DNA of 64,000 bases. Origin: Clostridiaceae bacterium (GTDB lineage Bacteria; Bacillota; Clostridia; Lachnospirales; Lachnospiraceae). A program made the translations under genes and the position numbers. This document shows positions 1-64,000 of the stretch, piece by piece (position 1 is the first letter of the stretch; every line of letters starts with the position of its first letter). The stretch covers positions 1,043 to 65,042 of the forward strand of contig CAJTGE010000003.1 in assembly GCA_910575795.1 (NCBI GenBank). The letters are read 5' to 3'. The notes beneath the pieces were generated by a model. The model searched no databases. It saw only the letters and a program-made list of their open reading frames with translations, and was not told the origin of the DNA.

Positions 1-1
1 G

Positions 2-70
2 GATGTGGGCAGAGAAGAATTTATCAAAAACAGTGTGAAGATATTTGTAAATGGGATTGTACAGAAGTAA
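2..70 (+). CDS. C-terminal end of an upstream protein (partial)
   Basis: An open frame runs in from before the window and ends at TAA 68-70, giving about 22 residues ending in IVQK. It could be the tail of a regulator or enzyme, but the fragment is too short to name. The next gene starts over 200 bases later, behind a palindromic element. Confidence 0.35.
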   Translation, partial: DVGREEFIKNSVKIFVNGIVQK

Positions 71-79
71 AAATGGCAG

Positions 80-215
80 TAACAGTTCAGATAGGTCTGC
101 GCGTTTACCGCGCTGACCGTACGATAACGCAATGGCCGCGGGCATACAGCCCATCGCCGCAGGCGATTTTAAATGGCTGTATGTCGTAACAGTTCAAGGG
201 GTATCTGAACTGTTA
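80..215. repeat. 136-bp palindromic element upstream of ilvB
   Basis: TAACAGTTCAGATA (80-93) is matched by its exact inverse at 202-215. Nested inside are CATACAGCC (143-151) with GGCTGTATG (175-183), and ATCGCC-GCA-GGCGAT (153-167). The three nested stems could fold into one long structure. It may be a small mobile palindrome (MITE-like) or a leader RNA for ilvBN. No coding frame explains it. A partial third copy of the arm (GTAACAGTTCA) lies at 186-196. Confidence 0.7.
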
Positions 216-293
216 TAAATGGTACTGTATATTCAGTGCCATTTTATCATACCTAAAAGCAAGCAAGTACACGCATACAAGGAGGCAATGATG

Positions 294-2027
294 ATGATTA
301 CAGGCGCGGAATTATTTGTGAAAGCTCTCAAGGCGGAGCAGGTAGATACCCTGTTTGCCTACCCGGGCGGACAGGCAATCGACCTGTTTAATGCCCTTTA
401 TGGCGAGCAGGATATTGATGTTATTTTGCCGCGGCATGAGCAGGGATTAGTCCATGCGGCGGACGGATACGCACGCTCCACGGGAAAAGTCGGGGTCTGT
501 CTGGTTACAAGCGGACCGGGAGCTACCAATTTAGTGACAGGGATAGCGACAGCGAATTATGACAGTGTTCCACTGGTATGCTTCACCGGGCAGGTACCTA
601 CTGGGCTGATTGGCAATGACGCCTTTCAGGAGGTTGATATTGTGGGTATCACAAGAAGTATCTGCAAATACGCCGTAACGGTCCGCAAACGTGAGGAATT
701 GGCGGCGGTCATCAGGAAAGCCTTTCTTATTTCCCGGACAGGGAAACCGGGCGTTGTTGTTGTCGATTTACCGAAGGATATACAGAGGGAATATGGCAGT
801 GACGACTACCCGGAAGAAATCGAAATCAGAGGATATAAGCCGAAGCTTTCCGTTCATCCGGGACAGTTAAAGAAAGCACTGGAAACATTGAATCACGCAA
901 AGAAGCCCGTCTTTTTAGTCGGCGGCGGCGTGAACATCAGCCATGCACATTCGGAAATGCTAAATCTAGCAGAAATGACAGGGGTTCCCGTTGTTACTAC
1001 CATCATGGGAAAAGGGGCAATTCCCACAACCCATGACTTGTATATCGGGAATCTGGGAATCCATGGAAGCTATGCAGCCAATACAGCTATCAGTCATTGT
1101 GACGTCCTCTTTTCTATCGGGACAAGGTTTAATGACCGCATAACAGGAAAAACCGGACACTTTGCCACCCATGCGGCAATCATCCATATAGACATAGACC
1201 CCGCTTCGATTTCCAGAAATATAGAGGTGGATGTTCCCATTGTTGCGGACGCAAAAACGGCTCTCTTGGCCTTGCTTGAAAAAGCGCAGAAATTAGATAC
1301 GCAGGAATGGCTGGAGCAGATCCAGCAGTGGAAAAGCCAGTATCCCCTCTCCATGAAAGCAGAAGGGCTGACCCCGGAAAAAGTGATAAGGGCAATCAAC
1401 CATACCTTTGACCACGCGATTATTGTCACGGATGTGGGGCAGAACCAGCTATGGGCGACACAGTTCCTGGAATTAAGCGAAAAGAAACAGATGTTAACCT
1501 CCGGGGGCCTGGGAACCATGGGATATGGCTTTCCGGCCGCTATTGGAGCCAAGATCGGGAATCCGTCAAAGGATGTTGTCGTTATTTCCGGGGACGGTGG
1601 CATGCAGATGAACATTCAGGAAATGGCGACTGCAATCTGCTATGAACTTCCAATCACCATCTGCATACTTAACAATGGTTATTTGGGAAATGTACGGCAA
1701 TGGCAGGAAATGTTTTTTGACAGGCGTTATTCCAGCACCTGTATGCGGTACAGGAAAAGCTGCCCCAGTAGCTGTAATGCCCCGACAGAACACTGCCCGG
1801 AATATACGCCGGATTTTATGAAACTGGCGGAAAGCTACGGAGCAAACAGTTTTCGCGTAACAAAAGAAAATGAGATTGCCGCTGCCCTTGAAAACGCAAA
1901 ACACAACTTAAAAGTACCTACTGTCATTGAATTTATCATTGAGCCGGAGGCAAATGTTATGCCGATTGTTCCGCCCGGCAATGCTTTGGACGACATGATA
2001 CTGGAAAGCGGGGATAAGGGAATATGA
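294..2027 (+). CDS. ilvB: Acetolactate synthase, large (catalytic) subunit
   Basis: A thiamine-diphosphate enzyme that condenses two pyruvates to acetolactate, or pyruvate with 2-ketobutyrate, in branched-chain amino acid synthesis. The N-terminal domain carries AYPGGQ and the catalytic glutamate in RHEQG. The TPP/Mg motif starts at GDGGMQMN and ends at ILNN, roughly residues 430-461. A Cys-rich insert (CPSSC..HCPEYTPDF) near residue 490 resembles that of clostridial homologues as I recall them. Three ATGs stand in a row at 288-296; GGAGG at 281-285 best fits the third (8-base spacing), and the upstream in-frame ATG at 219 lacks a site. The stop overlaps the small-subunit start, so the two are translationally coupled. 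Confidence 0.95.
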   Translation: MITGAELFVKALKAEQVDTLFAYPGGQAIDLFNALYGEQDIDVILPRHEQGLVHAADGYARSTGKVGVCLVTSGPGATNLVTGIATANYDSVPLVCFTGQVPTGLIGNDAFQEVDIVGITRSICKYAVTVRKREELAAVIRKAFLISRTGKPGVVVVDLPKDIQREYGSDDYPEEIEIRGYKPKLSVHPGQLKKALETLNHAKKPVFLVGGGVNISHAHSEMLNLAEMTGVPVVTTIMGKGAIPTTHDLYIGNLGIHGSYAANTAISHCDVLFSIGTRFNDRITGKTGHFATHAAIIHIDIDPASISRNIEVDVPIVADAKTALLALLEKAQKLDTQEWLEQIQQWKSQYPLSMKAEGLTPEKVIRAINHTFDHAIIVTDVGQNQLWATQFLELSEKKQMLTSGGLGTMGYGFPAAIGAKIGNPSKDVVVISGDGGMQMNIQEMATAICYELPITICILNNGYLGNVRQWQEMFFDRRYSSTCMRYRKSCPSSCNAPTEHCPEYTPDFMKLAESYGANSFRVTKENEIAAALENAKHNLKVPTVIEFIIEPEANVMPIVPPGNALDDMILESGDKGI

Positions 2028-2524
2028 AAAAGAGATGGATTTGTTTATTTGTTGAAAATGATGTAGGGGTTCTTGCCAGAATATCGGGACTGTTTTCCGG
2101 AAAGTCCTATAACCTGGCCAGCCTGACCGTGGGGCCAACCGAGGACAGAACGGTTTCCCGTATGACAATCAGCTTAACCAGTGATGACAGAACATTTGAA
2201 CAGGTAAAAAAGCAGCTGGGCCGGTGTGTTGAGGTAATTAAGGTAGTTGATTACACAGACATTGCGATCCATAGGAAAGAGCTGATGTTTGTAAGAATCA
2301 ATAACTGCTCGGATCGGGATATTGACGGGATATTCAAGATTTCGCAAGTATTTCAGGTATCGGTTATTGATTATTCCCCGAAGACCGTGCTGATTGAAAG
2401 TGTACATACAGAAAACCGTAATAATGATCTGATTGCATTACTGGAGAAATGCTATGCAAACCGAATTGAAATTGTCCGGGGAGGCAGTGTTGCTGTTGAA
2501 ACATTAAGCATAGCTGAACGATAA
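2024..2524 (+). CDS. ilvN: Acetolactate synthase, small (regulatory) subunit
   Basis: An ACT-domain regulatory subunit that binds the IlvB catalytic subunit and normally gives valine feedback control. The N-terminal ACT domain (about residues 5-75) shows the family pattern LFVENDVGVLARISGLF..YNLASL, followed by a second regulatory domain. It is 166 residues, the usual IlvN/IlvH length. The ATG overlaps the ilvB stop by four bases. A terminator follows at 2629, closing a two-gene operon. Confidence 0.93.
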   Translation: MKKRWICLFVENDVGVLARISGLFSGKSYNLASLTVGPTEDRTVSRMTISLTSDDRTFEQVKKQLGRCVEVIKVVDYTDIAIHRKELMFVRINNCSDRDIDGIFKISQVFQVSVIDYSPKTVLIESVHTENRNNDLIALLEKCYANRIEIVRGGSVAVETLSIAER

Positions 2525-2836
2525 AGAGGAATGGGGCTTCTCAAAATTGGTCAATGGGGTGATAATATAGAAAGCGAATCAGAGAGGGCAGGTTATTATC
2601 TTATACTTTTACGCCGCAGTGCGCCGGAAAGAGCTTCTGATTTATTTGGAGGCTCTTATTTTTTACATAAAGTCCGGCCCGTAGTGTCATCAGGAGAACT
2701 GCTATGGATGTAATATAAGAATGATACCTGTATTTTGTGACCATAATGGTTATATTGACATTAGCAGCATTGCTGTCACCTGGAATAAAATCAGCAAACA
2801 TGTTGAAAGAAACAGAGTTACGAAAGGAGATTTCTA
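2525..2836. other. Intergenic region after ilvN
   Basis: 312 bases with no convincing gene. It holds the ilvBN terminator at 2629-2664. The final bases carry AAAGGAG (2822-2828), the ribosome binding site for the ABC ATPase at 2837. A 60-codon frame at 2531-2713 crosses the terminator hairpin and has no ribosome binding site, so it is not called. Confidence 0.6.
2629..2664 (+). terminator. Rho-independent terminator of ilvBN
   Basis: AAGAGCTTC (2629-2637) pairs with GAGGCTCTT (2649-2657), nine pairs with one G-T, across an 11-base loop, followed by ATTTTTT. Confidence 0.8.
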
Positions 2837-3550
2837 ATGCTTCATATTGAACATTATTCGAAAACGTATCCCGGTGGGAAGAAGGCGGTGAATGACCTGA
2901 CCTTACATGTTGAGCCAGGTGAGATCTATGGATTCATCGGCCACAACGGAGCAGGTAAAACCACCACCCTTCGGGCTGTGGCCGGGGTGATGGACTTTAC
3001 GGAAGGCGCCATCACCATTGACGGCCACGATATTAAGAAGGATCCTGTGCAGGCGAAACGTGTCACCGCTTTTCTGCCGGACAACCCGGACATCTATGCG
3101 TTTATGAAAGGGATTGATTACCTTAATTTCATTGCCGATCTGTATGACATTCCTGCAGATCAGCGTACCGCAGACATTGGCAAATATTCCGATGCTTTTG
3201 AACTCACGGACAATCTGGGTTCCCCCATTGGCAGCTACTCCCATGGGATGCGGCAGAAGCTGGCTTTGATTTCTGCTTTTATCCGGCGGCCCAGGCTGCT
3301 GATTCTGGATGAACCATTTGTAGGTCTGGACCCTTCGGCTGCACATATAATGAAAGGTTATCTGTCAGAATTATGCCAAAGCGGGTCAGCGGTATTTTTT
3401 TCCACTCATGTACTGGAGGTGGCGGAAAAGCTGTGCGACCAGATTGCCATTATCAAAAACGGGAAACTGGTGCAAAGCGGCCCCACGGCAGAGCTGGTGG
3501 GGTATTCCTCCCTGGAAAGCGTATTTTTAGAACTGGAGGGGGAGCGATGA
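2837..3550 (+). CDS. ABC transporter ATP-binding protein
   Basis: Nucleotide-binding subunit of an ABC-2-type exporter. It has Walker A GHNGAGKTT (about residue 36), signature SYSHGMRQK, Walker B LLILDEPFVGLD and H-loop FSTHV, so all ATPase motifs are intact. It is 237 residues. Its stop overlaps the start of the permease at 3547, which marks the pair as one transporter. The substrate cannot be read from sequence; the TetR gene just downstream suggests induction by a ligand. Confidence 0.92.
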   Translation: MLHIEHYSKTYPGGKKAVNDLTLHVEPGEIYGFIGHNGAGKTTTLRAVAGVMDFTEGAITIDGHDIKKDPVQAKRVTAFLPDNPDIYAFMKGIDYLNFIADLYDIPADQRTADIGKYSDAFELTDNLGSPIGSYSHGMRQKLALISAFIRRPRLLILDEPFVGLDPSAAHIMKGYLSELCQSGSAVFFSTHVLEVAEKLCDQIAIIKNGKLVQSGPTAELVGYSSLESVFLELEGER

Positions 3551-5139
3551 ATAAATTTTTTGTCCTGTTGAACGTCAGCCTCCGGTCTATGCTTCTTTCC
3601 TCAACCAATTCCAGGGGACGCAGTAAGAGAAAAGCGGCTACCGGGCTGGGCGCAGTCTTTCTCATTGCCTTTCTGGGTCTGTATCTGTCCGGGCTTTACA
3701 GTTATATGCTGATGAAGGCGCTGGCACCATCCAATATGGAAGTGTTGGTATTTGTATTCATGGGCATGGTGGCACTGGTGGGCGGGCTTTTGTTTACCAC
3801 CTTTGCGGTGAAGGGCGTGGTATTTGGCGGAAAGGACAAAGACCTGCTGCTGAGTATGCCGGTGCCCACAACCATGCTGATGGCCAGCCGGGTAACTGCC
3901 ATTTATCTGGAAAACCTGCTGTTCGCCGTTTTCGTACTGCTTCCCGCTGGGGTAATCTGTACGTTTCTGACACAAAACGGTGTGGGTCTTAGTCTGCTGT
4001 TCTGGATGCGGCTGGGGATCGCGGTGCTGGCCCTTCCGCTGCTGGATACGGCGCTGTCCGTATTGTTGGGGGCGCTGGTGGCCTTTCTGTCTGTCCGGGT
4101 GTCCCGCAGAGCGTTGGGGCAGAATATTGTGATGGGAATATTCATGGCAGCAGTGTTCTATTTCTCGTTTCACCTAAACGGTATGATTAACAGCCTTGCT
4201 GAGAATGCCGCCGGAGTGAAAAACTCCCTTACCTGGGCGGCACCCATGCTGTGGATGGGGGAAGGCATTATGGGAGACTGGAAAATGCTGCTGGCCTTTG
4301 TCCTGTGCTGCGTGTTCCCGTTTGCCCTGGTGGTAATCGGCCTTGGCCGGGGATACCGTCAGGCCGTGACTGCTTTTGCCGTGCGATCCGTACAGAGCAA
4401 TTACAAACTCTCGGAACAGACTGCCTCCGGACAGAAGAAGGCTTTGCTGAAAAAGGAAATGCAGCGCTTTTTTGGTACGCCCATGTACTTCTGGAATGCC
4501 GGTATCGGTCTGATTATGCTGCTGGCCGCAGGGGGAGCCTCCCTGGTTATGAGAGAGAAACTGTTGGCTTATGTGGAAATGGCAGGGTATCCTTTCTCGC
4601 TGCTACCTATGGCGGCAGCCGTGATTGGTTTCTGCCTCTGCACCTGCCCTATCACAGCGCCTTCCATCAGCCTGGAGGGAAAATACCTGTGGATTTTGCG
4701 GGAATCCCCCATAGAGGAAAGCTCCCTACTCTGGGTTAAAGTTGGCTTTCAGCTTCTGCTGACCCTGCCCTGTACGGTAATTGCCGGGCTGTGTATTTCG
4801 ATTGCTTTTGGATTTTCTTTGTGGCAGGGGGTGGTGCTGCTCATTGCCACACTGCTTTTCGCCATAGGGCATGCCGTCTTTGGAATGCTTATGGGCCTGT
4901 GCTTTCCGAAGCTTGACGCGGTGAATGAAACGGTCGTTATCAAGCAGTCTATGGCCACGATGCTGGCAATGTTCGCTTCCATGGCGGTACTTGGGGTGGC
5001 GGCGGGATTCTATTATCTGGGCAGTAAAACAGCCCCCTGGACTGCGCTGGCGCTGCCCATAGGGGTATTCGCTTTGTTTGCGGCGGTATGTATCGGGATT
5101 CTTACCAGACAGGGGCCATCACTGCTGAGAAAACTATAG
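3547..5139 (+). CDS. ABC-2-type membrane permease
   Basis: Membrane partner of the upstream ATPase, 530 residues. Many hydrophobic segments alternate with short polar loops, the first near residues 32-57 and several clusters to the C terminus. The ATG at 3547 lies inside the ATPase stop (ATGA overlap), and GGAGGGGGAG just upstream is the ribosome binding site; a longer frame from 3373 is only the out-of-frame end of the ATPase gene. The family is called from context and membrane pattern. Confidence 0.88.
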   Translation: MNKFFVLLNVSLRSMLLSSTNSRGRSKRKAATGLGAVFLIAFLGLYLSGLYSYMLMKALAPSNMEVLVFVFMGMVALVGGLLFTTFAVKGVVFGGKDKDLLLSMPVPTTMLMASRVTAIYLENLLFAVFVLLPAGVICTFLTQNGVGLSLLFWMRLGIAVLALPLLDTALSVLLGALVAFLSVRVSRRALGQNIVMGIFMAAVFYFSFHLNGMINSLAENAAGVKNSLTWAAPMLWMGEGIMGDWKMLLAFVLCCVFPFALVVIGLGRGYRQAVTAFAVRSVQSNYKLSEQTASGQKKALLKKEMQRFFGTPMYFWNAGIGLIMLLAAGGASLVMREKLLAYVEMAGYPFSLLPMAAAVIGFCLCTCPITAPSISLEGKYLWILRESPIEESSLLWVKVGFQLLLTLPCTVIAGLCISIAFGFSLWQGVVLLIATLLFAIGHAVFGMLMGLCFPKLDAVNETVVIKQSMATMLAMFASMAVLGVAAGFYYLGSKTAPWTALALPIGVFALFAAVCIGILTRQGPSLLRKL

Positions 5140-5164
5140 ACAAAAACAGATACAGGGGGTTTCG

Positions 5165-5767
5165 ATGAACGGGAAATTTTTTACACTGCCGGAGGAAAAG
5201 CAGAAGCGGATCATCAATGCTGCGTATGTGGTATTTGCGGGCAGCAGTTACCAAAAGGCATCCATGTCCCGGGTTGCGGCTGCCGGCGGGATATCAAAGT
5301 CTCTGCTGTTCCATTATTTCCAGAATAAGAAGGAGCTGTATTTATACCTCTGGGAGAATATCAACAGGATATCCTGTGAAATAGAATTAAAGTATTACAA
5401 GGAAACAACGGATTTTTTTGAGATCATGACCCGGAAGATTCTGGCAAGATGTGAGTTTATGAGAACGGCACCTGACGAATATTTATTTTCCATACGGGCC
5501 CTTTTTGCGGAGCCCTTGGAAATCCGGGAGGCAACCGGGAAGTCATATAAAGAAGTATATGAAGACGCAGCGGGTGAGCTGCTGGGGTTCGTGGACCTTT
5601 CCGTATTCCGCCCGGGTATTGACGTGGGAATGCTGCTGGAGGAGATTGACAGCTATCTGTTTCACAGTCTCTGGCAGATGCTATCTGCCGGGAAGCTGGA
5701 CCCGGACGGCCTGGAAAGGGATTTTTTGAAACGAGTCGGGCAGTGGAGAATTGCTTATTTGAAGTAG
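5165..5767 (+). CDS. TetR/AcrR family transcriptional regulator
   Basis: A 200-residue regulator with an N-terminal TetR helix-turn-helix (about residues 12-58; MSRVAAAGGISKSLLFHYF is the recognition region) and a divergent helical ligand domain. It lies 25 bases after the permease in the same direction, behind a GGGGG site, so it is probably co-transcribed with the transporter and represses it. Confidence 0.9.
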   Translation: MNGKFFTLPEEKQKRIINAAYVVFAGSSYQKASMSRVAAAGGISKSLLFHYFQNKKELYLYLWENINRISCEIELKYYKETTDFFEIMTRKILARCEFMRTAPDEYLFSIRALFAEPLEIREATGKSYKEVYEDAAGELLGFVDLSVFRPGIDVGMLLEEIDSYLFHSLWQMLSAGKLDPDGLERDFLKRVGQWRIAYLK

Positions 5768-5860
5768 GCTGCATTGTGGAGAGAAACATAATGGATTTGT
5801 GCATGGCAGTTCATTTCCTGTTTGATATTTCAGCCGCGTTTTTATGTGAGGAGGACAAAT

Positions 5861-6532
5861 ATGAGGTTTGAAGCCGCGATTTTTGACCTGGATGGTACAC
5901 TGCTTGATTCGATGGATGTCTGGGAGAAGATTGACATTTGTTTTCTGCAGAAGCGTGGACTGCCGGTTCCGGCGGATTATGTGACTGAAATCTGTGCCCG
6001 CAGCTTTGAGGAAGCGGCGCAGTATACAATAGACCTGTTTGGACTTTCCGAGAAATCGGAGGATATCATCAGGGAATGGAATGAGATGGCCGTTTATGAA
6101 TATGCCCATCATGTGAAACTGTCGCCATACGCCCTGGAATATCTTATCGAGCTTAAAAAACGTGGCGTGAAACTGGCGGTTGCCACAGGGCTGCCAGGAG
6201 AATTGTTTCTTCCCTGTCTGGAACATAATTCTGTTTTGGGATTGTTTGATATTCTCTGCTCCACGGATGAAGTAAAACGTGGGAAAGAGTATCCGGATGT
6301 ATTTGAACTTGCGGCGCAGAGGTTAGGGGCGACCCCACAACGCTGTCTGGTTTTCGAGGATGTTCTGCCGGCTGTCAAAAGCGCGAAGCAGGCCGGAATG
6401 CTGGTATGCGCTGTATATGACAAATATTCTGCCCGGTACAGGGTGCAGATGGAGCAGGCGGCGGATCTTTACATAGCAGATTTCAGGGATGCCCCTTTAC
6501 CAGATACAGATTTCGAGGATGAAAAGGAGTAA
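5861..6532 (+). CDS. HAD-superfamily hydrolase, beta-phosphoglucomutase-like
   Basis: A cytoplasmic haloacid-dehalogenase-fold phosphatase or phosphomutase, 223 residues. Motif I is FDLDGTLLDSMD near the start, with the two catalytic aspartates. Motif II is VATG, motif III the lysine in VKRGKEYPD, and motif IV VFEDV. The helical cap after motif I is typical of the PGM/Gph subfamily. The ATG at 5861 follows GAGGAGGA; an earlier in-frame ATG has no site. It overlaps the next gene by 14 bases. The substrate is unknown. Confidence 0.88.
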   Translation: MRFEAAIFDLDGTLLDSMDVWEKIDICFLQKRGLPVPADYVTEICARSFEEAAQYTIDLFGLSEKSEDIIREWNEMAVYEYAHHVKLSPYALEYLIELKKRGVKLAVATGLPGELFLPCLEHNSVLGLFDILCSTDEVKRGKEYPDVFELAAQRLGATPQRCLVFEDVLPAVKSAKQAGMLVCAVYDKYSARYRVQMEQAADLYIADFRDAPLPDTDFEDEKE

Positions 6533-8204
6533 AAAGAAATTGAACAAAGCAGGGGTTAAATTCGGGATAATCATAATTATGACAGTCATGTGTCTGGCGG
6601 GATGCTCGAAAGAGAAAGCGTTTGTTGACAGCTGTGATTCGGAAATAGCGGAGCAGGTAACCAGTATTATGCAGGAATCCCAGAAGGGACGTTATAACCT
6701 GGAGAACTGTGAGGTCTTTGTCACGGAAGAGAGTAAAAAGGATGGATATGTGGTCCGGAGAATGACATTCCAGGCAGACTGGAAGCGGGTCAGGGAACCG
6801 ATCGATGACCCGTTGATTCGGGGGATGCTGCAGGCCAGGGATGAACTGGAATCGCCTGGGGAGAAGGAGGCTGCAGGGAAAATCATCAATGGATATCTCG
6901 TGGAAATGAACAGTGAGCCGGAATCGGAAAGGATAGAAACAAAATTCGTTGCACAAATTTCTTCGGGAAACGAAACATTGGAACTGTTTTATCCCTTTGT
7001 ACAGGAGGGAAAGGAAACGCTGGTTCCATTCCGGGAATATGCGGAAGAGAACTGGTCTGAAGATGCCAAAAAGCGGATGCAGGAGGGACGCAGGCGTTTG
7101 ATTGATGAAGTCGAGGCCGCAGGGGAAGATGAGGAATCAGACGGAGTTTTCCCTATCGTGACGTCAGAACCGGTCAGTATTTTGACAACCGAAGAAGAAC
7201 AGAATTTGCGGGACGAGGCAATGACAGCGGCAGAGCAGTGCAGGGAGCTTTATAAGGAGGCTGAAATTGTGTATCCTGAAACAGAGTATTCCCGCATTGA
7301 GGGTTTTTCGGAGCAACAGAGGAAAGAAGTAGTGAAGCGGTTGGGCGAACAGGGACTTGTGAGTGTTTCTGATGACATGAATATGGAAAACTATCAAAAA
7401 ATGCTGGATTTCTATTCTGCTTATGTTTCCGGAAGGGATGCAATGGTTACCGTGTTTAGCGTATACATGGATGGGAACATAGGTGCGCTGACATTTATTC
7501 ATAGAAACGGGAAAATACAGTCCTTTTATGTGTCGGTAGGCTGGGGGGAAGGCGGCGTACCGGAGATAAAAGGCTTTGGAAGCAATGATCTGGAAGAGAT
7601 AAGGCTGACAGAGAAAGGGTATTTTATTTATACAAATACGGAAACAATCGCACATGGAAATCTGAGGGATTATTACAGGGTAAAGCCTTTGTCGGATGAA
7701 TGCAGGGAGCTGACAAAAAAGTACATATATGGGCTTAGCTTTGTGAACTATAATATGCTTGTGACAAACTGGGACGCCAGCAACGTGGAAGAGATTTTAA
7801 TGCCATGCATGTTTGAGGACATATATCCAATATACACAGATGAACCTTTTAAGACAGAGGGCGGGTTGATACCGGCAGAAATATATGAACGTATTATGAC
7901 GACCTGTTTTCCGGTATCAGTAGAACAGTTGAGGGAGCATTGCGGCTACCGCGCTGATGTGGACAGCTATGAATATGAAATGATATTTGCGAGGCAGTTT
8001 CCGCCCTTTGGGGAAGTGGTAGATTACAAACAGGGTGCGGATGGGACAATCACACTTTATGTGGACGGAGTCTGGATCGATTACAATTCAGATTATGCTT
8101 TCACAAATCAGATTGTAGTCCAGCCATTCCCGGATGGAACATTTCGGTATCTATCGAATACGATCGAACAAAAAGAACTGGAACTGCCGCGAGTAGAAAA
8201 ATGA
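6519..8204 (+). CDS. Large secreted lipoprotein of unknown function
   Basis: 561 residues. The N terminus is a lipoprotein signal: basic MKRSKKK, a hydrophobic stretch, then lipobox LAGC (cysteine near residue 29). The mature part is acidic and soluble, with no membrane segment, and should be anchored on the outer face of the membrane. No catalytic motif is recognised. The ATG lies within the end of the HAD gene, so the two are coupled. Its position before an ABC ATPase and FtsX permease suggests, without proof, an envelope-associated partner of that transporter. Confidence 0.8.
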   Translation: MKRSKKKLNKAGVKFGIIIIMTVMCLAGCSKEKAFVDSCDSEIAEQVTSIMQESQKGRYNLENCEVFVTEESKKDGYVVRRMTFQADWKRVREPIDDPLIRGMLQARDELESPGEKEAAGKIINGYLVEMNSEPESERIETKFVAQISSGNETLELFYPFVQEGKETLVPFREYAEENWSEDAKKRMQEGRRRLIDEVEAAGEDEESDGVFPIVTSEPVSILTTEEEQNLRDEAMTAAEQCRELYKEAEIVYPETEYSRIEGFSEQQRKEVVKRLGEQGLVSVSDDMNMENYQKMLDFYSAYVSGRDAMVTVFSVYMDGNIGALTFIHRNGKIQSFYVSVGWGEGGVPEIKGFGSNDLEEIRLTEKGYFIYTNTETIAHGNLRDYYRVKPLSDECRELTKKYIYGLSFVNYNMLVTNWDASNVEEILMPCMFEDIYPIYTDEPFKTEGGLIPAEIYERIMTTCFPVSVEQLREHCGYRADVDSYEYEMIFARQFPPFGEVVDYKQGADGTITLYVDGVWIDYNSDYAFTNQIVVQPFPDGTFRYLSNTIEQKELELPRVEK

Positions 8205-8359
8205 AGGGCTGGACTGTCAATACTAGATGTTCAGAGAGTAATTATGTTTTGTCTGGCGTTGGAAGAAAAGGGATATATTTGGCAATATTGGCGCAGTTGC
8301 TTTACAGGAATTAAAGATAAAGAATAGTTGTGATCTATATAATACGAGGAGGTTTTATC

Positions 8360-8923
8360 ATGCAGGTTTTACAAGCAGAACATCTAAAAAAGTACTATGG
8401 GGAAACTCCCAATGTTACCCGCGCGGTGGAAGATGTATCTTTTTCAGCAGGCAACGGGGAATTTGTTGCCATAGTTGGTACTTCCGGCTCCGGGAAATCA
8501 ACCTTGTTACATATGATAGGGGGATTGGACATCCCAACTTCCGGTTCTGTTCTTGTCCAGGGAATGGAACTTTCGCAGATGAAGGATGAAGAACTTACCC
8601 GTTTTCGCCGCCGGAATATAGGATTTGTTTTTCAGAACTATAACCTTGTTCCAATTTTGAATGTGTACGAGAACATTGTTTTGCCGGTGGAACTGGATGG
8701 TGGCACCGTGGACCGGGATTTTCTGGACGAGGTGGTTCATGTGCTTGCGCTGGAGGATAAGCTGAAAAGCATGCCGAATAATCTTTCCGGCGGGCAACAG
8801 CAGCGTGTGGCAATCGCAAGGGCGCTGATTACGAAGCCGGCGCTCCTTCTTGCTGATGAGCCGACCGGGAGCGATAAGTTAGTAACAGCTAGGATAAAAA
8901 ATCAATCTCAACTATTTCGTTAA
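8360..8923 (+). pseudogene. 5' part of ABC ATPase gene, cut by prophage insertion
   Basis: MacB/LolD-type ATPase partner of the FtsX permease at 59353. Residues 1-170 are normal: Walker A GTSGSGKSTL, Q-loop FVFQNYNLVP, signature LSGGQQQRVAIARAL and Walker B LLLADEPTG. After DEPTG (8870) the frame enters phage DNA and ends 17 codons later at 8923, so the D-loop, H-loop and C terminus are lost. Joining 8360-8870 to 59186-59340 restores DEPTGNLDS and a 221-residue protein in frame. The start is the ATG after GAGGAGG (8347-8353); the in-frame start at 8330 is upstream of that site. In the lysogen the product should not support ATP hydrolysis. Confidence 0.95.
8861..8888. other. attL: core and right arm of attP
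   Basis: Core CCGACCGGGA (8861-8870), shared with attR, lies in the chromosomal DEPTG codons. The phage arm AGTTAGTAACAG (8877-8888) is the exact inverse of CTGTTACTAACT at 59156-59167. The arm touches the integrase stop codon (8889-8891 on the minus strand). Confidence 0.93.
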
Positions 8924-10271
8924 TGTCGTTGAGATAAATCTTGTTGATTATGGAAGCCCAGAAAGCACGTTTTTCTTGCGGGGTAAAGGATTCATATATA
9001 TTTTCAATATCCCATGTAAGGAACTCTTTCAGCGGGGCAAGGTTCCGGGGCCTTTGCGGTTCGTTGATAGAATCAAGCTGCCCCTGCAATTCATCACAGC
9101 GGGTTTTGAACTCTTCAAATTCTATATATCCATTTATGTATAGTTCTTTCAGGTTCTTCATTTTTTCCCTGATTCTCGCAGAATCATTTTTCCGGCTGAC
9201 AGCAGGGCCGGAAGCAGCAACTTCATAGCGGGCAATATATTTTCGGATAGCGGGCTTTATACTGTCAAGCATAAGGCGTTCCAAAGCGGATTCCTGTATT
9301 GTCTTTATATGGGTGCAAATTTTGGAATTATGGTAAAAGTTACAGCGGTATCCTATATATTCCCGGTGGTATCTGGAATCAATGCGGGTATTGGCAACCA
9401 TAGCATGATTACAGCTTGCACACTCTATCAGGCCGGTAAATACATAATAGCGGTTGTTTTCCCGGACGCGCACGTTTCTTTTGCCCTGGACTTGTAGGCG
9501 GTCAAAGCGTTCCGGCTCAATCAGGGCAGGGCAGAAATTAAGGTTCCCGCGCTTGCAGCCCTTATACAGTTCGTTGGAGAGCATACGGGAAACGGATTCA
9601 TAAGTGAGGTACATATTGTATTTTTTCATCAGGTAAAGCATGGCGCCGCGTTTGGAATTGTTTAATTCAAAGTGATCGAACAAGTCACGGGCAATGGGAG
9701 CCGTTTTTTCATCAATGACGGCCTTTCCGCCAACATTCTTGTAGCCGATTGGAAGCGAACCGCTGATAAGCTCCCCCTGGCTGATCTTGTGCTGGAATAC
9801 AACGTGGATTCTTTCACTTGTACGGTCTGCTTCATCTTGCGCCACGGAAAGGCGGATATTGACATTTAATCTTCCGTTGGCTGTTTCTGTTTCGTAGCGT
9901 TCCTGTGCCGTAAGCCAGTTGATTCCATGCTTTTCAAGAATTTCCTGAATCTTGTAATAGTCGGCAACATTACGGAACCAGCGGTCCAGTTTCGTGAAAA
10001 CGATAATATCAAATTTTTCCGCTTCCGCGTCCTGGAGCATACGCATAAATTCCTTGCGCTTATTGTATTTCTTCCGGGCGGTGTACCCCTCATCTATGTA
10101 ATAATCCATGATTTTAAGCTGGTGTACTTCCGCAAATTCCGTAAGGACTTCTTTTTGTGTTTGGATAGTGTCACCGTTCAGGGCCTGTTCCTCTGAACTG
10201 CAGCGGACGTAAAGAGCCGCCCGCTTGCATTGTATAGATTGATAATGGTTTAAGAATTTTGAATACTGCAT
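8889..10271 (-). CDS. int: Large serine recombinase (phage integrase)
   Basis: 460-residue site-specific integrase/excisionase. The N-terminal resolvase domain has the nucleophile serine in YVRCSSEEQ, with arginines in KLDRWFRN and the DEADRTSERI region. A recombinase domain follows (about residues 180-280), then a zinc ribbon (CASC..CNFYHNSKIC) and a C-terminal coiled coil. It is adjacent to attL, transcribed toward it, as is usual for phage serine integrases. The ATG at 10271 follows AGGTG by 6 bases; a GTG at 10280 is possible. Confidence 0.95.
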   Translation of the reverse strand: MQYSKFLNHYQSIQCKRAALYVRCSSEEQALNGDTIQTQKEVLTEFAEVHQLKIMDYYIDEGYTARKKYNKRKEFMRMLQDAEAEKFDIIVFTKLDRWFRNVADYYKIQEILEKHGINWLTAQERYETETANGRLNVNIRLSVAQDEADRTSERIHVVFQHKISQGELISGSLPIGYKNVGGKAVIDEKTAPIARDLFDHFELNNSKRGAMLYLMKKYNMYLTYESVSRMLSNELYKGCKRGNLNFCPALIEPERFDRLQVQGKRNVRVRENNRYYVFTGLIECASCNHAMVANTRIDSRYHREYIGYRCNFYHNSKICTHIKTIQESALERLMLDSIKPAIRKYIARYEVAASGPAVSRKNDSARIREKMKNLKELYINGYIEFEEFKTRCDELQGQLDSINEPQRPRNLAPLKEFLTWDIENIYESFTPQEKRAFWASIINKIYLNDINEIVEIDFLS

Positions 10272-10357
10272 ACATAGCACCTACTTTCTGAAAAAGAGTA
10301 TAAAAAGAAAGCCTATGCAAAAGCATGGCTTCCGTGCTATAATATACCTTGCGAGGG

Positions 10358-10372
10358 GTGCTATTATAGCAC
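10358..10372. promoter_or_regulatory. Palindrome in the intergenic region before int
   Basis: GTGCTATTATAGCAC is a perfect 7-1-7 palindrome; its half GTGCTAT also occurs at 10334-10340 followed by AATATA. This lies in the 260-base region between int (leftward) and the XRE gene (rightward). It is a candidate operator for a phage regulator. Confidence 0.5.
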
Positions 10373-10540
10373 TTGTGCCATGCCTTACGCATTGGCGGCT
10401 GAAAACCGTTTGCTATTACCAGTAGCAGGCGGTTTTCTTTATGTCGAAAAAGCAACTAATTTGATGATGAAAAATGCTTGCAAAATGCCGTGTCGTTTAA
10501 TGGGATATATTTGTAGTTCTACAAAGGAGGCAACAAATAT

Positions 10541-10738
10541 ATGGATATACTCACATGGCAGGCACGGACCGAACAAAGCATTAACCTTATAAAGCTGTCA
10601 CAGCTTACCGGAATCAGCAAAAGCACGCTGAACAACATTGAAAACGGCAGGACTTCACCAACATTAAAACAGCTTGAAGTTATTGCCATAGCCCTGAATG
10701 TCAAAATCACGGACTTGTTTTCGAGTGAATATAAGTGA
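10541..10738 (+). CDS. XRE-family HTH regulator (Cro-like)
   Basis: A 65-residue protein that is essentially one helix-turn-helix domain: LSQLTGISKSTLNNIENGRTSPTLKQLEVIAIAL is the XRE pattern. A strong AAAGGAGG precedes it by about 9 bases. This minimal single-domain form is typical of Cro-like or excision-control proteins. It is transcribed away from int. The target is unknown; palindromes at 10334-10372 are candidates. Confidence 0.85.
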   Translation: MDILTWQARTEQSINLIKLSQLTGISKSTLNNIENGRTSPTLKQLEVIAIALNVKITDLFSSEYK

Positions 10739-10866
10739 TTATATCATTCGGGGGCATAAAAAACAGCCACTAAAAATTTATTTCCAGAATATTGGAAATC
10801 GTAGCGGAGAACCACACAAACGGGAGATAAGGTGATATAATCATCTACCGAAAGGAGGATTCTGCC

Positions 10867-10980
10867 GTGAATGAAATAATCAAGCAGTCCATTCTTTCCA
10901 TGCTGGACAAGTTGGGCGAAAAGGACTTGAAGCGGGTACATAATTTCGTACAGCGCATTTACTTAAAGATGAATAAGTGA
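10867..10980 (+). CDS. Small conserved-looking phage protein, 37 aa
   Basis: GTG start after AAAGGAGG (10852-10859), encoding 37 mostly helical, basic residues (IIKQSILSMLDKLGEKDLKR). No motif is recognised. It lies between two XRE genes, so a role in the lysis/lysogeny switch is possible but unproven. Confidence 0.6.
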   Translation: MNEIIKQSILSMLDKLGEKDLKRVHNFVQRIYLKMNK

Positions 10981-11018
10981 TATACATAGGGGATTCGGTG
11001 TAAAAACCGGATTCCTTT

Positions 11019-11378
11019 TTATGTACGCCGTAGGAAGTTCATCAGGATTTGCCGCTGTTCTTTTGGCAGCTTGACAAAATCCCTCACCAGTTCCTTTTCT
11101 GATTCGTCCAGGTCAAATTCTTCCGCCAGTTCGTCAATGACGGTTTCCGGCAGGTCTGTAAATATTTCCCCTACACCTGTATCCAGGAAGAGGTAATTCA
11201 CATTAAATTCCCGGCAAATAGATTTCTTTACAGATTCAGAAACAGAGCGTTTTTGATTTTCATACATACCGATTGAAGTATAACTTAAACCGATTTTTTC
11301 CCCAAACTCTGTTTGCGTGAGGGATAAAAGTTCGCGTATTTGTTTTATTCTCGAACCTATGTCGTTCAAATGTTTCAC
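11019..11378 (-). CDS. XRE-family phage repressor (CI-like)
   Basis: 119 residues, transcribed leftward against the early genes. The N-terminal XRE helix-turn-helix covers about residues 8-62 (LLSLTQTEFGEKIGLSYTSIGMYENQKRSVS). The C-terminal tail is acidic and helical (DELAEEFDLDESEKELVRDFVKLP). There is no protease-like domain, so it is the short repressor type. It faces the early promoter at 11444 across a divergent control region, the usual place for the lysogeny repressor. Confidence 0.88.
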   Translation of the reverse strand: MKHLNDIGSRIKQIRELLSLTQTEFGEKIGLSYTSIGMYENQKRSVSESVKKSICREFNVNYLFLDTGVGEIFTDLPETVIDELAEEFDLDESEKELVRDFVKLPKEQRQILMNFLRRT

Positions 11379-11443
11379 CGCCTTTCTTCCACATCAATAT
11401 ATCACAATAAATGTCACAGTGCAACATTTTTAAAGAGAAAGTA

Positions 11444-11472
11444 TTGACTTGAATGTTCGCATGTGGTATTAT
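11444..11472 (+). promoter_or_regulatory. Early rightward promoter with operator repeats
   Basis: TTGACT (11444-11449), 17-base spacer, TATTAT (11467-11472). Repeated elements flank it: TGTTC/GAACA (11453 and 11484) and the inverted pair TGTCACAGTG (11412) and TGTGACACTG (11495). These are likely binding sites for the repressor at 11019-11378. Confidence 0.75.
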
Positions 11473-11529
11473 GACCCCACGGAGGAACATTTTGATGTGA
11501 CACTGATGTACAGAAAGCGGGGTGATTGA

Positions 11530-11721
11530 ATGGAGGGACAGCAGGCGCAGGAAACGCTTGTGCAGGAAATCCATATGCGTACAGAAGATTTTGAAAAATG
11601 CTTTACGGCCTTGCAGCAGTTGTCTATGCCGCTGAAATTAGGTGAAAAAATGCGGGCCGTCATGGAATACGACCCGCAAAAGGCAACAACGGCATTTCGG
11701 TATTTCAAGATTGAAGAGTGA
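11530..11721 (+). CDS. First early gene, unknown function, 63 aa
   Basis: Helical 63-residue protein, first gene downstream of the early promoter, with GGGGTG before the ATG. It ends in FRYFKIEE. No motif is recognised. Its 3' end overlaps the leftward gene at 11705 by 17 bases. Confidence 0.7.
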   Translation: MEGQQAQETLVQEIHMRTEDFEKCFTALQQLSMPLKLGEKMRAVMEYDPQKATTAFRYFKIEE

Positions 11722-11908
11722 TATATTTTGGGGGAATTTTCAGAAGATTTTCAATAGGTTCAGGAGAATCCCAAAATACATCATACATACCAATGCGTTC
11801 CCGGTCCAGGTAAGAATTGCACATGAAAGAAAACCCGTCCAAAAGGTTATAAAGTGCTTCCCGTTCTTCCAGAGGAAAGGAACGTAAATCTACCAAGTAG
11901 TGCTTCAT
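11705..11908 (-). CDS. Small leftward early-region protein, 67 aa
   Basis: MKHYLVDLRSFPLEEREALYNL... is a well-composed 67-residue frame on the minus strand. Its leader (CAGAAAGCGGGGTG before the ATG) is identical to that of the rightward gene at 11530, which argues the strand is right. The competing plus-strand frame there is basic and without a ribosome site. Function unknown. Confidence 0.6.
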   Translation of the reverse strand: MKHYLVDLRSFPLEEREALYNLLDGFSFMCNSYLDRERIGMYDVFWDSPEPIENLLKIPPKYITLQS

Positions 11909-11931
11909 ACAGTTACACCCCGCTTTCTGTA

Positions 11932-11967
11932 ATGGATTCGGTATTGCAGTACCGTAAATCCATTATA
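11932..11967. repeat. Stem-loop in early region
   Basis: TAATGGATT-CGGTA pairs with TACCG-TA-AATCCATTA across TTGCAG, about 14 pairs with a two-base bulge and no T-run. It lies between diverging genes 11705 and 12004 and could be an operator or RNA structure. Confidence 0.6.
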
Positions 11968-12003
11968 GGACGGGCGGGAAGAAAAGGAAAGGAGAGAAAA
12001 ACA

Positions 12004-12171
12004 ATGACAGAGGGAAGAAATTTACTGGATATGGAAGCGGAGAAGCAGGAAACCAGAGAATTTATTGAACTGTTCCGGGCCATGCCGAGAGATAAGCGCC
12101 GTGATGTCAAGTATATCATGGTGGGAGTAAATCTTATGAACCAGAACCGGGAGGAAAAGCGGCTGGTGTAG
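12004..12171 (+). CDS. Small early protein, 55 aa
   Basis: Charged helical protein (MTEGRNLLDMEAEKQETREF...), ATG after AAAGGAGAG. First of a run of closely packed small early genes. Function unknown. Confidence 0.65.
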   Translation: MTEGRNLLDMEAEKQETREFIELFRAMPRDKRRDVKYIMVGVNLMNQNREEKRLV

Positions 12172-12186
12172 AAAGGGGTGCGGCAT

Positions 12187-12342
12187 ATGGCGAAAACGGT
12201 AAACGTGAACCGGGTATTTGAAGCGGTTGCGCGGATTGTCACACAACGGGAAGAGGGCGCAAAAGTTACCCTTGTAGAAGTAAAACGGGTTGAGAGCCGG
12301 AAAGCGGCAGCAGGGGAACGGCAGCGGGCAGCAGTACGATAA
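12187..12342 (+). CDS. Small early protein, 51 aa
   Basis: MAKTVNVNRVFEAVARIV... ATG 15 bases after the previous stop, with AAAGGGGTG upstream. Basic, helical, no motif recognised. It is below the usual length cut-off for ORF calling but has coding-like composition and operon position. Confidence 0.6.
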   Translation: MAKTVNVNRVFEAVARIVTQREEGAKVTLVEVKRVESRKAAAGERQRAAVR

Positions 12343-12357
12343 AAGGAGTTTGCGGAG

Positions 12358-12558
12358 ATGGCAAAAGCAATGAGAATAAAGGGTACTGTAAAGTACCAGA
12401 AACAAATAGCAACAAATGACCCGGACGCATACGCAGAAGTTACCCTGCAATTTGAGGGGCTTATGGAAAGCAGGCTTGCGGAGTTGCGGCAACTGTTTAA
12501 TCAGTTCTTCGCAGAGGTAGAGGGAATCGTAAAAGAAGATACCAGCTTGTATGTATAA
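12358..12558 (+). CDS. Small early protein, 66 aa
   Basis: MAKAMRIKGTVKYQKQIA..., ATG after AAAAGGAG. It is spaced 15 bases from the previous gene. It is mixed beta/helical and no motif is recognised. Confidence 0.65.
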   Translation: MAKAMRIKGTVKYQKQIATNDPDAYAEVTLQFEGLMESRLAELRQLFNQFFAEVEGIVKEDTSLYV

Positions 12559-12630
12559 CCGCGGGCGGCAGCAGGACAGAAAGGCGGTGCGCCATGATAA
12601 AGCAGGATTTACGGGCGGGGGGGGGTACTG

Positions 12631-13185
12631 GTGCGGAGTGAAAAGTTAAGCCCGGAGGAAAAACAGCTTGCGGAGAGATACCACAGGCTGATTTATAAAT
12701 TCCTGAATGAAAAACACCTGAATGAACGGGAGTATTACGGGTTGGCGGCTATTGGCTACTGCAAAGCGGTGAAACAGTATTGTGCCAGGGAGCAGCTTAG
12801 ACAGTGGAGTTTTACAACGGTTGCCTGGAAGAAAATGTGTTGTGAAGTCTACAACGAACGGCAGAAGCGGCGGAGATTGAAACGTGCGGCGGAAGTTTTA
12901 AGCCTTGACGCCCCCGCAGGCGGTGAAGAGCCGCAGACGCTTTATAACTATATAGGTGATCTGGATTCGGGCATAGAAGAACTTCCGGTGATTGAGTTGC
13001 AACGTGAGATAAAAGAAAGACTGGGGGCAGGCCAGCGGCAGCAGTTGGAAAACATTCTGAAAGGCTACACCATACGGGAGAGTGCGGAAATCATGCACAT
13101 TTCGGCAAGCGCGGCCTATAAAAACCAGAGGGAAATAAAAAGGGTTGCTTTAGAGGTAATCAATGACTGGAGGGAAAGCGGGTGA
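12631..13185 (+). CDS. RNA polymerase sigma-70-like factor
   Basis: 184 residues with a sigma region-2-like helix set (LAAIGYCKAVKQYC..WSFTTVAWKKMCCEVYNERQKRRR) and a C-terminal region-4-like HTH (ILKGYTIRESAEIMHISASAAYKNQREIKR). It probably redirects host RNA polymerase to phage genes. The start is unclear. GTG 12631 lacks a normal site, whereas ATG 12594 with good spacing reads into a G9 tract (12617-12625) and would join this frame only if the tract were eight Gs. Confidence 0.75.
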   Translation: MRSEKLSPEEKQLAERYHRLIYKFLNEKHLNEREYYGLAAIGYCKAVKQYCAREQLRQWSFTTVAWKKMCCEVYNERQKRRRLKRAAEVLSLDAPAGGEEPQTLYNYIGDLDSGIEELPVIELQREIKERLGAGQRQQLENILKGYTIRESAEIMHISASAAYKNQREIKRVALEVINDWRESG

Positions 13186-13388
13186 AAAAGAGGAAAGAAA
13201 AATTCCACATAGTATACCTGAACCCGGAGAAGTGCAGCTTCCACCAGATACCGGGTTATATCGTGGCTATGGCGAACGTGGGCGGCAGTGTGTATTGTGC
13301 GTTCTTTGATGACGGCCTGCATACGGAGGAAAGCATTAAGAAAAACAACCGCACAATAAAACTTCATGCAATTTATTCATGCTGGTAG
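13182..13388 (+). CDS. Small early protein, 68 aa
   Basis: GTG start overlapping the sigma-like gene stop. It is mixed beta/alpha, with an aromatic and Cys-containing core (YIVAMANVGGSVYCAFFDDG). Function unknown. Confidence 0.6.
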   Translation: MKKRKEKFHIVYLNPEKCSFHQIPGYIVAMANVGGSVYCAFFDDGLHTEESIKKNNRTIKLHAIYSCW

Positions 13389-13400
13389 GAGGAAAGAAAG

Positions 13401-13859
13401 GTGAGATATAGAGGATTGACAGATAAGGGGGAAATGGTTTACGGCCTGCCGTCTTACGGCTTCCAGTCGGAAGAGGTTAAGGAGATCGGGACGCCGGACG
13501 GGGATTTTCAGGAGATCAGGCCGGGGACGCTGGGGGAATATACGGGGTATACAGACAGAAAAGGGGCCGGCATTTATACGGGGGACATTACAAAGCTGAT
13601 TCTTCCGGGCGGGGAAGTCCGGCTGTTTGAGGTGGGAAAAACCGTCCTGGACCGGGAAATGAAGCCGCCTAAAGGCTTCACGGCAGCAGGAAAGAACATT
13701 GTCAGGCTGAACACCTATGTATTTATCTGGCTGGAAAACGGTGCTGTCCTGTTGCCGTGCGTGGATTCCAGGGGGCGGTGCGACACGGAAAAAATGGAGG
13801 TTGTGGGCAACGTACACCAGAACCCGGAACTGCTGGTGAGAGGGGGCGGGGATTCGTGA
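13401..13859 (+). CDS. YopX-like phage protein
   Basis: 152 residues beginning MRYRGLTDKGEMVYG, with the YopX-type pattern of repeated beta strands (GEYTGYTDRKGAGIYTGDI..., VVGNVHQNPELL). YopX proteins are widespread in Firmicute phages and have no known activity. GTG start 12 bases after the previous gene. Its stop overlaps the second YopX-like gene. Confidence 0.75.
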   Translation: MRYRGLTDKGEMVYGLPSYGFQSEEVKEIGTPDGDFQEIRPGTLGEYTGYTDRKGAGIYTGDITKLILPGGEVRLFEVGKTVLDREMKPPKGFTAAGKNIVRLNTYVFIWLENGAVLLPCVDSRGRCDTEKMEVVGNVHQNPELLVRGGGDS

Positions 13860-14494
13860 CGTACAGGGCGAAAATAAAAACGGGAAAAGGCTGCCCTTTC
13901 CCCATATGGGTAGAGGGGGAATATACCACGGAGCCGCCCAGGAAGCCGGGAAGCAGCGAGGACAGACCGAAAGGGCATTACATAGACAAAGGCGGGTATC
14001 CGGGGGCGAATGTGTATGAAATCGACATAAAAACGCTGTGCAGGGATTCCGGCATAGAAGATTTGGCAGGCAGGCCGATTTTTGAAAATGACTTTGTGCG
14101 GTATATCCATTTAGACCAGGAGGGGAAAGTTATTCATTCCTATTGCGTGGCTGTGATCGGCGCAGGTGGGGAACTGGAAATGGTTGATTTCATGACCGGG
14201 GAGATTATGAACCGGGCAGAGGAAAACCGCCTGAAAGTGATCGGGAATGTGTTTGACAACGATTCGTTCATGGAGGATATGGAAAGGGCGTATGAGGATT
14301 CAGGAAGCCGCTGTATGCCCTATATTCCTGCTATAAACGTGCAGTTTGGGGATTATCCGTACTGGAAGCTGAAATGCCGTAAATGCGGCAGAATGGCGTT
14401 CGGGATTATCTTCACAACAAAGTGTACCGAGTGCGGCGGGTTCGTGGATTGCACCTTGACAACTGAAATAAAAAAAGAAAGCCTTACCGGGTAG
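13856..14494 (+). CDS. YopX-like protein with C-terminal zinc ribbon
   Basis: 212 residues. The N-terminal two thirds resemble YopX (CRDSGIEDLAGRPIFENDFVRY, LKVIGNVFDN). The C terminus adds a CRKCG...CTECGG zinc ribbon at about residues 174-200. GTG start overlaps the upstream stop, so the two YopX-like genes are coupled. The zinc ribbon suggests nucleic-acid or protein binding; the activity is unknown. Confidence 0.7.
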   Translation: MTYRAKIKTGKGCPFPIWVEGEYTTEPPRKPGSSEDRPKGHYIDKGGYPGANVYEIDIKTLCRDSGIEDLAGRPIFENDFVRYIHLDQEGKVIHSYCVAVIGAGGELEMVDFMTGEIMNRAEENRLKVIGNVFDNDSFMEDMERAYEDSGSRCMPYIPAINVQFGDYPYWKLKCRKCGRMAFGIIFTTKCTECGGFVDCTLTTEIKKESLTG

Positions 14495-14516
14495 TGGCAT
14501 ACCGCGGAATGCTTTC
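14472..14516 (+). terminator. Inverted repeat at end of YopX-like operon
   Basis: AAAGAAAGC near the stop codon is inverted as GCTTTCTTT about 30 bases on, with inner pairing between TACCGGGTA and TACCGCGG sequences. It is a weak rho-independent terminator candidate. Confidence 0.5.
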
Positions 14517-14521
14517 TTTTA

Positions 14522-14568
14522 AGTCCATAGTTCAATGAACCAAACCTATATTCATTGTACTATGGACT
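14522..14568. repeat. 18-bp-arm hairpin before rep gene
   Basis: AGTCCATAGTTCAATGAA and TTCATTGTACTATGGACT form an 18-pair stem with one mismatch and an 11-base loop (CCAAACCTATA). There is no T-run. The hairpin lies about 180 bases upstream of the HUH Rep gene in a 250-base gap, so it is a candidate replication origin structure or operator. Confidence 0.6.
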
Positions 14569-14746
14569 GCCTGGAAAGTCAATACATCAGTTCGGCGTAT
14601 TGGCTGAAAATAACGCACTTTATGGGTGCGTTCAGGACCTTGTATGGGGTATTAACACTGTGACGAAAGAGTAAAAATATAATATATAAGAACAAGTGTT
14701 CTATCCTGTGCATAAGGAAAGGGAATGTATAGGAGGACATAGGACA

Positions 14747-15571
14747 GTGAAGAGGAAAGGCGTTAAAAAGTTTGTACGGGAGAAAAAGATATACTGTGGT
14801 AAGGACTATCTGGAAGTAGACGTGATTCCCTGCAGTAACCAGAAAAAGGGGAGGGCAGGGAAAAGCAAGGAATCATCACAGGCACAAAAGAACCTGAATG
14901 AAAAAAATGCCAAAAGGCGGTTCGTGCAGTTGGGGAATACGAATTTCGGCAAGGGTGATCTATGTGTGGATTGCACCTATGCAGACGGGTTCCTGCCTGA
15001 CACACTGGGGCAGGCTTTTAATGACATAGAGAACTACATAAGGCGCATTAAGTACCATATGGGGAAAAAGGGGCTGGAATTAAAGTACATGGCTGTTACG
15101 GAATACAGTACGGAAGAGGAAGAGGGGGAAGAGGGCACGGCAGATGAAAGGGCAAAGCCGGTAAGGGTACATCACCACTTAATCATCAATGGCGGGCTGG
15201 ATAGGGATTTTGTAGAAAGTTTGTGGAGTAAAAAGGTTAAGGGAGAAAAGGAAAAGGCCAGCATGGGATTCTGTAATGCTGACAGACTGCAGCCGAACGA
15301 AAACGGCATAGAGGCCCGCTGTAACTATATGCAGAAAAGGAAGAAAGGGTGCAAGCGTTACAGTTGTTCACAGAACCTTAAAAAGCCGGTAATCAGGAAG
15401 AATGACAGCAAGTACAGTTTCAAGAAGATACGGGAGTTAAGCAGGACACCGGAGGATAAAGAGTATTGGCGGAAGCAGTTTCCAGACTATGAGCCGTCCC
15501 GGATAGAATGGGAATATAACGAGTTTACCGGGTGGGCGGTGTACGTCAAACTAAGGAGGATTGCAAAGTGA
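14747..15571 (+). CDS. rep: HUH rolling-circle replication protein
   Basis: 274-residue replication initiator resembling the REP_ORF2/G2P class. The metal-binding HUH-type motif is in VRVHHHLIING (about residues 140-150), and candidate nucleophile tyrosine is in CNYMQKRKK (about residue 202). It would nick a double-strand origin and start rolling-circle copying. GTG 14747 lies 10 bases after AGGAGG; the longer frame to 14696 has no site. Finding it with ParA/ParB hints at an extrachromosomal stage. Confidence 0.75.
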   Translation: MKRKGVKKFVREKKIYCGKDYLEVDVIPCSNQKKGRAGKSKESSQAQKNLNEKNAKRRFVQLGNTNFGKGDLCVDCTYADGFLPDTLGQAFNDIENYIRRIKYHMGKKGLELKYMAVTEYSTEEEEGEEGTADERAKPVRVHHHLIINGGLDRDFVESLWSKKVKGEKEKASMGFCNADRLQPNENGIEARCNYMQKRKKGCKRYSCSQNLKKPVIRKNDSKYSFKKIRELSRTPEDKEYWRKQFPDYEPSRIEWEYNEFTGWAVYVKLRRIAK

Positions 15572-15615
15572 AAAATGCAGGGTAAAAGAAGTATGCAGCA
15601 GGGGGAAAGGCAGAA

Positions 15616-16527
15616 ATGCGGATAGGCTTACATGACGCAGAGAGGGAGCATTTCAAACATAAGACATTCCCAAACTATGCGCTTATGAAAATATCAGCTT
15701 TTCATAAAATGCAGGGTGACACGGTGGAGTGGTGGCAGCAGGGGCAGCAGTATGACCGGGTGTATTCTTCAAAGATATTCGATTTTACCGCAGAGAACCC
15801 GAACTTGCCGCCTGATACCATAAAGGGCGGAACCGGGTATGATTTAAAAGCAGTTCTTCCGCAGGAAATAGAAGATATTTACCCGGATTATTCCATATAC
15901 CCGGAATGTAACTATGCAATAGGCTATATCACAAGGGGCTGTCCCAACAAATGCCCGTGGTGTCTGGTTCCTCTGAAAGAGGGCGGGATAAAGCCTTACA
16001 GGACGTGGCAGCAGTTGGTGAGGTATGACACGGATAAACTGGTGCTTATGGATAATAATATTCTGGCTTGCGAATACGGCATAGGGCAGCTTAAAAGCCT
16101 GATAGGTTCCGGGTATCGGATTGACTTAAATCAGGGCATGGACGCAAGACTTGTGACGCCGGAAATAGCGGATATTCTGTGCAGGCTTGAATGGATTAGG
16201 TACATACGCTTTTCGTGCGACACGATAGGGCAGATACCGCACATTGACAAGGTGATACGGCTGTTTGGGGAACACGGGGTGAAGCCATATAAAGTCATGG
16301 TGTATGTGCTGGTGAGAAGTGACCTTGAAAATGCGGATTACCGCGTGGAATCCCTGAAAAAACATAAAGGGATACGGCTGTATGCCCAGGCAGAAAGAAA
16401 TGAGCGCATGGGAATAGTCCCAAACAGGGCCCAGCTTGAATTTGCGAACCGGTATGTATATGGCGGTTCGTTCAGGAAAGAAAGCTGGAAAGAGTATATA
16501 AACAACCGCCCGTATCTGAATTTCTGA
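15616..16527 (+). CDS. Radical SAM-like protein
   Basis: 303 residues. The cluster motif RGCPNKCPWC gives CxxxCxxC near residue 115, as in radical SAM enzymes. Downstream strands (LVLMDNNILA, DLNQGMDARLV, IRFSCDT) match the partial TIM barrel. The residues before the motif resemble a degenerate N-terminal domain. I know of similar genes in Firmicute phages without an assigned reaction. The substrate is unknown. Confidence 0.82.
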   Translation: MRIGLHDAEREHFKHKTFPNYALMKISAFHKMQGDTVEWWQQGQQYDRVYSSKIFDFTAENPNLPPDTIKGGTGYDLKAVLPQEIEDIYPDYSIYPECNYAIGYITRGCPNKCPWCLVPLKEGGIKPYRTWQQLVRYDTDKLVLMDNNILACEYGIGQLKSLIGSGYRIDLNQGMDARLVTPEIADILCRLEWIRYIRFSCDTIGQIPHIDKVIRLFGEHGVKPYKVMVYVLVRSDLENADYRVESLKKHKGIRLYAQAERNERMGIVPNRAQLEFANRYVYGGSFRKESWKEYINNRPYLNF

Positions 16528-16541
16528 AAGGTGGTGCTGGA

Positions 16542-16697
16542 ATGGCGGAAAGCAAGGAGAAAGTGAATCTGCTGAAAGATTGGGACAGTATCAGACAGTT
16601 GGTAAAGCGCGGCCTGAAACGGCTGGGGCATGACATTCCGATTGTATGTATGGACCCGGAGGACAAAAGGAGGAAAGGGAAGTGCATGGAAAGGTAA
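16542..16697 (+). CDS. Small protein, 51 aa
   Basis: MAESKEKVNLLKDWDSIRQ..., ATG after AAAGGTGG. Basic, helical. It overlaps the next gene by 16 bases. Unknown function. Confidence 0.6.
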   Translation: MAESKEKVNLLKDWDSIRQLVKRGLKRLGHDIPIVCMDPEDKRRKGKCMER

Positions 16698-17005
16698 AAA
16701 ATATTGTAAAGTGTGACAAGTGCGGCAGGAACATAAAAATCAATCACAAATATAAACGGGTGGGTGATCTGGAATACAGATATTTCAGTTGTAAACGGTG
16801 TGGCGCGGTTTATGTTATTTCTGTCACAGATGAAGCCTTGCGGCAGGAAATCAAAAAGTATCAGAAAATCATGGAGGGGTTGCAGACGCAGATTGTCCCG
16901 CCTGAAATTTCGCAGGAAGCACAGTTGATTCTTCAAACCAACGTACAGAGAAGCCGGGAACTGAAAGAAAAATATCCGCTGGAACTGAAACCGTGGGAGA
17001 AATAA
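16682..17005 (+). CDS. Zinc-ribbon protein
   Basis: 107 residues with an N-terminal zinc ribbon (CDKCGRN at about residues 10-16 and CKRCGAV near 39-45) and a helical C-terminal part. GTG 16682 follows AGGAGGAAAGGG; the frame upstream is not preceded by a site. Probably nucleic-acid binding; role unknown. Confidence 0.7.
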   Translation: MHGKVKNIVKCDKCGRNIKINHKYKRVGDLEYRYFSCKRCGAVYVISVTDEALRQEIKKYQKIMEGLQTQIVPPEISQEAQLILQTNVQRSRELKEKYPLELKPWEK

Positions 17006-17008
17006 TAA

Positions 17009-17027
17009 TGTGACCGATTCGGACACA
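17009..17027. repeat. Dispersed 19-bp palindrome, copy 1 (intergenic)
   Basis: TGTGACCGATTCGGACACA, 9-1-9 palindrome with one mismatched pair. It lies just after the stop at 17005. Candidate ParB-binding (parS-like) site or phage operator; see the other six copies. Confidence 0.85.
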
Positions 17028-17065
17028 AAGAAAAGAACTATATCAGGATTTAGCGGAGGTGAAAT

Positions 17066-17332
17066 ATGAGATTGATTGATGCGGATAAATTTAAACAGCA
17101 GATTACTGCAATTACAATCAGGGATAATCTGGCTGTTGGAAAGTGTAATGTCATATGTGATTTGCTTGACAGGCAGCCCACTTTCTGTGATTTGGATAAA
17201 ATTATGGAACGGTTGGAAAGTCAGAAATCCGGTCTTACAACATGGGCGGAAGATGAAGCATATAAGCTGGGTATCGAAAAGGCTATTGAAATCATAAGAT
17301 TGGGATGTGGTGGAGACAGTCAACTAAACTGA
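17066..17332 (+). CDS. Phage protein of RLIDADKF type, 88 aa
   Basis: Begins MRLIDADKFKQQI, a start pattern I have seen in many small clostridial phage proteins, followed by two helical halves. ATG after GGAGGTG. Function unknown. Confidence 0.7.
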   Translation: MRLIDADKFKQQITAITIRDNLAVGKCNVICDLLDRQPTFCDLDKIMERLESQKSGLTTWAEDEAYKLGIEKAIEIIRLGCGGDSQLN

Positions 17333-17352
17333 AAGTTTACGGAGGAATAAAC

Positions 17353-17667
17353 ATGGAGCGGATTACATATCCGGGCGGCACAAATGCCCTTTTGAAGTCC
17401 GACAAAGTACCAGGAGAATTTCGCAGCGTGTGTTTTGACTGTGAAAACCTATACAAATGTGCAAGAAAGAACAGAAAGTGCTATCTGTTCAGAGCGGTAA
17501 ACAGACTGGCAGAATATGAAAATATGCAGGAAAAGATTGAAAAGCGGCTTGCAGAGATAATAGCAAGTCCAGATTTCCCGCATAATTTCAAAGGGCAGCA
17601 GGCAGAAGATTTTGAGTGGGTGCTGAATATGCTTCCGGGAGGAAATGGAAATGAATATGAGGATTGA
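17353..17667 (+). CDS. Cys-containing small protein, 104 aa
   Basis: MERITYPGGTNALL... has a CFDCENLYKCARKNRKC cluster (about residues 27-43) that may bind a metal, then a helical tail. ATG after GGAGG. It overlaps the next gene by 17 bases. Function unknown. Confidence 0.65.
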   Translation: MERITYPGGTNALLKSDKVPGEFRSVCFDCENLYKCARKNRKCYLFRAVNRLAEYENMQEKIEKRLAEIIASPDFPHNFKGQQAEDFEWVLNMLPGGNGNEYED

Positions 17668-17884
17668 ACCAAGGAAAACAACGGACAGAGGCGGTTATCT
17701 TATGCTGCCGCTGAAAAAGAACGTGCCGCAGCCGAAAGATGAAACATGGGCATTGGTGATCTGTCCGAAGTGCGGTTGTGAATGTTGGGACAGACCGCTG
17801 CCGGAGGGATTCACGGAAGAAATGTTTTCAGGGAAATTATGTACCATGTGCGCATTGAAAGAGAATTTGCGGAATGGCGGGTGA
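17651..17884 (+). CDS. Zinc-finger-like small protein, 77 aa
   Basis: Contains CPKCGCECWDRP and CTMC, a CxxC...CxxC pair. Three in-frame ATGs (17645, 17651, 17657) follow GGGAGG at 17637-17642; 17651 has the best spacing. Its stop overlaps the GTG of the methyltransferase. Confidence 0.65.
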   Translation: MNMRIEPRKTTDRGGYLMLPLKKNVPQPKDETWALVICPKCGCECWDRPLPEGFTEEMFSGKLCTMCALKENLRNGG

Positions 17885-18594
17885 AAAGGGTGCTTGAATT
17901 TGGTTATTACAACCTGGACTGCATGGAGGGCATGAAAGAATTTCCTGACAAATATTTTGACCTGGCAGTGGTTGACCCGGAATATGGCAGGAAAGAGCAT
18001 GGCGGGAAAGACCGCGGCACATATGCCGCACAGAAGAACGGCAGCAGGATATATGTAAAAAGCAGGCCATATTTAAACCGCGGCTGGGATAATGAGCCAG
18101 CGGGGAAAGAATATTTTGACGAACTTATGAGGGTATCCAAAAATCAAATTATATGGGGCTGTAATTATTTTGATTACCCGCTGTCAGGCGGGCGCATTAT
18201 CTGGGATAAATGCAATGATGGTTCAGACCAGTCAGGGGCGGAAATAGCCTATAATTCCCTGAACAGCCGCGTTGAAGTGTTCCGGTATATGTGGCGGGGA
18301 ATGTTTCAGGGAAAGTCCATAGAACAGGGAACCGTGCAGCAGGGCAATAAGAAACTGAATGAAAAGAGGATTCACCCCACGCAGAAGCCCGTCAATCTGT
18401 ATCGGTGGATTATCCAGAAATACATAAAGAACGGGTGGAAGATACTTGACACCCATGTAGGGAGCGCAAGCAGCCTGATAGCGTTCAGTGAAGCGGGATT
18501 GCCGTTTGTCGGGTTTGAAAAAGACGGGTATATGTACCAGTTGTCAAAGGAACGGTATCAGGAGGAAACCGCACAAATGCGGCTGGAATTTTAA
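17881..18594 (+). CDS. DNA N6-adenine (or N4-cytosine) methyltransferase
   Basis: 237 residues. Catalytic motif IV is DPEYG in FDLAVVDPEYGR (a DPPY variant) near residue 35. SAM-binding motif I-like residues come after it (ILDTHVGSASSLIAFSEAG), preceded by HPTQKPVNLY. The catalytic-then-SAM order is that of the beta class. GTG start overlaps the upstream stop. No restriction nuclease is adjacent, so it is probably an orphan phage enzyme for masking DNA or regulation. Confidence 0.85.
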   Translation: MKRVLEFGYYNLDCMEGMKEFPDKYFDLAVVDPEYGRKEHGGKDRGTYAAQKNGSRIYVKSRPYLNRGWDNEPAGKEYFDELMRVSKNQIIWGCNYFDYPLSGGRIIWDKCNDGSDQSGAEIAYNSLNSRVEVFRYMWRGMFQGKSIEQGTVQQGNKKLNEKRIHPTQKPVNLYRWIIQKYIKNGWKILDTHVGSASSLIAFSEAGLPFVGFEKDGYMYQLSKERYQEETAQMRLEF

Positions 18595-18627
18595 GGTATA
18601 CGAGAAAAGGGAAAGCGAGGACATATT

Positions 18628-19242
18628 TTGAATTTTGATTCTACAGAAAAAGAACTGCAGGAGTGGCTGAAAAACCGCGGCAGGGCGGCAGATGAAAAGG
18701 AGATCAGGACAAAATGCCAGAACCGGATAAACAATGCCCAGGGACAGCATTTTGAAAGGGAAATCCTTGCGGGGTGCGGACGGTATAAGGATTTGGGGCT
18801 TGCTGTCATAGACAAGACCCCGGAGCCGTTCCGGGTAATGAAAAAGAACCCAAACGGCATATTTACCGGGCGGTTCACGGCGCTTGCGCAGCCGGACTTC
18901 CAGGGGACGTTGAAGAACGGGCGTTCAATCGTGTTTGAAGCAAAAATGACTATGAAAGACCGTATGCAGAGGAATGTATTGACGGACACGCAAATGCGGG
19001 CTTTAGAAGCGCATGAGGGATTAGGGGCGGTTGCGGCGGTATGTATAAGTATCGGATATGGGTTTTATTTCATTCCGTGGGAAGTGTGGCGGGATATGAA
19101 AGACATATTCGGACACCAGTATGTCACACCAGAACAGATTGCGGAATATGAGGTCAAATTTGACGGTGCGGTGCGGTTCCTGGAATACAAGGGAAAGGCG
19201 ATGCGGGAAGCTATGGCGGACGCCTGGGGGCTGGAAACATGA
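18628..19242 (+). CDS. recU: RecU-like Holliday junction resolvase
   Basis: 204 residues, TTG start. The nuclease core shows PDFQGTLKNGRSIVFEAKMT, with the acidic D and ExK residues expected for the RecU fold, then a C-terminal strand-helix region (GYGFYFIPWEVW). It would cut four-way junctions during phage replication or recombination, before packaging. The family is called from this motif and size. Confidence 0.78.
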   Translation: MNFDSTEKELQEWLKNRGRAADEKEIRTKCQNRINNAQGQHFEREILAGCGRYKDLGLAVIDKTPEPFRVMKKNPNGIFTGRFTALAQPDFQGTLKNGRSIVFEAKMTMKDRMQRNVLTDTQMRALEAHEGLGAVAAVCISIGYGFYFIPWEVWRDMKDIFGHQYVTPEQIAEYEVKFDGAVRFLEYKGKAMREAMADAWGLET

Positions 19243-19553
19243 AAGGGATAACGCTGAATGGCACAAGGCTTCCGTTTCCGGCAGAGGTTCCGCACGCTTC
19301 CCTGATTGCAAGCGGTATGAAAGCCATAGGGCAGCAGGCGGCAAAGGAAAAAAGAAGCAGGCCGGAGAAAAAGCGGCTTACAGGCATGAGGAACGGAAAG
19401 CCTGCCCTGCTGAATGAAAACAGTTTTCAGGCAGCAGTTGAAAGACTGTTTCTGTATGAGGAATCCGGCGCAACGCCGTATGAAATACATATCCTGCAGG
19501 AGCGGGTGAAGAGCCTTGAAGAAAGGGTGAAGCAGTTGGAAAGTTATGATTAG
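19239..19553 (+). CDS. Unknown protein, 104 aa
   Basis: ATG overlaps the RecU stop. The middle is basic and the C terminus is a coiled coil (LQERVKSLEERVKQLE). No motif is recognised. Confidence 0.65.
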   Translation: MKGITLNGTRLPFPAEVPHASLIASGMKAIGQQAAKEKRSRPEKKRLTGMRNGKPALLNENSFQAAVERLFLYEESGATPYEIHILQERVKSLEERVKQLESYD

Positions 19554-19565
19554 GAGCTGGTGGAG

Positions 19566-21092
19566 ATGAAAAGAAAATTGACAATGGGAAGCTTGTTTGA
19601 CGGCATAGGCGGCTTTATGCTGGCGGCGCAGGCGTGCGGCATTACCCCGTTGTGGGCGGCGGAGATCGAACCGAACTGTATCAGCATAACCCGCAAGCAT
19701 TTCCCGGAAGTAATGCACGTTGGGAGCGTGACGGCGTTAAAGGGTGATGAAGTGTCGCCCGTGGATATTATTACATTTGGTTCCCCTTGTCAGAATTTGA
19801 GCGTAGCAGGGAACCGGAAAGGACTGGCCGGGGAGGAATCCGGGCTTTTCCTTGAAGCAATCAGGATTATAGAAGAAATGAGGGAATCGACAAATGGAGT
19901 ATACCCAACTTTCATTATTTGGGAAAACGTACCCGGTGCTTTTTCATCAAACGATAGACAGGATTTTAGAACCGTGCTTGAAAAAATCACAAAAGCCCGT
20001 ATTCCTCTGCCTGAATCTGAATGGACCAGAGCCGGAATGGTACGAGGGGGAGAAGTTGACACCGCATGGCGGACATTTAACGCCGAGCATTGGGGAGTCC
20101 CCCAGCGCCGCCGTAGAATCTACCTTGTCGGAGATTTTGGAGGACAACGTGCCGGAGAGATATTATTTAAGCCGGAAAGCCTGCTGGGGTATCTTGCGCA
20201 GGGCGCTGAAACGGAAACGGAAGCTGCCGGAAACGCTGGAAATGGCACTAATGCAGAGGGTACTGGAGGACGGGCGGCAGGATTCGTATACAGAGCCGGG
20301 GCAAAGGCAAGGGGAATAGGCTGGCAGGAAGAGGTTGCCCCGACAATAAAGACAGATAACAGTTCGGCGGTGCTTATTGAAAGGGAGCGGTTTGCGGACA
20401 TAGTTTTGAACGACCAGGGCGGGGATTCTATAACAGTTGAGAAAAAAGGCATATGCCCCACATTGCGGGCGCAGGCGCACGGGAATCTTCCTTGCGTAGT
20501 GAAAGAGGTAATAGGGATTGATATAACACACGCAGATGATGTTGTAAGGACGTTTGAGAACGTGACGCCTGCCCTGTTACAGAGAATGGGGACGGGCGGG
20601 AACCAAGTGCCGCTGATCGCAGAAACCATAAAAGAAAATGTAATGCCGATTCGGAGTGAAGCAAGCAGGCTGAAAGAAAGCAACGGTTTAGGGATTGGGG
20701 AACCGGGAAAGCCAGCCCCCACACTTACTGCAAATGATATTCATGGTGTGTTCTATGAGGAAACATATTATGAGGGGCAGCAGTTCGGGAATTATAAAGA
20801 ATCAAAGATTGCTGGAACATTATTGGCGAACCAGGCGAAAACATTAAGTAGCAGTACCGGGGTAGTTGTAAAGGCCATAAAGCAGGCATTAAGGAAAGTG
20901 AAATATATTATCCGCAGGCTTACTCCACGGGAATGTGAGCGGTTGCAGGGGTATCCTGATGATTGGACCCGCTGGGGAGCGGACGGGGAAGAAATATCTG
21001 ATATGGCAAGGTACAGAGCCGCGGGAAACAGTATAGCGGTTCCATGCGCTGTCCGGGTTTTCCGGGGGATAATTTCAGAACTGGAGGATTGA
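19566..21092 (+). CDS. C5-cytosine DNA methyltransferase
   Basis: 508 residues. Motifs in order: I SLFDGIGGFMLA near the start, IV GSPCQNLS with the catalytic cysteine, VI IWENVPGAF, VIII PQRRRRIYLV, a long target-recognition region (about residues 200-430), then IX/X LTPRECERLQGYPDDW and AAGNSIAVP. All catalytic residues are present. ATG 19566 fits AGGAG at 19552-19556 better than GTG 19560. An ORF of 141 codons is overprinted at 19894-20319. No partner nuclease is adjacent, so it is probably protective. Confidence 0.93.
   Translation: MKRKLTMGSLFDGIGGFMLAAQACGITPLWAAEIEPNCISITRKHFPEVMHVGSVTALKGDEVSPVDIITFGSPCQNLSVAGNRKGLAGEESGLFLEAIRIIEEMRESTNGVYPTFIIWENVPGAFSSNDRQDFRTVLEKITKARIPLPESEWTRAGMVRGGEVDTAWRTFNAEHWGVPQRRRRIYLVGDFGGQRAGEILFKPESLLGYLAQGAETETEAAGNAGNGTNAEGTGGRAAGFVYRAGAKARGIGWQEEVAPTIKTDNSSAVLIERERFADIVLNDQGGDSITVEKKGICPTLRAQAHGNLPCVVKEVIGIDITHADDVVRTFENVTPALLQRMGTGGNQVPLIAETIKENVMPIRSEASRLKESNGLGIGEPGKPAPTLTANDIHGVFYEETYYEGQQFGNYKESKIAGTLLANQAKTLSSSTGVVVKAIKQALRKVKYIIRRLTPRECERLQGYPDDWTRWGADGEEISDMARYRAAGNSIAVPCAVRVFRGIISELED
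19894..20319 (+). CDS. ORF overprinted on the methyltransferase, 141 aa
   Basis: Lies wholly within the C5-methyltransferase in a different forward frame. It opens MEYTQLSLFGKTYP and later reads ERYYLSRKACWGILRRA. From memory, proteins with very similar wording (YYLS.KAC.GILRRA) occur as predicted products in many Firmicute phages. That suggests the second frame is conserved, though those records could share the same annotation error. The start is ATG with only a weak site (AATGGAG overlaps upstream). Expression is not established. Confidence 0.45.
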   Translation: MEYTQLSLFGKTYPVLFHQTIDRILEPCLKKSQKPVFLCLNLNGPEPEWYEGEKLTPHGGHLTPSIGESPSAAVESTLSEILEDNVPERYYLSRKACWGILRRALKRKRKLPETLEMALMQRVLEDGRQDSYTEPGQRQGE

Positions 21093-21106
21093 GGGAGGGA
21101 CAGAAG

Positions 21107-21352
21107 ATGAAATGCCAGATATGCGGCAGGCGTTCAGCGGGCAGTTTGCTTTGCATGTGCGCGGAATGTGTAAAAGGGGCAGCAGGCGCGGAACAGGCAC
21201 GAAAGATAAGGAACATTGCGAATATCCTGAACATTACCGCTGATACAGATGGCAATATAAAAGACGCTATGGAAAGCCTTTTAGAAATAGCTGGAGATTT
21301 GGAGGTTTTTAATCATGCCGAAAAGCAGAAAAGGGAACAAAAGAAAGCATAA
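21107..21352 (+). CDS. Small zinc-binding protein, 81 aa
   Basis: MKCQICGRRSAGSLLCMCAEC has two CxxC-type pairs for one zinc site, followed by helices. ATG after GAGGGAGGG. Overlaps the next gene by 38 bases. Unknown role. Confidence 0.65.
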   Translation: MKCQICGRRSAGSLLCMCAECVKGAAGAEQARKIRNIANILNITADTDGNIKDAMESLLEIAGDLEVFNHAEKQKREQKKA

Positions 21353-21614
21353 AAGAAAGTATGGGCAGCAGGATAAGGTTGTTTTCAAGCGGGTAGTGCG
21401 CCGGGAGGTGGTGCAGCAGGAACGCCCCCTGATGCTGAAAGAAAAGGTTGTTTTATTTCGGAACCGGCAGCAGGCGGGGCAGGAATCGGCGGAACGGCTG
21501 AAAAGCATACAAGAGAAGATAACACCGCCAGGAATGGCATTTTCGGAGTATCTGCAGTACATTGAGAAAAAGAAAGAGGAAGCCAGGGAAAAAGGCGCGC
21601 ACTTCCGTTATTAG
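21315..21614 (+). CDS. Basic small phage protein, 99 aa
   Basis: MPKSRKGNKRKHKRK start, strongly basic N terminus suited to nucleic-acid binding. A helical C-terminal part includes MAFSEYLQYIEKKKEEA. ATG follows TTGGAGG. Its end abuts operator cassette A. Function unknown. Confidence 0.65.
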   Translation: MPKSRKGNKRKHKRKYGQQDKVVFKRVVRREVVQQERPLMLKEKVVLFRNRQQAGQESAERLKSIQEKITPPGMAFSEYLQYIEKKKEEAREKGAHFRY

Positions 21615-21622
21615 TCCAAACA

Positions 21623-21708
21623 TTACGGAAGTATACAAAATAAACAAAGATACTTCCGTAAGTTTGTGCGTCCTGCCTATTGAAAATATACTTCCGGCAG
21701 TATATAAT
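21623..21708 (+). promoter_or_regulatory. Operator/promoter cassette A
   Basis: -35 TTGAAA (21680-21685), 17-base spacer, -10 TATAAT (21703-21708). The palindrome TATACTTCCGGCAGTATA (21687-21704) fills the spacer. Upstream, TTACGGAAGTATAC (21623) and ATACTTCCGTAAG (21650) form a second inverted pair. This is the same design as cassettes B, C and D on the other strand at 56-58 kb. It drives the 58-residue gene at 21746. Confidence 0.85.
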
Positions 21709-21745
21709 AAACACATAATCAATCAGGCAGACGGAGGCAAAAGAA

Positions 21746-21922
21746 ATGTTATTTGAAAAAGAGTACAGAGAAGCAGAAGAAAAGTTATATAAAAAGGGGT
21801 TCTACGTTGAAAACATGATAGAGCCATACAATGATTGTTATGAAGTGTTAGACGGAAACGGAAAAGTATTGATAGATCATCTTTCACTTGCACAGTTAGA
21901 GCAGTTATCAAACATGATTTAA
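21746..21922 (+). CDS. Small protein under cassette A, 58 aa
   Basis: MLFEKEYREAEEKLYKKG... is a well-formed 58-codon frame, ATG 8 bases after GGAGG, directly downstream of the strong operator-controlled promoter. It is below the normal length cut-off. Mixed helix and strand; function unknown. Confidence 0.7.
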   Translation: MLFEKEYREAEEKLYKKGFYVENMIEPYNDCYEVLDGNGKVLIDHLSLAQLEQLSNMI

Positions 21923-22223
21923 GATTGAGAGCCGGGAGCCGCAGAGGGGCAGCAGGCATAAAGTCCTGCGGGGCGGGTTCGATTCCCGCCCGGTGCATTA
22001 AGACAAGATGGCAACTTGTTTTCTGCAAAGGCAGGCCGAAAGCCGCAGCAGGGATACCGTGGAAACATGGCGGTGGGCGCACCTTACCAGAAAGTGTGTA
22101 GTCGGATAACAGGTTTTTATCAATTTTTTAAGGTGAAAAATTGAAAGCGGTATCACAAGCCGAAAAAGGCGGTGGATTCCATGAAAAGGCAGAGAGGACC
22201 ACCCGAAAACAGGAGGGAACAAG
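21923..22223. other. Intergenic region with tRNA-like T-arm hairpin
   Basis: 301 bases. GGGCGGG-TTCGATT-CCCGCCC... (21971-21991) is a 7-pair stem with a T-loop-like sequence. Just before it GCAGG/CCTGC (21952-21956, 21965-21969) forms another stem. No acceptor stem or D arm matches, so this is not a complete tRNA; it may be a remnant or a structured RNA. Two short frames (33 and 31 codons) lack support. AGGAGGG before 22224 serves the next gene. Confidence 0.4.
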
Positions 22224-22655
22224 GTGCAGTATGTAATAATTTCCATTCGGAAAAAATGGTGGGATTTGATTAAGGACGGTGAAAAAACACTGGAACTTAG
22301 AAAAACCGCCCCGAAACGCCTGTTAGTAAAGGGCGGCAGGGTTGAGGTAAAGGAAACGGCTGTAATCTGGATTCCTGAAAAGCCGTTCCTCTGCCTGGTA
22401 TATGTGCCGGAAGAAAAGGCGGTTTGCGGGCGGTTTTCCTGTGCGGCAGTTACGGCGCTGGACGGTGTGGACGTTTCAGAACAGAGCAGGGTTCCGTATC
22501 AGGAGCAGGAGCGGTACAGACAACAGGGCGGCGGAAAGCTGTACGGGTGGCAGATCGGGCAGGCGAAAGCCTTTTTAAAGAAAAAGCCGCTGTCTGAATA
22601 TGGGTTGAGCCGCCCGCCGCAAAGCTGGCAGTATTTCCAGTTCCGGGTGCGGTGA
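22224..22655 (+). CDS. ASCH-domain protein
   Basis: 143 residues. MQYVIISIRKKWWDLIKDGEKTLELRKTAPK has the ASCH signature of strand, helix, then K.xELR.T.P. ASCH proteins bind RNA or modified nucleosides. GTG start after AGGAGGG. Its place near phage methyltransferases and ParA is suggestive only. Confidence 0.8.
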   Translation: MQYVIISIRKKWWDLIKDGEKTLELRKTAPKRLLVKGGRVEVKETAVIWIPEKPFLCLVYVPEEKAVCGRFSCAAVTALDGVDVSEQSRVPYQEQERYRQQGGGKLYGWQIGQAKAFLKKKPLSEYGLSRPPQSWQYFQFRVR

Positions 22656-22691
22656 TGATATAAAAATTTAGACTGAATGGAGGTATCAGGA

Positions 22692-23483
22692 ATGAAAACA
22701 GTTGCAATTATCAACATGAAAGGCGGTTGCGGCAAGACCACGACAGCGGTAAACATGGCGCATATCCTGGGGAAGCATTACGGGAAGCGGGTTCTTTTGG
22801 TAGACAATGACAAGCAGGGGAACGCTTCAAAAGCCTATGCCGTACATAGCTATGAACTTCCCTCCGTGGCAGATATTCTGACAGGGGAAACAAATATTCT
22901 GGAAGTCATCAGAAAAACGGAATATGCCTTTATTGACGTTATCCCGGCGAATATGCACCTGCTGACGGCGAACCTTGAAATTATCATGAATCAGGAGATA
23001 GAACAGCAGACGATTTTCAGAAACCAGTTTGAAAAGGTGGGTTCCATGTATGACTACTGTATTATTGACTGCCCGCCTGATATCAATATTTCTGTCATAA
23101 ATGCACTTGTGGCAGCAGATGAAGTAATTATTCCGGTGAAGATTGACGGGTATTCCCTAGACGGCATGGAGGAACTGGAGCAGCAGATTGAGAACGTGAA
23201 AGAACTGAACCCGAAAATTAAGTTCCGCGGCTGCCTTGTCACAATGTTTTACCGGACATTATGGAAAGATGAAAATGGAGAATATCAGCAGGGGGTAAAT
23301 GAGCAGGGAAAAGAATGGCTGAAAATGCAGAAGTACCCGGTATTCCATACACATATCCGGCGGACCCCGAAAAAGGTAGATGAAAATACCTTTACGGATG
23401 TCCCCCTGATTGAGTATAGCCCAGGGTGCGGCGCTTCAAAGGATTACAGACAGTTTGTGAAAGAATATTTAGGGGTGGAATGA
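22692..23483 (+). CDS. parA: ParA-type partition ATPase
   Basis: 263 residues. The deviant Walker A KGGCGKTTTAVNMA starts near residue 8. DNDKQGNASKA (switch), IIDCPPDI (Walker B) and a conserved C-terminal region follow. It lacks an N-terminal HTH, like the short type Ib or chromosomal ParA. ParB lies two genes downstream. It would segregate phage DNA or position replication intermediates. An integrated phage does not need partition, which implies a plasmid-like stage. Confidence 0.92.
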   Translation: MKTVAIINMKGGCGKTTTAVNMAHILGKHYGKRVLLVDNDKQGNASKAYAVHSYELPSVADILTGETNILEVIRKTEYAFIDVIPANMHLLTANLEIIMNQEIEQQTIFRNQFEKVGSMYDYCIIDCPPDINISVINALVAADEVIIPVKIDGYSLDGMEELEQQIENVKELNPKIKFRGCLVTMFYRTLWKDENGEYQQGVNEQGKEWLKMQKYPVFHTHIRRTPKKVDENTFTDVPLIEYSPGCGASKDYRQFVKEYLGVE

Positions 23484-23484
23484 A

Positions 23485-23682
23485 ATGTATATGAATCGGG
23501 AGGGATACCCGGACATAACCGCGGGAAAGGCAATCCGGCAGGCAAGCGCGGAAGAACGGAAGCGGGACGGGGAAGTGGGGATTCTGATAACCATGTTAAA
23601 ACAGATTATCAGCCTTGCAGGGTTTGAACTGGTGGGGCGGATAGAACTGAAAGACCGAAAGACGGGAAAGGAATATAAATAA
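23485..23682 (+). CDS. Small protein between parA and parB, 65 aa
   Basis: MYMNREGYPDITAGKAIRQA...; ATG 2 bases after the parA stop with AGGGGTGG upstream, stop overlapping the next ATG. Helical. The pattern occurs near clostridial phage parA genes to my knowledge. Function unknown. Confidence 0.65.
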   Translation: MYMNREGYPDITAGKAIRQASAEERKRDGEVGILITMLKQIISLAGFELVGRIELKDRKTGKEYK

Positions 23683-24026
23683 TGTCTGAAAAACCTATTG
23701 GTACAGAAGAGGTAAAAGCATTTCAGAATTTGTTCGTGCCGCCGCATATGGTACAGATACCACTTGAAGAGTACAGACGGTACATAGAAAGCACGATAAA
23801 GGAGCCGACTGTGGAAATACCGCTGGAAGAATATAACAGGCTTAGAATGGAAAATGAGGACTTGCGGCGGGAACTGGAAAGACTGCATTTTGAGAGAAGA
23901 AACCTTGAAATGGAAATCAGCAAAAGGGCGGATATTGAAAGCTCGATAAAACAGGAGTATGGAAGAGTTATTGAAGAGATTAAAAGGCTTGTGACCGATT
24001 CGGACACAAAGAAAGGGAGGGATTGA
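23682..24026 (+). CDS. Coiled-coil protein between parA and parB, 114 aa
   Basis: Most of the protein is a coiled coil (EYNRLRMENEDLRRELERLHFERR). Near its end VTDSDT is encoded by copy 2 of the 19-bp palindrome (23990-24008). It could be an accessory to the partition pair. Confidence 0.65.
   Translation: MSEKPIGTEEVKAFQNLFVPPHMVQIPLEEYRRYIESTIKEPTVEIPLEEYNRLRMENEDLRRELERLHFERRNLEMEISKRADIESSIKQEYGRVIEEIKRLVTDSDTKKGRD
23990..24008. repeat. Dispersed 19-bp palindrome, copy 2
   Basis: TGTGACCGATTCGGACACA, exact, inside the 3' end of the gene upstream of parB. Its position 23 bases before the parB start matches an autoregulatory centromere site. Confidence 0.85.
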
Positions 24027-24030
24027 GGAT

Positions 24031-25587
24031 ATGGCGAAAAAAGGTAATTTTAATACCCTGGCACTTCTGAATAAGAGAAGCCAGAAGCAGGCAGAGCATG
24101 AGCGGGCAGCAGTCGAGGAAAAGAAAGGCAATTTTGAAGTTGTTATGCTGGATGTGTATGACCTTACCCCGTCTGAAAACAACTTCTATTCCACAAAGGA
24201 TATTGAGGAATTGGCGCTGTCTATTGAACTGCTGGGAGGTATCCGGCAGAACCTTGAAGTGAAGCCCCCGGTACACGGAAAGTATGAAGTGACGGCAGGC
24301 CACAGACGCAGGCTTGCAAGTATCCGCCTGGTGGAAGAGGGGAAAGAACAGTTCCGGTATGTGCCGTGTGTCGTGAAAGACGATAAAACGGAAATCATGA
24401 AGCGGCTTACCCTGATTCTGACAAACTCAACCGCAAGAGATATGAGCGATTGGGAACGGGTGCAGCAGTATAAGGAATTAAAGGCGTTGCTGGAAGATTA
24501 CAGAAAGCAGATTGAACAGGAAGCGCAGAACGCGAAAACGGGAAACGGCTGTTTGTGTGAAAGCTGTACTTATGGTGTGGCCGGGGAATCATGCGACAAT
24601 GCGGAAATGTCTGACGGGGATAAGAAAACATATTATTCCAACAATGCGTTTTCCTGCCCGCATTATGAAAAGGTGAAGCTGGGGAGGACGCGGGAAATCA
24701 TTTCTGATCTGCTTCATTTATCCGGCACGCAGCTTTCCCGGTATGAAAAGATTGACAACAGCCTGAAAGAAGAGTTCAAGGAGGAACTGCAGGCGGGGAA
24801 TATCAATATTTCAACTGCCCATGAGATAGCAAGGAAATCCGGGGAAGAGCAGGAAAAGCTGCATAAAGAGTACCAGCAGACCGGGGAACTGCATTTAAAG
24901 GATGTCAGGGAGGAACCCCAAAAGGAACCGCAGGAATTACAGGAGCAGCAGATAGAGAATGTCCGGGCAGTCGTAAAGGATATTATGACCGGGGAAGTGA
25001 ACCGGGTGGTTTTCAAGGATACAGGCGCGGCAGCAGTCGTAAACATCTTGAAGCGTTTCTTCTATCAGTCGTATGCAGGCGGCAAAGTGGAGCCGGAGGG
25101 CGGGGAACAGGTTGTTTACAGATTTTGCACGGACGGCGTAAATATTATGTCGAAAGGATTTACTGAAAAGTATCTTGTTGACTATGAAAGCCTTGCCGGA
25201 ATCGTAGTGGCTATGATTATGGCGGGGGAACTGGAAGAAGAGCCGGAACCGGAGGTTGCAGGGCCGGAGGAAAGCGGGGAAGAACCGGAAGAGCGGCAGG
25301 AGGAAACACAAACGGAGCCTATGGAGGGTACGCCGCAGGAAGAACAGGACAATATCATGAATCACCCTGAATATCTGCCGAAGATGGAGCCGGGATTGAA
25401 TTTCACGGAATGGCTGGAAAGAAAGAACGGCAGAGGGCAGCAGGAAATTATCAAGGGAATTATCAGAAAGCAGTTTGTGGAGATCAGCACAAGTTCTTTT
25501 GAGGAATTGGAAAGAAACATTGCGGCAGCAGTAAATGAATGGCTGACAGCCCAGAATGAAGCATATGCGGGCTATCTGAAAGGGTGA
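24031..25587 (+). CDS. parB: ParB-type partition protein
   Basis: 518 residues, longer than usual. The ParB/Sulfiredoxin-like N-terminal domain shows YDLTPSENNFYS...IEELALSIELLGGIRQNL and the arginine patch TAGHRRRLAS (about residues 85-95), which in ParB proteins binds CTP. Inserted after it is a Cys-rich patch (CLCESC..., CDN, CPHY; about residues 171-212) that may bind metal. A DNA-binding HTH region follows (LHLSGTQLSRYEKIDNSLKEEF). The C-terminal half is acidic and linker-like. Dispersed palindromes are its candidate sites. Confidence 0.88.
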   Translation: MAKKGNFNTLALLNKRSQKQAEHERAAVEEKKGNFEVVMLDVYDLTPSENNFYSTKDIEELALSIELLGGIRQNLEVKPPVHGKYEVTAGHRRRLASIRLVEEGKEQFRYVPCVVKDDKTEIMKRLTLILTNSTARDMSDWERVQQYKELKALLEDYRKQIEQEAQNAKTGNGCLCESCTYGVAGESCDNAEMSDGDKKTYYSNNAFSCPHYEKVKLGRTREIISDLLHLSGTQLSRYEKIDNSLKEEFKEELQAGNINISTAHEIARKSGEEQEKLHKEYQQTGELHLKDVREEPQKEPQELQEQQIENVRAVVKDIMTGEVNRVVFKDTGAAAVVNILKRFFYQSYAGGKVEPEGGEQVVYRFCTDGVNIMSKGFTEKYLVDYESLAGIVVAMIMAGELEEEPEPEVAGPEESGEEPEERQEETQTEPMEGTPQEEQDNIMNHPEYLPKMEPGLNFTEWLERKNGRGQQEIIKGIIRKQFVEISTSSFEELERNIAAAVNEWLTAQNEAYAGYLKG

Positions 25588-25594
25588 TGATATC

Positions 25595-26035
25595 ATGCGG
25601 GTGATTGGTGTAGATGATAAAGGGAATGTCATTGTAGAAAAGACTTCCGGTATTGGAAAAACAGATGAAATAATCTTAATGGCGGACATTGTTTCCGCCA
25701 TTGAAGAGTTTAGGGCGGCGGCATTAAAAACGTTCCGGGAAATTATGCAGGCGCTTATGCCAGTCTTTCAACAGCTTGCAGAGGAATGCGCAAAATTTTC
25801 AAATGCAGTATCGGACCAGAACGAACAGCAGCTTGCGGATATTATGGAAGCTATGAAGCGGGCGGCAGAGATTCAGGAAGAAAACAGAATAAGGAGAGAA
25901 ATAAGGGCGGTTCAAAGGAAGCAGTGCAGCAGGATAAGGAGCCGGACGCGGCAGCAGGCGAAAAGCACACTGAAATACAAACGCTATGAATTGCGGATTT
26001 ATGGCAGAAAAGAAAGGCGGGGTTTTCATGAATAA
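25595..26035 (+). CDS. Unknown protein, 146 aa
   Basis: MRVIGVDDKGNVIVEK strand start, then long helices and a basic, Arg-rich C terminus (RIRSRTRQQAKSTLKYKRYEL). ATG 8 bases after the parB stop. No motif recognised. Confidence 0.6.
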   Translation: MRVIGVDDKGNVIVEKTSGIGKTDEIILMADIVSAIEEFRAAALKTFREIMQALMPVFQQLAEECAKFSNAVSDQNEQQLADIMEAMKRAAEIQEENRIRREIRAVQRKQCSRIRSRTRQQAKSTLKYKRYELRIYGRKERRGFHE

Positions 26036-26507
26036 GGCGGACACTGAAAAGATATTGAAATTTTATCCACGCATTGATGATGATATAAGAATGTGCAAGG
26101 CTTCTCTTGCGGAGTATGAGGAACGGTATAATACCATAGGCGCAATCACCTATGATGGTATGCCGAAAGGCAGCGGCACAAGTGACAAAGTGGCAAAACG
26201 GGCAATCAGGAACGCGGAAGCGGATATAAAGGCGCACATTGATTTCCTGCATGAAAGAATCCGGGAACTGAACCGGACGCGGACGGAGATTCTAAAGGAA
26301 CTTACCACATTGCAGACCGTCCACAAGCTGATTCTGACCGGGTTTTACATAAAGGGGCTGAAATGGGAACAAATTGCGGCGCAGGCGGGGTATTCCGTGC
26401 GGCAGGCGCAGAATCATAGAACGGAAGCCCTGGAAATCATGGCAAAAAAAGTCACAAGAAACAGGTATCTTTCAAAGAGCAAATTTCTTAAAAAAAATGT
26501 GCTGTGA
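26028..26507 (+). CDS. DUF1492/ArpU-like late transcription regulator
   Basis: 159 residues. The N-terminal half is a coiled coil and the C terminus is a sigma region-4-like HTH (LKWEQIAAQAGYSVRQAQNHRTEALEIM). These features match the late-gene regulators found just before terminase genes in many Firmicute phages. ATG at 26028, eight bases inside the previous gene's end. The late promoter follows immediately. Confidence 0.78.
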   Translation: MNKADTEKILKFYPRIDDDIRMCKASLAEYEERYNTIGAITYDGMPKGSGTSDKVAKRAIRNAEADIKAHIDFLHERIRELNRTRTEILKELTTLQTVHKLILTGFYIKGLKWEQIAAQAGYSVRQAQNHRTEALEIMAKKVTRNRYLSKSKFLKKNVL

Positions 26508-26510
26508 AGA

Positions 26511-26543
26511 TTGCGCACCATTGCGCATTTTTCCTGATATAAT
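26511..26543 (+). promoter_or_regulatory. Putative late promoter
   Basis: Two direct copies of TTGCGCA (26511-26517 and 26521-26527), then TATAAT at 26538-26543. No standard -35 lies at 17 bases, which suits a promoter that needs an activator or phage sigma factor bound to the TTGCGCA repeats. Confidence 0.6.
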
Positions 26544-26690
26544 GGTATCATGCAGAATTTGGAAAGCGAGTTGGCGGGTGAAAAGTCAACCCGCTTTTTT
26601 CTTTGCTTTTCTGTGAAAACCCTAAAATGTGCGCACTTCCGGCAGAACGGAGAAAGCGGAGATGGAGAAACAAACGAAAGGAGGGAGGGC

Positions 26691-27530
26691 ATGGCGGGCG
26701 GACCGAGGAACCCGGCAAGGGATAAAGGGCTTGAAATCTTCCTTGAAATGGGCGGGGAAATCAAAAATGCGGAAATTGCGGAAGTGGTTGGTGCAACGGC
26801 GGACCAGATCAGGAAGTGGAAGTGCGTTGACAAATGGAAAGAAAAACTTGCCGAAAAAAACAGGCCGAAACGGGGCGGGCAGCCCGGAAACCAGAACGCA
26901 AAAGGGCATGGGGCGAAAAAAGGGAATGAAAACGCCCTGAAACACGGAGCCTATAAAACCGTGAATCTGGAAGATTTGCCGGAAGAGGACCGGGAGCAGA
27001 TAGAAAATATTACGCTGGACGCAGAGCGCAATTTATTGCGGGAACTGAAAATACTGCTTGCGAAAGAAAGCGATTTACGCAGGCGGCTTGAAATATTCCA
27101 GCAGGCGCCGGACACGGATTTGTATGTTGACAAAGTGGTGGAAATGCTTACCCCGCAAAGCAAGGAGGAAATGGAAGCGGAGCAGGAAAGGCTTTTTGCC
27201 CTGCAGAATTTAGGCGGTGACGAAGCAGAGGAAAAAAAGCAGGAAATAAAAGACCGCTTAAAGACCGCCATGAAAACCGTCATAAAATCAAGCCCTTTTG
27301 AAAGGGCCCTGAAATTGGAGGTAGAGTGGAATAAGACCCACGGCAGGATATTGAAACTACTGGATACTATCAAAAGCTATCAGTTAGAGAATGAGAGAAT
27401 AAGCCTGGATAAAAAGAGGTATGTGCTTATGAAGCAGAAGATAACAGGGGGCTATGAGATAGGGGAAGATGGTGAGATAGACGACACCTACACAGAGGAC
27501 GGGGACGCAGGAGAGGGCATAGAAGCCTGA
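26691..27530 (+). CDS. Terminase small-subunit-related protein
   Basis: 279 residues. The N-terminal HTH GGEIKNAEIAEVVGATADQIRKWKC and the RGGQPGNQNAKGHG motif match PBSX/XtmA-type small terminase proteins. A long helical C-terminal part follows. ATG after GGAGGG; the frame further upstream crosses the late promoter region. It is followed by a second, Nu1-type small subunit, which is a combination I know from some clostridial phages. Confidence 0.78.
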   Translation: MAGGPRNPARDKGLEIFLEMGGEIKNAEIAEVVGATADQIRKWKCVDKWKEKLAEKNRPKRGGQPGNQNAKGHGAKKGNENALKHGAYKTVNLEDLPEEDREQIENITLDAERNLLRELKILLAKESDLRRRLEIFQQAPDTDLYVDKVVEMLTPQSKEEMEAEQERLFALQNLGGDEAEEKKQEIKDRLKTAMKTVIKSSPFERALKLEVEWNKTHGRILKLLDTIKSYQLENERISLDKKRYVLMKQKITGGYEIGEDGEIDDTYTEDGDAGEGIEA

Positions 27531-27754
27531 CAGCGGGGCGCAGAGGGCAGCAGGCATAGGACAGCGGCAGGACGGCGCAGAGGGGCAGCAGGGGCGCGTG
27601 AGAGGGCTTGAAGAGGGCCGGAAGCCGCCCCGCAAAAGGTACTGTGGAAGCCCCCGGAAAGCCTTGCGGGTTCGCCGACCCCACGCCCCGTTTAGATTTG
27701 GGCGGGGAAAAACCGCTTCCGGGGAGCCGGAATTTTTTATAGGGGGTGCGTTTT

Positions 27755-28249
27755 TTGAAAGTCTATGATAAAAATGCCGTTGCCCGCCACCTGGACCTGA
27801 CCCCGAAACGGATAAAGCAGTTGACCGACAAAGGGATTCTGAAAGAGTACCGCCCAGGGCTGTATGAACTGGCGCAGGCCAGGGTTGACTATATCCGCTA
27901 CCTTAGAAACCAGAACCCGGAAACGGAGGAAAGCATAGACTACCAGACGGAGCGGGCAAAGCTGGTAAGGGCAAAACGGAAAAATGAGGAAATGGAACTT
28001 GCGGTGAGAAGCGGGGAACTTCATAAGGCGGAGGATATAGAACGGGTAATGTCTGCCATGCTGATAAACTTTAAAGCCCGCCTTATGGCTATCCCCGCAG
28101 AGCAGGCCCCGAAGCTGGCAGAGGAAAAAGACACTGACAAGATAGCAAAAAGGCTTATGAAAGAAATTAAGAAAGCGTTGACGGAACTGTCTGACTTCCA
28201 GACGCTTTTCTGTGAGGTGGTAAAGGAAGATGAAGAAAGCGACAGTTGA
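27755..28249 (+). CDS. Terminase small subunit, Nu1-like
   Basis: 164 residues. N-terminal winged-HTH: VYDKNAVARHLDLTPKRIKQLTDKGIL, with the MerR-like fold of lambda Nu1. Coiled C-terminal helices follow. It probably recognises the packaging site and binds the large subunit. TTG 27755 suits GGGGG at 27742-27746; GTG 27746 is the alternative. It overlaps the large subunit gene by 20 bases. Confidence 0.82.
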   Translation: MKVYDKNAVARHLDLTPKRIKQLTDKGILKEYRPGLYELAQARVDYIRYLRNQNPETEESIDYQTERAKLVRAKRKNEEMELAVRSGELHKAEDIERVMSAMLINFKARLMAIPAEQAPKLAEEKDTDKIAKRLMKEIKKALTELSDFQTLFCEVVKEDEESDS

Positions 28250-30110
28250 CCTTTTCACCAGAATTTTCAGGACATTGGAACCGCCCCCGGATTTGAAAAT
28301 ATCGGAATGGGCTGACAGGTTCCGCAGGCTTTCCGGTGAAGCGGCAAGCAAGGGCGGGGCGTGGGATACGGACACGGCCCCGTACCAGCGGGAAATCATG
28401 GACGCCATTTCTGATGACGGTATCAGGAAAGTGGTTGTAATGTCGGCGGCACAGATCGGGAAAACTGACGCTTTTTTACTGAACACGATAGGGTACTATA
28501 TCCATTATGACGCCTGCCCTATCCTTTTAATGCAGCCTACACTAAGCATGGCGGAAACTTTCAGCAAAGACCGTCTTATGCCAATGGTAAGGGACACGCC
28601 GGTATTAAGGGGCAGGATAAGCGACAAAGCCCGCACAAGCGGGAACACGATTTTCAAAAAGTCATTTCCGGGCGGGCGTATCACAATGACGGGCGCAAAT
28701 TCCCCGACAGAGTTAAGGAGCCGCCCTATAAGGATTCTGCTTGCTGATGAAATAGACGCTTATCCGGCAACGGCTGGAAATGACGGGGACCCGCTTGTGC
28801 TGGGGGCAAAGCGTCTTACTACATTCTGGAACCGGAAAGAGGTATATGTTTCTACCCCGACAGTGAAAGGCATTTCCAGGATTGAAGTTGAATATGAGAA
28901 CAGCACGCAGGAAGAATGGAACGTACCCTGCCCGTCATGCGGCGAGTACCAGCCGCTTACATGGGGACAGATAAAGTTTGACCGTGACGAAGCAGGGGAA
29001 GTAACCAGTGTTTCCCATGTATGTAAGCATTGCGGCGTTATCTCCACGGAATATGAGTGGAAAGAGCAGTTCATAAAGGGAAAATATATTGCAAAATTCC
29101 CGGAACGTAAAGTGCGGGGCTTCCACTTAAATTCCCTTGCGTCCACGCTGACGCCCCTGGGGTGGAAACAGATTGTAAAGGATTTTCTGGTTGCGGACGA
29201 AGAGCGGAAAAAAGGGAATGTAGAATTATTCAAGGCATGGACCAATACCGAACTGGGGGAAACGTGGGAAGAGGACGGACACCAGATAGAAGATTCCATT
29301 CTGATGAAGCGCAGGCAGAAATACAACTGTGAAGTGCCGGAGGACGTGGTTGTGATTACGGCGGGGATTGATACGCAGGACGACCGTTTTGAGGTTGAGG
29401 TTGTCGGATGGGGAATCGGGTATGAAAGCTGGGGAATCCAGTACGCGAAAATATACGGGGACCCCAAACTGCCGGAGGTATGGGAAAGGCTGGACGAATT
29501 TCTTTTACAGACGTTTGAAAAGAAAGACGGCACAGTGATGAAGATAAAGTGTGCCTGCATGGATTCAGGCGGGCATTTCCCCAATGAAGTATATAAATTC
29601 TGTAAAGCACGGTATCACAGGGGGATATTTGCCATTAAGGGCAAAGGCGGCGCAGATGTGCCGTACATACCGCGCCCGACAAAAAACAACCGCGTGAAAG
29701 CGTTCCTTTTTACCCTGGGAGTTGACACGGGAAAATCCCTGCTGTTCCAGCGGCTTGTGATAGATGAAGAGGGGCCGGGGTACTGCCATTTTCCCCGTGA
29801 AGAGGAAAAAGGCTATGATGAAGATTATTTCAAAGGGCTTACGGCGGAAAAAATGGTGCTGCATTACAAGAAAGGCAGGCCAATGTTTGAATGGGAATTG
29901 AAGCAGAAAGGCATGAGGAATGAACCGCTGGACGTGAGGAATTATGCGCAGGCGGCGGTTGTGATTTCCGGCGTGACGCTGAAAGAGAAGAAAGGCAGGA
30001 AGCGAAAGGGGCAGGAATCCGGGCAGGAAACAGCAGGGCAGCAGGCGGCAGGACAGCAGGCCGGGACAAAGAAGCGGCGAAAAAGAGGACAGAGAAGCGG
30101 AGGTATTTAA
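28230..30110 (+). CDS. terL: Terminase large subunit, GpA family
   Basis: 626-residue packaging motor and nuclease. ATPase part: Walker A-like MSAAQIGKTD (about residue 70), Walker B ILLADEID (about residue 173), and a CPSCG...CKHCG zinc pair in the middle, typical of GpA. Nuclease part: TAGIDTQDDRFEVEVVGWG and CACMDSGGH with acidic residues. The C-terminal tail is rich in Lys, Gln and Gly. As in lambda, this suggests cohesive-end packaging. Confidence 0.92.
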   Translation: MKKATVDLFTRIFRTLEPPPDLKISEWADRFRRLSGEAASKGGAWDTDTAPYQREIMDAISDDGIRKVVVMSAAQIGKTDAFLLNTIGYYIHYDACPILLMQPTLSMAETFSKDRLMPMVRDTPVLRGRISDKARTSGNTIFKKSFPGGRITMTGANSPTELRSRPIRILLADEIDAYPATAGNDGDPLVLGAKRLTTFWNRKEVYVSTPTVKGISRIEVEYENSTQEEWNVPCPSCGEYQPLTWGQIKFDRDEAGEVTSVSHVCKHCGVISTEYEWKEQFIKGKYIAKFPERKVRGFHLNSLASTLTPLGWKQIVKDFLVADEERKKGNVELFKAWTNTELGETWEEDGHQIEDSILMKRRQKYNCEVPEDVVVITAGIDTQDDRFEVEVVGWGIGYESWGIQYAKIYGDPKLPEVWERLDEFLLQTFEKKDGTVMKIKCACMDSGGHFPNEVYKFCKARYHRGIFAIKGKGGADVPYIPRPTKNNRVKAFLFTLGVDTGKSLLFQRLVIDEEGPGYCHFPREEEKGYDEDYFKGLTAEKMVLHYKKGRPMFEWELKQKGMRNEPLDVRNYAQAAVVISGVTLKEKKGRKRKGQESGQETAGQQAAGQQAGTKKRRKRGQRSGGI

Positions 30111-30113
30111 GAC

Positions 30114-30377
30114 GTGGCAAAAGGAAAGCCAAAGGAAGAGTTCAGGGGGATTACCCTGGAAATAGCAAACAAGCACCTGGAAGCATGGCTGAACGCAGAA
30201 CTGGAAGTGTCTGTAAACCAAAGCTATACCATAGCGGGGAAATCGTTCACAAGGGCCAACCTGGGGGAGATACGGAAACAGATAGATTACTGGAGGAATG
30301 TGGTTGCGGCGCTTAACAATGCGGCAAAGCATAAGGGGCGGAACCGCATATACAGGGTTGTCCCCAGGGATTTATGA
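30114..30377 (+). CDS. Small head-module protein, 87 aa
   Basis: GTG start four bases after terL. Sequence TLEIANKHLEAWLNAELEVS...GEIRKQIDYWRNVV fits the small gpW-like/DUF6148 proteins between terminase and portal that may aid DNA packaging or head completion. Confidence 0.68.
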   Translation: MAKGKPKEEFRGITLEIANKHLEAWLNAELEVSVNQSYTIAGKSFTRANLGEIRKQIDYWRNVVAALNNAAKHKGRNRIYRVVPRDL

Positions 30378-30394
30378 AAAGGCGGTGGTGACGG

Positions 30395-32053
30395 TTGAAT
30401 GTGATTGAAAAGGCAATAGAAATTATTGCGCCGGGGGTGGCGCTGAAACGTGCCAGGGCCAGGGCAGGACTACAGATAATAAACAGTGGGTATGGCAATT
30501 ACGGAGCCAGCGAGATAAAAAAATCCATGCGCGGCTGGCTGTACCACGGAGGGAGCGCAAAAGAGGATATTCAGGACAACCTGGACACCTTACGGCAGCG
30601 CAGCAGGGATCTTTACGCAGGCGCACCGATAGCAACAGGTTCCACAAAAACCATGCGTACTAATGTGGTGGGGACCGGCCTGAAACTGAAAAGCACGATT
30701 GACGAAGAATTTCTTCACCTGACGGAAAACCAGGCGCGGGAACTGGAAACGGTGATTGAACGTGAATTTTCCTTGTGGGCGGATTCCCCGGACTGTGATC
30801 TGGAAAGGATTGATAATTTTTTTGAACTGCAGCAGTTGGCTTTCCTGAATGAACTGTTGAGCGGTGACGTCATAGCACTGCTGCCCACAACGAAAAGGAC
30901 CGGCAGCGTGTATGACCTTAGAATCCAGCTTATTGAAGCTGACAGGCTATGCACGCCGGATTCTGAAACCATAAACCCACTGATTACCGGGGGAGTGGAA
31001 AAGAACCAGTACGGGGAAGTGGTGGCGTACCATATCGCAAAGCACCACCCGTTGAGTTTTGACTACCAGAACCCTATGCGGGAATGGGTGAGGGTGGAAG
31101 CATACGGGGGAGCCACGGGGCGCCGGAATGTCATACACATTATGCACCGGGAGCGCGTGGGACAGGTGCGGGGAATCCCTTTCCTTTCCCCGGTGATTGA
31201 AAGCCTGAAACAGTTGGAGCGGTACACGGAAGCGGAACTGACCGCGGCGGTGGTAAGCGGGCTTGTGACCGTGTTTATCCAGAAAGAGAACAACAGCGAG
31301 GAACCGCCCGTAGGGGAGGGGATAGAAGAGGAATATCTTGTTGACACGGAAGATGAAAATTCGATTGAACTTGCCCCCGGCGCCGTGATTGACCTGGGAG
31401 AGAATGAAAAGGCGAACATGACGAACCCCGGCAGGCCGAACGCCAATTTTGACGGTTTTGTAATGTCCGTCATAAAACAGATCGGGTGTGCGCTGGAAGT
31501 GCCGTTTGAAATCGTCCTGAAATGCTTTTCCAACAACTATTCCGCTTCCAGGGGCGCAATACTGGAGTTCTGTAAAACGGTGGATATGTACCGCGGCTGG
31601 CTGGCGGCGGATTTCTGCCAGCCGATATTTGAAGAGTTCATGTGTGAAGCCGTGGCAAAGGGCAGGATAAACGCCCCCGGCTTCTTTTCTGACCCGCTGA
31701 TTCGGAAAGCCTACTGTACGGCAGAATGGAACGGGCCGAGTGCGGGACAGTTGGACCCCAAAAAAGAAGTGGAAGCGGCAGAATTGCGGGTGCAGGGCGG
31801 ATTCTCCACCCGTGAAAAGGAAACGCGGGAACTGACAGGCGGGGATTTCGGAAAAAACATGAAGCAGAGGAAACGGGAAGAAAGGCTTTTAAAGGAGGTA
31901 AATGCAGTTGGCAGGGGAAAACGGCAGCCGGGAGAAGGACAGGACGGCGAAATCGACACGGACACAACAAACGAAGATACAACAAACGCAGACAGCACAG
32001 ACACAGACGGAGCGGAAGAGGGCGAGGAAGCCAAGGACGGCGGCAGAGATTGA
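30395..32053 (+). CDS. Portal protein, lambda family
   Basis: 552 residues, TTG start after GGCGGTGG. Lambda-type portal hallmarks: RQRSRDLYAGAPIATGSTKTMRTNVVGTGL at about residues 65-95, later VIKQIGCALEVPFEIVLK and NYSASRGAI. It forms the dodecameric ring at one head vertex through which DNA passes. Its last 152 bases overlap the protease gene in another frame. Confidence 0.92.
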   Translation: MNVIEKAIEIIAPGVALKRARARAGLQIINSGYGNYGASEIKKSMRGWLYHGGSAKEDIQDNLDTLRQRSRDLYAGAPIATGSTKTMRTNVVGTGLKLKSTIDEEFLHLTENQARELETVIEREFSLWADSPDCDLERIDNFFELQQLAFLNELLSGDVIALLPTTKRTGSVYDLRIQLIEADRLCTPDSETINPLITGGVEKNQYGEVVAYHIAKHHPLSFDYQNPMREWVRVEAYGGATGRRNVIHIMHRERVGQVRGIPFLSPVIESLKQLERYTEAELTAAVVSGLVTVFIQKENNSEEPPVGEGIEEEYLVDTEDENSIELAPGAVIDLGENEKANMTNPGRPNANFDGFVMSVIKQIGCALEVPFEIVLKCFSNNYSASRGAILEFCKTVDMYRGWLAADFCQPIFEEFMCEAVAKGRINAPGFFSDPLIRKAYCTAEWNGPSAGQLDPKKEVEAAELRVQGGFSTREKETRELTGGDFGKNMKQRKREERLLKEVNAVGRGKRQPGEGQDGEIDTDTTNEDTTNADSTDTDGAEEGEEAKDGGRD

Positions 32054-33140
32054 CCGTTTTTGGAATTTCATAGCAGGCCAGGAAGAGGGAAGCGCAGAAC
32101 TGATTCTGTATGGGGATATTTCTTCCTATTCGTGGTGGGGTGATGAAATCACGCCTGACATTTTCAATAAGGAACTGAAAGAGATCGGAGCCGTGAAAAG
32201 CCTGGTTGTCCGTATCAATTCCGGGGGCGGTGATGTGTTTGCGGCAAACGCAATTTATACGCGCCTGAAAGAACTGGGGGAGAACGGGACGGAAGTAACC
32301 GTGAAGATTGACGGGTGGGCGGCTTCCGCCGCAACCATTATTTCATGCGCCGGGACACAGACGGAGATTCCGGCAAACGGGGTTTTCATGATACACAACC
32401 CCAAAACCGGCGTTTTGGGATATTACGAAGCAAAAGAACTTGTGAAGCTGGCGGAGGAACTGGAGGTAATCAAACAGTCTATTGTGAACTGCTACAAGCT
32501 GAAAACCGGGAAGAATGAGGAAGATATAAAACAGCTTATGGATTCCTCTACCTGGTACACGGGGGAACAGGCGGTAACAGAGGGGTTCTGTGACAGCCTT
32601 ATGTTTTCTGACATAGAAACAGAGGTTGAAAATGCGGAAAGGGTGATTGTGAACCATGTAAGCATGAGCCTGGAACAGTTTGAGAGCATACCAAAAAGTT
32701 TATTAAGCTATGCAAATAGCCTTAATAATAAGCAGAATGAAGAGAGAACAGAGAATAAGGAGGATTGCAACATGGGACTGACAATGGAGGAATTGAAAAC
32801 GCAGCACGGGGACCTGTATAACCAGGTAATGAATGAAGCGGTGCAGCAGGCGCAGGCGGCGGAGCGGGAACGGATACAGAAGATTGACGCCCTGACGGTT
32901 CCGGGGTTTGAGGATTTGGCGGAGCAGGCAAAGTTCAAGGACGGCATGAGCGCGGAGCAGTTTGCCGTGAAGCAGGCAGAGCAGATGAAAGCCCAGGGCA
33001 GCAGCTTCCTGAACGGCAGGGAAAGGGATGTCCGGGATTCCGGTATGCGTGACGTTCCGCAGGACAGCCACGAGGGGACAGGCGGTGACACTGACCCGTT
33101 CGGGGATATTATCAACAAAATGTATCCGCAGGCAAAATAA
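31902..33140 (+). CDS. Head maturation protease (ClpP/SppA-like) with scaffold tail
   Basis: 412 residues. The Clp-type fold shows VRINSGGGDVFAANAIYTRL, catalytic serine in GWAASAATII, and histidine in MIHNPKTG. The C-terminal 120 residues are coil-rich, like scaffold. ATG follows AAAGGAGG inside the end of the portal gene, giving an unusually long overlap, with a Gln/Thr-rich N terminus there. A nested start at 32772 should give a separate scaffold, as for lambda C/Nu3. Confidence 0.9.
   Translation: MQLAGENGSREKDRTAKSTRTQQTKIQQTQTAQTQTERKRARKPRTAAEIDRFWNFIAGQEEGSAELILYGDISSYSWWGDEITPDIFNKELKEIGAVKSLVVRINSGGGDVFAANAIYTRLKELGENGTEVTVKIDGWAASAATIISCAGTQTEIPANGVFMIHNPKTGVLGYYEAKELVKLAEELEVIKQSIVNCYKLKTGKNEEDIKQLMDSSTWYTGEQAVTEGFCDSLMFSDIETEVENAERVIVNHVSMSLEQFESIPKSLLSYANSLNNKQNEERTENKEDCNMGLTMEELKTQHGDLYNQVMNEAVQQAQAAERERIQKIDALTVPGFEDLAEQAKFKDGMSAEQFAVKQAEQMKAQGSSFLNGRERDVRDSGMRDVPQDSHEGTGGDTDPFGDIINKMYPQAK
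32772..33140 (+). CDS. Nested scaffolding protein (Nu3-like), in-frame start
   Basis: ATG 32772 lies in the protease reading frame and is preceded by AAGGAGG (32758-32764), a strong internal ribosome site. The product, 122 residues (MGLTMEELKTQHGDLYNQVM...), is helical and acidic at the end, as expected of a capsid scaffold. In lambda the scaffold Nu3 is made the same way from gene C. Confidence 0.75.
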   Translation: MGLTMEELKTQHGDLYNQVMNEAVQQAQAAERERIQKIDALTVPGFEDLAEQAKFKDGMSAEQFAVKQAEQMKAQGSSFLNGRERDVRDSGMRDVPQDSHEGTGGDTDPFGDIINKMYPQAK

Positions 33141-33160
33141 AAGCAAGGAGGACTGGAAGA

Positions 33161-33490
33161 ATGGCAGGAAAAGAGTTGTTAGGGACCTATACCCCCAGAA
33201 TGACGCTGGCGGGCGATTTCCCGGTTGTGACCGATTCGGACACAATGAAAGCCGGGGAAAGCGCGGAGGAATTTCAGGTTTTATGCAAGACGGCGGACGG
33301 CATGACCGCAGTAACCGCGGATACCATGGGGGAAATTTATGGTATCGCCGCCGCGGATTCTGACGAGGACGGGAACGTGGTGATCTACCTGACGGGTGAA
33401 TTTTTTGCGGATACCCTGATCTACCCGGATACCGTCACCGCCGCGGATTTAAAAGCGGCATTGCGGAAACTGAATATTTTCATGAAATAA
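33161..33490 (+). CDS. Head decoration protein
   Basis: 109 residues located between scaffold and major capsid, the slot of lambda gpD. Beta-rich, with a C-terminal helix. Residues VTDSDT near position 24 are encoded by copy 3 of the 19-bp palindrome. Called on position and size. Confidence 0.72.
   Translation: MAGKELLGTYTPRMTLAGDFPVVTDSDTMKAGESAEEFQVLCKTADGMTAVTADTMGEIYGIAAADSDEDGNVVIYLTGEFFADTLIYPDTVTAADLKAALRKLNIFMK
33226..33244. repeat. Dispersed 19-bp palindrome, copy 3
   Basis: TGTGACCGATTCGGACACA, exact, within the decoration protein gene, read as VTDSDT. Confidence 0.85.
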
Positions 33491-33512
33491 GACAGAAAAG
33501 GAGAAAGAGAAC

Positions 33513-34562
33513 ATGGGAGAAATCAGCATTTATGACCCCCGTACAATGGGGAAACTGATCGTTCGTATGCCGAAAGTGAGGACGTTTATCAGGGATACAT
33601 TTTTCGGGAACGTGCAGACTTTTAACACGAAGAAAATTGACGTGGATATGAAGAAAGGCGACCGTCAACTGGCACCGTTCGTACACCCGAAAATCGGAAG
33701 TGAAACCATTCCCAACAGCGGATACCAGACCAATACCTATGAACCGCCGCTGCTGGCGCCGGATAAAATCACCACAATAGACGACATTCTGGCAAGGCGG
33801 CCCGGTGAATCCCTCTACAACGGGAAAAGCCCGAACCAGAGAGCGGTTGAAAAAATGCAGGAAGATTTTGCGGAACTGGATGAAACGATTAGCCGCCGTG
33901 AAGAATGGATGTGCTGCCAGACCCTTTTCACGGGAAAAATCCCGGTGATCGGAAAGGGGCTGAATTATGAGATCGACTTCAATTTCACCAATAAGGAAAT
34001 CCTGACAGGCACCAAACAGTGGGGGAAGTCCGCCGCTGACCCGCTGGGGGACCTTGACCGCTGGAAAGAAAAGGTGCAGAAAACCGGGTTCGTGAATACC
34101 AATATCTGCCTGATGGGAAAAAAAGCGTGTGCGGCGTTCCTGAAAGACGAGAATGTGCAGAAAATGTTGGATAATCGCAGATATGATCTGGCGGTCATCA
34201 AGCCGCGGGAACTGCCCGGCGGTGCAACCTACATAGGGACTCTGACAAAGGATGACATTGATATTTATACCTATTCTGAATGGTTCCTTGACGACTGGAC
34301 GAACAAGCAGAATCCGGAGCAAAAGCCGCTTGTCCCTGAAAATGTGGTTGCTATGTTAAGCACGGAAGCCGTTTACAGTATGCTTTATGGCGGGGTTCCC
34401 GTGGTTGATGAAAGAGGGAGAGAGATTGGGATTGCAGAGGGTACGAGAATCCCAGACCAGTGGGTGAAGCGCAGACCAGTCCGCCGCTTCCTGGGATTGT
34501 CTGCTGCCCCGCTTCCTGTTCCCAATGAGGTTGACGCCTGGCATATAGCCTATGTGCTGTAG
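33513..34562 (+). CDS. Major capsid protein, lambda gpE family
   Basis: 349 residues. Typical gpE features: N-terminal IYDPRTMGKLIVRMPKVRTFIRDTFF, then FVHPKIGSETIPNSGYQTNTYEPPLLAPDK and the C-terminal region. HK97-fold shell subunit of the head. ATG after AAAAGGAG. No sign of truncation. Confidence 0.92.
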   Translation: MGEISIYDPRTMGKLIVRMPKVRTFIRDTFFGNVQTFNTKKIDVDMKKGDRQLAPFVHPKIGSETIPNSGYQTNTYEPPLLAPDKITTIDDILARRPGESLYNGKSPNQRAVEKMQEDFAELDETISRREEWMCCQTLFTGKIPVIGKGLNYEIDFNFTNKEILTGTKQWGKSAADPLGDLDRWKEKVQKTGFVNTNICLMGKKACAAFLKDENVQKMLDNRRYDLAVIKPRELPGGATYIGTLTKDDIDIYTYSEWFLDDWTNKQNPEQKPLVPENVVAMLSTEAVYSMLYGGVPVVDERGREIGIAEGTRIPDQWVKRRPVRRFLGLSAAPLPVPNEVDAWHIAYVL

Positions 34563-34571
34563 GGCGCTGCC

Positions 34572-34910
34572 ATGAAGAACTTCAAGCAGCTTTTGGCGCA
34601 GGATTTGAAAAGTACGTTCTACCGGACAGATGAATTTGCGGAGTTAAGGACGGTTGAGTATGACGGGAAAATAAAAAAGATTCCCGTCATATTTGCGTCC
34701 GATACCGTAAACAACCGGAAAATATCTGTCAAGGATAAGGCGGAGGGCTTGCATAAGGTTAGCGTGGTTGTGAGGATACAACTTGAAAGCTGGGGAATCA
34801 CACCCAGGAAAGGGAAAACACTTTACATTGATGATGAAGCCTACAAGATCGGCACGGTGGCAAGTGAAGATGGGGAAATCATTTTAGGACTGGAGAACAT
34901 GGACGAATGA
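34572..34910 (+). CDS. Head-tail joining protein (FII-like)
   Basis: 112 residues, beta-rich (VSVVVRIQLESWGITPRKGKTLYIDDEAYKIG). It is the first gene after the capsid, where head-completion or joining proteins sit. Stop overlaps the next ATG. Assigned from position and shape only. Confidence 0.65.
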   Translation: MKNFKQLLAQDLKSTFYRTDEFAELRTVEYDGKIKKIPVIFASDTVNNRKISVKDKAEGLHKVSVVVRIQLESWGITPRKGKTLYIDDEAYKIGTVASEDGEIILGLENMDE

Positions 34911-35467
34911 TTGAGATAACAGAAAGCCAGATAAACAGGGTGGATGCTATTCTTTCCGGCGTGAAAAACGCACGCTATAAGGTATTTTCCAATGCCATAA
35001 ACCGCGGGCTGACCGCAGGCAGGACGGAGGGGACAAAGGCAATCCGGCAGACCTATAATGTGAAAGCCGGAACCATAACAAAGCATGGGCGGATAAGGCT
35101 GGATAAAGCAGGCGAAAGCAGCACGGTAGGACAGATAGAGTTTGCCGGGGCGGTTATCCCTCTAATGCAGTTTAAGGTTTCCCCGAAAGAGGTAAACAAA
35201 AGAAAGACTGTGACGGCGGCGGTATTGCGTAACGGGACCGGGGCGCAGATTGCCCAGGCGTATGTTACGAACCTGAAAGGCGGCATAGGGGTATTTGAAA
35301 GGCTTACCCGGAAAAGGGAAACGTCACAGACGCTTTACGGGCCATCCGTTGCGCATATGGCGGAAAATACAAATGTTCTGCCGAAAATGGAGGAAACGGC
35401 GCAGAGGACGGTAAATGAAAGGGTGGAGCATGAGATTACCCGCCTTTTGAATGGATACGGGAGGTAA
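34907..35467 (+). CDS. Minor tail/joining protein (GpZ-like)
   Basis: 186 residues, coupled to the previous gene. Helical N terminus (INRGLTAGRTEGTKAIRQTYNVKAG) then strands, as in the lambda GpZ and HK97 gp10-type tail completion proteins. Confidence 0.7.
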   Translation: MIEITESQINRVDAILSGVKNARYKVFSNAINRGLTAGRTEGTKAIRQTYNVKAGTITKHGRIRLDKAGESSTVGQIEFAGAVIPLMQFKVSPKEVNKRKTVTAAVLRNGTGAQIAQAYVTNLKGGIGVFERLTRKRETSQTLYGPSVAHMAENTNVLPKMEETAQRTVNERVEHEITRLLNGYGR

Positions 35468-35470
35468 ATA

Positions 35471-35947
35471 ATGACGCCAATAATGCTTATGCAGGCACTG
35501 CAGGGATTCATCAAAAAAGAAACGGCAGACCTGAAAATGCACGCGCGGGTAAAGCGTAACAGCGGGGAAGCCGCGGAACGCCCGCCTGGGGTGTATATAG
35601 GGGAACTGCCGGAGCCGGAGGGGACGGAAAAACTGGCGCCGTATGTCCTGATGAAGTTTTTGACCGGGAAGCATGAAAGGAATCCGGGGGAAGATGAAAA
35701 CAAGTGCATGGTGCGTATTGTTTGCGTTGCCTATTCAGAGGACCCGCAGGAGCGGTATATTCAGGTATTAAACCTATTATCCCGCATTGAGTTCCGGCTT
35801 CTGGAAGAAACCGTGATAGACAACCGATTCACCCTGCAGTCCCCAGTGGAAATGATTGTGTATGAAGATAATACGGAACCGTATAAAATCGGTGAGATGG
35901 TGACAACGTGGGAACTTCCGGCAATCAGCCGGAAAATAGAGTATTAA
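35471..35947 (+). CDS. Tail completion-like protein, 158 aa
   Basis: Four bases after the previous gene. Mixed alpha/beta (GVYIGELPEPEGTEKLAPYVLMKFL; WELPAISRKIEY end), occupying the tail-terminator position before the sheath gene. No firm family assignment. Confidence 0.6.
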   Translation: MTPIMLMQALQGFIKKETADLKMHARVKRNSGEAAERPPGVYIGELPEPEGTEKLAPYVLMKFLTGKHERNPGEDENKCMVRIVCVAYSEDPQERYIQVLNLLSRIEFRLLEETVIDNRFTLQSPVEMIVYEDNTEPYKIGEMVTTWELPAISRKIEY

Positions 35948-35964
35948 GCCAGGAGGGAAAGACA

Positions 35965-36420
35965 ATGGCGAGAACAGCAAAAACCGCAGCGGAAAAGGCC
36001 GCCGTGAACACGCAGGAGAGCCAGGAACAGGCTGTAAAGGCAGCAGGCGGAGAAGATACCGCTGTGAACACGCAGGAGGGGCAGGAACGGGCTGAAAAGG
36101 CAGCAGGCGGGGAAAATACCGCTGAAACAAAAGAAGCGGCTGAAAACGGCAATAACGGAGCTGAAAAGGAAACCTTTATCTATATCGGGCCGGATGTCAG
36201 GGGCGGGGCATTAAAAACAAATGCCGCGCTTACGGGAACCAGGGAAGAGGTAAGGGGATACCTGAAAGGGATTCTGGAAGCAGTCCCCCAGGTGGAACGG
36301 CTTCTGGTTCCTGTAAGCAGACTGGCAGAAAGCAAGGGGAAAGTAAAGGAAAAGGGAACCCTGTTGAATAAGTATTACAATGAGGTTGCTTCACTGGATA
36401 ATGCGAAAAAGGAGGGATAA
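35965..36420 (+). CDS. Repeat-bearing structural protein, 151 aa
   Basis: The N-terminal half has two copies of the 20-residue unit AVNTQE(S/G)QE..KAAGGE, low complexity, Ala/Glu-rich. The C-terminal half is folded (TFIYIGPDVRGGALKTNAAL) and resembles small proteins encoded before contractile sheaths. ATG 35965 after AGGAGGG. Confidence 0.62.
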   Translation: MARTAKTAAEKAAVNTQESQEQAVKAAGGEDTAVNTQEGQERAEKAAGGENTAETKEAAENGNNGAEKETFIYIGPDVRGGALKTNAALTGTREEVRGYLKGILEAVPQVERLLVPVSRLAESKGKVKEKGTLLNKYYNEVASLDNAKKEG

Positions 36421-36426
36421 ACAGTT

Positions 36427-37866
36427 ATGAGCGGTTTTTATCATGGAGTAAAAACGGGAAAGCTGGCAACCAGCGTTTCCACGCCTGTAACAGCAGACAG
36501 CGGTATTCATTTCGTAGTGGGTACGGCACCGGTGCAGGCCGTGGGCGGAACGGTGAATAAAGCAGTTTTGTGTAACAGCTATGCGGAAGCGGTGCAGGCT
36601 GTGGGCTACAGTGACGACTGGGGGAAGTATACCCTTTGTGAAGAGATTTACACGGCCTTTGTGCTGTATGGGATTTCCCCTGTTGTGCTGGTGAACGTGC
36701 TGGACCCGGCAAAGCACAGAAAGAAGTTTTCTGCAAATGAATTTGAACTTTCCGAGGAACGGACGGTGCTGCTTCCCCGTGAAGTAATTGCGGAAACTGT
36801 GAAGATGGGGGACTATGTGGAAAACGAGGATTACGGGCTGATCTATACGGATTCCGCCCTGGCGGTTGAAGTGATCGAGGGCGGGAAGATAACGGCAGAC
36901 ATAAAGGTATTAAGCATCGAATATTCTGCCGTGTCCCCGGAACTTGTCACAAAAGCGGATATTATCGGCGGCTATGACGTGGAAAACAATCAGTATAAGG
37001 GGCTGGAACTGATTGATTCCGTATTCCCTAAATACGGGGTAGTGCCGGAAATTATTTTATGCCCCAAGTATTCAGCGGATTCCGAAGTGGCGGCGGTAAT
37101 GAGCGCAAAAACAGAGAATATCAACGGCGTGTTTTCTGGAATCTGTATCATTGACGCAGACACGAAAGACACGGTGAGATATACGGACGTGCCGGAATGG
37201 AAGAAAGCAAACAATATCACGAAGCCGGGACAGATTCTTGTGTATCCAAAGGTAAAGCTGGGGGATAGGGTTTTCAACTACTCTACCCATGAAGCCTGCA
37301 GAATGACGGCAACGGACGCGGCGGAGGATATGGGGGACGGTACGCCCTGTGAATCCCCGTCCAATAAAACACTGCAGATTGACAGCATGGTACTGGAGGA
37401 CGGTACGGAGGTGCTGTTTGATCTGACGCAGGCAAACTACCTGAACCAGAACGGGATTGTTACGGCGCTGAATTTTATCGGCGGTTATGTGTCATGGGGC
37501 AACTCAACTGCCTGTTTCCCGTCCAATACGGACGTTACAGAGTATTTTATCAATGTTTCCCGTATGTTTAAGTGGGTGGCAAACAGCGTTGTCCTTTCTA
37601 CATGGAACAAGGTAGACCGGCGCTTGAACCGGCGCCTGCTTGAAAGCATTACACAAAGCCTGAACCAATGGCTGAACGGCTTAATGTCGGAAGAGAAGAT
37701 TCTGGGCGGGCGCGTGGAATTTTTGGAAGATGAGAACCAGGACATAGACCTGATGGCAGGAAAAGCAACATTCCATATCTTCCTTACGCCGCCAAGTCCG
37801 GCGCAGGAATTTGAATTTCTGCTGGAATATGATACCAGTTATCTGTCCGGCATGATGGACGCCTAA
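36427..37866 (+). CDS. Contractile tail sheath protein
   Basis: 479 residues. N-terminal FYHGVKTGKLATSVSTPVTADSG and C-terminal IGGYVSWGNSTACFP..DVTEYFINVSRMFKWVANSVVLSTW match tail-sheath domains of P2/Mu-like myophages. It surrounds the tube and contracts during injection, so the virion is a myovirus despite its lambda-like head. Confidence 0.92.
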   Translation: MSGFYHGVKTGKLATSVSTPVTADSGIHFVVGTAPVQAVGGTVNKAVLCNSYAEAVQAVGYSDDWGKYTLCEEIYTAFVLYGISPVVLVNVLDPAKHRKKFSANEFELSEERTVLLPREVIAETVKMGDYVENEDYGLIYTDSALAVEVIEGGKITADIKVLSIEYSAVSPELVTKADIIGGYDVENNQYKGLELIDSVFPKYGVVPEIILCPKYSADSEVAAVMSAKTENINGVFSGICIIDADTKDTVRYTDVPEWKKANNITKPGQILVYPKVKLGDRVFNYSTHEACRMTATDAAEDMGDGTPCESPSNKTLQIDSMVLEDGTEVLFDLTQANYLNQNGIVTALNFIGGYVSWGNSTACFPSNTDVTEYFINVSRMFKWVANSVVLSTWNKVDRRLNRRLLESITQSLNQWLNGLMSEEKILGGRVEFLEDENQDIDLMAGKATFHIFLTPPSPAQEFEFLLEYDTSYLSGMMDA

Positions 37867-37884
37867 AGACGGGAGGGGTGACGA

Positions 37885-38403
37885 ATGGCGAAAGTAGATG
37901 AAACAGTAATCGGTTTTGCGGTATATGAGAACGGGAAAGAGTATGTGGGGCTTAGTGAAGTGGCCCTGCCGGAAATTTCCGCCGTGACGGAAGAAATTAC
38001 GGGGGCAGGAATCGCCGGAAAAATGGAATCCGTTGTGCTGGGGGCAATCGAAGCCATGACGGCAACTTTCAATTTCCGCACTGTAACCAACAATGCGGTA
38101 AGCCTGCATGAACCACGGCAGCACAACATTGATTTGAGGGCAGCGCAACAGCAGAATGACACGGCAAAGGGCGTTACAGAAGTCGTAAAGGTGCGGCACT
38201 GCCTGAAAATGGTTCCGAAGAAACTGAACCCCGGAAAGGTTGCCAGTTCTTCCGCGGCAGAGGTAAGCGGGGAGTATGCGGTACAGTATTTTGCAACATA
38301 TATCAACGGTGTAAAGAAACTGGAAATTGACCCGCTGAATTATATCTATTTTGTGAATGGAAAGGACTATCTGAAAGACGTCCGCGCCGCATTGGGAAAG
38401 TAA
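37885..38403 (+). CDS. Major tail tube protein
   Basis: 172 residues, directly after the sheath, P2 gpFII-like: VDETVIGFAVYENGKEYVGLSEVALPEI.. and VKRLEIDPLNYIYFVNGKDYL-type C-terminal strands. ATG after GGAGGGGTG. Confidence 0.9.
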   Translation: MAKVDETVIGFAVYENGKEYVGLSEVALPEISAVTEEITGAGIAGKMESVVLGAIEAMTATFNFRTVTNNAVSLHEPRQHNIDLRAAQQQNDTAKGVTEVVKVRHCLKMVPKKLNPGKVASSSAAEVSGEYAVQYFATYINGVKKLEIDPLNYIYFVNGKDYLKDVRAALGK

Positions 38404-38476
38404 ATAAAGCGGGGCAGCAGGCAACCGGCGCAGGGCGCTGGTTTTATTTTGCAAAAAAATCAGGAGGATTTGAACA

Positions 38477-38893
38477 ATGGAAGATAAAAAAATTTTGACA
38501 ACAAGCCAGGGAACGGAGAGTGTGGCCGATTCGGACACGCAGCAGGAAAAAAGAGCAGACAGCACGGACAAGAGCAAGAAAGAGATGGGAAACGCAAGGG
38601 TGTATGTGCATACCTTTGCGGAGCCGTTCACCTATGAGGACCAGACCTATACGAAGATCACCTTCAATTTCGGCGGGCTGAAAGGAAAGGACGCTACAAG
38701 CCTGGAAGATGAACTGGCGGCAGAGGGAAGATATGTAATCAGCCCGGAACTTTCCGACGTGTATTTGAGCAAGGTTGCCGTGAGAGCGTCGCAGCCCACG
38801 ATTACTTTTGACGCTATGGAAGAACTGCCGTATGTGGATTTCAAGAAAATCATCAATGCGGCAAGAAATTTTTTAGTGAAGTCGGGCTTGTAA
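38477..38893 (+). CDS. Tail assembly chaperone, short form
   Basis: 138 residues, in the P2 gpE position between tube and tape measure. An N-terminal acidic, disordered region includes ADSDT encoded by copy 4 of the palindrome. A folded part follows (YVHTFAEPFTYEDQTYTKITFNFGGL). The last codons cross slippery sequence T TTT TTA (38869-38875), where a -1 slip would make the long form. Confidence 0.85.
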   Translation: MEDKKILTTSQGTESVADSDTQQEKRADSTDKSKKEMGNARVYVHTFAEPFTYEDQTYTKITFNFGGLKGKDATSLEDELAAEGRYVISPELSDVYLSKVAVRASQPTITFDAMEELPYVDFKKIINAARNFLVKSGL

Positions 38894-39072
38894 GCCAGAA
38901 ATCCATAGCAAAATGGGTAAGGAAAGAAAGTTTCAGAATGGCGTGCGCAACTGGAGGCGGTGTGGAATTTTGGCTGAACCTTACCCTTTTGGAAATGATA
39001 CAGTGGATTCGGGACGCCTTAGAAGCCCAGAAAGAAGATGAACAGTCAGGGGCGGAAATGGGGGTGGATTAG
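38477..39072 (+). CDS. Tail assembly chaperone, -1 frameshift long form
   Basis: Reading 0-frame to 38875, then -1 from AGT 38875-38877, gives 198 residues ending at TAG 39070-39072. The added part has FWLNLTLLEMIQWIRDAL. The slip site T TTT TTA fits the X XXY YYZ rule. The -1 frame is open from within the short gene to three bases before the tape-measure start. Programmed frameshifts in this position are a known feature of lambda G/GT and P2 E/E'. Confidence 0.85.
38521..38538. repeat. Dispersed palindrome, copy 4 (variant)
   Basis: TGTGGCCGATTCGGACAC: one substitution (A to G at position 5) and no final A. Within the tail chaperone gene. Confidence 0.75.
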
Positions 39073-42000
39073 TTGGCGGCTTCACAAAAGCAGTTTGAAT
39101 TACTCTTTCAGTTGAAAGCCACATATGGGAGCAATTTTGTACAGACGTTCTCCAATGCAGCCAAAACAATGAAAGATATGCAGGGAAGCATAAGCAAAAT
39201 CAATTCACTTCAAAAGGACATTTCCGGCTATAAAAAACAGCAGGAAGCACTTGATCGCAACCGTACTAAAATGCAGCAGTTACAGGAGGAACACGACAAA
39301 CTGCGGCAGGAAATGACGGAAACGGCAGAACCGTCTGAAAAATTGCGGAAAGCACTGGAACGCAACGAAAGGCAGATGGAGCAGACCCGGCAGGCTATAG
39401 ATTCCGAGGAACAAAGCCTTGCAGGGCTGCAGGAACGGTTGCGGGCAGCAGGCGTGAACACGGATAACCTGGACGCTTCCACGGAACGCCTGCAAAGGCA
39501 GTATGAACGCCTGCAGCAGTCCCAGGAAAGAATAGGGGATTTGTCGAACCGGATTGAACGGAATAACCAGGCGATTTCACGGACAAAAGGACAGTTGGTG
39601 GGAGTAATAGGGGCGGCTACCGCATTAGGGGCCGCCTTTTATGCCGGCCCGATTACAAAGGCGGCTGAATTTGAACAGCAAATGTCAAAGGTGAAAGCCA
39701 TATCCGGCGCAACAGCCGGGGAACTGGCGGAACTGTCAAGCAAGGCGAAGCAGATGGGAGCCACAACCGAGTTTACCGCGGCGCAGGCCGGGGAAGCTAT
39801 GGAATATATGGCTATGGCAGGCTGGAAAACTTCTGATATGCTGAACGGCATAGAGGGAATCATGTACCTTGCCAGTGCTTCCGGGGAGGATTTAGCAAGC
39901 ACTTCCGACATTGTGACGGACGCGCTTACGGCGTTCGGGCTGTCTGCTTCTGACGCAGGGCATTTTTCGGACGTGTTGGCGCAGGCTTCCAGCAACGCCA
40001 ATACAAACGTGGGAATGATGGGTTCCACGTTCCAGAAAGTCGCGCCGGTGGCGGGCGCGCTGGGGTACAGTGTGGAAGATATGTCATTAGGTATCGGCTT
40101 AATGGCGAACGCTTCCATAAAGGCGGAGGTTGCGGGAACCAGCCTGAAAACCGCCCTTGCGAACATGGCAAGCCCCACGGATAAGCAGGCGGCGGCCATG
40201 CAGAAATACGGAATCAGCCTTACACGCGCAGACGGGACCATGAAGTCGTTTGGTGAAGTAGTGGAGAACTTGCGCAGCAGTTTAGGTGATCTGAATGAAA
40301 CGGAACAGGTGGCAGCCGCAACAACCATATTCGGGAAAGAGAGTTTTGCCGGTATGCTTGCAATCGTGAACGCCACGGAAGCGGATTTCAATAAACTGCA
40401 TGACGCGGTATATAACTGTGACGGGGCGGCAAAGCAGATGTCTGAAACCATGCTGGATAATTTCAGCGGGCAAATGACGCTGGCAAAATCGGCGCTTGAC
40501 GCTTTACAGGTAAGTTTAGGTGAAGCCCTGCTTCCCACGTTCACGGCAGCAGTAAAGAAGATAACAGAGGTAGTTTCAAAAGTAGCGGAGTTCGCAGAGA
40601 AAAACCCGGAACTGGTGCGGACAATAGCAAAAGTGACAGCCGGACTACTGGCATTAAAAGCCGGGGGCTTAGTCGCAAAGCTGGGATTCCAGGAAATCCA
40701 CGGCGGCGTCCTGGTGGTGCAGAGGGCGTTAGAGATATTCCGGGGGCGCACGATATTAGCGGGATTTAACGCTATGGGGCTGGGCGCAAAACTGGCAGGA
40801 ATGGGAAGCAGCGTGATGGGCTATTTTGGGAGCCTGGGCGGTGCTTTTTCTAATGTCATAGGTTCCAGCCGGATATTAAGCAAGGTGACAGGCGTAGCGC
40901 GGCTGATAGGCGGCAGGCTGTCAGGCGGAGTGCTGGGGGCGTTCGGGAAAGTGACCGGGAAAATAACCGGGATTTTCGGGCGGATAGGCACGGCAGTCAT
41001 AGGCGGCCCGCTGGGGAAGCTGGGCGGCGTTATCGGTGGCATTGTCGGGAAGATTGGGACGGCATTAGCCCCGGTGGGGAATCTGTTCAAAGTGGCGTTT
41101 TCCCCGCTTGCAAAATTAGGCGGTTCCCTGTTTGGGAGTTTCGGGGGGATAATCGGAAAAATATTCCCCATTGTGGCGGCGATTACCGCTGTAGTGACAG
41201 TTATCCAGCTAGTCAGGAAAAACCTTGACAAGATACGGGACTTTGTTGGAAAGATTTTTGGCGAACAGGGGCTTGTGATATTTGACAAGATTGTAGCCGT
41301 TATTTCCAGCATAGGGGAAACCATAAAGAATGTGTTCAGTGACGGGAACCTGGGAGCGGCGCGGGATAAGATACAAGAGATTTTCGGGGATAAAGGCGTA
41401 GCGGTATTTGACGGTTTTGTTTCCGCTTTCAGGACGGTGCAGGGAATTGTAAGCCAGTTCGTAGGATTTGTAACGCAGCACATTGTACCCGTGGCAGAGC
41501 AGATTTTTTCCGTGATTGTGACAACGGTAATACCAGGAATCGTGAACACGGTGCAGGCGGCGGCGCCTACCATAATGTCAATCGTTCAGACGGTGGCAAC
41601 ATTCATAGGGCAGGCGGCGGTACTGATCGGGGAGTTCATAGCGGGAATCATGCCTGTAATCAGTGAAATCATATCTTTCCTGCAGGCGAACGTGTTTCCG
41701 GTTATCGGGGCGATTTTTGACCTGATTGTGAGTACCGTTCTTCCAGCGGTTGCAAGCGGGATACAGACGGTGGCGGGCATTGTTATGTCAATTTTGAGTG
41801 CGCTGCTTCCGTTCATACAAACGGCGGTTACAAACATATGGACCGTAGTCCAGCCGATTTTACAGGCGGTGCTTAGTTTTATACAGTTTATGATGCCTAC
41901 CATCCAGGCGATTGTTTCAAACGTCATAAATACCATAAGCGGGATTATCAATGGTTTAATGACCGTGTTGCAGGGCATTATCCAATTTATCACCGGTGTG

Positions 42001-42579
42001 TTTACCGGCAACTGGAGCCAGGCATGGGAGGGCGTGAAAAACATATTCAGCGGAATTTTTGAAAGCCTGAAATCCATAGCGAAAGGGGTTGTAAACGGGC
42101 TTATCAGCATATTGAATACGGCTATACGGGGGCTGAACAAACTGAAAATCCCTGACTGGGTTCCGGGCATAGGCGGAAAGGGTATCAATATCCCGGAGAT
42201 TCCGCAGTTTGCAAAAGGGACGGACAGGACGCCGGATACTTTCATAGCAGGCGAGAACGGGCCGGAACTTATCACGGGCGCGGCAAACAGAAAAGTATTT
42301 ACCGCCATGCAGACACAGAGCATTTTCAACAATACCATGCGGCGGGGCGGTGTGACCGATTCGGACACGCCGACAGCGCAGGGGCTTAAAGTCGGCGGCG
42401 GAATGATACAGATCCACATAACCAACAGCCCGCAGATTCAGGCGGCAGGGGGTGACGCGAAAGAAATAGAAAGCCTGTTAAGGCAGGCCAATGAGGAATT
42501 TTTATCAAAAGTAAAAGCGTTGGTAAAGCAGGCTCTTGCAGAAGCGGAAGAGCAGAAAGCGAGGGTGGCATATGCCTAA
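39073..42579 (+). CDS. Tail tape measure protein
   Basis: 1168 residues, TTG start directly after the frameshift product stop. The N terminus is a coiled coil (about residues 50-170; KLRQEMTETAEPSEKLRK). Then comes the conserved tape-measure domain GATTEFTAAQAGEAMEYMAMAGW (about residues 230-420), long hydrophobic/Gly-rich segments and a C-terminal FAKGTDRTPDTFIAGENGPELI motif. It sets tail length. Copy 5 of the palindrome encodes VTDSDT near residue 1095. Confidence 0.93.
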   Translation: MAASQKQFELLFQLKATYGSNFVQTFSNAAKTMKDMQGSISKINSLQKDISGYKKQQEALDRNRTKMQQLQEEHDKLRQEMTETAEPSEKLRKALERNERQMEQTRQAIDSEEQSLAGLQERLRAAGVNTDNLDASTERLQRQYERLQQSQERIGDLSNRIERNNQAISRTKGQLVGVIGAATALGAAFYAGPITKAAEFEQQMSKVKAISGATAGELAELSSKAKQMGATTEFTAAQAGEAMEYMAMAGWKTSDMLNGIEGIMYLASASGEDLASTSDIVTDALTAFGLSASDAGHFSDVLAQASSNANTNVGMMGSTFQKVAPVAGALGYSVEDMSLGIGLMANASIKAEVAGTSLKTALANMASPTDKQAAAMQKYGISLTRADGTMKSFGEVVENLRSSLGDLNETEQVAAATTIFGKESFAGMLAIVNATEADFNKLHDAVYNCDGAAKQMSETMLDNFSGQMTLAKSALDALQVSLGEALLPTFTAAVKKITEVVSKVAEFAEKNPELVRTIAKVTAGLLALKAGGLVAKLGFQEIHGGVLVVQRALEIFRGRTILAGFNAMGLGAKLAGMGSSVMGYFGSLGGAFSNVIGSSRILSKVTGVARLIGGRLSGGVLGAFGKVTGKITGIFGRIGTAVIGGPLGKLGGVIGGIVGKIGTALAPVGNLFKVAFSPLAKLGGSLFGSFGGIIGKIFPIVAAITAVVTVIQLVRKNLDKIRDFVGKIFGEQGLVIFDKIVAVISSIGETIKNVFSDGNLGAARDKIQEIFGDKGVAVFDGFVSAFRTVQGIVSQFVGFVTQHIVPVAEQIFSVIVTTVIPGIVNTVQAAAPTIMSIVQTVATFIGQAAVLIGEFIAGIMPVISEIISFLQANVFPVIGAIFDLIVSTVLPAVASGIQTVAGIVMSILSALLPFIQTAVTNIWTVVQPILQAVLSFIQFMMPTIQAIVSNVINTISGIINGLMTVLQGIIQFITGVFTGNWSQAWEGVKNIFSGIFESLKSIAKGVVNGLISILNTAIRGLNKLKIPDWVPGIGGKGINIPEIPQFAKGTDRTPDTFIAGENGPELITGAANRKVFTAMQTQSIFNNTMRRGGVTDSDTPTAQGLKVGGGMIQIHITNSPQIQAAGGDAKEIESLLRQANEEFLSKVKALVKQALAEAEEQKARVAYA
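42351..42368. repeat. Dispersed palindrome, copy 5
   Basis: TGTGACCGATTCGGACAC, lacking only the final A, within the tape measure gene, read as VTDSDT. Confidence 0.8.
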
Positions 42580-42790
42580 AAATTATACAACCGTGGCGGG
42601 CGATACATGGGACATTGTTTCTTACAAAACGCTGGGGAATGAAATGTATAAAAACGCGATACTGGAAGTGAATCTTGCCAGCCGGGAAACAGTGGTTTTC
42701 CCGGCTGGTGTTTCTCTTACCATACCGGACATAGAGCCGGAAGTATCGGAGGATTTGCCGCCGTGGAAAAGGGGGATAGGGATTGAGTGA
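42572..42790 (+). CDS. LysM-type tail protein X
   Basis: 72 residues: NYTTVAGDTWDIVSYKTLGNEMYKNAILEVN is the LysM pattern of P2 gpX, which joins tail and baseplate. ATG at 42572 overlaps the tape measure stop; earlier in-frame codons are within that gene. Confidence 0.85.
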   Translation: MPKNYTTVAGDTWDIVSYKTLGNEMYKNAILEVNLASRETVVFPAGVSLTIPDIEPEVSEDLPPWKRGIGIE

Positions 42791-44099
42791 CAGGAACCGG
42801 GCAAGGCGGACGGAAATAAGGCTGAAATTTAAAGGCATTGACATAACCAGGGATTTAGAAAAATATCTGCAGTCAATGACCTATACGGACAATGAAGAGG
42901 ACAAAACGGACGACATAAGCCTTACCCTGGACGACAGGGGGAGTAAATGGCTTACAAAATGGCTGAACACAAAGAACGCCACAAAGACCGTCCAGGCTTC
43001 CGAAAAGAAAGAATTTGCCGTGGGCGATATTGTGCAGTTTAAGGGCGGCCCGGTTTATATTTCTTCTATGGCGGCAAGCCCGACAGTGAACAGGGGCGCT
43101 TCCCGGTGCAAGCTGACGATAAAGAACAGCAACGCACACCCGCTACACCTGATTTCAGAAGATGGGGCGCGGGTGTACGGGTGGGTGAACGCCGCTGACG
43201 TTGAGGGCGGGGAAGCAGGGCAGCCGCAGGAGGTAAAGGAACGCAAGGCGTTCAAGGGGACGGAGATACACGCGGTTATCATACAGAAAAACCCTTTTTC
43301 TGACGGGAAAGACAAGGTGCATGATTGCGGGGTGTTTGAGATTGACAGCGTGGACTTTTCCGGCCCGCCTGACAAGCTGACAATCAAGGCAACTTCCATT
43401 CCCTATTCCAGCACATTACGGCAGACAGAGAAAACAAAGGTGTGGGAGAACAGCACGCTGAAAAATATAGGGGCGGCAATAGCCCAAAACAACGGTATGC
43501 AGCTTATGTATATATCAAGCTACAATCCCACATATAAACGGAAAGAGCAGTTGAACATATCAGACATTGTTTTCCTGCAGACCCTTTGTAAAGGGGCGGG
43601 GATTTCCCTGAAAGTGACTTCAAAAATGATCGTCATGTTTGACGCGGCGGAGTATGAGAAAAAGCCGGAAGTGAAGAAACTGAAAAAGGGAAAGAAAAAC
43701 ATATTGAGTTATAAATTGAGTACCAAAACAACAGATACGGAATATGTGAAATGCACCGTGAGTTATACGAACCCGGTGACAAAGGAAAAGATTGAAGCAA
43801 CTTACACAAAACCGGGTGGCGGCGGTGAAAACGCGCAGGAACTAAAGATTGAAGAAAAGGTGAACAGCAAGGAGGAAGCCCTGGTTTTAGCCGGGAAATA
43901 TTTAAGGGCAAAGAACAAAGGGGAAACCACGGCGCAGATCACAGTTATTGGAGATGTTGACTATTGCGCCGGAATCACGGTCCGCCTTTATGGTTACGGG
44001 GAATATGACGGAAAGTATATTGTGGAAACAGCAACACATAACCTGACGGGAGGATACACAACGGATTTGAAATTGCGTAGCTGCCTGGAGGATTACTAG
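42783..44099 (+). CDS. Baseplate hub protein, late control D family
   Basis: 438 residues, TTG start overlapping gene X. Matches gpD/XkdQ-like hubs: DISLTLDDRGSKW, LTIKATSIPYSSTLRQTEKTKVWEN..LKNIGAAIAQNNGMQL and a C-terminal GKYIVETATHNLTGGYTTDLKLR. Forms the central hub of the baseplate. Confidence 0.87.
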   Translation: MSDRNRARRTEIRLKFKGIDITRDLEKYLQSMTYTDNEEDKTDDISLTLDDRGSKWLTKWLNTKNATKTVQASEKKEFAVGDIVQFKGGPVYISSMAASPTVNRGASRCKLTIKNSNAHPLHLISEDGARVYGWVNAADVEGGEAGQPQEVKERKAFKGTEIHAVIIQKNPFSDGKDKVHDCGVFEIDSVDFSGPPDKLTIKATSIPYSSTLRQTEKTKVWENSTLKNIGAAIAQNNGMQLMYISSYNPTYKRKEQLNISDIVFLQTLCKGAGISLKVTSKMIVMFDAAEYEKKPEVKKLKKGKKNILSYKLSTKTTDTEYVKCTVSYTNPVTKEKIEATYTKPGGGGENAQELKIEEKVNSKEEALVLAGKYLRAKNKGETTAQITVIGDVDYCAGITVRLYGYGEYDGKYIVETATHNLTGGYTTDLKLRSCLEDY

Positions 44100-44381
44100 A
44101 TGAACGGGGATAAGGAAATAAAGGAACTGCAGGCCATGGTGCGTGTAGGGATTGTAAGCAAAGTGGACGCCGGGAAGCTGACCGCAAGGGTTAAGTATGT
44201 GCAGCAGGATACAATGTCAGGCGATATGAAGCTGTTACAGAATCACCCGGATAGCTGTACCGCAGAATACAAATGTCCTGCCTGTGGGAAATGCTGGTGG
44301 ATACCAAAACCGGGGCAGTATGTGTTATGCGTTCTGATTCCGGGCGGCGACGGTGACGGCGTGATTTTGGGAGGTATTTAA
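44100..44381 (+). CDS. Short baseplate spike protein (gpV N-terminal domain type)
   Basis: 93 residues. OB-fold-like start VRVGIVSKVDAGKLTARVKY and end WWIPKPGQYVLCVLIPGGDGDGVILGGI match gpV. A CPACGKC insert may bind metal. The beta-helix tip seen in P2 gpV is absent, so the spike is minimal or another protein completes it. Confidence 0.75.
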   Translation: MNGDKEIKELQAMVRVGIVSKVDAGKLTARVKYVQQDTMSGDMKLLQNHPDSCTAEYKCPACGKCWWIPKPGQYVLCVLIPGGDGDGVILGGI

Positions 44382-44383
44382 TC

Positions 44384-44782
44384 ATGGCAAAGCTGGGGAC
44401 GCTGGGGAAAATCGTATTTTCCGTATCAGACAAGAAAGTGCAGACATTTGATGATATGAGCCTGGAATCGTCTGTAAAATACCATACCCATGACAGACAC
44501 CTGAAAAAACCCCTGCTTGAATTTGGGGGAATGGAAAGCGACAAACTGTCTTTTACAATGTACCATTCCGTATTTTTAGGGGTGAACCCTGAAAAGCAGG
44601 TAAAAATGATTGACAAGTACATGAAAAACGGGGAAATCCTTTCCTTGATAATCGGCGGGAAACGGTACGGGAGTAAGTGGGTGATTACAAAACATTCAAA
44701 GGCTTATAAGAAGTTTGGAAAAAAAGGGGAAGTCCTTGCGGTGGAAAGCAAGGTGACGCTGGAAGAGTATGCCAGCAGATAA
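44384..44782 (+). CDS. Phage tail protein U-like
   Basis: 132 residues: FGGMESDKLSFTMYHSVFLGVNPEKQVKMIDKYM and GGKRYGSKWVITKHSKAYKKF are typical of the P2 gpU group. Two bases after the previous gene. Confidence 0.78.
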   Translation: MAKLGTLGKIVFSVSDKKVQTFDDMSLESSVKYHTHDRHLKKPLLEFGGMESDKLSFTMYHSVFLGVNPEKQVKMIDKYMKNGEILSLIIGGKRYGSKWVITKHSKAYKKFGKKGEVLAVESKVTLEEYASR

Positions 44783-44798
44783 AAAGGTGGTGGGAGAA

Positions 44799-45140
44799 AT
44801 GGCTTATACGGTGTCGGCGACAGATGAAAGGGGAATCAGCTTCCAGCCTGAAAGCGTGGTGGAAGAGGTTCTTCAAAATGTCTGGTTTATCCTGAACACG
44901 CTGGAATATGACTGCCCGCTTGCCAGGGGGCTGGGGTTAAGCCCGGAATTTATTGACAGGCCGATAGAAACGGCGCAGGCGTTAAGCGTGGCGGACGTAT
45001 TTGACAAGATAGAGCGGTTTGAACCAAGGGCGGAAGTCCTGGAAGTGAATTTTGAAAGTAGCCACGCGGACGGAAGAATTTATGCGACAGCGGAGGTGAA
45101 TATAGATGGCGATTATGACAGCGAGGAATACACCGGATAG
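44799..45140 (+). CDS. Baseplate wedge protein W (gp25-like)
   Basis: 113 residues. EEVLQNVWFILNTLEYDCPLARGLGLSPEFID is the gp25/gpW core. ATG 44799 has GGTGGTGGGAG upstream; the earlier ATG 44769 lies inside the previous gene without a site. Overlaps J by 35 bases. Confidence 0.88.
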   Translation: MAYTVSATDERGISFQPESVVEEVLQNVWFILNTLEYDCPLARGLGLSPEFIDRPIETAQALSVADVFDKIERFEPRAEVLEVNFESSHADGRIYATAEVNIDGDYDSEEYTG

Positions 45141-46254
45141 TTACCCGGAAGTAAGTTTTTGCGAAACGGACACGGCAAAAATTGTGAATATGCTGATAAA
45201 AGGGTATGAACTGATTACACAACGGACGCTGTACCCGGCAGACCCGGTGAGGGTTTTCATTCTGTGGGTGGCGGACATTATTACCCAGGAAAGGGAACTG
45301 ATTAACTATTCCGCAAGAATGAATATCCCCCGGTATGCTGTGGGGGTGTTCCTGGACGCGCTGGCAGAACTGTTCTACAACGTACACCGCCTGCTGCCGG
45401 AGCCTGCAACTTGTGTATTGCGGTTTGAACTGTCCGTGGCGCAGGAAGAAAACTATACCATTCCCCAGGCAATCCAGGTGACGGTTGACGGGGAAATCAT
45501 TTTCAGAACAACGGAAACAATTATGTTCCCTGCCGGGCAGGACTATGTGGAAGTCCCTGCCGTGTGCCTTACGGCTGGGACCGTAGGAAACGGGTTTGTG
45601 CCGGGGCAGATCAACAAAATGGTAGATGAACAGTTCCTTTACTTCAAGGACGTTTACAACGTCACGGAGAGTGAGGGAGGGACGGAGCAGGAAAGCGACA
45701 ATGATTTTTACAACCGTATGCGGGAAAGCGTGGAAAGCTATTCCACGGCTGGACCGGAGGGCGGATATATCTACCACGGAAAAAGTGCTTCCAGTGTGAT
45801 TTCTGATATTATGCCGGATTCCCCAACGCCGGGGTTTGCCGATATCCGGGTAATGCTTCACAACGGGGAACTGCCGGGGGAAGAAATACTGAAAAGGGTA
45901 GAAGAAAAATTGAGCGCAAAGGACATAAGGCCAATGTGCGACTTTGTACAGGTGGCGGCGCCGGAAACCGTGCCTTTCCATATTGACATAACCTATTATA
46001 TCCCGGAGGGAAAGAACGCGGCAACGGCTGAAATCATACAGAATGTTGAAACGGCAGTACAGAACTATATAGCATGGCAGACGGAAAAAATGGGCCGGGA
46101 CATAAACCCGTCTTATTTCCACGGGCTGTTAATGCAGACGGGAATCAAGCGTGCGGAAATCCGGGAGCCGCAGTTCATGAAGCTGGAAAAGAAATGCGTT
46201 GCGGCGCTTGACGGGAATCCGCGGGCGGTGAACGGGGGAACGGAAGATGAATAA
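45106..46254 (+). CDS. Baseplate assembly protein J
   Basis: 382 residues with the gpJ pattern: an N-terminal domain followed by VTVDGEIIFRTTETIMFPAGQDYVEVPAVCLTAGTVGN, ESEGGTEQESDNDFYNRMRES and a C-terminal domain. Baseplate wedge component. Its stop overlaps I by eight bases. Confidence 0.9.
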   Translation: MAIMTARNTPDSYPEVSFCETDTAKIVNMLIKGYELITQRTLYPADPVRVFILWVADIITQERELINYSARMNIPRYAVGVFLDALAELFYNVHRLLPEPATCVLRFELSVAQEENYTIPQAIQVTVDGEIIFRTTETIMFPAGQDYVEVPAVCLTAGTVGNGFVPGQINKMVDEQFLYFKDVYNVTESEGGTEQESDNDFYNRMRESVESYSTAGPEGGYIYHGKSASSVISDIMPDSPTPGFADIRVMLHNGELPGEEILKRVEEKLSAKDIRPMCDFVQVAAPETVPFHIDITYYIPEGKNAATAEIIQNVETAVQNYIAWQTEKMGRDINPSYFHGLLMQTGIKRAEIREPQFMKLEKKCVAALDGNPRAVNGGTEDE

Positions 46255-47686
46255 TGACATTTTCAACATAGACCTGACAAGGACGCTTCCGCCAGCGTTG
46301 AAGCAGGATAAAACCATGCGGGCGCTGTCACAGGTGATTGCCGGGGAACTGCAGGAAAATGCAAGGCTGATCTGTAACAATGTCATTTATGCCAGGATTG
46401 ACGAACTGCCGGAAAAGCTGCTTGACATTCTGGCTTATGACCTTCATATAGACTGGTACGATTATGACTACCCGGTACAGGTGAAAAGGGACCTGATAAA
46501 GACCAGTGTAAGGGTGCATAAGAAGCTGGGGACGGTTTACGCCGTGGAAACCGCGTTAGGGGCGCTTCACCCGCGTTCTGAAATTGAAGAATGGTTTGAT
46601 TACGGCGGGGAACCGTTCTATTTCCGCATTGTGCTTGACGTGTCACAGTCCAGGGTAAGGGCAGATTCCGGCAGGATTATAAAAACCGTGAAAATGTATA
46701 AGCGGCTGACGGCCCACATAGAGGGGCTTTATTACCAGTGCGGGGTTGTGATTGAAGTTGGTGCGCGGGCGGAATATTTCAGGTTCCGAAGCAGGGCGGC
46801 GGGGCGGGTGCTGGCAGGAACGGAACCATACAGGAATGTGCGGGGCGGCGTTGGGAATGGGGAAATTGAGATTGAAACAGACGCGGCAGGCACATGGTTC
46901 CAGAGCGTGCAGGCGGGTACAGAGCCATACCGCAACCGGATATTCAGGAAAAAGGATTCTTCCGTGGAAGCGGATACAGAAGCGGAAAGGAACCATTACC
47001 GGACAGCGGCAGCAGGGAGGACGCAGGCCGGAACGGAGCCGTACAGAACCGTAAAGGGCGGAGTGGAAGCGGGCGGGGTATGGATTGAACTGGATACAGA
47101 AAGCGCCGGATTCCAGAGCGTGCAGGCAGGGACGGAACCAGGCCGCAGCCGGATATTCAGGAAAAGGGATTCTGCCGTGGAAGCGGATGCCGAAGAGGAA
47201 CGGAGCCGTTACCGGACGGCGGCGGCAGGGCAGACGCGGGCCGGGACAGAGCCGCAAAGGAATGTTTTCATTAAATTTTCGGAAACAGAGATAGAAGAGG
47301 AACCAGACACAGAACAATATAAGTACAGTGTTGTGGCGGCAGGGTTGGGACGTGCGGGAGAAACCCCGTACAGGAACGTGGCAGGGGGAGCGGAGGAAAG
47401 CCGGGTGGAAACGGAGGAAAGCACAGAGGATTTTCTTTTCACCGCAGGGCCGGCAGGAACCGAACCATACCGGGGCAGGAAAGGAGGGGCAGGGGGAGAT
47501 GAAATGCAGATCACCGCAGAAGCGGAGCCGTACCAGTTTGCGAGTGCGGCGGCAGGGACCGAACCGGGCAGGACCCAAAAAGGAACGCCGCAGGGTTCGG
47601 GGGTTGAACAGTCGGCAGCAGGCGAAGCGCACGCATACCACACCGCATATTGCGGCGTGAAAGGGCTGGGCCGTAAAAATAAATAG
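46247..47686 (+). CDS. Tail protein I with AGTEPYR repeat domain
   Basis: 479 residues. The first 170 or so match P2 gpI (ILAYDLHIDWYDYDYPVQVKRDLIKTSVRVHKKLGT). The rest is a long repeat region of eight AGTEPYR-like motifs (variants AGTEPGR, AGETPYR) separated by 25-40 residues rich in Glu, Arg and aromatic residues. Such a domain could be a stem or fibre on the baseplate. The DNA repeats also make long open frames on the opposite strand, which are not genes. Confidence 0.85.
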   Translation: MNNDIFNIDLTRTLPPALKQDKTMRALSQVIAGELQENARLICNNVIYARIDELPEKLLDILAYDLHIDWYDYDYPVQVKRDLIKTSVRVHKKLGTVYAVETALGALHPRSEIEEWFDYGGEPFYFRIVLDVSQSRVRADSGRIIKTVKMYKRLTAHIEGLYYQCGVVIEVGARAEYFRFRSRAAGRVLAGTEPYRNVRGGVGNGEIEIETDAAGTWFQSVQAGTEPYRNRIFRKKDSSVEADTEAERNHYRTAAAGRTQAGTEPYRTVKGGVEAGGVWIELDTESAGFQSVQAGTEPGRSRIFRKRDSAVEADAEEERSRYRTAAAGQTRAGTEPQRNVFIKFSETEIEEEPDTEQYKYSVVAAGLGRAGETPYRNVAGGAEESRVETEESTEDFLFTAGPAGTEPYRGRKGGAGGDEMQITAEAEPYQFASAAAGTEPGRTQKGTPQGSGVEQSAAGEAHAYHTAYCGVKGLGRKNK

Positions 47687-47701
47687 CAGGAGGTGAGGGA
47701 A

Positions 47702-48013
47702 ATGCTGACAGAAAAGGCGTTCGACAGTTTCAAAACCTTTGTTGAAACCAATATTGCCTATGCAAAAGTTGAGTTTGACAAAAGCGGGGAACTGGAGAGG
47801 GTGGCAATCCACCGCAGGGAAAGGCTGAAAGACGGCAGGGTGGCGTTGAGCCTTTCCATTACCCCGGAGAAGTCCGGGGAAACCGTTGTGACACGGGTGC
47901 AGCTTTATGACAACAATAATGACCTGTGGGCGGATAAGGAAGAGGACATTCTTCTGAAAGACGTCCAGGAGGGGGTGCTGTACCGATTCAGTTTTGATTT
48001 CAGGGAGGTGTAA
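47702..48013 (+). CDS. Tail-tip-region protein, 103 aa
   Basis: ATG after AGGAGGTGAGG. Beta-rich (RVALSLSITPEKSGETVVTRVQLYDNNNDLW). Lies between gpI and the DGR target, where tail-fibre genes are expected. No family recognised. Confidence 0.6.
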   Translation: MLTEKAFDSFKTFVETNIAYAKVEFDKSGELERVAIHRRERLKDGRVALSLSITPEKSGETVVTRVQLYDNNNDLWADKEEDILLKDVQEGVLYRFSFDFREV

Positions 48014-48017
48014 AGGA

Positions 48018-48512
48018 TTGTACGAGGAAAAGATTTGGCAGGACCATGTAACGGAATTTGAGGACCGTTACGAGGAAACAACGAACCCTGACGGGACCGT
48101 GACGCATATCCCGGTGGAGGGTGAAGTTATCCAGCAGGGGACGCCGCAGAATGCAAAGAATTTCAACCATATGGAAGATGGGATTTCAGCGGCGAATGAA
48201 AAAGCGGCGTATATTATGCTTACGCTGCTGCACCACGGGCAGACGCTTGAAAACCTGAACGGGGAAGTAGGGACGGTTACGCTTACCAATACCGAGGAAT
48301 ACCCGTTCAACAACTCAATGGAAACCGTTGCCCTGAAACAGCCCCGCGGGAATCTGGACTACCGTGTGATCGTGGAAGCGGAAGCAGAGGACACGGGCGC
48401 AGTCGGGGAAATCCGCATTACGGACAAACAGGTGAACGGGTTCAAGATTTCGCATACCGGGAGCGCAAAACGGGTGAATGTGAAATATGTGGTGGAGGGA
48501 GGAACTTACTAA
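48018..48512 (+). CDS. Tail-fibre-region protein, 164 aa
   Basis: TTG start after GGAGGTG; the longer frame from 47994 lies within the previous gene. EGEVIQQGTPQNAKNFNHMEDGISAANE is a sequence seen in clostridial phage fibre proteins. C-terminal part is beta-rich. Probable structural or adapter role. Confidence 0.65.
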   Translation: MYEEKIWQDHVTEFEDRYEETTNPDGTVTHIPVEGEVIQQGTPQNAKNFNHMEDGISAANEKAAYIMLTLLHHGQTLENLNGEVGTVTLTNTEEYPFNNSMETVALKQPRGNLDYRVIVEAEAEDTGAVGEIRITDKQVNGFKISHTGSAKRVNVKYVVEGGTY

Positions 48513-48515
48513 ATT

Positions 48516-48695
48516 ATGGCGGCGAATGTCATCATAAAATCAGAGGAAAGACGGCAGCAGGAAGCCTATGTGCTGGAACAGTTTGGAAAAGGCGGCGGGA
48601 ACGCCAGCCGGGAAGCCAGGGAAGCGGCGGAGTGTATCAACGCCAGGACGCAGGAAGCCTATAAGGAACTATGCAAAATGGAGGGCAGAAGATGA
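48516..48695 (+). CDS. Small fibre-region protein, 59 aa
   Basis: MAANVIIKSEERRQQEAYVLEQF... Four bases after the previous stop, stop overlapping the next ATG. Charged helix. Just under usual length cut-offs; good operon position. Confidence 0.65.
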   Translation: MAANVIIKSEERRQQEAYVLEQFGKGGGNASREAREAAECINARTQEAYKELCKMEGRR

Positions 48696-49057
48696 ATGTA
48701 ATTGAAAAGACGGCAGGGAGAAAGATTGACTACAGCGTGAGGGGTTCCGAAATCACCTTTGCGGATGAACTTATGCTGAACCTTGAAAACCGGGAACGTG
48801 ACACGGAAATGCAGATTGATATTTGTGAAGATGTGTACGGCTGTCTGTGCGTGGGAGTGAGTGCAGGCACAAGGCGCTATGTGGCGCAGATCGTCATTCC
48901 GGCAAGGAAGTATGTGGAAGTGGAACCCCCGGAAACAGAAACGGGAATCATGGCGGCGGAATCCGGGGACGGCGGGACAATGGGCAGCGGCAGGACACAA
49001 GAGGCCGTGCCGTTCAGCATGAACAACTGTACCCTTATTTTATGGGGAATGGAATAA
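48692..49057 (+). CDS. Small protein before the DGR target, 121 aa
   Basis: MNVIEKTAGRKIDYSVRGSEITFADEL... ATG overlaps the previous stop (ATGA). Beta strands dominate (YGCLCVGVSAGTRRYVAQIVIPARKYVEV). Adjacent to the variable protein, so it may be its anchor or chaperone. Confidence 0.6.
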   Translation: MNVIEKTAGRKIDYSVRGSEITFADELMLNLENRERDTEMQIDICEDVYGCLCVGVSAGTRRYVAQIVIPARKYVEVEPPETETGIMAAESGDGGTMGSGRTQEAVPFSMNNCTLILWGME

Positions 49058-49073
49058 TCAGGAGGGAAAGAAC

Positions 49074-50189
49074 ATGGGAAATTTTGATGATATGAAATTA
49101 GCCGTTGAGAGTATCAGCGGCGGAAGAAACACGGTTATCCTGGACGATTTGGGAAAGCCCAGTGTCGTGTTTCCGTTCGTAAAGCAGAAATACAGTGACT
49201 TAATCAGCGGCGGAACCCAGGAAACCCTGCCCTGCTTCATTGTGGACGGGCAGGAAAAGGATGTTGTGTATATCAGCAAATTCCAGAATATCGTAAAAAA
49301 CGACAGGGCGTACAGCCTGCCCTTAAAGGACCCTAGAGTGTATATCACTTTTGACGAAGCACTGCAGGTGTGCCGGAACAAGGGGAACGGCTGGCATTTG
49401 CTTACGGGCGGAATGTGGCAGGCGGTGGCGTTATGGTGCAAGAAAAACGGGACTTTGCCGCATGGAAACAATAATTACGGGTGTGCTTCTGAAAACGGGT
49501 TTGAAAAGGGCGTCCCTACATACAAGGAGGAATCCGGGAGGGTGTTGCGGACAGCAACCGGTTCCGGGCCGGCAACGTGGAACCATGATTTCACGGATTC
49601 CGGCATTTCTGACCTGAACGGGAATGTATGGGAATGGACTGCAGATATGCGCCTGAAAAACGGGGAAATCAATATTATTCCTTATGGCAACGCTATGAAG
49701 CTGAACTGCAATATGGGGCCGGAAAGCACGGAATGGAAAGCGATTCTTCCAAACGGAACCCTGGTAAATCCCGGAACTGCCGGAACCCTGAAATATGAAA
49801 ACAGCAGGGCCGGGGACGCAACAAAAACAAGCCATTCCGTAGGCGGAACCCTGACATTGAGTGATGTCCTGCAGCACCCAATGTATACGGGAAGTGACGT
49901 TGAAAATGATTATGGGTATGTTGGCGGCGCAAGCCCGCTTATGCAGGCATTGACCGCGGAAGCCGGGTTGACCGTGCCGCAGATTGTGAAAGCCTATGGT
50001 TTATTCCCTGTGGACGCTGATCTGGGTGGGGATGGCTTATGGGTGCGGAATTACGGAGAGCGGTTGCCTTTGCGCGGCGGCGGCTGCGATACTACCTTGC
50101 AGGCGGGCGTTTTCGCACTGAACCTGCACTACCGCCGTTCGATTAGTTACGGAGATGTTGGCTTCCGCGCCGCTTTTGTTTCTCTGTAA
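49074..50189 (+). CDS. DGR target: variable tail-tip protein with C-type-lectin fold
   Basis: 371 residues. A formylglycine-generating-enzyme/C-lectin-like fold is indicated by WHLLTGGMWQAVALW, LNGNVWEWTADMR and the terminal RLPLRGG..QAGVFALNL..RRS....VGFRAA block, which is the usual layout of DGR targets. The last block is the variable repeat (50064-50174, residues 331-367). Variable positions are C338, D339, H352, Y353, Y359 and D361. Downstream of the baseplate genes, it is probably the receptor-binding protein. ATG after AGGAGGG. Confidence 0.92.
   Translation: MGNFDDMKLAVESISGGRNTVILDDLGKPSVVFPFVKQKYSDLISGGTQETLPCFIVDGQEKDVVYISKFQNIVKNDRAYSLPLKDPRVYITFDEALQVCRNKGNGWHLLTGGMWQAVALWCKKNGTLPHGNNNYGCASENGFEKGVPTYKEESGRVLRTATGSGPATWNHDFTDSGISDLNGNVWEWTADMRLKNGEINIIPYGNAMKLNCNMGPESTEWKAILPNGTLVNPGTAGTLKYENSRAGDATKTSHSVGGTLTLSDVLQHPMYTGSDVENDYGYVGGASPLMQALTAEAGLTVPQIVKAYGLFPVDADLGGDGLWVRNYGERLPLRGGGCDTTLQAGVFALNLHYRRSISYGDVGFRAAFVSL
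50064..50174 (+). repeat. DGR variable repeat (VR)
   Basis: 111 bp at the 3' end of the target gene. Compared with template 2 (51188-51298) it differs at 50086, 50088, 50127, 50130, 50148 and 50154. Each is an A in the template and G, G, C, T, T, G here. The 3' part GTTGGCTTCCGCGCCGCT is identical in VR and all templates and is the likely initiation site (IMH). Confidence 0.95.
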
Positions 50190-50210
50190 TCTGGAACGTG
50201 TGTTCTGTTT

Positions 50211-50228
50211 GTGCCGCGATAGCGGCGC
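50211..50228 (+). repeat. Short hairpin downstream of VR
   Basis: GCCGC-GATA-GCGGC (50213-50226), extendable by G-C and G-T pairs to 50211-50228. About 37 bases after the VR. In characterised DGRs a hairpin just beyond VR aids retrohoming. Confidence 0.65.
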
Positions 50229-50233
50229 TTTTT

Positions 50234-50270
50234 CCCTCACAAGGCTTTGCCTTGTGAGGGTCGCTTTTTT
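50234..50270 (+). terminator. Strong hairpin after target gene: terminator and/or DGR hairpin
   Basis: CCCTCACAAGGC (50234-50245) and GCCTTGTGAGGG (50249-50260), a perfect 12-pair stem with a 3-base loop, followed by TCGCTTTTTT. It ends the structural operon and could also serve as the VR-side cruciform. Confidence 0.8.
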
Positions 50271-50299
50271 CGGGTTTTTTGTAAAATTTTAAAAGCGCA

Positions 50300-50328
50300 T
50301 GGAATTTTATAGGGGATTGTGATAGAAT
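50300..50328 (+). promoter_or_regulatory. Putative promoter of avd-TR-RT cassette
   Basis: TGGAAT (50300-50305), 17-base spacer, TAGAAT (50323-50328). Weak match to consensus, placed after the terminator and 31 bases before avd. Confidence 0.5.
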
Positions 50329-50358
50329 AGAAAATCATGATTCAAGCGAGGAATATAC

Positions 50359-50901
50359 ATGGCAGAGGAAACGAAAGGGGAACAGGAAGAACTAATCATA
50401 CAGCAGAAAGTGTATGATATGATAATGTACGCATATCCGGCGGTTGAACAGTTTCCAAAAAGCCAGAAATTTAGTCTTGCGCAGGATATGAAAAAGTGTC
50501 TGGATAATATAATGCGGTATGTCATAGCGGCGAACAAGAAATATACCAAAAAGACAACACTGCAGGAACTGGATATAGAAGTGGCGGCATTGAAAATTTA
50601 TATCCGCATGGCGCGTGATTTGGGCTATCTTCCGCCGAAAAAATATGAAGTGTGGTCGAAAATGGCGGTGGAAGTTGGAAGAATGGTTGGCGGCTGGATA
50701 AAGGCAGACCGGGCAAAGATGAATATACCAGAAAAAGAAAAGGAAACGGAGGGAGAAGAAAAGCAGAATGAAATAATGTACCGGTGCAGTGAGTGCGGAG
50801 AAGAAATAATAGGAAAAATCAAACAATATTCCGAAAAGCATTTCGGGGCCGCATACTGTTATAAATGCCAGAAAAAGCATAAGGCAGAATACCGGGGGTA
50901 G
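50359..50901 (+). CDS. avd: DGR accessory variability determinant with zinc ribbon
   Basis: 180 residues. The first 125 or so are four predicted helices (YDMIMYAYPAVEQFPKSQKFSLAQDMKKCLDNIMRYV..., EVAALKIYIRMARDLGYL...YEVWSKMAVEVGRMVGGW), the Avd/S23-like bundle that binds the RT and template RNA. An extra C-terminal part (about residues 140-176) carries a C-x2-C...C-x2-C zinc ribbon: YRCSECGEE and YCYKCQKKH. The classical Avd is about 130 residues and lacks this. Template repeat 1 starts eight bases after the stop. Confidence 0.9.
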   Translation: MAEETKGEQEELIIQQKVYDMIMYAYPAVEQFPKSQKFSLAQDMKKCLDNIMRYVIAANKKYTKKTTLQELDIEVAALKIYIRMARDLGYLPPKKYEVWSKMAVEVGRMVGGWIKADRAKMNIPEKEKETEGEEKQNEIMYRCSECGEEIIGKIKQYSEKHFGAAYCYKCQKKHKAEYRG

Positions 50902-50908
50902 GCCACAG

Positions 50909-51022
50909 TTGCCTTTGCGCGGCGGCTCCTATTGGAATAATGGATTGCAGGCGGGCGTTTTCGCGCTGAACCTGAACAACCGCCGTTCCAACATTAGTGA
51001 AAGTGTTGGCTTCCGCGCCGCT
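50909..51022 (+). repeat. Template repeat TR1 (114 bp)
   Basis: Homologous to the VR but one codon longer. In VR frame it would read LPLRGGSYWNNGLQ then AGVFALNLNNRRSNISESVGFRAA split over the two loops. It differs from the VR at many non-A positions, so it did not write the present VR. First of four tandem units (start-to-start 279, 278, 280 bp). Confidence 0.93.
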
Positions 51023-51187
51023 CTACCTCAAAGTCAGATACCCGCGCCTTACGGGGCGCAGGCCAGTACAGAGGGATAAAGGGGCCTGCTTCCGTGCCGT
51101 ATGGCAGAAAATACAATGATTGCAGAAACCGCCAGTAGCCCCCAGGGGCGAAAGCCGTTATATGCAATATTTGGGAGTGAACCACAG
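51023..51187 (+). ncRNA. Spacer RNA segment of unit 1 (sp1)
   Basis: 165 bases after TR1. Hairpin GCGCC-TTACGG-GGCGC at 51044-51059 with outer C-C/G-G pairs and a bulged A. A second long-range stem is ATTGCA/TGCAAT near 51118-51170, with an inner GCCC/GGGC hairpin. The end of this spacer resembles sp4 more than sp2 or sp3. Confidence 0.7.
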
Positions 51188-51298
51188 TTGCCTTTGCGCG
51201 GCGGCGGCTACAATACTACCTTGCAGGCGGGCGTTTTCGCACTGAACCTGAACAACCGCCGTTCGATTAGTAACGGAAATGTTGGCTTCCGCGCCGCT
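51188..51298 (+). repeat. Template repeat TR2, donor of the present VR
   Basis: 111 bp. All six differences from the VR are adenines here. It also shares the silent GCA (A at 51241) with the VR where TR1, TR3 and TR4 have GCG. In VR frame: LPLRGGGYNTTLQ then AGVFALNLNNRRSISNGNVG. This is the active or last-used template. Confidence 0.95.
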
Positions 51299-51465
51299 CT
51301 ACCCTCAAAGTCAGATACTTATGCCTTACGGGGCATAAGCCAGTACCGGGGGATAAAGGGGTTTGCTTCCGTGCCGCAGGGCAGAAAATACAATCCGTGC
51401 ATAAGCCGCCAGTAGCCCGGAGGGTGAAAGCCGCTTACTGTATAAAATTTGGGAATGGGCCATAG
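51299..51465 (+). ncRNA. Spacer RNA segment of unit 2 (sp2)
   Basis: 167 bases. Hairpin TTATGCC-TTACGG-GGCATAA (51319-51338). Compared with sp1, two pairs changed on both sides. A long-range stem TGCATAAGC with GCTTA-C-TGTA encloses a GCCC/GGGT hairpin. Closely related to sp3. Confidence 0.7.
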
Positions 51466-51576
51466 TTGCCTTTGCGCGGCGGCAACTGGAACAACGGCAC
51501 GCAGGCGGGCGTTTTCGCGCTGAACCTGAACAACCGCCGTTCGCTATCCAATGTAAGTGTTGGCTTCCGCGCCGCT
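51466..51576 (+). repeat. Template repeat TR3
   Basis: 111 bp. In VR frame: LPLRGGNWNNGTQ then AGVFALNLNNRRSLSNVSVG. A different loop design from TR2 at non-A positions, with AAC/AAT codons at the first loop and the shared AAC AAC pair. Confidence 0.93.
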
Positions 51577-51745
51577 CTACCCTTACAGTCAGATACCTAT
51601 GCCTTACGGGGCATATGCCAGTACCAGGGGGATAAAGGGGCCCGTTTCCGTGCCGCAGGGCAGAAAATACAATCCGTGCATAAGCCGCCAGTAGCCCGGA
51701 GGGTGAAAGCCGCTTACTGTATAAAAGTTTGGGAGCAGGCCATAG
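51577..51745 (+). ncRNA. Spacer RNA segment of unit 3 (sp3)
   Basis: 169 bases. Hairpin TATGCC-TTACGG-GGCATA (51598-51615). Distal part nearly identical to sp2 (AATCCGTGCATAAGCC...). Confidence 0.7.
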
Positions 51746-51856
51746 TTGCCTTTGCGCGGCGGCAATTTCGGTAATGTCGGGCAGGCGGGCGTTTTCGCGC
51801 TGAACCTGAACAACCGCCGTTCCAACAGCTATCACAATGTTGGCTTCCGCGCCGCT
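51746..51856 (+). repeat. Template repeat TR4
   Basis: 111 bp. In VR frame: LPLRGGNFGNVGQ then AGVFALNLNNRRSNSYHNVG. Distinct from the other three; last unit before the RT gene. Confidence 0.93.
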
Positions 51857-52019
51857 CTACCTCACAGTCAGATACCTATGCCTTATGGGGCATATGCCAG
51901 TACAGAGGGATAAAGGGGCCGGCTTCCATGCCGCAGGGCAGAAAATACAATGGTTGCAGAAACCGCCAGTAGCCCCCAGGGGTGAAAGCCGTTATATGCA
52001 ATATTTAACAGGTGGAAGC
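51857..52019 (+). ncRNA. Spacer RNA segment of unit 4 (sp4), RT leader
   Basis: 163 bases to the RT start. Hairpin TATGCC-TTATGG-GGCATA (51877-51894), with the loop C changed to T. Distal stem sequence like sp1. It ends in AACAGGTGGAAGC, the RT ribosome site. Confidence 0.7.
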
Positions 52020-53153
52020 ATGAAAAGCATTAAACATATTTTTGAACAGGTGACGGATTACGAAAACCTTTATAAAGCCTACATGAACGCCAGGATTTGC
52101 AAAAGGTACAGGCGGGAAGTGTTGCGCTTTTCGGCGCACTTGGAAGATAACCTTACGCAGATACAGCAGGAACTTGTAAGCGGCACTTATCAATTTGGGA
52201 AGTACCGTGAATTTTATATCTATGAACCAAAACAGCGGCTTATCATGGCGCAGTCGTTCCGTGACAGGGTGGTGCAGTGGGCGATTTATCAGCTATTGCA
52301 CCCGATATTCCAAAAGGGCTATATTTCAGATTCCTATGCCTGCATAGAGGGCAGGGGGACCCACAGCGCGGTTGAAAGGCTGCATTACTGGCTGAAACAG
52401 ACAGACAGGAAGCCGGAAAAGTTCTATTACCTGAAACTGGATATCAGCAAATATTTTTACAGAATAGACCATGCCGTGCTTATGGGGATTCTGGAAAGGC
52501 GGATTAAGGACGCCAGAATGATAGAACTGTTAAGCAGGATTGTAAACAGCAATACAAATTTCGGTTTGCCGCCTGGGAAGAGTCCAGGAGAAGTGCAGAA
52601 AGCGGAGCGGGTAAACGACAAGGGTATGCCGGTCGGGAATCTGTCAAGCCAGATGTTCGCAAATTTGTACATGAACGAGTTGGACCAGTATTGCAAGCGG
52701 GAATTGCGGATACATTACTATATCCGGTATATGGATGATGTGATTATCCTGCATGAAGATAAAAAGCAGTTGCACGAATGGAAAGACCTGATAAACACAT
52801 TCCTGCAGGAACGGCTGAAACTGGACCTGAATAAGAAAACTTGTATCAGGCCGGTAACGCTGGGGATTGAATTTTGCGGGTACAGGGTATGGGCAACCCA
52901 TACAAAGTTACGCAAAAGCACCGCCTTGAAGATGAAACGGAAGCTGAAACAGGTTCAGGAAAAATACGCGGCGGGTGAAATGACTTATGAAAGGGCCATG
53001 CAGACAGTAAATTCCTATATGGGGATACTGAAACACTGTGACAGCTACAGTTTGCGGCGGGCGATATTCGGGGAATACTTAAAGCCCCCGTATTATGACG
53101 GCTGGTTCTACTTACAACGGAATAGCATAGACGCAGAGGGCGACGGTAAATGA
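52020..53153 (+). CDS. drt: DGR reverse transcriptase
   Basis: 377 residues. Palm motifs: RLIMAQSFRDRVVQWAIYQL (motif 1-2 region), YLKLDISKYFYRID (motif 3), VGNLSSQMFANLYMNELD (motif 4; SQ in place of the usual SP is a DGR mark), YIRYMDDVIIL (catalytic YMDD, near residue 238) and a thumb region. It copies template RNA into A-mutagenised cDNA. ATG 52020 follows AGGTGG; an in-frame start at 51837 would run through TR4 and is rejected. Confidence 0.95.
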   Translation: MKSIKHIFEQVTDYENLYKAYMNARICKRYRREVLRFSAHLEDNLTQIQQELVSGTYQFGKYREFYIYEPKQRLIMAQSFRDRVVQWAIYQLLHPIFQKGYISDSYACIEGRGTHSAVERLHYWLKQTDRKPEKFYYLKLDISKYFYRIDHAVLMGILERRIKDARMIELLSRIVNSNTNFGLPPGKSPGEVQKAERVNDKGMPVGNLSSQMFANLYMNELDQYCKRELRIHYYIRYMDDVIILHEDKKQLHEWKDLINTFLQERLKLDLNKKTCIRPVTLGIEFCGYRVWATHTKLRKSTALKMKRKLKQVQEKYAAGEMTYERAMQTVNSYMGILKHCDSYSLRRAIFGEYLKPPYYDGWFYLQRNSIDAEGDGK

Positions 53154-53200
53154 CACCGCCGCTTTTTTATGTGGAAAAACAGAGAAAGGGGCCGTGCGGA

Positions 53201-53494
53201 ATGATGGAGCAGGAAAAAGATGTAATGCTTGAGATTTTGGAAAGGCTTACCAAAATCGAAACAAAGATTGACAGCTACAGCGACGCAAAGAAAAAGACCT
53301 ATGACAATGAAAAGGAAATCATAAAACTGAAAGGAGATATTGAAGCCCTGGAAAAAGAGAATGTCACGCAGAACGCAGAAATTGCGGAACTGAAAGAAAA
53401 GAACAGGTGGCTGTTTCGGACGGCGGCAGGGGCGGTGATTACCGGGCTTGTGGGTATCATCATAGCCATAATAGGCGCGGGGGTGGGCGTATGA
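53201..53494 (+). CDS. XhlA-like cell-lysis protein
   Basis: 97 residues: long coiled coil (EILERLTKIETKIDSYSDAKK...EALEKENVTQNAEIAELKEKN) and a C-terminal membrane segment (AVITGLVGIIIAIIGAGV). The XhlA layout, which works with a holin in PBSX. ATG ATG at 53201 after AAAGGGG. Confidence 0.8.
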   Translation: MMEQEKDVMLEILERLTKIETKIDSYSDAKKKTYDNEKEIIKLKGDIEALEKENVTQNAEIAELKEKNRWLFRTAAGAVITGLVGIIIAIIGAGVGV

Positions 53495-53889
53495 CATATG
53501 TAGCCGTTGCGCTTGCTGGGATTGCGGCAGGGTTTTTCATTACCCTGCTGTTTTTCCGCATACAGGCAGAAAAAAAGATGAAAAAGCGGATAAGGACCGG
53601 GGCAAACAGAGAAAAAGGAAAGCAGGACGGAGAGAAAATCAGCTTCACGAAAGCGGTTTTGTCCCTTGTCCTGCTTACTTACTTTTTCGGGCTTGCCGTG
53701 GGCGTGTATGTGACGCTGAAAGACTATTCACAGTTTGGGATTCTGGCTACATACATAGCAACGCCGACAACGACAGTGATCGCCCTGTATTGCTGGAAGT
53801 CGAAAGCGGAAAACATGATAAAGCTGAAAAAGTATTTCCCGGAAGAAACAAAGGACATTCCGGTAGACCTGAACAATATCAGCAGTTAG
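53491..53889 (+). CDS. Holin-like membrane protein
   Basis: 132 residues. N-terminal membrane helix, basic loop, then two more (VLSLVLLTYFFGLAVGVYVT; FGILATYIATPTTTVIALYCW). Start overlaps the XhlA-like stop. Holin function inferred from topology and the neighbouring endolysin. Confidence 0.68.
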   Translation: MTYVAVALAGIAAGFFITLLFFRIQAEKKMKKRIRTGANREKGKQDGEKISFTKAVLSLVLLTYFFGLAVGVYVTLKDYSQFGILATYIATPTTTVIALYCWKSKAENMIKLKKYFPEETKDIPVDLNNISS

Positions 53890-53901
53890 GAGGAAAACCA
53901 C

Positions 53902-54741
53902 ATGAAAATCAAAGAAAGTTTTGCAAAGAAAAACCGCTGTTATACCAACGGAACCAGAATCACGGTGAAAGGGCTTATGCTTCATTCCGTGGGCTGCCCG
54001 CAGCCGGACGCGGCGGTATTTGTGAAGAACTGGGACAGCGCGGCGGCCGGGGTTTGTGTACACGCTGTTTTGGGTGAGGACGGCATGGTGTACCAACTGC
54101 TGCCCTGGAACGTGAAAGCGTGGCACTGTGGAAGCGGCAGCAGGGGGAGCGGGAACAATACCTATATCGGCGTTGAAATGACGGAACCCGCAACAATCAA
54201 GTATACGGGCGGTGCTTCCTTTACGGACAAAAACCCGGAAGAAACAAAGCGGTTTGTGCAGGCAACCTATAAACACGCGGTTGATCTGTTCGCCCACCTC
54301 TGCAAACTTCACAACCTGAACCCACTGGCAGACGGGGTAATCATTTCCCATTCCGAGGGGCATAAAAGGGGGATTGCAAGCAATCACGGAGATGTGGAGC
54401 ATATCTGGAGCAGATACGGGCTTTCTATGGGGCAGTTCAGAAAGGACGTGAAAGCGGCCATGGACGGCACAGACGGCGTAAGCGGGGCAGGGGGTACAAA
54501 TATACCGCCGCAGGCAGAAAACGCCGGGAATGGGGCGAATATGAAGCCCTACACGGTAAGGATTACGGCAAGCGTGCTGAATGTGCGGAAAGGGCCGGGA
54601 ATAGGGTACAAAGTCACTACACAGGTAAAACGTGGAGAGGTATACACGATTGTAGCGGAGGAAATGAACGGCACTACAAAGTGGGGGAAGCTGAAAAGCG
54701 GGGCCGGGTATATCAGCCTTGCCTATACGCAGAAATGTTAA
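53902..54741 (+). CDS. Endolysin: N-acetylmuramoyl-L-alanine amidase with SH3b domain
   Basis: 279 residues. Amidase_2 domain (about 20-185): KGLMLHSVGCPQPD, YIGVEMTEPA, HSEGHKRGIASNHGDVEHIW supply zinc ligands and catalytic residues. A linker rich in Gly/Asn follows, then a bacterial SH3 domain (about 212-277; VTASVLNVRKGPGIGY type) for wall binding. No signal peptide, so release depends on the holin. The SH3b DNA is nearly identical to that of the next gene. Confidence 0.92.
   Translation: MKIKESFAKKNRCYTNGTRITVKGLMLHSVGCPQPDAAVFVKNWDSAAAGVCVHAVLGEDGMVYQLLPWNVKAWHCGSGSRGSGNNTYIGVEMTEPATIKYTGGASFTDKNPEETKRFVQATYKHAVDLFAHLCKLHNLNPLADGVIISHSEGHKRGIASNHGDVEHIWSRYGLSMGQFRKDVKAAMDGTDGVSGAGGTNIPPQAENAGNGANMKPYTVRITASVLNVRKGPGIGYKVTTQVKRGEVYTIVAEEMNGTTKWGKLKSGAGYISLAYTQKC
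54470..54737 (+). repeat. Direct repeat, SH3b module copy 1
   Basis: About 268 bases covering the linker and SH3 domain of the amidase, repeated with few changes at 55424-55691. Silent and conservative differences cluster in the middle. A recent duplication or gene conversion between the two lysins. Confidence 0.9.
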
Positions 54742-54754
54742 GGAGGGCGCAGGC

Positions 54755-55696
54755 ATGGCGGATTATATCGGCGCGCTGGTGAAAAGGTTTGAAAGCGGGA
54801 CGAAAGGAAGCCTTTCCCTTTCTTCGTGCGGGTATGACTGGGGGCTTAGTTGCGGTTCCTACCAGCTTACATTGCGCTGGGGGAACTGTATAAGTTTCCT
54901 GAAAAAGTATTTCCCGGACAAGGCAGAAGAACTTTATTTCACCAGCAGGAAAGACATAAAGACGGGGGAATGGCCCGGAAGCGAACACTGTTCCAGCCCT
55001 GAAAAAGTCATGGAGATATGGCGGGAATGTTACCAGGCGGCAGGGCAGGAAAAGTTCTTTCAGTATGAACATGAATACATACAGAACGCTTACTATGAAC
55101 AGATCATGAAGAAACTGCAGGGATATTTCAACCCGAACAACCATTCCAGGGCTATGCAGGAATGTATATGGAGTTGGGCGGTACACCAGGGAAGCGAGGG
55201 GGCGTATAAGGAATTTACCGCCGCCTGTACGGCAGCAGGAATAAACCCGCAGGCCACGGCGGCGGAAATCCTGCTGGATATTCTGTATGACAAGCGGTAT
55301 TCCGTGGCTGGCACAACCAGATATAAAAAAGGGGCGGGCAGGGATTCGGAGCGGGAAACGCTTAGAAGCTACTGCAATATAAAACCGCTTCCGTACCGCG
55401 GTGTATGCGCAAGCACAGGAGCCGCAGACGGCGTAAACGGGGCAGGGGGTACAAATATACCGCCGCAGGCAGAAAACGCCGGGAATGGGGCGAATATGAA
55501 GCCGTACACGGTAAGGATTACGGCAAGCGTGCTGAATGTGCGGAAAGGGCCGGGAACCGGGTACAAGATCGCCACGCAGGTAAAGCGGGGGGAGGTATTC
55601 ACGATTGTAGCGGAGGAAATGAACGGCACTACAAAGTGGGGGAAGCTGAAAAGCGGGGCTGGATATATCAGCCTTGCCTATACGGAAAAAAGATAA
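54755..55696 (+). CDS. Second lysin-like protein with SH3b domain
   Basis: 313 residues, ATG after AGGAGGGCG. The N-terminal 210 residues (ALVKRFESGTKGSLSLSS..YDWGLSCGSYQLTLRWG) resemble the lysozyme/chitosanase-like module of phage and Firmicute VgrG-like proteins; I cannot name the catalytic residues with confidence. The C-terminal SH3b domain matches the amidase's. Probably a second wall-cutting enzyme. Confidence 0.75.
   Translation: MADYIGALVKRFESGTKGSLSLSSCGYDWGLSCGSYQLTLRWGNCISFLKKYFPDKAEELYFTSRKDIKTGEWPGSEHCSSPEKVMEIWRECYQAAGQEKFFQYEHEYIQNAYYEQIMKKLQGYFNPNNHSRAMQECIWSWAVHQGSEGAYKEFTAACTAAGINPQATAAEILLDILYDKRYSVAGTTRYKKGAGRDSERETLRSYCNIKPLPYRGVCASTGAADGVNGAGGTNIPPQAENAGNGANMKPYTVRITASVLNVRKGPGTGYKIATQVKRGEVFTIVAEEMNGTTKWGKLKSGAGYISLAYTEKR
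55424..55691 (+). repeat. Direct repeat, SH3b module copy 2
   Basis: Second copy of the linker/SH3 module, in the gene after the amidase. Begins CAGACGGCGTAA as in copy 1. Confidence 0.9.
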
Positions 55697-55715
55697 TGTG
55701 ACCGATTCGGACACA
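55697..55715. repeat. Dispersed 19-bp palindrome, copy 6 (intergenic)
   Basis: TGTGACCGATTCGGACACA, exact, between the second lysin and the holin gene. Confidence 0.85.
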
Positions 55716-55738
55716 TGGAAAGAAGAGGTATAATAAAA

Positions 55739-56170
55739 ATGACAGTATTACATTTCATGCTGAAATATTGGGACAGTATTGTTCTGGTGGCGGTTGTGGC
55801 CGGGTTTATCCTGTATCTGATAAAGACCGGGCAGACAAAAATTTTAAAGAAAATCGCCGTCCGCCTGGTTACGGAAGCAGAGGGAGAATTGGGAAACGGA
55901 ACCGGGATTTTCAAGCAGGCGGCAGTCATTGAATGGCTGTATGATAAAATCCCTGCAGTGCTGAAAATCTTTTTCACACAGAAAGACCTTGAAAAGCTGG
56001 TGGATACCGTGGTGGAAGAGGTAAAGAAAAAGTGGGAGTGCAACGAGAGTATTCAGGAATACATTGAAAGCAAACAGCTTATGCGGCTGACGAGCCTGGA
56101 ATGTGGCGTTGAGGAAATCGACGTGGCGGGGGTAAGGCTGGAACCCGGCGCCATAGTAAAAATGGAATAG
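55739..56170 (+). CDS. LLH-type holin
   Basis: 143 residues. One N-terminal membrane helix (DSIVLVAVVAGFILYLI), then helices and VVEEVKKKWE; this matches the LLH family phage holins. ATG 55739 after AAGAGG. Unusual order, following the lysins. A terminator closes the operon at 56181. Confidence 0.75.
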   Translation: MTVLHFMLKYWDSIVLVAVVAGFILYLIKTGQTKILKKIAVRLVTEAEGELGNGTGIFKQAAVIEWLYDKIPAVLKIFFTQKDLEKLVDTVVEEVKKKWECNESIQEYIESKQLMRLTSLECGVEEIDVAGVRLEPGAIVKME

Positions 56171-56180
56171 CCTGATCTGG

Positions 56181-56219
56181 AAAGCCCCGTATGCGGAACT
56201 GCTGCATACGGGGCTTTTT
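56181..56219 (+). terminator. Terminator after holin gene
   Basis: AAAGCCCCGTATGC (56181-56194) pairs with GCATACGGGGCTTT (56204-56217), 14 perfect pairs, 9-base loop, T-run after. Symmetric A/T flanks let it stop the leftward gene at 56225 too. Confidence 0.88.
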
Positions 56220-56224
56220 GTCTA

Positions 56225-56551
56225 CTATAACCTGGTATTCATTCCAGTAGTTGCGGTGAAGATTTCCTGGAGCATATCACAGTAAACGCCTTTTACAACT
56301 TTCACGGATTCTTTCTTGTCTGCCGTAAACTGATAAGTGCGGCGGTTCAACCGGCCTGCCGTGAACCTGAAAAAGTCCATTGTGTAAGTATCATCACCAT
56401 TCAGGGTTATCCATAAGCGGTTCGCCCTGCTGTAGTTTTTGGGGAGCGTCATGCGCAGCGTATTGCCGTCTGCAAGGAGATTTTTTGCCCCGGTCATTGC
56501 CAGGAATTTGTTTCCGCCCAACTGTTCAAGAATAATATCTGCAACTTTCAT
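56225..56551 (-). CDS. Leftward small protein under cassette B, 108 aa
   Basis: MKVADIILEQLGGNKFLAMTGAKNLLADGN... ATG 56551 after GGAGG. Resembles small proteins (FLAMTGAKN..., LRMTLPKNYSRANRLWITLN) I associate with phage and integrative-element accessory genes; function unknown. Transcribed toward the holin terminator from cassette B. Confidence 0.7.
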   Translation of the reverse strand: MKVADIILEQLGGNKFLAMTGAKNLLADGNTLRMTLPKNYSRANRLWITLNGDDTYTMDFFRFTAGRLNRRTYQFTADKKESVKVVKGVYCDMLQEIFTATTGMNTRL

Positions 56552-56586
56552 TTTGATTTCCTCCGTGTGTTTCATTTGATGATGCT

Positions 56587-56673
56587 ATTATATACTGACG
56601 GAAGTATAATTTCAATAGGCAGGATGCACAAAATTACGGAAGTATACTTGTGTATTTTGCATACTTCCGTAAG
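56587..56673 (-). promoter_or_regulatory. Operator/promoter cassette B
   Basis: On the minus strand: -35 TTGAAA (56615-56610), 17-base spacer with TATACTTCCGTCAGTATA (56608-56591), -10 TATAAT (56592-56587). Flanking inverted pair TTACGGAAGTAT and ATACTTCCGTAA at 56634-56673. Confidence 0.85.
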
Positions 56674-56676
56674 TTT

Positions 56677-57015
56677 TTAAACAATATTCACGCTTCCTTG
56701 TTCCCCGTACTGGAATATGGCCTGAACCGTTTCCAGAAGTTCTTTCTTTGCAAGCCGCGCCAGCCGGGAAAGTTCTGCTTTTGTGGTACTTTTGAAGTGG
56801 TGGTACAGGCGGTCCTTATACTGTTCCAGGTGATAAGAATAGAAAGCGGCGGGGTTGCCTGCATTATCTTCCAGCCATTCGCAAGCCTGCTTCAAGTTGT
56901 AGTACAATGTATAGTGGCCTGCTTTCTGCCTTACTGTCAGGCGGATTTCCTTTAACTGCTTTTCCCCGGCTTCAAGTGCGGTCCGGCTGTAGGTTGCTTT
57001 TTCTGTCTTTAACAT
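56677..57015 (-). CDS. Leftward protein, 112 aa
   Basis: Helical, basic protein (MLKTEKATYSRTALEAGEKQLKEIRLTVRQ; YNLKQACEWLEDNAGNPAAFYSYHLEQ). Last gene of the cassette C or own transcript. Function unknown. Confidence 0.65.
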   Translation of the reverse strand: MLKTEKATYSRTALEAGEKQLKEIRLTVRQKAGHYTLYYNLKQACEWLEDNAGNPAAFYSYHLEQYKDRLYHHFKSTTKAELSRLARLAKKELLETVQAIFQYGEQGSVNIV

Positions 57016-57065
57016 TTTTTATACCTCCGATCTGGCATGGCGGCAGCAGTACCGCCGCCCAGTTT

Positions 57066-57332
57066 TTAGTTTTCTTTGTTCAGTTCGGTCCAGACGTGTG
57101 AACCGAGTTCCCGCATGGCTTCCGGTGTTTCTTTTACAAAGGTGAAAAAGATAAAGGTCATAAATTCTGATTTGGTCCGGCTCCACTCTTCCGGCGTCAT
57201 GTTGGGGTTTTGTGCCAGTTTCATTTCAAGGAGTTTTTGCGTAAGTTCCTGCCCTGCAGGAGAGTTCAGGGCGGTTCTTTCCGCTTCTGACACTTTTTCA
57301 ACAAAATCATTAAAATTCTCTGCTAACATCAT
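57066..57332 (-). CDS. Leftward protein, 88 aa
   Basis: All-helical, acidic (MMLAENFNDFVEKVSEAERTALNS...). ATG with AGAAAAAAG upstream (weak site). Function unknown. Confidence 0.62.
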   Translation of the reverse strand: MMLAENFNDFVEKVSEAERTALNSPAGQELTQKLLEMKLAQNPNMTPEEWSRTKSEFMTFIFFTFVKETPEAMRELGSHVWTELNKEN

Positions 57333-57390
57333 TCTTTTTTCTCCATATGCTTGTTTTGGTGGGGCAGCAGGAGCCGCCCCGGTGCTTAAT

Positions 57391-57615
57391 TTATGCTGTC
57401 AGGCTGGGAGCCATTGAGTACCGCCCCAGGGGGTAAACTGTTTCGGTGTTGGAGTATTCGGAAATCTTCTGATTGATTCGACACTTAAATGTTTCCCTGC
57501 CGTCCGTGAGGGTGATTGTTTTTTCTGTCCTTGCGGTGACTGTATAAGTCCAGACACATTCATGATTGCAAATGCTTGTCGTGCTGTACTGCTTCCCTAC
57601 TTCAAATTTTTTCAT
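57391..57615 (-). CDS. Leftward small protein under cassette C, 74 aa
   Basis: MKKFEVGKQYSTTSICNHECVWTYTVTARTEKTITL... is a beta-rich single-domain frame typical of small mobile-element proteins. ATG after AGGTAAGG. Function unknown. Confidence 0.68.
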   Translation of the reverse strand: MKKFEVGKQYSTTSICNHECVWTYTVTARTEKTITLTDGRETFKCRINQKISEYSNTETVYPLGRYSMAPSLTA

Positions 57616-57651
57616 CTTTCCTTACCTCCGTGTGCTTCATTTGATGATGAT

Positions 57652-57735
57652 ATTATATACTGACGGAAGTATATTTTCAATAGGCGGGACGCACAAAAAT
57701 ACGGAAGCATACTTGTGTATTTTGTATACTTCCGT
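57652..57735 (-). promoter_or_regulatory. Operator/promoter cassette C
   Basis: Minus strand: -35 TTGAAA (57680-57675), 17-base spacer with the palindrome at 57656-57673, -10 TATAAT (57657-57652), plus an inverted pair TACGGAAGCATAC/GTATACTTCCGTA at 57699-57735. Confidence 0.85.
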
Positions 57736-57767
57736 AATGCGAACCCCGGAGAACCGGGGCCCTGATA

Positions 57768-58151
57768 TTATGCTGTGATTTTTTCAAGAATTGGTAATGC
57801 TTTTTCGGCAAGCGCCTTTTTCCGTTTCTGCATAGTGGATTTTGCAGTTCTTTTGATTGCGGATTCTGCCGTCTTTTTTGAATTTACACCATACCCGGCG
57901 GCATCCCTCAAAATTGCAACCTCTTCTTTTGTCAGCTTTATAGCTTTCACTGTTTCAGGGTTGATGTGGAAACTTTCGGGGTGGCTTTTGGGCAATCCAG
58001 GGTAAAGATTTTCGCAGATCGGAATATACTCTTCATGCCCCATATTTTTGCCGATATTCCAGACAAAGAACCCTGCCGGAATACGGTCTACGATTTCGTA
58101 TGTCTTTGTATAACCCATTGTATCCTTTGTAGTGAGTGTGTTAGTTTTCAT
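57768..58151 (-). CDS. Leftward protein under cassette D, 127 aa
   Basis: N-terminal half beta-rich (YTKTYEIVDRIPAGFFVWNIGKNMG); C-terminal half basic and helical (AESAIKRTAKSTMQKRKKALAEKALP). ATG after GGAGG. Function unknown. Confidence 0.68.
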   Translation of the reverse strand: MKTNTLTTKDTMGYTKTYEIVDRIPAGFFVWNIGKNMGHEEYIPICENLYPGLPKSHPESFHINPETVKAIKLTKEEVAILRDAAGYGVNSKKTAESAIKRTAKSTMQKRKKALAEKALPILEKITA

Positions 58152-58181
58152 TTTTCTTTCCTCCGCTTAATTGATGATGAT

Positions 58182-58287
58182 ATTATATACTTACGGCAGT
58201 ATAAAAGCAATAGGCAAAGTACACAAATTACGGAAGTATATTTGTACATTTTGCATACTTCCGTAAGTGAAAAGAATGTGATACAAT
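58182..58287. promoter_or_regulatory. Operator/promoter cassette D, divergent
   Basis: Leftward: -35 TTGCTT (58210-58205), 17-base spacer with TATACTTACGGCAGTATA (58186-58203), -10 TATAAT (58187-58182). Rightward toward the RHH gene: TTCCGT (58259-58264), 17 bases, TACAAT (58282-58287), where the -35 overlaps an operator half TACTTCCGTAAG. Shared operators would give autoregulation. Confidence 0.8.
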
Positions 58288-58316
58288 AAGCTATAAAAAG
58301 AAACGGAGGTTGAGGA

Positions 58317-58568
58317 ATGGCAGAACAGCAGACGCAGGAAAAAAAGTGGACGATACCCAGGGGGCCGGCGGCAACGGCGGCAAAAAACAGATACCGTGAT
58401 AAAAATTATGACAGGGCGGAACTGGCGGTTCCAAAAGGATTTAAAGCGCGTATGAAAGAGATAGCAAAAGAGCAGGGCTATTCTTCGTACAACAGTTATG
58501 TAGTGGAAGCCATAAAGGAAAAATATAAAAGGGATACCGGGAAAGAACTGACCTGGAAAGAGGAATGA
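58317..58568 (+). CDS. Arc/MetJ-type ribbon-helix-helix regulator
   Basis: 83 residues. NYDRAELAVPKGFKARMKEIAKEQGYSSYNSYVVEAIKEKYKR is the Arc-like RHH (about residues 30-72), preceded by a basic tail. ATG after GGAGG. Sits on the divergent side of cassette D and is the best candidate for binding the repeated ACTTCCGTA operators. Confidence 0.82.
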   Translation: MAEQQTQEKKWTIPRGPAATAAKNRYRDKNYDRAELAVPKGFKARMKEIAKEQGYSSYNSYVVEAIKEKYKRDTGKELTWKEE

Positions 58569-58595
58569 TTAAGTGAATGGAGGAAAGCAGGGCAT

Positions 58596-58856
58596 ATGGA
58601 AATCAGGTATGATAAAGCGGCGATCAAGTTCCTGCAGGGACTTCCGCAGAAATTAAGGGATTCCATAAGGGAAGCCATTAAAGGGCTGACACAGAAGCCG
58701 CCCAAAGGCGATATAAAGCCTATGCAGGGCTACAAAGACGGCAGACACCGTTTAAGGGTGGGGAAATACCGTGTGATCTATCGGTATACGCAGGACGGAG
58801 AAGTGGAAATACTGGTGGTTATGGAGATCGGGAGCCGCGGAGATATTTATAAATAG
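58596..58856 (+). CDS. relE: RelE/ParE-family toxin
   Basis: 86 residues, the size of RelE toxins: EIRYDKAAIKFLQGLPQKLRDSIREAI, then YKDGRHRLRVGKYRVIYRY and VVMEIGSRGDIYK. Would cleave mRNA at the ribosome or act like ParE on gyrase. Toxin-first order with the next gene. Could stabilise the prophage. Confidence 0.85.
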   Translation: MEIRYDKAAIKFLQGLPQKLRDSIREAIKGLTQKPPKGDIKPMQGYKDGRHRLRVGKYRVIYRYTQDGEVEILVVMEIGSRGDIYK

Positions 58857-58872
58857 AATGGAGGTTGAGAGT

Positions 58873-59082
58873 ATGACACAGGTAGTTCAGGAATCGGTTA
58901 AAATGCTGGAAATGCTGCCGGAGAGCGAACAGGAATTTGCAAGCCAGTTTATTAAGCGGCTGGTGCTTGCCTGGGACCCGGATTTCACAAAGCTGACGCC
59001 GGAAGAGCGGAAGCGGCTGGAAGCGGCGGAGCAGAGGATAGACAGCGGGGAGTATGTAAAAGACAGTGAAATCAACTGGTAA
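58873..59082 (+). CDS. Cognate antitoxin-like protein
   Basis: 69 residues: acidic helices and AWDPDFTKLTPEERKRLEAAEQRIDSGEYVKDSEINW, a tail I associate with clostridial antitoxins paired with RelE. ATG 17 bases after the toxin. No clear DNA-binding domain. The last gene before the phage terminator. Confidence 0.75.
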   Translation: MTQVVQESVKMLEMLPESEQEFASQFIKRLVLAWDPDFTKLTPEERKRLEAAEQRIDSGEYVKDSEINW

Positions 59083-59131
59083 AGAAAAGGCGGTTGCAGG
59101 CTGAAATAGGGCAGGCAACCGCCTTTTCTTT
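59081..59131 (+). terminator. Right-end prophage terminator
   Basis: AAAGAAAAGGCGGTTGC (59081-59097) and its exact inverse GCAACCGCCTTTTCTTT (59115-59131), 17 pairs, 17-base loop. It shields the downstream ABC permease from phage transcription. Confidence 0.88.
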
Positions 59132-59134
59132 TGG

Positions 59135-59153
59135 TGTGTCCGTTTCGGTCACA
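59135..59153. repeat. Dispersed palindrome, copy 7 (reverse orientation)
   Basis: TGTGTCCGTTTCGGTCACA; the reverse complement differs from the consensus at the two middle Ts. Adjacent to attR. Confidence 0.75.
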
Positions 59154-59155
59154 TA

Positions 59156-59185
59156 CTGTTACTAACTATACAGCACCGACCGGGA
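59156..59185. other. attR: left arm of attP and core
   Basis: Arm CTGTTACTAACT (59156-59167) inverse to AGTTAGTAACAG at attL, then the core CCGACCGGGA (59176-59185). Beyond it the chromosomal codons continue (AACCTTGAC). Confidence 0.93.
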
Positions 59186-59340
59186 ACCTTGACAGCAAAA
59201 GCAGCGCTGATGTGCTGAGGCTTTTAAAACTCACTGGGGAAAAGTTTAAGCAAACTATTGTAATGATTACCCACAATAATGAGATTGCCCTTCTTGCGGA
59301 TCGCATTGTCCGTATAGAAGATGGCAGGATCATGGAATAG
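59176..59340 (+). pseudogene. 3' part of the disrupted ABC ATPase gene
   Basis: Encodes the tail of the ATPase split at 8870: NLDSKSSADVLRLL (D-loop), IVMITHNNEIALLADRIV (H-loop histidine) and the end GRIME. A possible translation from an ATG at 59131 in phage DNA gives 69 residues without Walker A or B. Stop 12 bases before the permease. Confidence 0.93.
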
Positions 59341-59352
59341 GAGGCTTTTGCA

Positions 59353-61773
59353 ATGGTATCATTATTTGCAGCCGGTTCAGGCAGAATCATCCATAGTCTG
59401 GCGGACAAGAGCATCCGGGCAGACAGACGCCGGAATTTTTTTCTTATCACAACGATTGCTCTTGCCTCCTGCCTGATCATGTCACTTGCCCTTTATATTT
59501 TTGGAGGAAGTTATCAGACCAGGCAGTTCTACAGGGGGCGTTTACAGGCAGCGGTACTTTTTGTGGAACCGGAGCAGTTTGCCGCCTTATCAGAAGATAG
59601 TAATATAGAAATGGCAGGATTGTCGCTTGCCGCACCATTAAAAGAACTGAGGACTGGCAGGGACAGACTGAGTGTGAGTTATTGTGATGAAACGGCATTT
59701 CAGATGTACTCTCATGAACTGATAGCCGGACGGCTTCCCCAAAAGGAAACAGAAATCGCCATTGCTTCTTCTTATCTTGAAAAACAGGGAATAGAACCGG
59801 CTTTGGGACAGTCAGTTTCCCTTGACCTGGGAACGGACATTCCTGAAATGTACACGGTCTGTGGACTGGTGAAGGATGAGGATGCCAATAATGCATACGA
59901 AGCATTTGTTTCCCAGGCAATTGTTGAGGAGTATTTTTCCGGTACGAAGATTCCGTATTCTGTCCTGATACGGATGGCGGGCAGTGAGAATATGGGGATG
60001 GAGGAATTGGAACAATATATACTTGGCGCTCTGGAACCTTATGGTTATAACGATTCAGATATTGCATTCAGTTCTTCTTATTTTACTACTTTTGATAATG
60101 CGTCCAGTAATGCACTTCTTACAGCAGCAATCAGCGCTTTGATTCTCATTGCCTGCGCTGCGGTTATCTACAGCCTGTTTTATATATCTGTGACAGGAAA
60201 GGTGAAGGAATATGGGAGGCTGCGGGTGATCGGCATGACCCAAAAGCAGATGAAATGCCTGGTACGCAGGGAAGGGCGGATGCTGTCATTGCTTTCCATT
60301 CCTCTTGGCATCATCAGCGGCGGAATTGCCGGGTATCTGCTTATCCCCGGGGGTTGGTATTGGCCGAATACAATTAAATTTGCGGTCATTACCGCCCTTG
60401 TGATGGAAATAACGGTTATGCTGTCTATACGGAAGCCTGTACGGATTGCAATGCAGGTTTCCCCGGTGGAAGCAGTCAGGATCACCACTATGACAGATAT
60501 AAAGAAACTGGGAAACACGAAAAAGCTGTACCGGAAGATTACGCCGTGTTCCCTGGCAGGGATTAACTTTTCTCGTAATGGGAAAAGGACCGCCCTGACA
60601 TTGTTTTCCCTGGGGTTTACAGGGATCCTGCTTATGTGTGCATCCGCATTTTTAATGTCTATAGACCCGGTGGCCATGGCCTATCAGGAGTTGGGGGACT
60701 GTGAATTCTCCGTGTATCTGTCACCACCCTGGGATGCGTTTGCGCCCTATGTTCCTATAGCTGATAACCTGCTGCAAAATAACCCCCTGGATCAGGATTT
60801 TATTGCGGAACTGACAGAAGGGGAACTGCTCCGGGATATGGTATCTGTAAAGGGCTGCACTGCAAACATATTCTTTCCCGGAGATGTCAATGTGGAGGGA
60901 CAGCCTTACTATGAAATTGTGGGTCTTTCAAGGGAATACCTGGAAGGCCATCAGGAGGCTTTGTTAAGTGGGACTCTGGATTATGACACGCTGGTTGAAG
61001 GGCACGGGATTATTATTGATGACTCTACGGGAGTAGTGGAAAGATTTGCAAATTATAAGACGGCGATAGGGGATATTACCCAAATAGAGACAGATGAGGG
61101 AGAAAAACTCCCGTTTCAGGTAATGGCATCCGTCAATCTGGGGGATCAGCGCTATAAAGGCTATTTCATTTTTGTTCCCCAGGATTTGTTGAATGAAATA
61201 AAAGTGAAGACCGAGAATTTTAACATAAAGCTATTGTTCCATGCCGACATAGAAAATATTGCTCAGGCAGAAGAAAGGATTTATGACCTTTGCGGTGATA
61301 ATCAGAATCTTGCCGTTCAGAGTATTAACGAAGCGGCCTCCTATATGGAACAGTCTTTAAAAATCATGATGAGGGCAGTTTACGGGGTGGTAATTTTTAT
61401 TGGCATTTTTGCACTGGTTAATCTGGTCAATACACTTATGACAAACTTTATTTCCAGACAGCAGGAGTACGGTATACTGCGGTCGGTAGGGATGTCTGGC
61501 AGACAGCTTTCAGAAATGCTGAGGGCGGAGGCCTTTGGCTATGTGCTGGCTACAGTCGTTGTTACGCTGGTCATAGGAACGATTTTGGGATATGTCCTGT
61601 GCCGGACATTCAGCCAGGTGGGGTTGCTGGGAGAGCTGCGCTATACATTTCCATTGTGGCCTATGCTGATTTTCTTTGCAGCACTCGCAGTGGTTGCACT
61701 GGGGTATTCCATACTGGCCATTTGGTATTCTGGAAAAATATCGTTGGCGGAATATGTGAAAAGGATATCCTGA
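59353..61773 (+). CDS. FtsX-like ABC permease
   Basis: 806 residues, partner of the split ATPase. Membrane segments near residues 27-50, then groups around 260-360 and 415-440 and a C-terminal set (about 680-800), with two large outer loops. Two FtsX-type blocks (ALLTAAISALILIACAAVIYSLFYIS; GIFALVNLVNTLMTNFISRQQEYGILRSVGM). Such permeases export or respond to peptides or antibiotics. Follows GGAGG. Cut off from its promoter by the prophage terminator. Confidence 0.9.
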   Translation: MVSLFAAGSGRIIHSLADKSIRADRRRNFFLITTIALASCLIMSLALYIFGGSYQTRQFYRGRLQAAVLFVEPEQFAALSEDSNIEMAGLSLAAPLKELRTGRDRLSVSYCDETAFQMYSHELIAGRLPQKETEIAIASSYLEKQGIEPALGQSVSLDLGTDIPEMYTVCGLVKDEDANNAYEAFVSQAIVEEYFSGTKIPYSVLIRMAGSENMGMEELEQYILGALEPYGYNDSDIAFSSSYFTTFDNASSNALLTAAISALILIACAAVIYSLFYISVTGKVKEYGRLRVIGMTQKQMKCLVRREGRMLSLLSIPLGIISGGIAGYLLIPGGWYWPNTIKFAVITALVMEITVMLSIRKPVRIAMQVSPVEAVRITTMTDIKKLGNTKKLYRKITPCSLAGINFSRNGKRTALTLFSLGFTGILLMCASAFLMSIDPVAMAYQELGDCEFSVYLSPPWDAFAPYVPIADNLLQNNPLDQDFIAELTEGELLRDMVSVKGCTANIFFPGDVNVEGQPYYEIVGLSREYLEGHQEALLSGTLDYDTLVEGHGIIIDDSTGVVERFANYKTAIGDITQIETDEGEKLPFQVMASVNLGDQRYKGYFIFVPQDLLNEIKVKTENFNIKLLFHADIENIAQAEERIYDLCGDNQNLAVQSINEAASYMEQSLKIMMRAVYGVVIFIGIFALVNLVNTLMTNFISRQQEYGILRSVGMSGRQLSEMLRAEAFGYVLATVVVTLVIGTILGYVLCRTFSQVGLLGELRYTFPLWPMLIFFAALAVVALGYSILAIWYSGKISLAEYVKRIS

Positions 61774-61853
61774 ATTATTCATAGGGCATTGACAGGAATA
61801 AGAAACAGGGATATATTTCAGATATCTGAAACATACAGAACTGGAGATAAGTG

Positions 61854-62894
61854 ATGGATTATCTGACCACTGTGGAAGCAGCAAAAAAATGGAATATATC
61901 AAGCCGTATGGCCGCTTACTATTGTGAGGCCGGACGGGTGAAGGGCGCAGTTAAGAAAGGAAAAAGCTGGCTGGTGCCTGTTTCTGCCGAGAAACCTGTG
62001 GATAAACGACATTTCAAAAAGACGGTGAAACATAAGGATGACAGGAAGAGGAAAGGGAACGGGGATCTTTTTACAGCGGATCATGGGGGCGGTGACCAGG
62101 CATCTGCAATCTACCATACCAAAGACGTATTCCGACATCTGGGATTTACCAGGGAAACTCTGCGCTATTATGAGGAAATCGGCCTGCTCAGCCCCAAGAG
62201 AAACCAGGGGAGCCAGTACCGGGAATTTGACCTGTATGACATGTCCCGCCTGATGTCCATAGACTTTTATAAAAAGCGTGGTTTCTCCCCTGTTGAGATG
62301 AAGGGCCTTCTGAAGGAAACAGGAACAGAAGGCTATGACAGACTGTTTCAGCAGCAGCTTGACTGTCTGCAGGAACAGATTATGCGGCTTGAGGAAATAT
62401 GGGAACGGCTAAAGGAAACAAAGGATTTCTGCCGGAATGCCGTTTATGGGGAAGGCAGGTTTGAAATCAGGGAACTGAAACCATATTGTGTCAGGGAAGC
62501 ATTCCCGGAGGTTGGCTCTTTTGAGGAATACCAGGAAAAAGTACTGTGCCATCTTGAACTGGAGAAAGAGGACATTCTTTCTAATGTAGTCAGGGCAATC
62601 ACTTTTGATGAATCAGGATATAAGGGTTCTGAAATGTATGTGGTAAAACCTGCCGAAAAAGCGAATAACGGGGACAGGGGCATGTTTCTGGAGCATGGGA
62701 AATGTCTCTATACTACGCTGCTGGCAGATAATGACGACACATCCATTCCCGAAAAGATGTTCCGGTCCTGCCATGAATGGGCGCTGCGGGAGCAGGCGGC
62801 ATTCAGGGGAATGGTGTATATTTTCGTCCGCCTGGTCATGTTGAATGAGAAGGCGGACAAGCATTTTTATGAGGTTTGGGTTCCTCTGAAATAA
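61854..62894 (+). CDS. MerR-family regulator with an extra N-terminal HTH
   Basis: 346 residues. An excisionase-like HTH comes first (VEAAKKWNISSRMAAYYCEAGRVKGAVKKGKSWLVP, about residues 5-45) and a MerR HTH later (TKDVFRHLGFTRETLRYYEEIGLLSP, about 81-106). Then a coiled coil and a C-terminal effector-type domain of about 160 residues. ATG 61854 after GGAG; GTG 61851 is possible. The MFS gene downstream has a MerR-type promoter, so this protein probably controls it. Confidence 0.88.
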   Translation: MDYLTTVEAAKKWNISSRMAAYYCEAGRVKGAVKKGKSWLVPVSAEKPVDKRHFKKTVKHKDDRKRKGNGDLFTADHGGGDQASAIYHTKDVFRHLGFTRETLRYYEEIGLLSPKRNQGSQYREFDLYDMSRLMSIDFYKKRGFSPVEMKGLLKETGTEGYDRLFQQQLDCLQEQIMRLEEIWERLKETKDFCRNAVYGEGRFEIRELKPYCVREAFPEVGSFEEYQEKVLCHLELEKEDILSNVVRAITFDESGYKGSEMYVVKPAEKANNGDRGMFLEHGKCLYTTLLADNDDTSIPEKMFRSCHEWALREQAAFRGMVYIFVRLVMLNEKADKHFYEVWVPLK

Positions 62895-62923
62895 GGAACC
62901 GTAAAAATTTTTAAAATCCCCTG

Positions 62924-62954
62924 TTGACCTGGGGGTTCCCACCTGCCTTACTCT
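62924..62954 (+). promoter_or_regulatory. MerR-type promoter of the MFS gene
   Basis: -35 TTGACC (62924-62929), 19-base spacer, TACTCT (62949-62954). The over-long spacer and the TGGG..CCCA inverted element within it are marks of MerR-activated promoters. Confidence 0.75.
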
Positions 62955-62978
62955 GTATGGAGAAAGGAGGTGGCTGTA

Positions 62979-64000
62979 ATGAATCATAGAAAAACATGCT
63001 GCGGCAGAGACTTTACGCTGGTGGTTGCAGGGCAGATTATCTCCCTTTTTGGCAACGCAATCCTGCGTTTTGCTCTGCCCCTTTATTTACTGAAGGAAAC
63101 AGGTTCATCCGCACTGTTCGGAACCGTGACAGCCCTCGCATTGCTGCCGATGATTCTATTGTCGCTTTTAGGGGGCGTGCTGGCCGACCGGGTAAATAAA
63201 CGCAATATCATGGCCGGGCTGGATTTCCTGGCGGCTTTTATAATCCTGGTATTTTACGTTCTTGTCGGAAGGGCGCCGGTGATTCCGTTGTTTATTGTAA
63301 CTCTCATGCTGCTGTATGGTGTTTCTGGTACATACCAGCCGGCTGTCCAGGCCAGCATACCGGCACTTGTTCCCAAAGAGCGAGTGCTGCCGGCAAGCGC
63401 CATCGTAAACCAGATTGGTTCTCTGGCGAGCTTTATCGGGCCTGTAATTGGAGGTATGCTGTATGGATTCTGGGGGATTGGGAGTATCCTGAAGGTCAGT
63501 ATCCTGTGCTTTCTCATGTCCGCTGTTATGGAGCTTTTTATTGTAATTCCTTTCCATAAACGGTCAGAGGAAAAAACAGTAATCTGCATTGTGAAGGAGG
63601 ATATAAAGGAAAGCACAAGGTTTCTGAAGGAGAAAAAGCCTGTATTTATCCGCATCTGTTTTATCATAGCAGGGTTCAATCTTTTTTTGTCATCTATGAT
63701 AACCATTGGTATTCCGGTTATTATTGTGGAAAGGCTGTCTATGGCAGACCAGCTTCTTGGCATTACACAGGGGCTGCTGGCAGTGGGAGGGATTATTGGC
63801 GGGCTGTTCACAGCTGCTTTTGAAAAAATGCTTAACCCTGGGAAAGCATACACTCTTCTTTTACTGTGTGCGTTTTGCGCATGTATGATGGGAGTGGGGA
63901 TGCTGCTTCCGGAGCAGACCCATTTTTTAAAGTATCTCATTCTTTCTGGAGCAGGTATGCTGGTAATGATATTTTCTACCATGTTCAGTATACAAATGCT
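62979..64000 (+). CDS. MFS transporter (3' end beyond window)
   Basis: Open frame from ATG 62979 (after AAAGGAGGTGG) to the window end, 340 codons without a stop. Begins FTLVVAGQIISLFGNAILRFALPLYL and has about ten hydrophobic segments, with the LADRVNKRN loop typical of major facilitator drug exporters (MFS_1/DHA group). Substrate unknown. Control by the adjacent MerR-type gene is likely. Confidence 0.88.
   Translation, partial: MNHRKTCCGRDFTLVVAGQIISLFGNAILRFALPLYLLKETGSSALFGTVTALALLPMILLSLLGGVLADRVNKRNIMAGLDFLAAFIILVFYVLVGRAPVIPLFIVTLMLLYGVSGTYQPAVQASIPALVPKERVLPASAIVNQIGSLASFIGPVIGGMLYGFWGIGSILKVSILCFLMSAVMELFIVIPFHKRSEEKTVICIVKEDIKESTRFLKEKKPVFIRICFIIAGFNLFLSSMITIGIPVIIVERLSMADQLLGITQGLLAVGGIIGGLFTAAFEKMLNPGKAYTLLLLCAFCACMMGVGMLLPEQTHFLKYLILSGAGMLVMIFSTMFSIQM

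What the first reader, a model, noticed from the sequence alone, without database searches (positions are those of the whole stretch)
50909..52019. Four tandem DGR template repeats instead of one
Seen: four VR-homologous segments (50909-51022, 51188-51298, 51466-51576, 51746-51856) with starts 279, 278 and 280 bp apart between avd and RT. In VR frame each encodes the same framework (LPLRGG..., QAGVFALNLNNRRS..., VGFRAA) but a different first loop (SYWNNGL, GYNTTL, NWNNGT, NFGNVG) and last loop (NISES, ISNGN, LSNVS, NSYHN). Differences between templates include many non-adenine changes, so they are separate designs, not mutated copies. TR1 is one codon longer and would change loop length. Inference: the system can change scaffold as well as adenine-targeted residues by choosing a template. 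Known DGRs, as far as I recall, usually have one template and one or more VRs.
Basis: partly seen in the sequence, partly recalled or inferred. Interest (0 to 1): 0.96.

Follow-up and report, generated by a model that had tools for sequence, protein, structure and literature searches.

The report
Four-template array feeding one hypervariable protein
This prophage carries four different templates in a row, each followed by its own copy of a structured RNA, for one hypervariable phage protein, and in related phages the variable part matches different templates or a splice of two, so these phages likely combine template choice with targeted mutation.

Summary
Between avd and the reverse transcriptase of a prophage diversity-generating retroelement (DGR) lie four template repeats (TR), 278-280 bp apart. 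Each is followed by its own match to the Rfam RNA RT-14 and preceded by the same short motif. The window's VR differs from TR2 at 6 of 20 adenines and at no other base of 111 nt. TR1, TR3 and TR4 do not fit as sole source.

Relatives show that other array members are used. A protein whose body is 307 of 327 residues identical carries a TR4-type VR. A protein with the L024 target body (315 of 315) has a TR3 VR, while L024 itself is TR3|TR4. A protein with the L090 body (314 of 315) has a TR4|TR2 VR, while L090 is TR2. In L024 the best single template leaves 10 non-adenine mismatches; two segments leave none.

Multi-TR arrays occur in 8 of 80 related RT clusters. VRs of two of nine arrays remain unexplained.

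Best reading: any template, whole or one loop at a time, can overwrite VR. Template choice is well supported by sequence; partial retrohoming as the cause of mosaics is inferred. Multi-TR DGRs are in print; I found no report of tandem arrays with mosaic VRs. Wu et al. 2018 was not held.

The parts
49074..50189 (+). target gene (variable protein, 371 aa); VR at its 3' end
   Evidence: PF03781, phrog_2889; phmmer E 8.1e-60 to PDB 5vf4, the DGR variable protein TaqVP
50064..50174 (+). variable repeat VR; differs from TR2 only at adenines (6 of 20)
50211..50228 (+). GC-rich hairpin just downstream of VR, like the hairpin/cruciform that BPP-1 needs for target recognition
   Evidence: for the stem-loop; BPP-1 role from passages of PMC3240598; role here inferred
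50359..50901 (+). avd gene (bAvd)
   Evidence: PF22296, phrog_3206
50894..50908 (+). motif before TR1, GGGGGTAGGCCACAG, overlapping the avd stop codon
50909..51022 (+). TR1 (38 codons, one longer); loops SYWNNGL / NISES
51021..51167 (+). RT-14 RNA copy 1
   Evidence: RF02921, 77.2 bits
51173..51187 (+). motif before TR2, GGGAGTGAACCACAG
51188..51298 (+). TR2, source of the present VR; loops GYNTTL / ISNGN
51297..51443 (+). RT-14 RNA copy 2
   Evidence: RF02921, 68.2 bits
51451..51465 (+). motif before TR3, GGGAATGGGCCATAG
51466..51576 (+). TR3; loops NWNNGT / LSNVS
51575..51722 (+). RT-14 RNA copy 3
   Evidence: RF02921, 61.9 bits
51731..51745 (+). motif before TR4, GGGAGCAGGCCATAG
51746..51856 (+). 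TR4, type that matches the VR of homologue P0001; loops NFGNVG / NSYHN
51855..52001 (+). RT-14 RNA copy 4
   Evidence: RF02921, 66.9 bits
52020..53153 (+). reverse transcriptase (377 aa)
   Evidence: PF00078, phrog_1423 E 3e-144

Best explanation
It is a diversity-generating retroelement with four tandem templates for one variable region, and it likely works by letting mutagenic retrohoming draw on any of the templates, whole or one loop at a time, so that template choice adds to adenine mutagenesis. Shown: four units, each made of motif, TR and RT-14 RNA; the present VR is an adenine-only variant of TR2; in relatives, VRs match other array members or a 5' loop from one template and a 3' loop from another. 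Inferred: each unit gives a template RNA that the RT can copy from its own RT-14 element. In 29 of 31 TRs examined the two loops sit between three A-free runs of at least 12 nt, and in all 31 of at least 10 nt. These runs escape the mutagenesis and can serve as homology anchors. If the cDNA joins at the 5' run, both loops are replaced. If it joins at the central run, only the 3' loop is replaced and a mosaic VR results. N templates would then allow up to N x N loop pairs before any adenine is mutated.
For: Four RT-14 matches above cut-off, one per TR. In 12 units of this phage and its kin, 15 of 30 consensus pairs show compensatory change in at least one sequence. VR = TR2 at all 91 non-adenine positions. 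DNA-level source of VR in nine arrays that hold both VR and TRs. Single source in five: window TR2 of 4, L018 TR2 of 4 (1 non-A mismatch left), L090 TR2 of 4, L109 TR2 of 2, L221 TR3 of 4. Mosaic in two: L024 TR3|TR4 goes from 10 non-A mismatches to 0, with 21 of 21 diagnostic sites in order (1 in 352,716 for that ordering, sites taken as independent); L059 TR3|TR2 goes from 11 to 2, and to 0 with TR1 in the middle. Control: TRs scored as if they were VRs keep at least 8 (L024) or 14 (L059) mismatches with two segments. Protein level: P0127 has the L024 body (315/315) and a TR3 VR; P0121 has the L090 body (314/315) and a TR4|TR2 VR; P0225 has the L018 body (173/173 of the part it holds) and a TR1 VR with 1 residue left over; P0001 has a TR4-type VR with 1 left over; P0123 is a mosaic. 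Background: for the L024 array the next of 74 parsed VRs needs at least 4 unexplained residues, for the window array the next of 82 needs 3. Paralogous spacers W2/W3 are 94% alike but their TRs are 82% alike, differing in the loops and at one silent site; orthologous TRs in L018/L019 are 96 and 99% alike. Passages of PMC3240598: at least 8 bp of TR/VR identity suffices to complete homing, at least 19 bp works better.
Against: Two of the nine arrays (L020, L134) have a VR that no present template explains: 10 non-A mismatches each with the best single TR, 9 and 10 with two segments, 7 and 6 with four. P0004 has exactly the L018 body (326/326) but 9 and 11 unexplained residues against the two L018 TRs of its length and 7 with two segments. 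P0002 and P0003, the next relatives of the window's protein, fit none of its TRs well (P0003 carries the VR of L017). The closest RT relative, L017, has a single TR. In L024, L059 and L090 only the last TR carries RT-14, yet VRs there match upstream TRs; this does not fit one complete template RNA per TR. The mosaic step could be DNA recombination. The protein-level assignments use cluster representatives, their arrays are not seen, and A-to-N reachability is permissive: at protein level a TR of L059 leaves only 2 residues of the L024 VR unexplained. No transcription or retrohoming was measured.
Confidence: 0.75

Rival explanations
1. Only one template works at a time; the extra units are by-products of tandem duplication and are on their way out, and VR follows whichever template is left.
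For: The closest RT relative L017 has one TR. L059 keeps what reads by eye as a deleted remnant of a TR that is full-length in L090. In L020 two of three TRs are identical.
Against: All four window units keep RT-14 above cut-off, an open frame and three A-free runs. Orthologous TRs stay 96-99% alike in the five pairs compared between L018 and L019 and between L059 and L090. Phages with the same body carry VRs of different templates.
Confidence: 0.12
2. Template choice is real, but mosaic VRs arise by ordinary DNA recombination: between VRs of co-infecting phages, or between TRs to make a chimeric template that was later lost.
For: The same conserved blocks give homology for any recombination. 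Arrays do turn over (remnant in L059, duplicate in L020). L221's VR equals TR3 with no adenine changed, which points to DNA-level copying.
Against: Both halves of the L024 and L059 mosaics carry adenine changes against templates still present in the same array. P0121 shares 314 of 315 body residues with L090, whose array holds both parents.
Confidence: 0.3
3. Different arrays simply travel between phages with their VRs, so the templates are lineage markers rather than options within one phage.
For: P0065, whose body is 78% like the L134 target and 55% like the L018 target, has a VR that fits L018/L019-type TR1 and TR4.
Against: P0127/L024 and P0121/L090 differ in VR source while each source TR lies in the array next to the identical or near-identical body.
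Confidence: 0.12
4. The array is an assembly artefact.
For: Assemblies can join VR to TR: P0122 ends with residues encoded downstream of a TR and L195 runs from VR into a TR spacer without avd.
Against: The four window units are 80-95% alike in their spacers, so not copies of one read path, and lie in a 231 kb contig. Arrays recur in independent assemblies, including 1XD42-1 and Fervidicella.
Confidence: 0.03

Closest known systems
Prototype DGR of Bordetella phage BPP-1 (one TR, one VR, avd, brt, structured spacer)
   Same: Gene order target/VR - avd - TR - spacer RNA - RT; adenine-only TR/VR differences; hairpin after VR; structured RNA between TR and RT (described in passages of PMC12875486, and PMC3240598)
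   Different: Four TR-plus-RNA units instead of one; in relatives VR matches different units or mosaics
DGRs with more than one TR in the MetaCSST survey (PMC6642488, section 13 read)
   Same: More than one TR in a DGR: of 271 DGRs with multiple VRs, 216 have one TR, hence 55 have more
   Different: There the extra TRs are discussed as sources of several VRs. Tandem TR-plus-RNA units serving a single VR, and mosaic VRs, are not described in the section read
RT-14 RNA (Rfam RF02921)
   Same: Every unit of the window ends in a full-length match
   Different: Of 26 other genomes with a match have one copy, two have two copies on different contigs, and one (G1316) has two copies in one array
Silent-cassette systems such as pilS/pilE or vlsE, and Ig gene conversion in birds (recalled, no call)
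   Same: Works alike in logic: several donor segments overwrite parts of one expressed segment and give mosaics
   Different: Here the donors are templates of an error-prone RT and the copies carry adenine-specific changes; not a member of those systems
TaqVP, the Thermus aquaticus DGR variable protein (PDB 5vf4; PMC6328139 abstract and passages)
   Same: Solved relative of the target protein, FGE-type C-type lectin fold, VR near the C terminus
   Different: The template array of its DGR was not examined here

Membership tests
Diversity-generating retroelement | RT of the DGR kind | tested here: met
   PF00078 84 bits; phrog_1423; 53% identical to the RT beside an annotated DGR Avd in Dulem virus 37
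Diversity-generating retroelement | TR/VR pair that differs at TR adenines | tested here: met
   TR2/VR: 6 of 20 adenines changed, 0 of 91 other bases
Diversity-generating retroelement | accessory protein Avd | tested here: met
   PF22296 113 bits, phrog_3206
Diversity-generating retroelement | structured RNA between TR and RT | tested here: met
   RF02921, four copies; compensatory changes
Diversity-generating retroelement | target with C-type lectin fold carrying VR | tested here: met
   by sequence only: 5vf4 TaqVP E 8.1e-60; no model was folded
Diversity-generating retroelement | active mutagenic retrohoming | not testable with these tools
   needs reads or an experiment
Multi-template array (proposed variant) | two or more tandem TRs between avd and RT | tested here: met
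   window plus L018, L020, L024, L059, L090, L109, L134 (8 of 80 RT clusters, minus the L124 false hit); L221 in addition
Multi-template array (proposed variant) | VRs that trace to different array members | tested here: met
   L020, L134 and P0004 not explained
Multi-template array (proposed variant) | several templates used within one clone | not testable with these tools
   needs VR reads of a clonal lysogen
Silent-cassette gene conversion (pilE/vlsE type; features recalled) | donor copied by DNA recombination without an RT or adenine-specific change | tested here: not met
   RT present; window VR differs from TR2 at adenines alone; of the nine arrays only L221 has an unmutated copy

The most novel reading that the evidence does not exclude
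The array is a written memory. Mutated VRs that proved useful are copied back into the template array, kept there as A-poor templates that mutate less, and later redeployed whole or loop by loop, so that the phage both explores (A-rich templates) and recalls (archived templates). Basis: in L221 TR3 equals the present VR over 112 nt with all 11 adenines unchanged, and TR2-TR4 are A-poor like a VR (9-11 A against 18 in TR1). L090 TR1 (11 A against 22-24) looks the same.
Probability: 0.2. Interest if true: 0.95.

Novelty: new variant of a known kind. Interest (0 to 1): 0.82.

Why it matters
A standard DGR can only explore residues encoded by the adenines of one template. With several templates of different loops, and with loop-wise replacement, a phage would gain combinatorial diversity plus targeted mutation, a logic known from antibody and antigen variation, in a small retroelement. 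It also raises a direct question about DGR mechanism: how upstream TRs without their own RT-14 RNA are used in the compact arrays. And it offers natural material, pairs of phages with identical bodies and different VR origins, to test how cDNA is joined to VR.

Tried and rejected
Other VRs of the window's TRs in the host genome: none found with TR2 as query.

Patterns with wrong spacing wasted two viral scans; corrected patterns were checked on fetched loci (37-41) and rerun, returning only contigs already known. RT scans with L090 and L134 (97, 101) gave one new contig, L195.

L124 was counted as multi-TR by the script; alignment showed a palindromic repeat without TR features, so it is not counted as multi-TR: 8 of 80, not 9. 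It is still labelled multi-TR in the tree.

One search took 138 loci: 105 analysed, 33 skipped, 20 because less than 1.2 kb lay upstream of the RT (L019, with 3 RT-14 copies, is among them) and 13 because no repeat pair was found. One search kept 72 rows; L059 fell out there as a near-copy of L090. could parse a VR in 82 of 296 protein records.

Baseline for single-TR loci: 80 of 94 have at most 2 non-A mismatches, 2 have 3-4 and 12 have 5 or more. Eight of those 12 are one group of relatives aligned over a longer stretch.

The L059 mosaic is not perfectly ordered for two templates: one site out of order and one that neither explains; both fit TR1, so the middle TR1 segment rests on two sites.

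L195 and P0122 join VR to TR-downstream sequence and were not used as evidence.

Promoters in the array: none found by the simple scan (0; shuffles 2.7), and no terminator-like site between units, so one array transcript is possible but untested.

Structure prediction was not run; the solved relative 5vf4 was enough.

Literature: searches (listings). Passages seen in PMC6642488 (also section 13), PMC4891356, PMC8144416, PMC12629997, PMC11792537, PMC3240598, PMC12875486, PMC8008677, PMC3521204 (also section 13) and PMC6328139 (also abstract); no passage matched the terms in PMC10907252 and PMC7517822. No paper was read whole. Wu et al. 2018 (NAR, recalled as a large DGR survey) is not held, so prior notice of tandem TRs there cannot be excluded.

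Full report
CHECK. The window holds a prophage region: tail, baseplate, holin and endolysin genes by PHROGs, at G000:C3:1043-65042 of a 6.2 Mb genome. A target gene (49074-50189), a bAvd gene (50359-50901), four TR units and an RT (52020-53153) follow one another on the plus strand. The four TRs start 279, 278 and 280 bp apart. VR differs from TR2 at 6 of 20 adenines and at none of 91 other bases; the other TRs leave 13-15 non-adenine mismatches. A whole-genome search with TR2 found VR and the four TRs; the other matches were of 14-17 bases.

ANATOMY OF A UNIT. Each TR is followed by a full match to Rfam RT-14 (77.2, 68.2, 61.9 and 66.9 bits; cut-off 48.1). In 12 units of the window, L018, L019 and L017, 15 of 30 predicted pairs have at least one sequence with both sides changed and the pair kept. 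Each TR is preceded by a GGG......CCAYAG motif; in unit 1 it overlaps the avd stop codon; VR lacks it. The introduction of PMC12875486 (passages) says for BPP-1 that the spacer folds and recruits the RT-Avd complex and that a motif at the 3' end of avd ends reverse transcription; by analogy the repeated motif may be that end signal (inference). The window's TRs have three A-free runs (5', central, 3'; 15-22 nt); 29 of 31 TRs from nine arrays have three runs of at least 12 nt, the two others (L059 TR2, L090 TR3) a central run of 10. The TRs of the window differ in the loops and at one silent site only. A GC-rich hairpin follows VR (50211-50228), as BPP-1 needs (PMC3240598 passages). No promoter-like site was found and no terminator-like site lies between units.

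HOW COMMON. The 105 form 80 clusters at 97% RT DNA identity. Eight have two to four TRs: window, L018/L094 (1XD42-1), L020/L095 (Fervidicella), L024, L059, L090, L109 and L134. The script counted a ninth, L124, which is a false hit. In an RT tree of 72 rows, seven multi-TR rows lie in one 14-row clade (98/93) beside seven single-TR rows; the label needs 4 changes against a shuffled mean of 7.7, a count that still includes L124. The nearest RT, L017, has one TR. RF02921 was found in 5 of 195, 12 of 391 and 12 of 398 genomes (the own genome is in each, so 26 others; filters there lose weak matches). Besides the own genome only G1316 has two copies in one array. L221, cut from G1316, holds four TRs.

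TWO ARCHITECTURES. In the window, L018 and L020 every TR has its own RT-14 above cut-off. L019 (3 copies) looks the same but its contig starts inside the array. In L024, L059 and L090 the TRs are about 145 bp apart, each preceded by a short motif (GGGATT-like in most), and only the last is followed by RT-14. L221 is mixed: its first and last TR have RT-14. In L109 both copies score 41.8-43.4 bits, below cut-off; in L134 two of three TRs have a match, at 45.7 and 48.3 bits.

WHICH TEMPLATE MADE THE VR. I scored VR against its own array with adenine changes free (L221). One source in five of nine arrays: window TR2 of 4, L018 TR2 of 4 (1 non-A mismatch), L090 TR2 of 4, L109 TR2 of 2, L221 TR3 of 4. 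Two mosaics. L024: 10 non-A mismatches with the best single TR, none with TR3 up to the central block and TR4 after it; 11 sites favour TR3, then 10 favour TR4, in perfect order. L059: 11 with one TR, 2 with TR3|TR2, 0 with TR1 in the middle. Two arrays, L020 and L134, have VRs that no combination explains (10 mismatches with one TR; 7 and 6 left even with four segments). As a control, TRs treated as if they were VRs keep at least 8 mismatches (L024) or 14 (L059) with two segments.

SAME BODY, OTHER TEMPLATE. Protein searches (the best 120 of each are listed) brought target proteins that differ mainly in VR. P0127 has the L024 body (315/315) and a VR fully explained by L024 TR3. P0121 has the L090 body (314/315) and a VR fully explained by L090 TR4 then TR2. 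P0123 (296/315) is a mosaic of the same kind. P0225, a shorter record, shares 173 of 173 body residues with L018 and fits L018 TR1, one codon longer, with 1 left over. P0065 has a different body but fits L018 TR1 (5') and L019 TR4 (3'). Against this, P0004 has the L018 body (326/326) and leaves 7 or more residues unexplained by the L018 TRs of its length, and P0002 and P0003 fit none of the window's TRs (5 or more left). In the parsed set (82 of 296 records; 74 of the right length for the compact arrays) other VRs need at least 3-4 unexplained residues for the window, L024, L059 and L090 arrays, apart from P0122 (2), which is a VR-to-TR join; for L018, P0009 needs 2. These are cluster representatives; their own arrays are not visible.

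EVOLUTION OF TEMPLATES. Spacers of the four window units are 80-95% alike, against 63-72% to L018/L019 spacers, so the arrays were amplified or homogenised separately. Units W2 and W3 have 94% identical spacers but 82% identical TRs, all differences in the loops apart from the silent site; orthologous TRs of L018 and L019 are 99 and 96% alike beside spacers of 93 and 97%. Templates are thus stable between phages yet kept different within an array.

MECHANISM. Shown: several intact units; VRs that fit different units or two-part splices. Inferred: retrohoming from any unit, with the cDNA joining VR either at the 5' block (both loops replaced) or at the central block (3' loop only). PMC3240598 (passages) reports that 8 bp of identity suffices and 19 bp works better in BPP-1; the central run of 10-35 nt is in that range. 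DNA recombination is a live rival for the mosaics. How upstream TRs without RT-14 are used in compact arrays is unexplained; long cDNAs, jumping, or action of the RNA at a distance are open.

NOVELTY. It meets the tested features of a DGR and is a variant of it. Multi-TR DGRs are in print: PMC6642488 (section 13) reports 271 DGRs with multiple VRs of which 216 have one TR. My searches showed no description of tandem TR-RNA arrays serving one VR or of mosaic VRs in what I saw; Wu et al. 2018 was not held. The boldest reading, an archive of past VRs, rests on L221 (VR equal to TR3, all 11 adenines unchanged) and on A-poor templates in L221 and L090; an assembly cause is not excluded.

Noticed in passing
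L221 1981-2092 and 3226-3337 (G1316:C59): VR and TR3 are identical over 112 nt with all 11 adenines unchanged, and TR2-TR4 are A-poor (9-11 A against 18 in TR1), as if mutated VRs had been copied into the template array.
   Followed up: partly
L090 4293-4399; L059 about 4330-4400: The first template of L090 is A-poor and VR-like (11 A against 22-24 in the others); L059 keeps what looks like a deleted remnant of it.
   Followed up: partly
L024, L059, L090 arrays: Only the last TR is followed by RT-14 RNA, yet VRs match upstream TRs; the repeated unit is a short motif plus TR.
   Followed up: partly
G000:C3:82232-83314, minus strand (L161; outside the window): A second prophage DGR in the same genome, with one TR/VR pair and an RT interrupted by one TAG.
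   Followed up: partly
L195 2642-3871: The VR of the target gene runs straight into a TR spacer with RT-14 and no avd between; within the repeat VR is an adenine-only variant of the next TR. A natural deletion or an assembly join; P0122 shows a similar join.
   Followed up: partly
L191 3207-3422 (Dulem virus 37, PP511443.1): An annotated 'enediyne biosynthetic pathway protein' lies over the downstream copy of the TR/VR repeat between Avd and RT; it is probably not a gene.
   Followed up: no
L109 10634-10714 and 10955-11035, minus strand: Two Twister-sister ribozyme matches (75-77.5 bits) about 320 bp apart downstream of the DGR.
   Followed up: no
P0004: Target body identical to L018 over 326 residues but with a VR that L018's TRs of that length do not explain, so that phage line probably has a further template.
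   Followed up: partly
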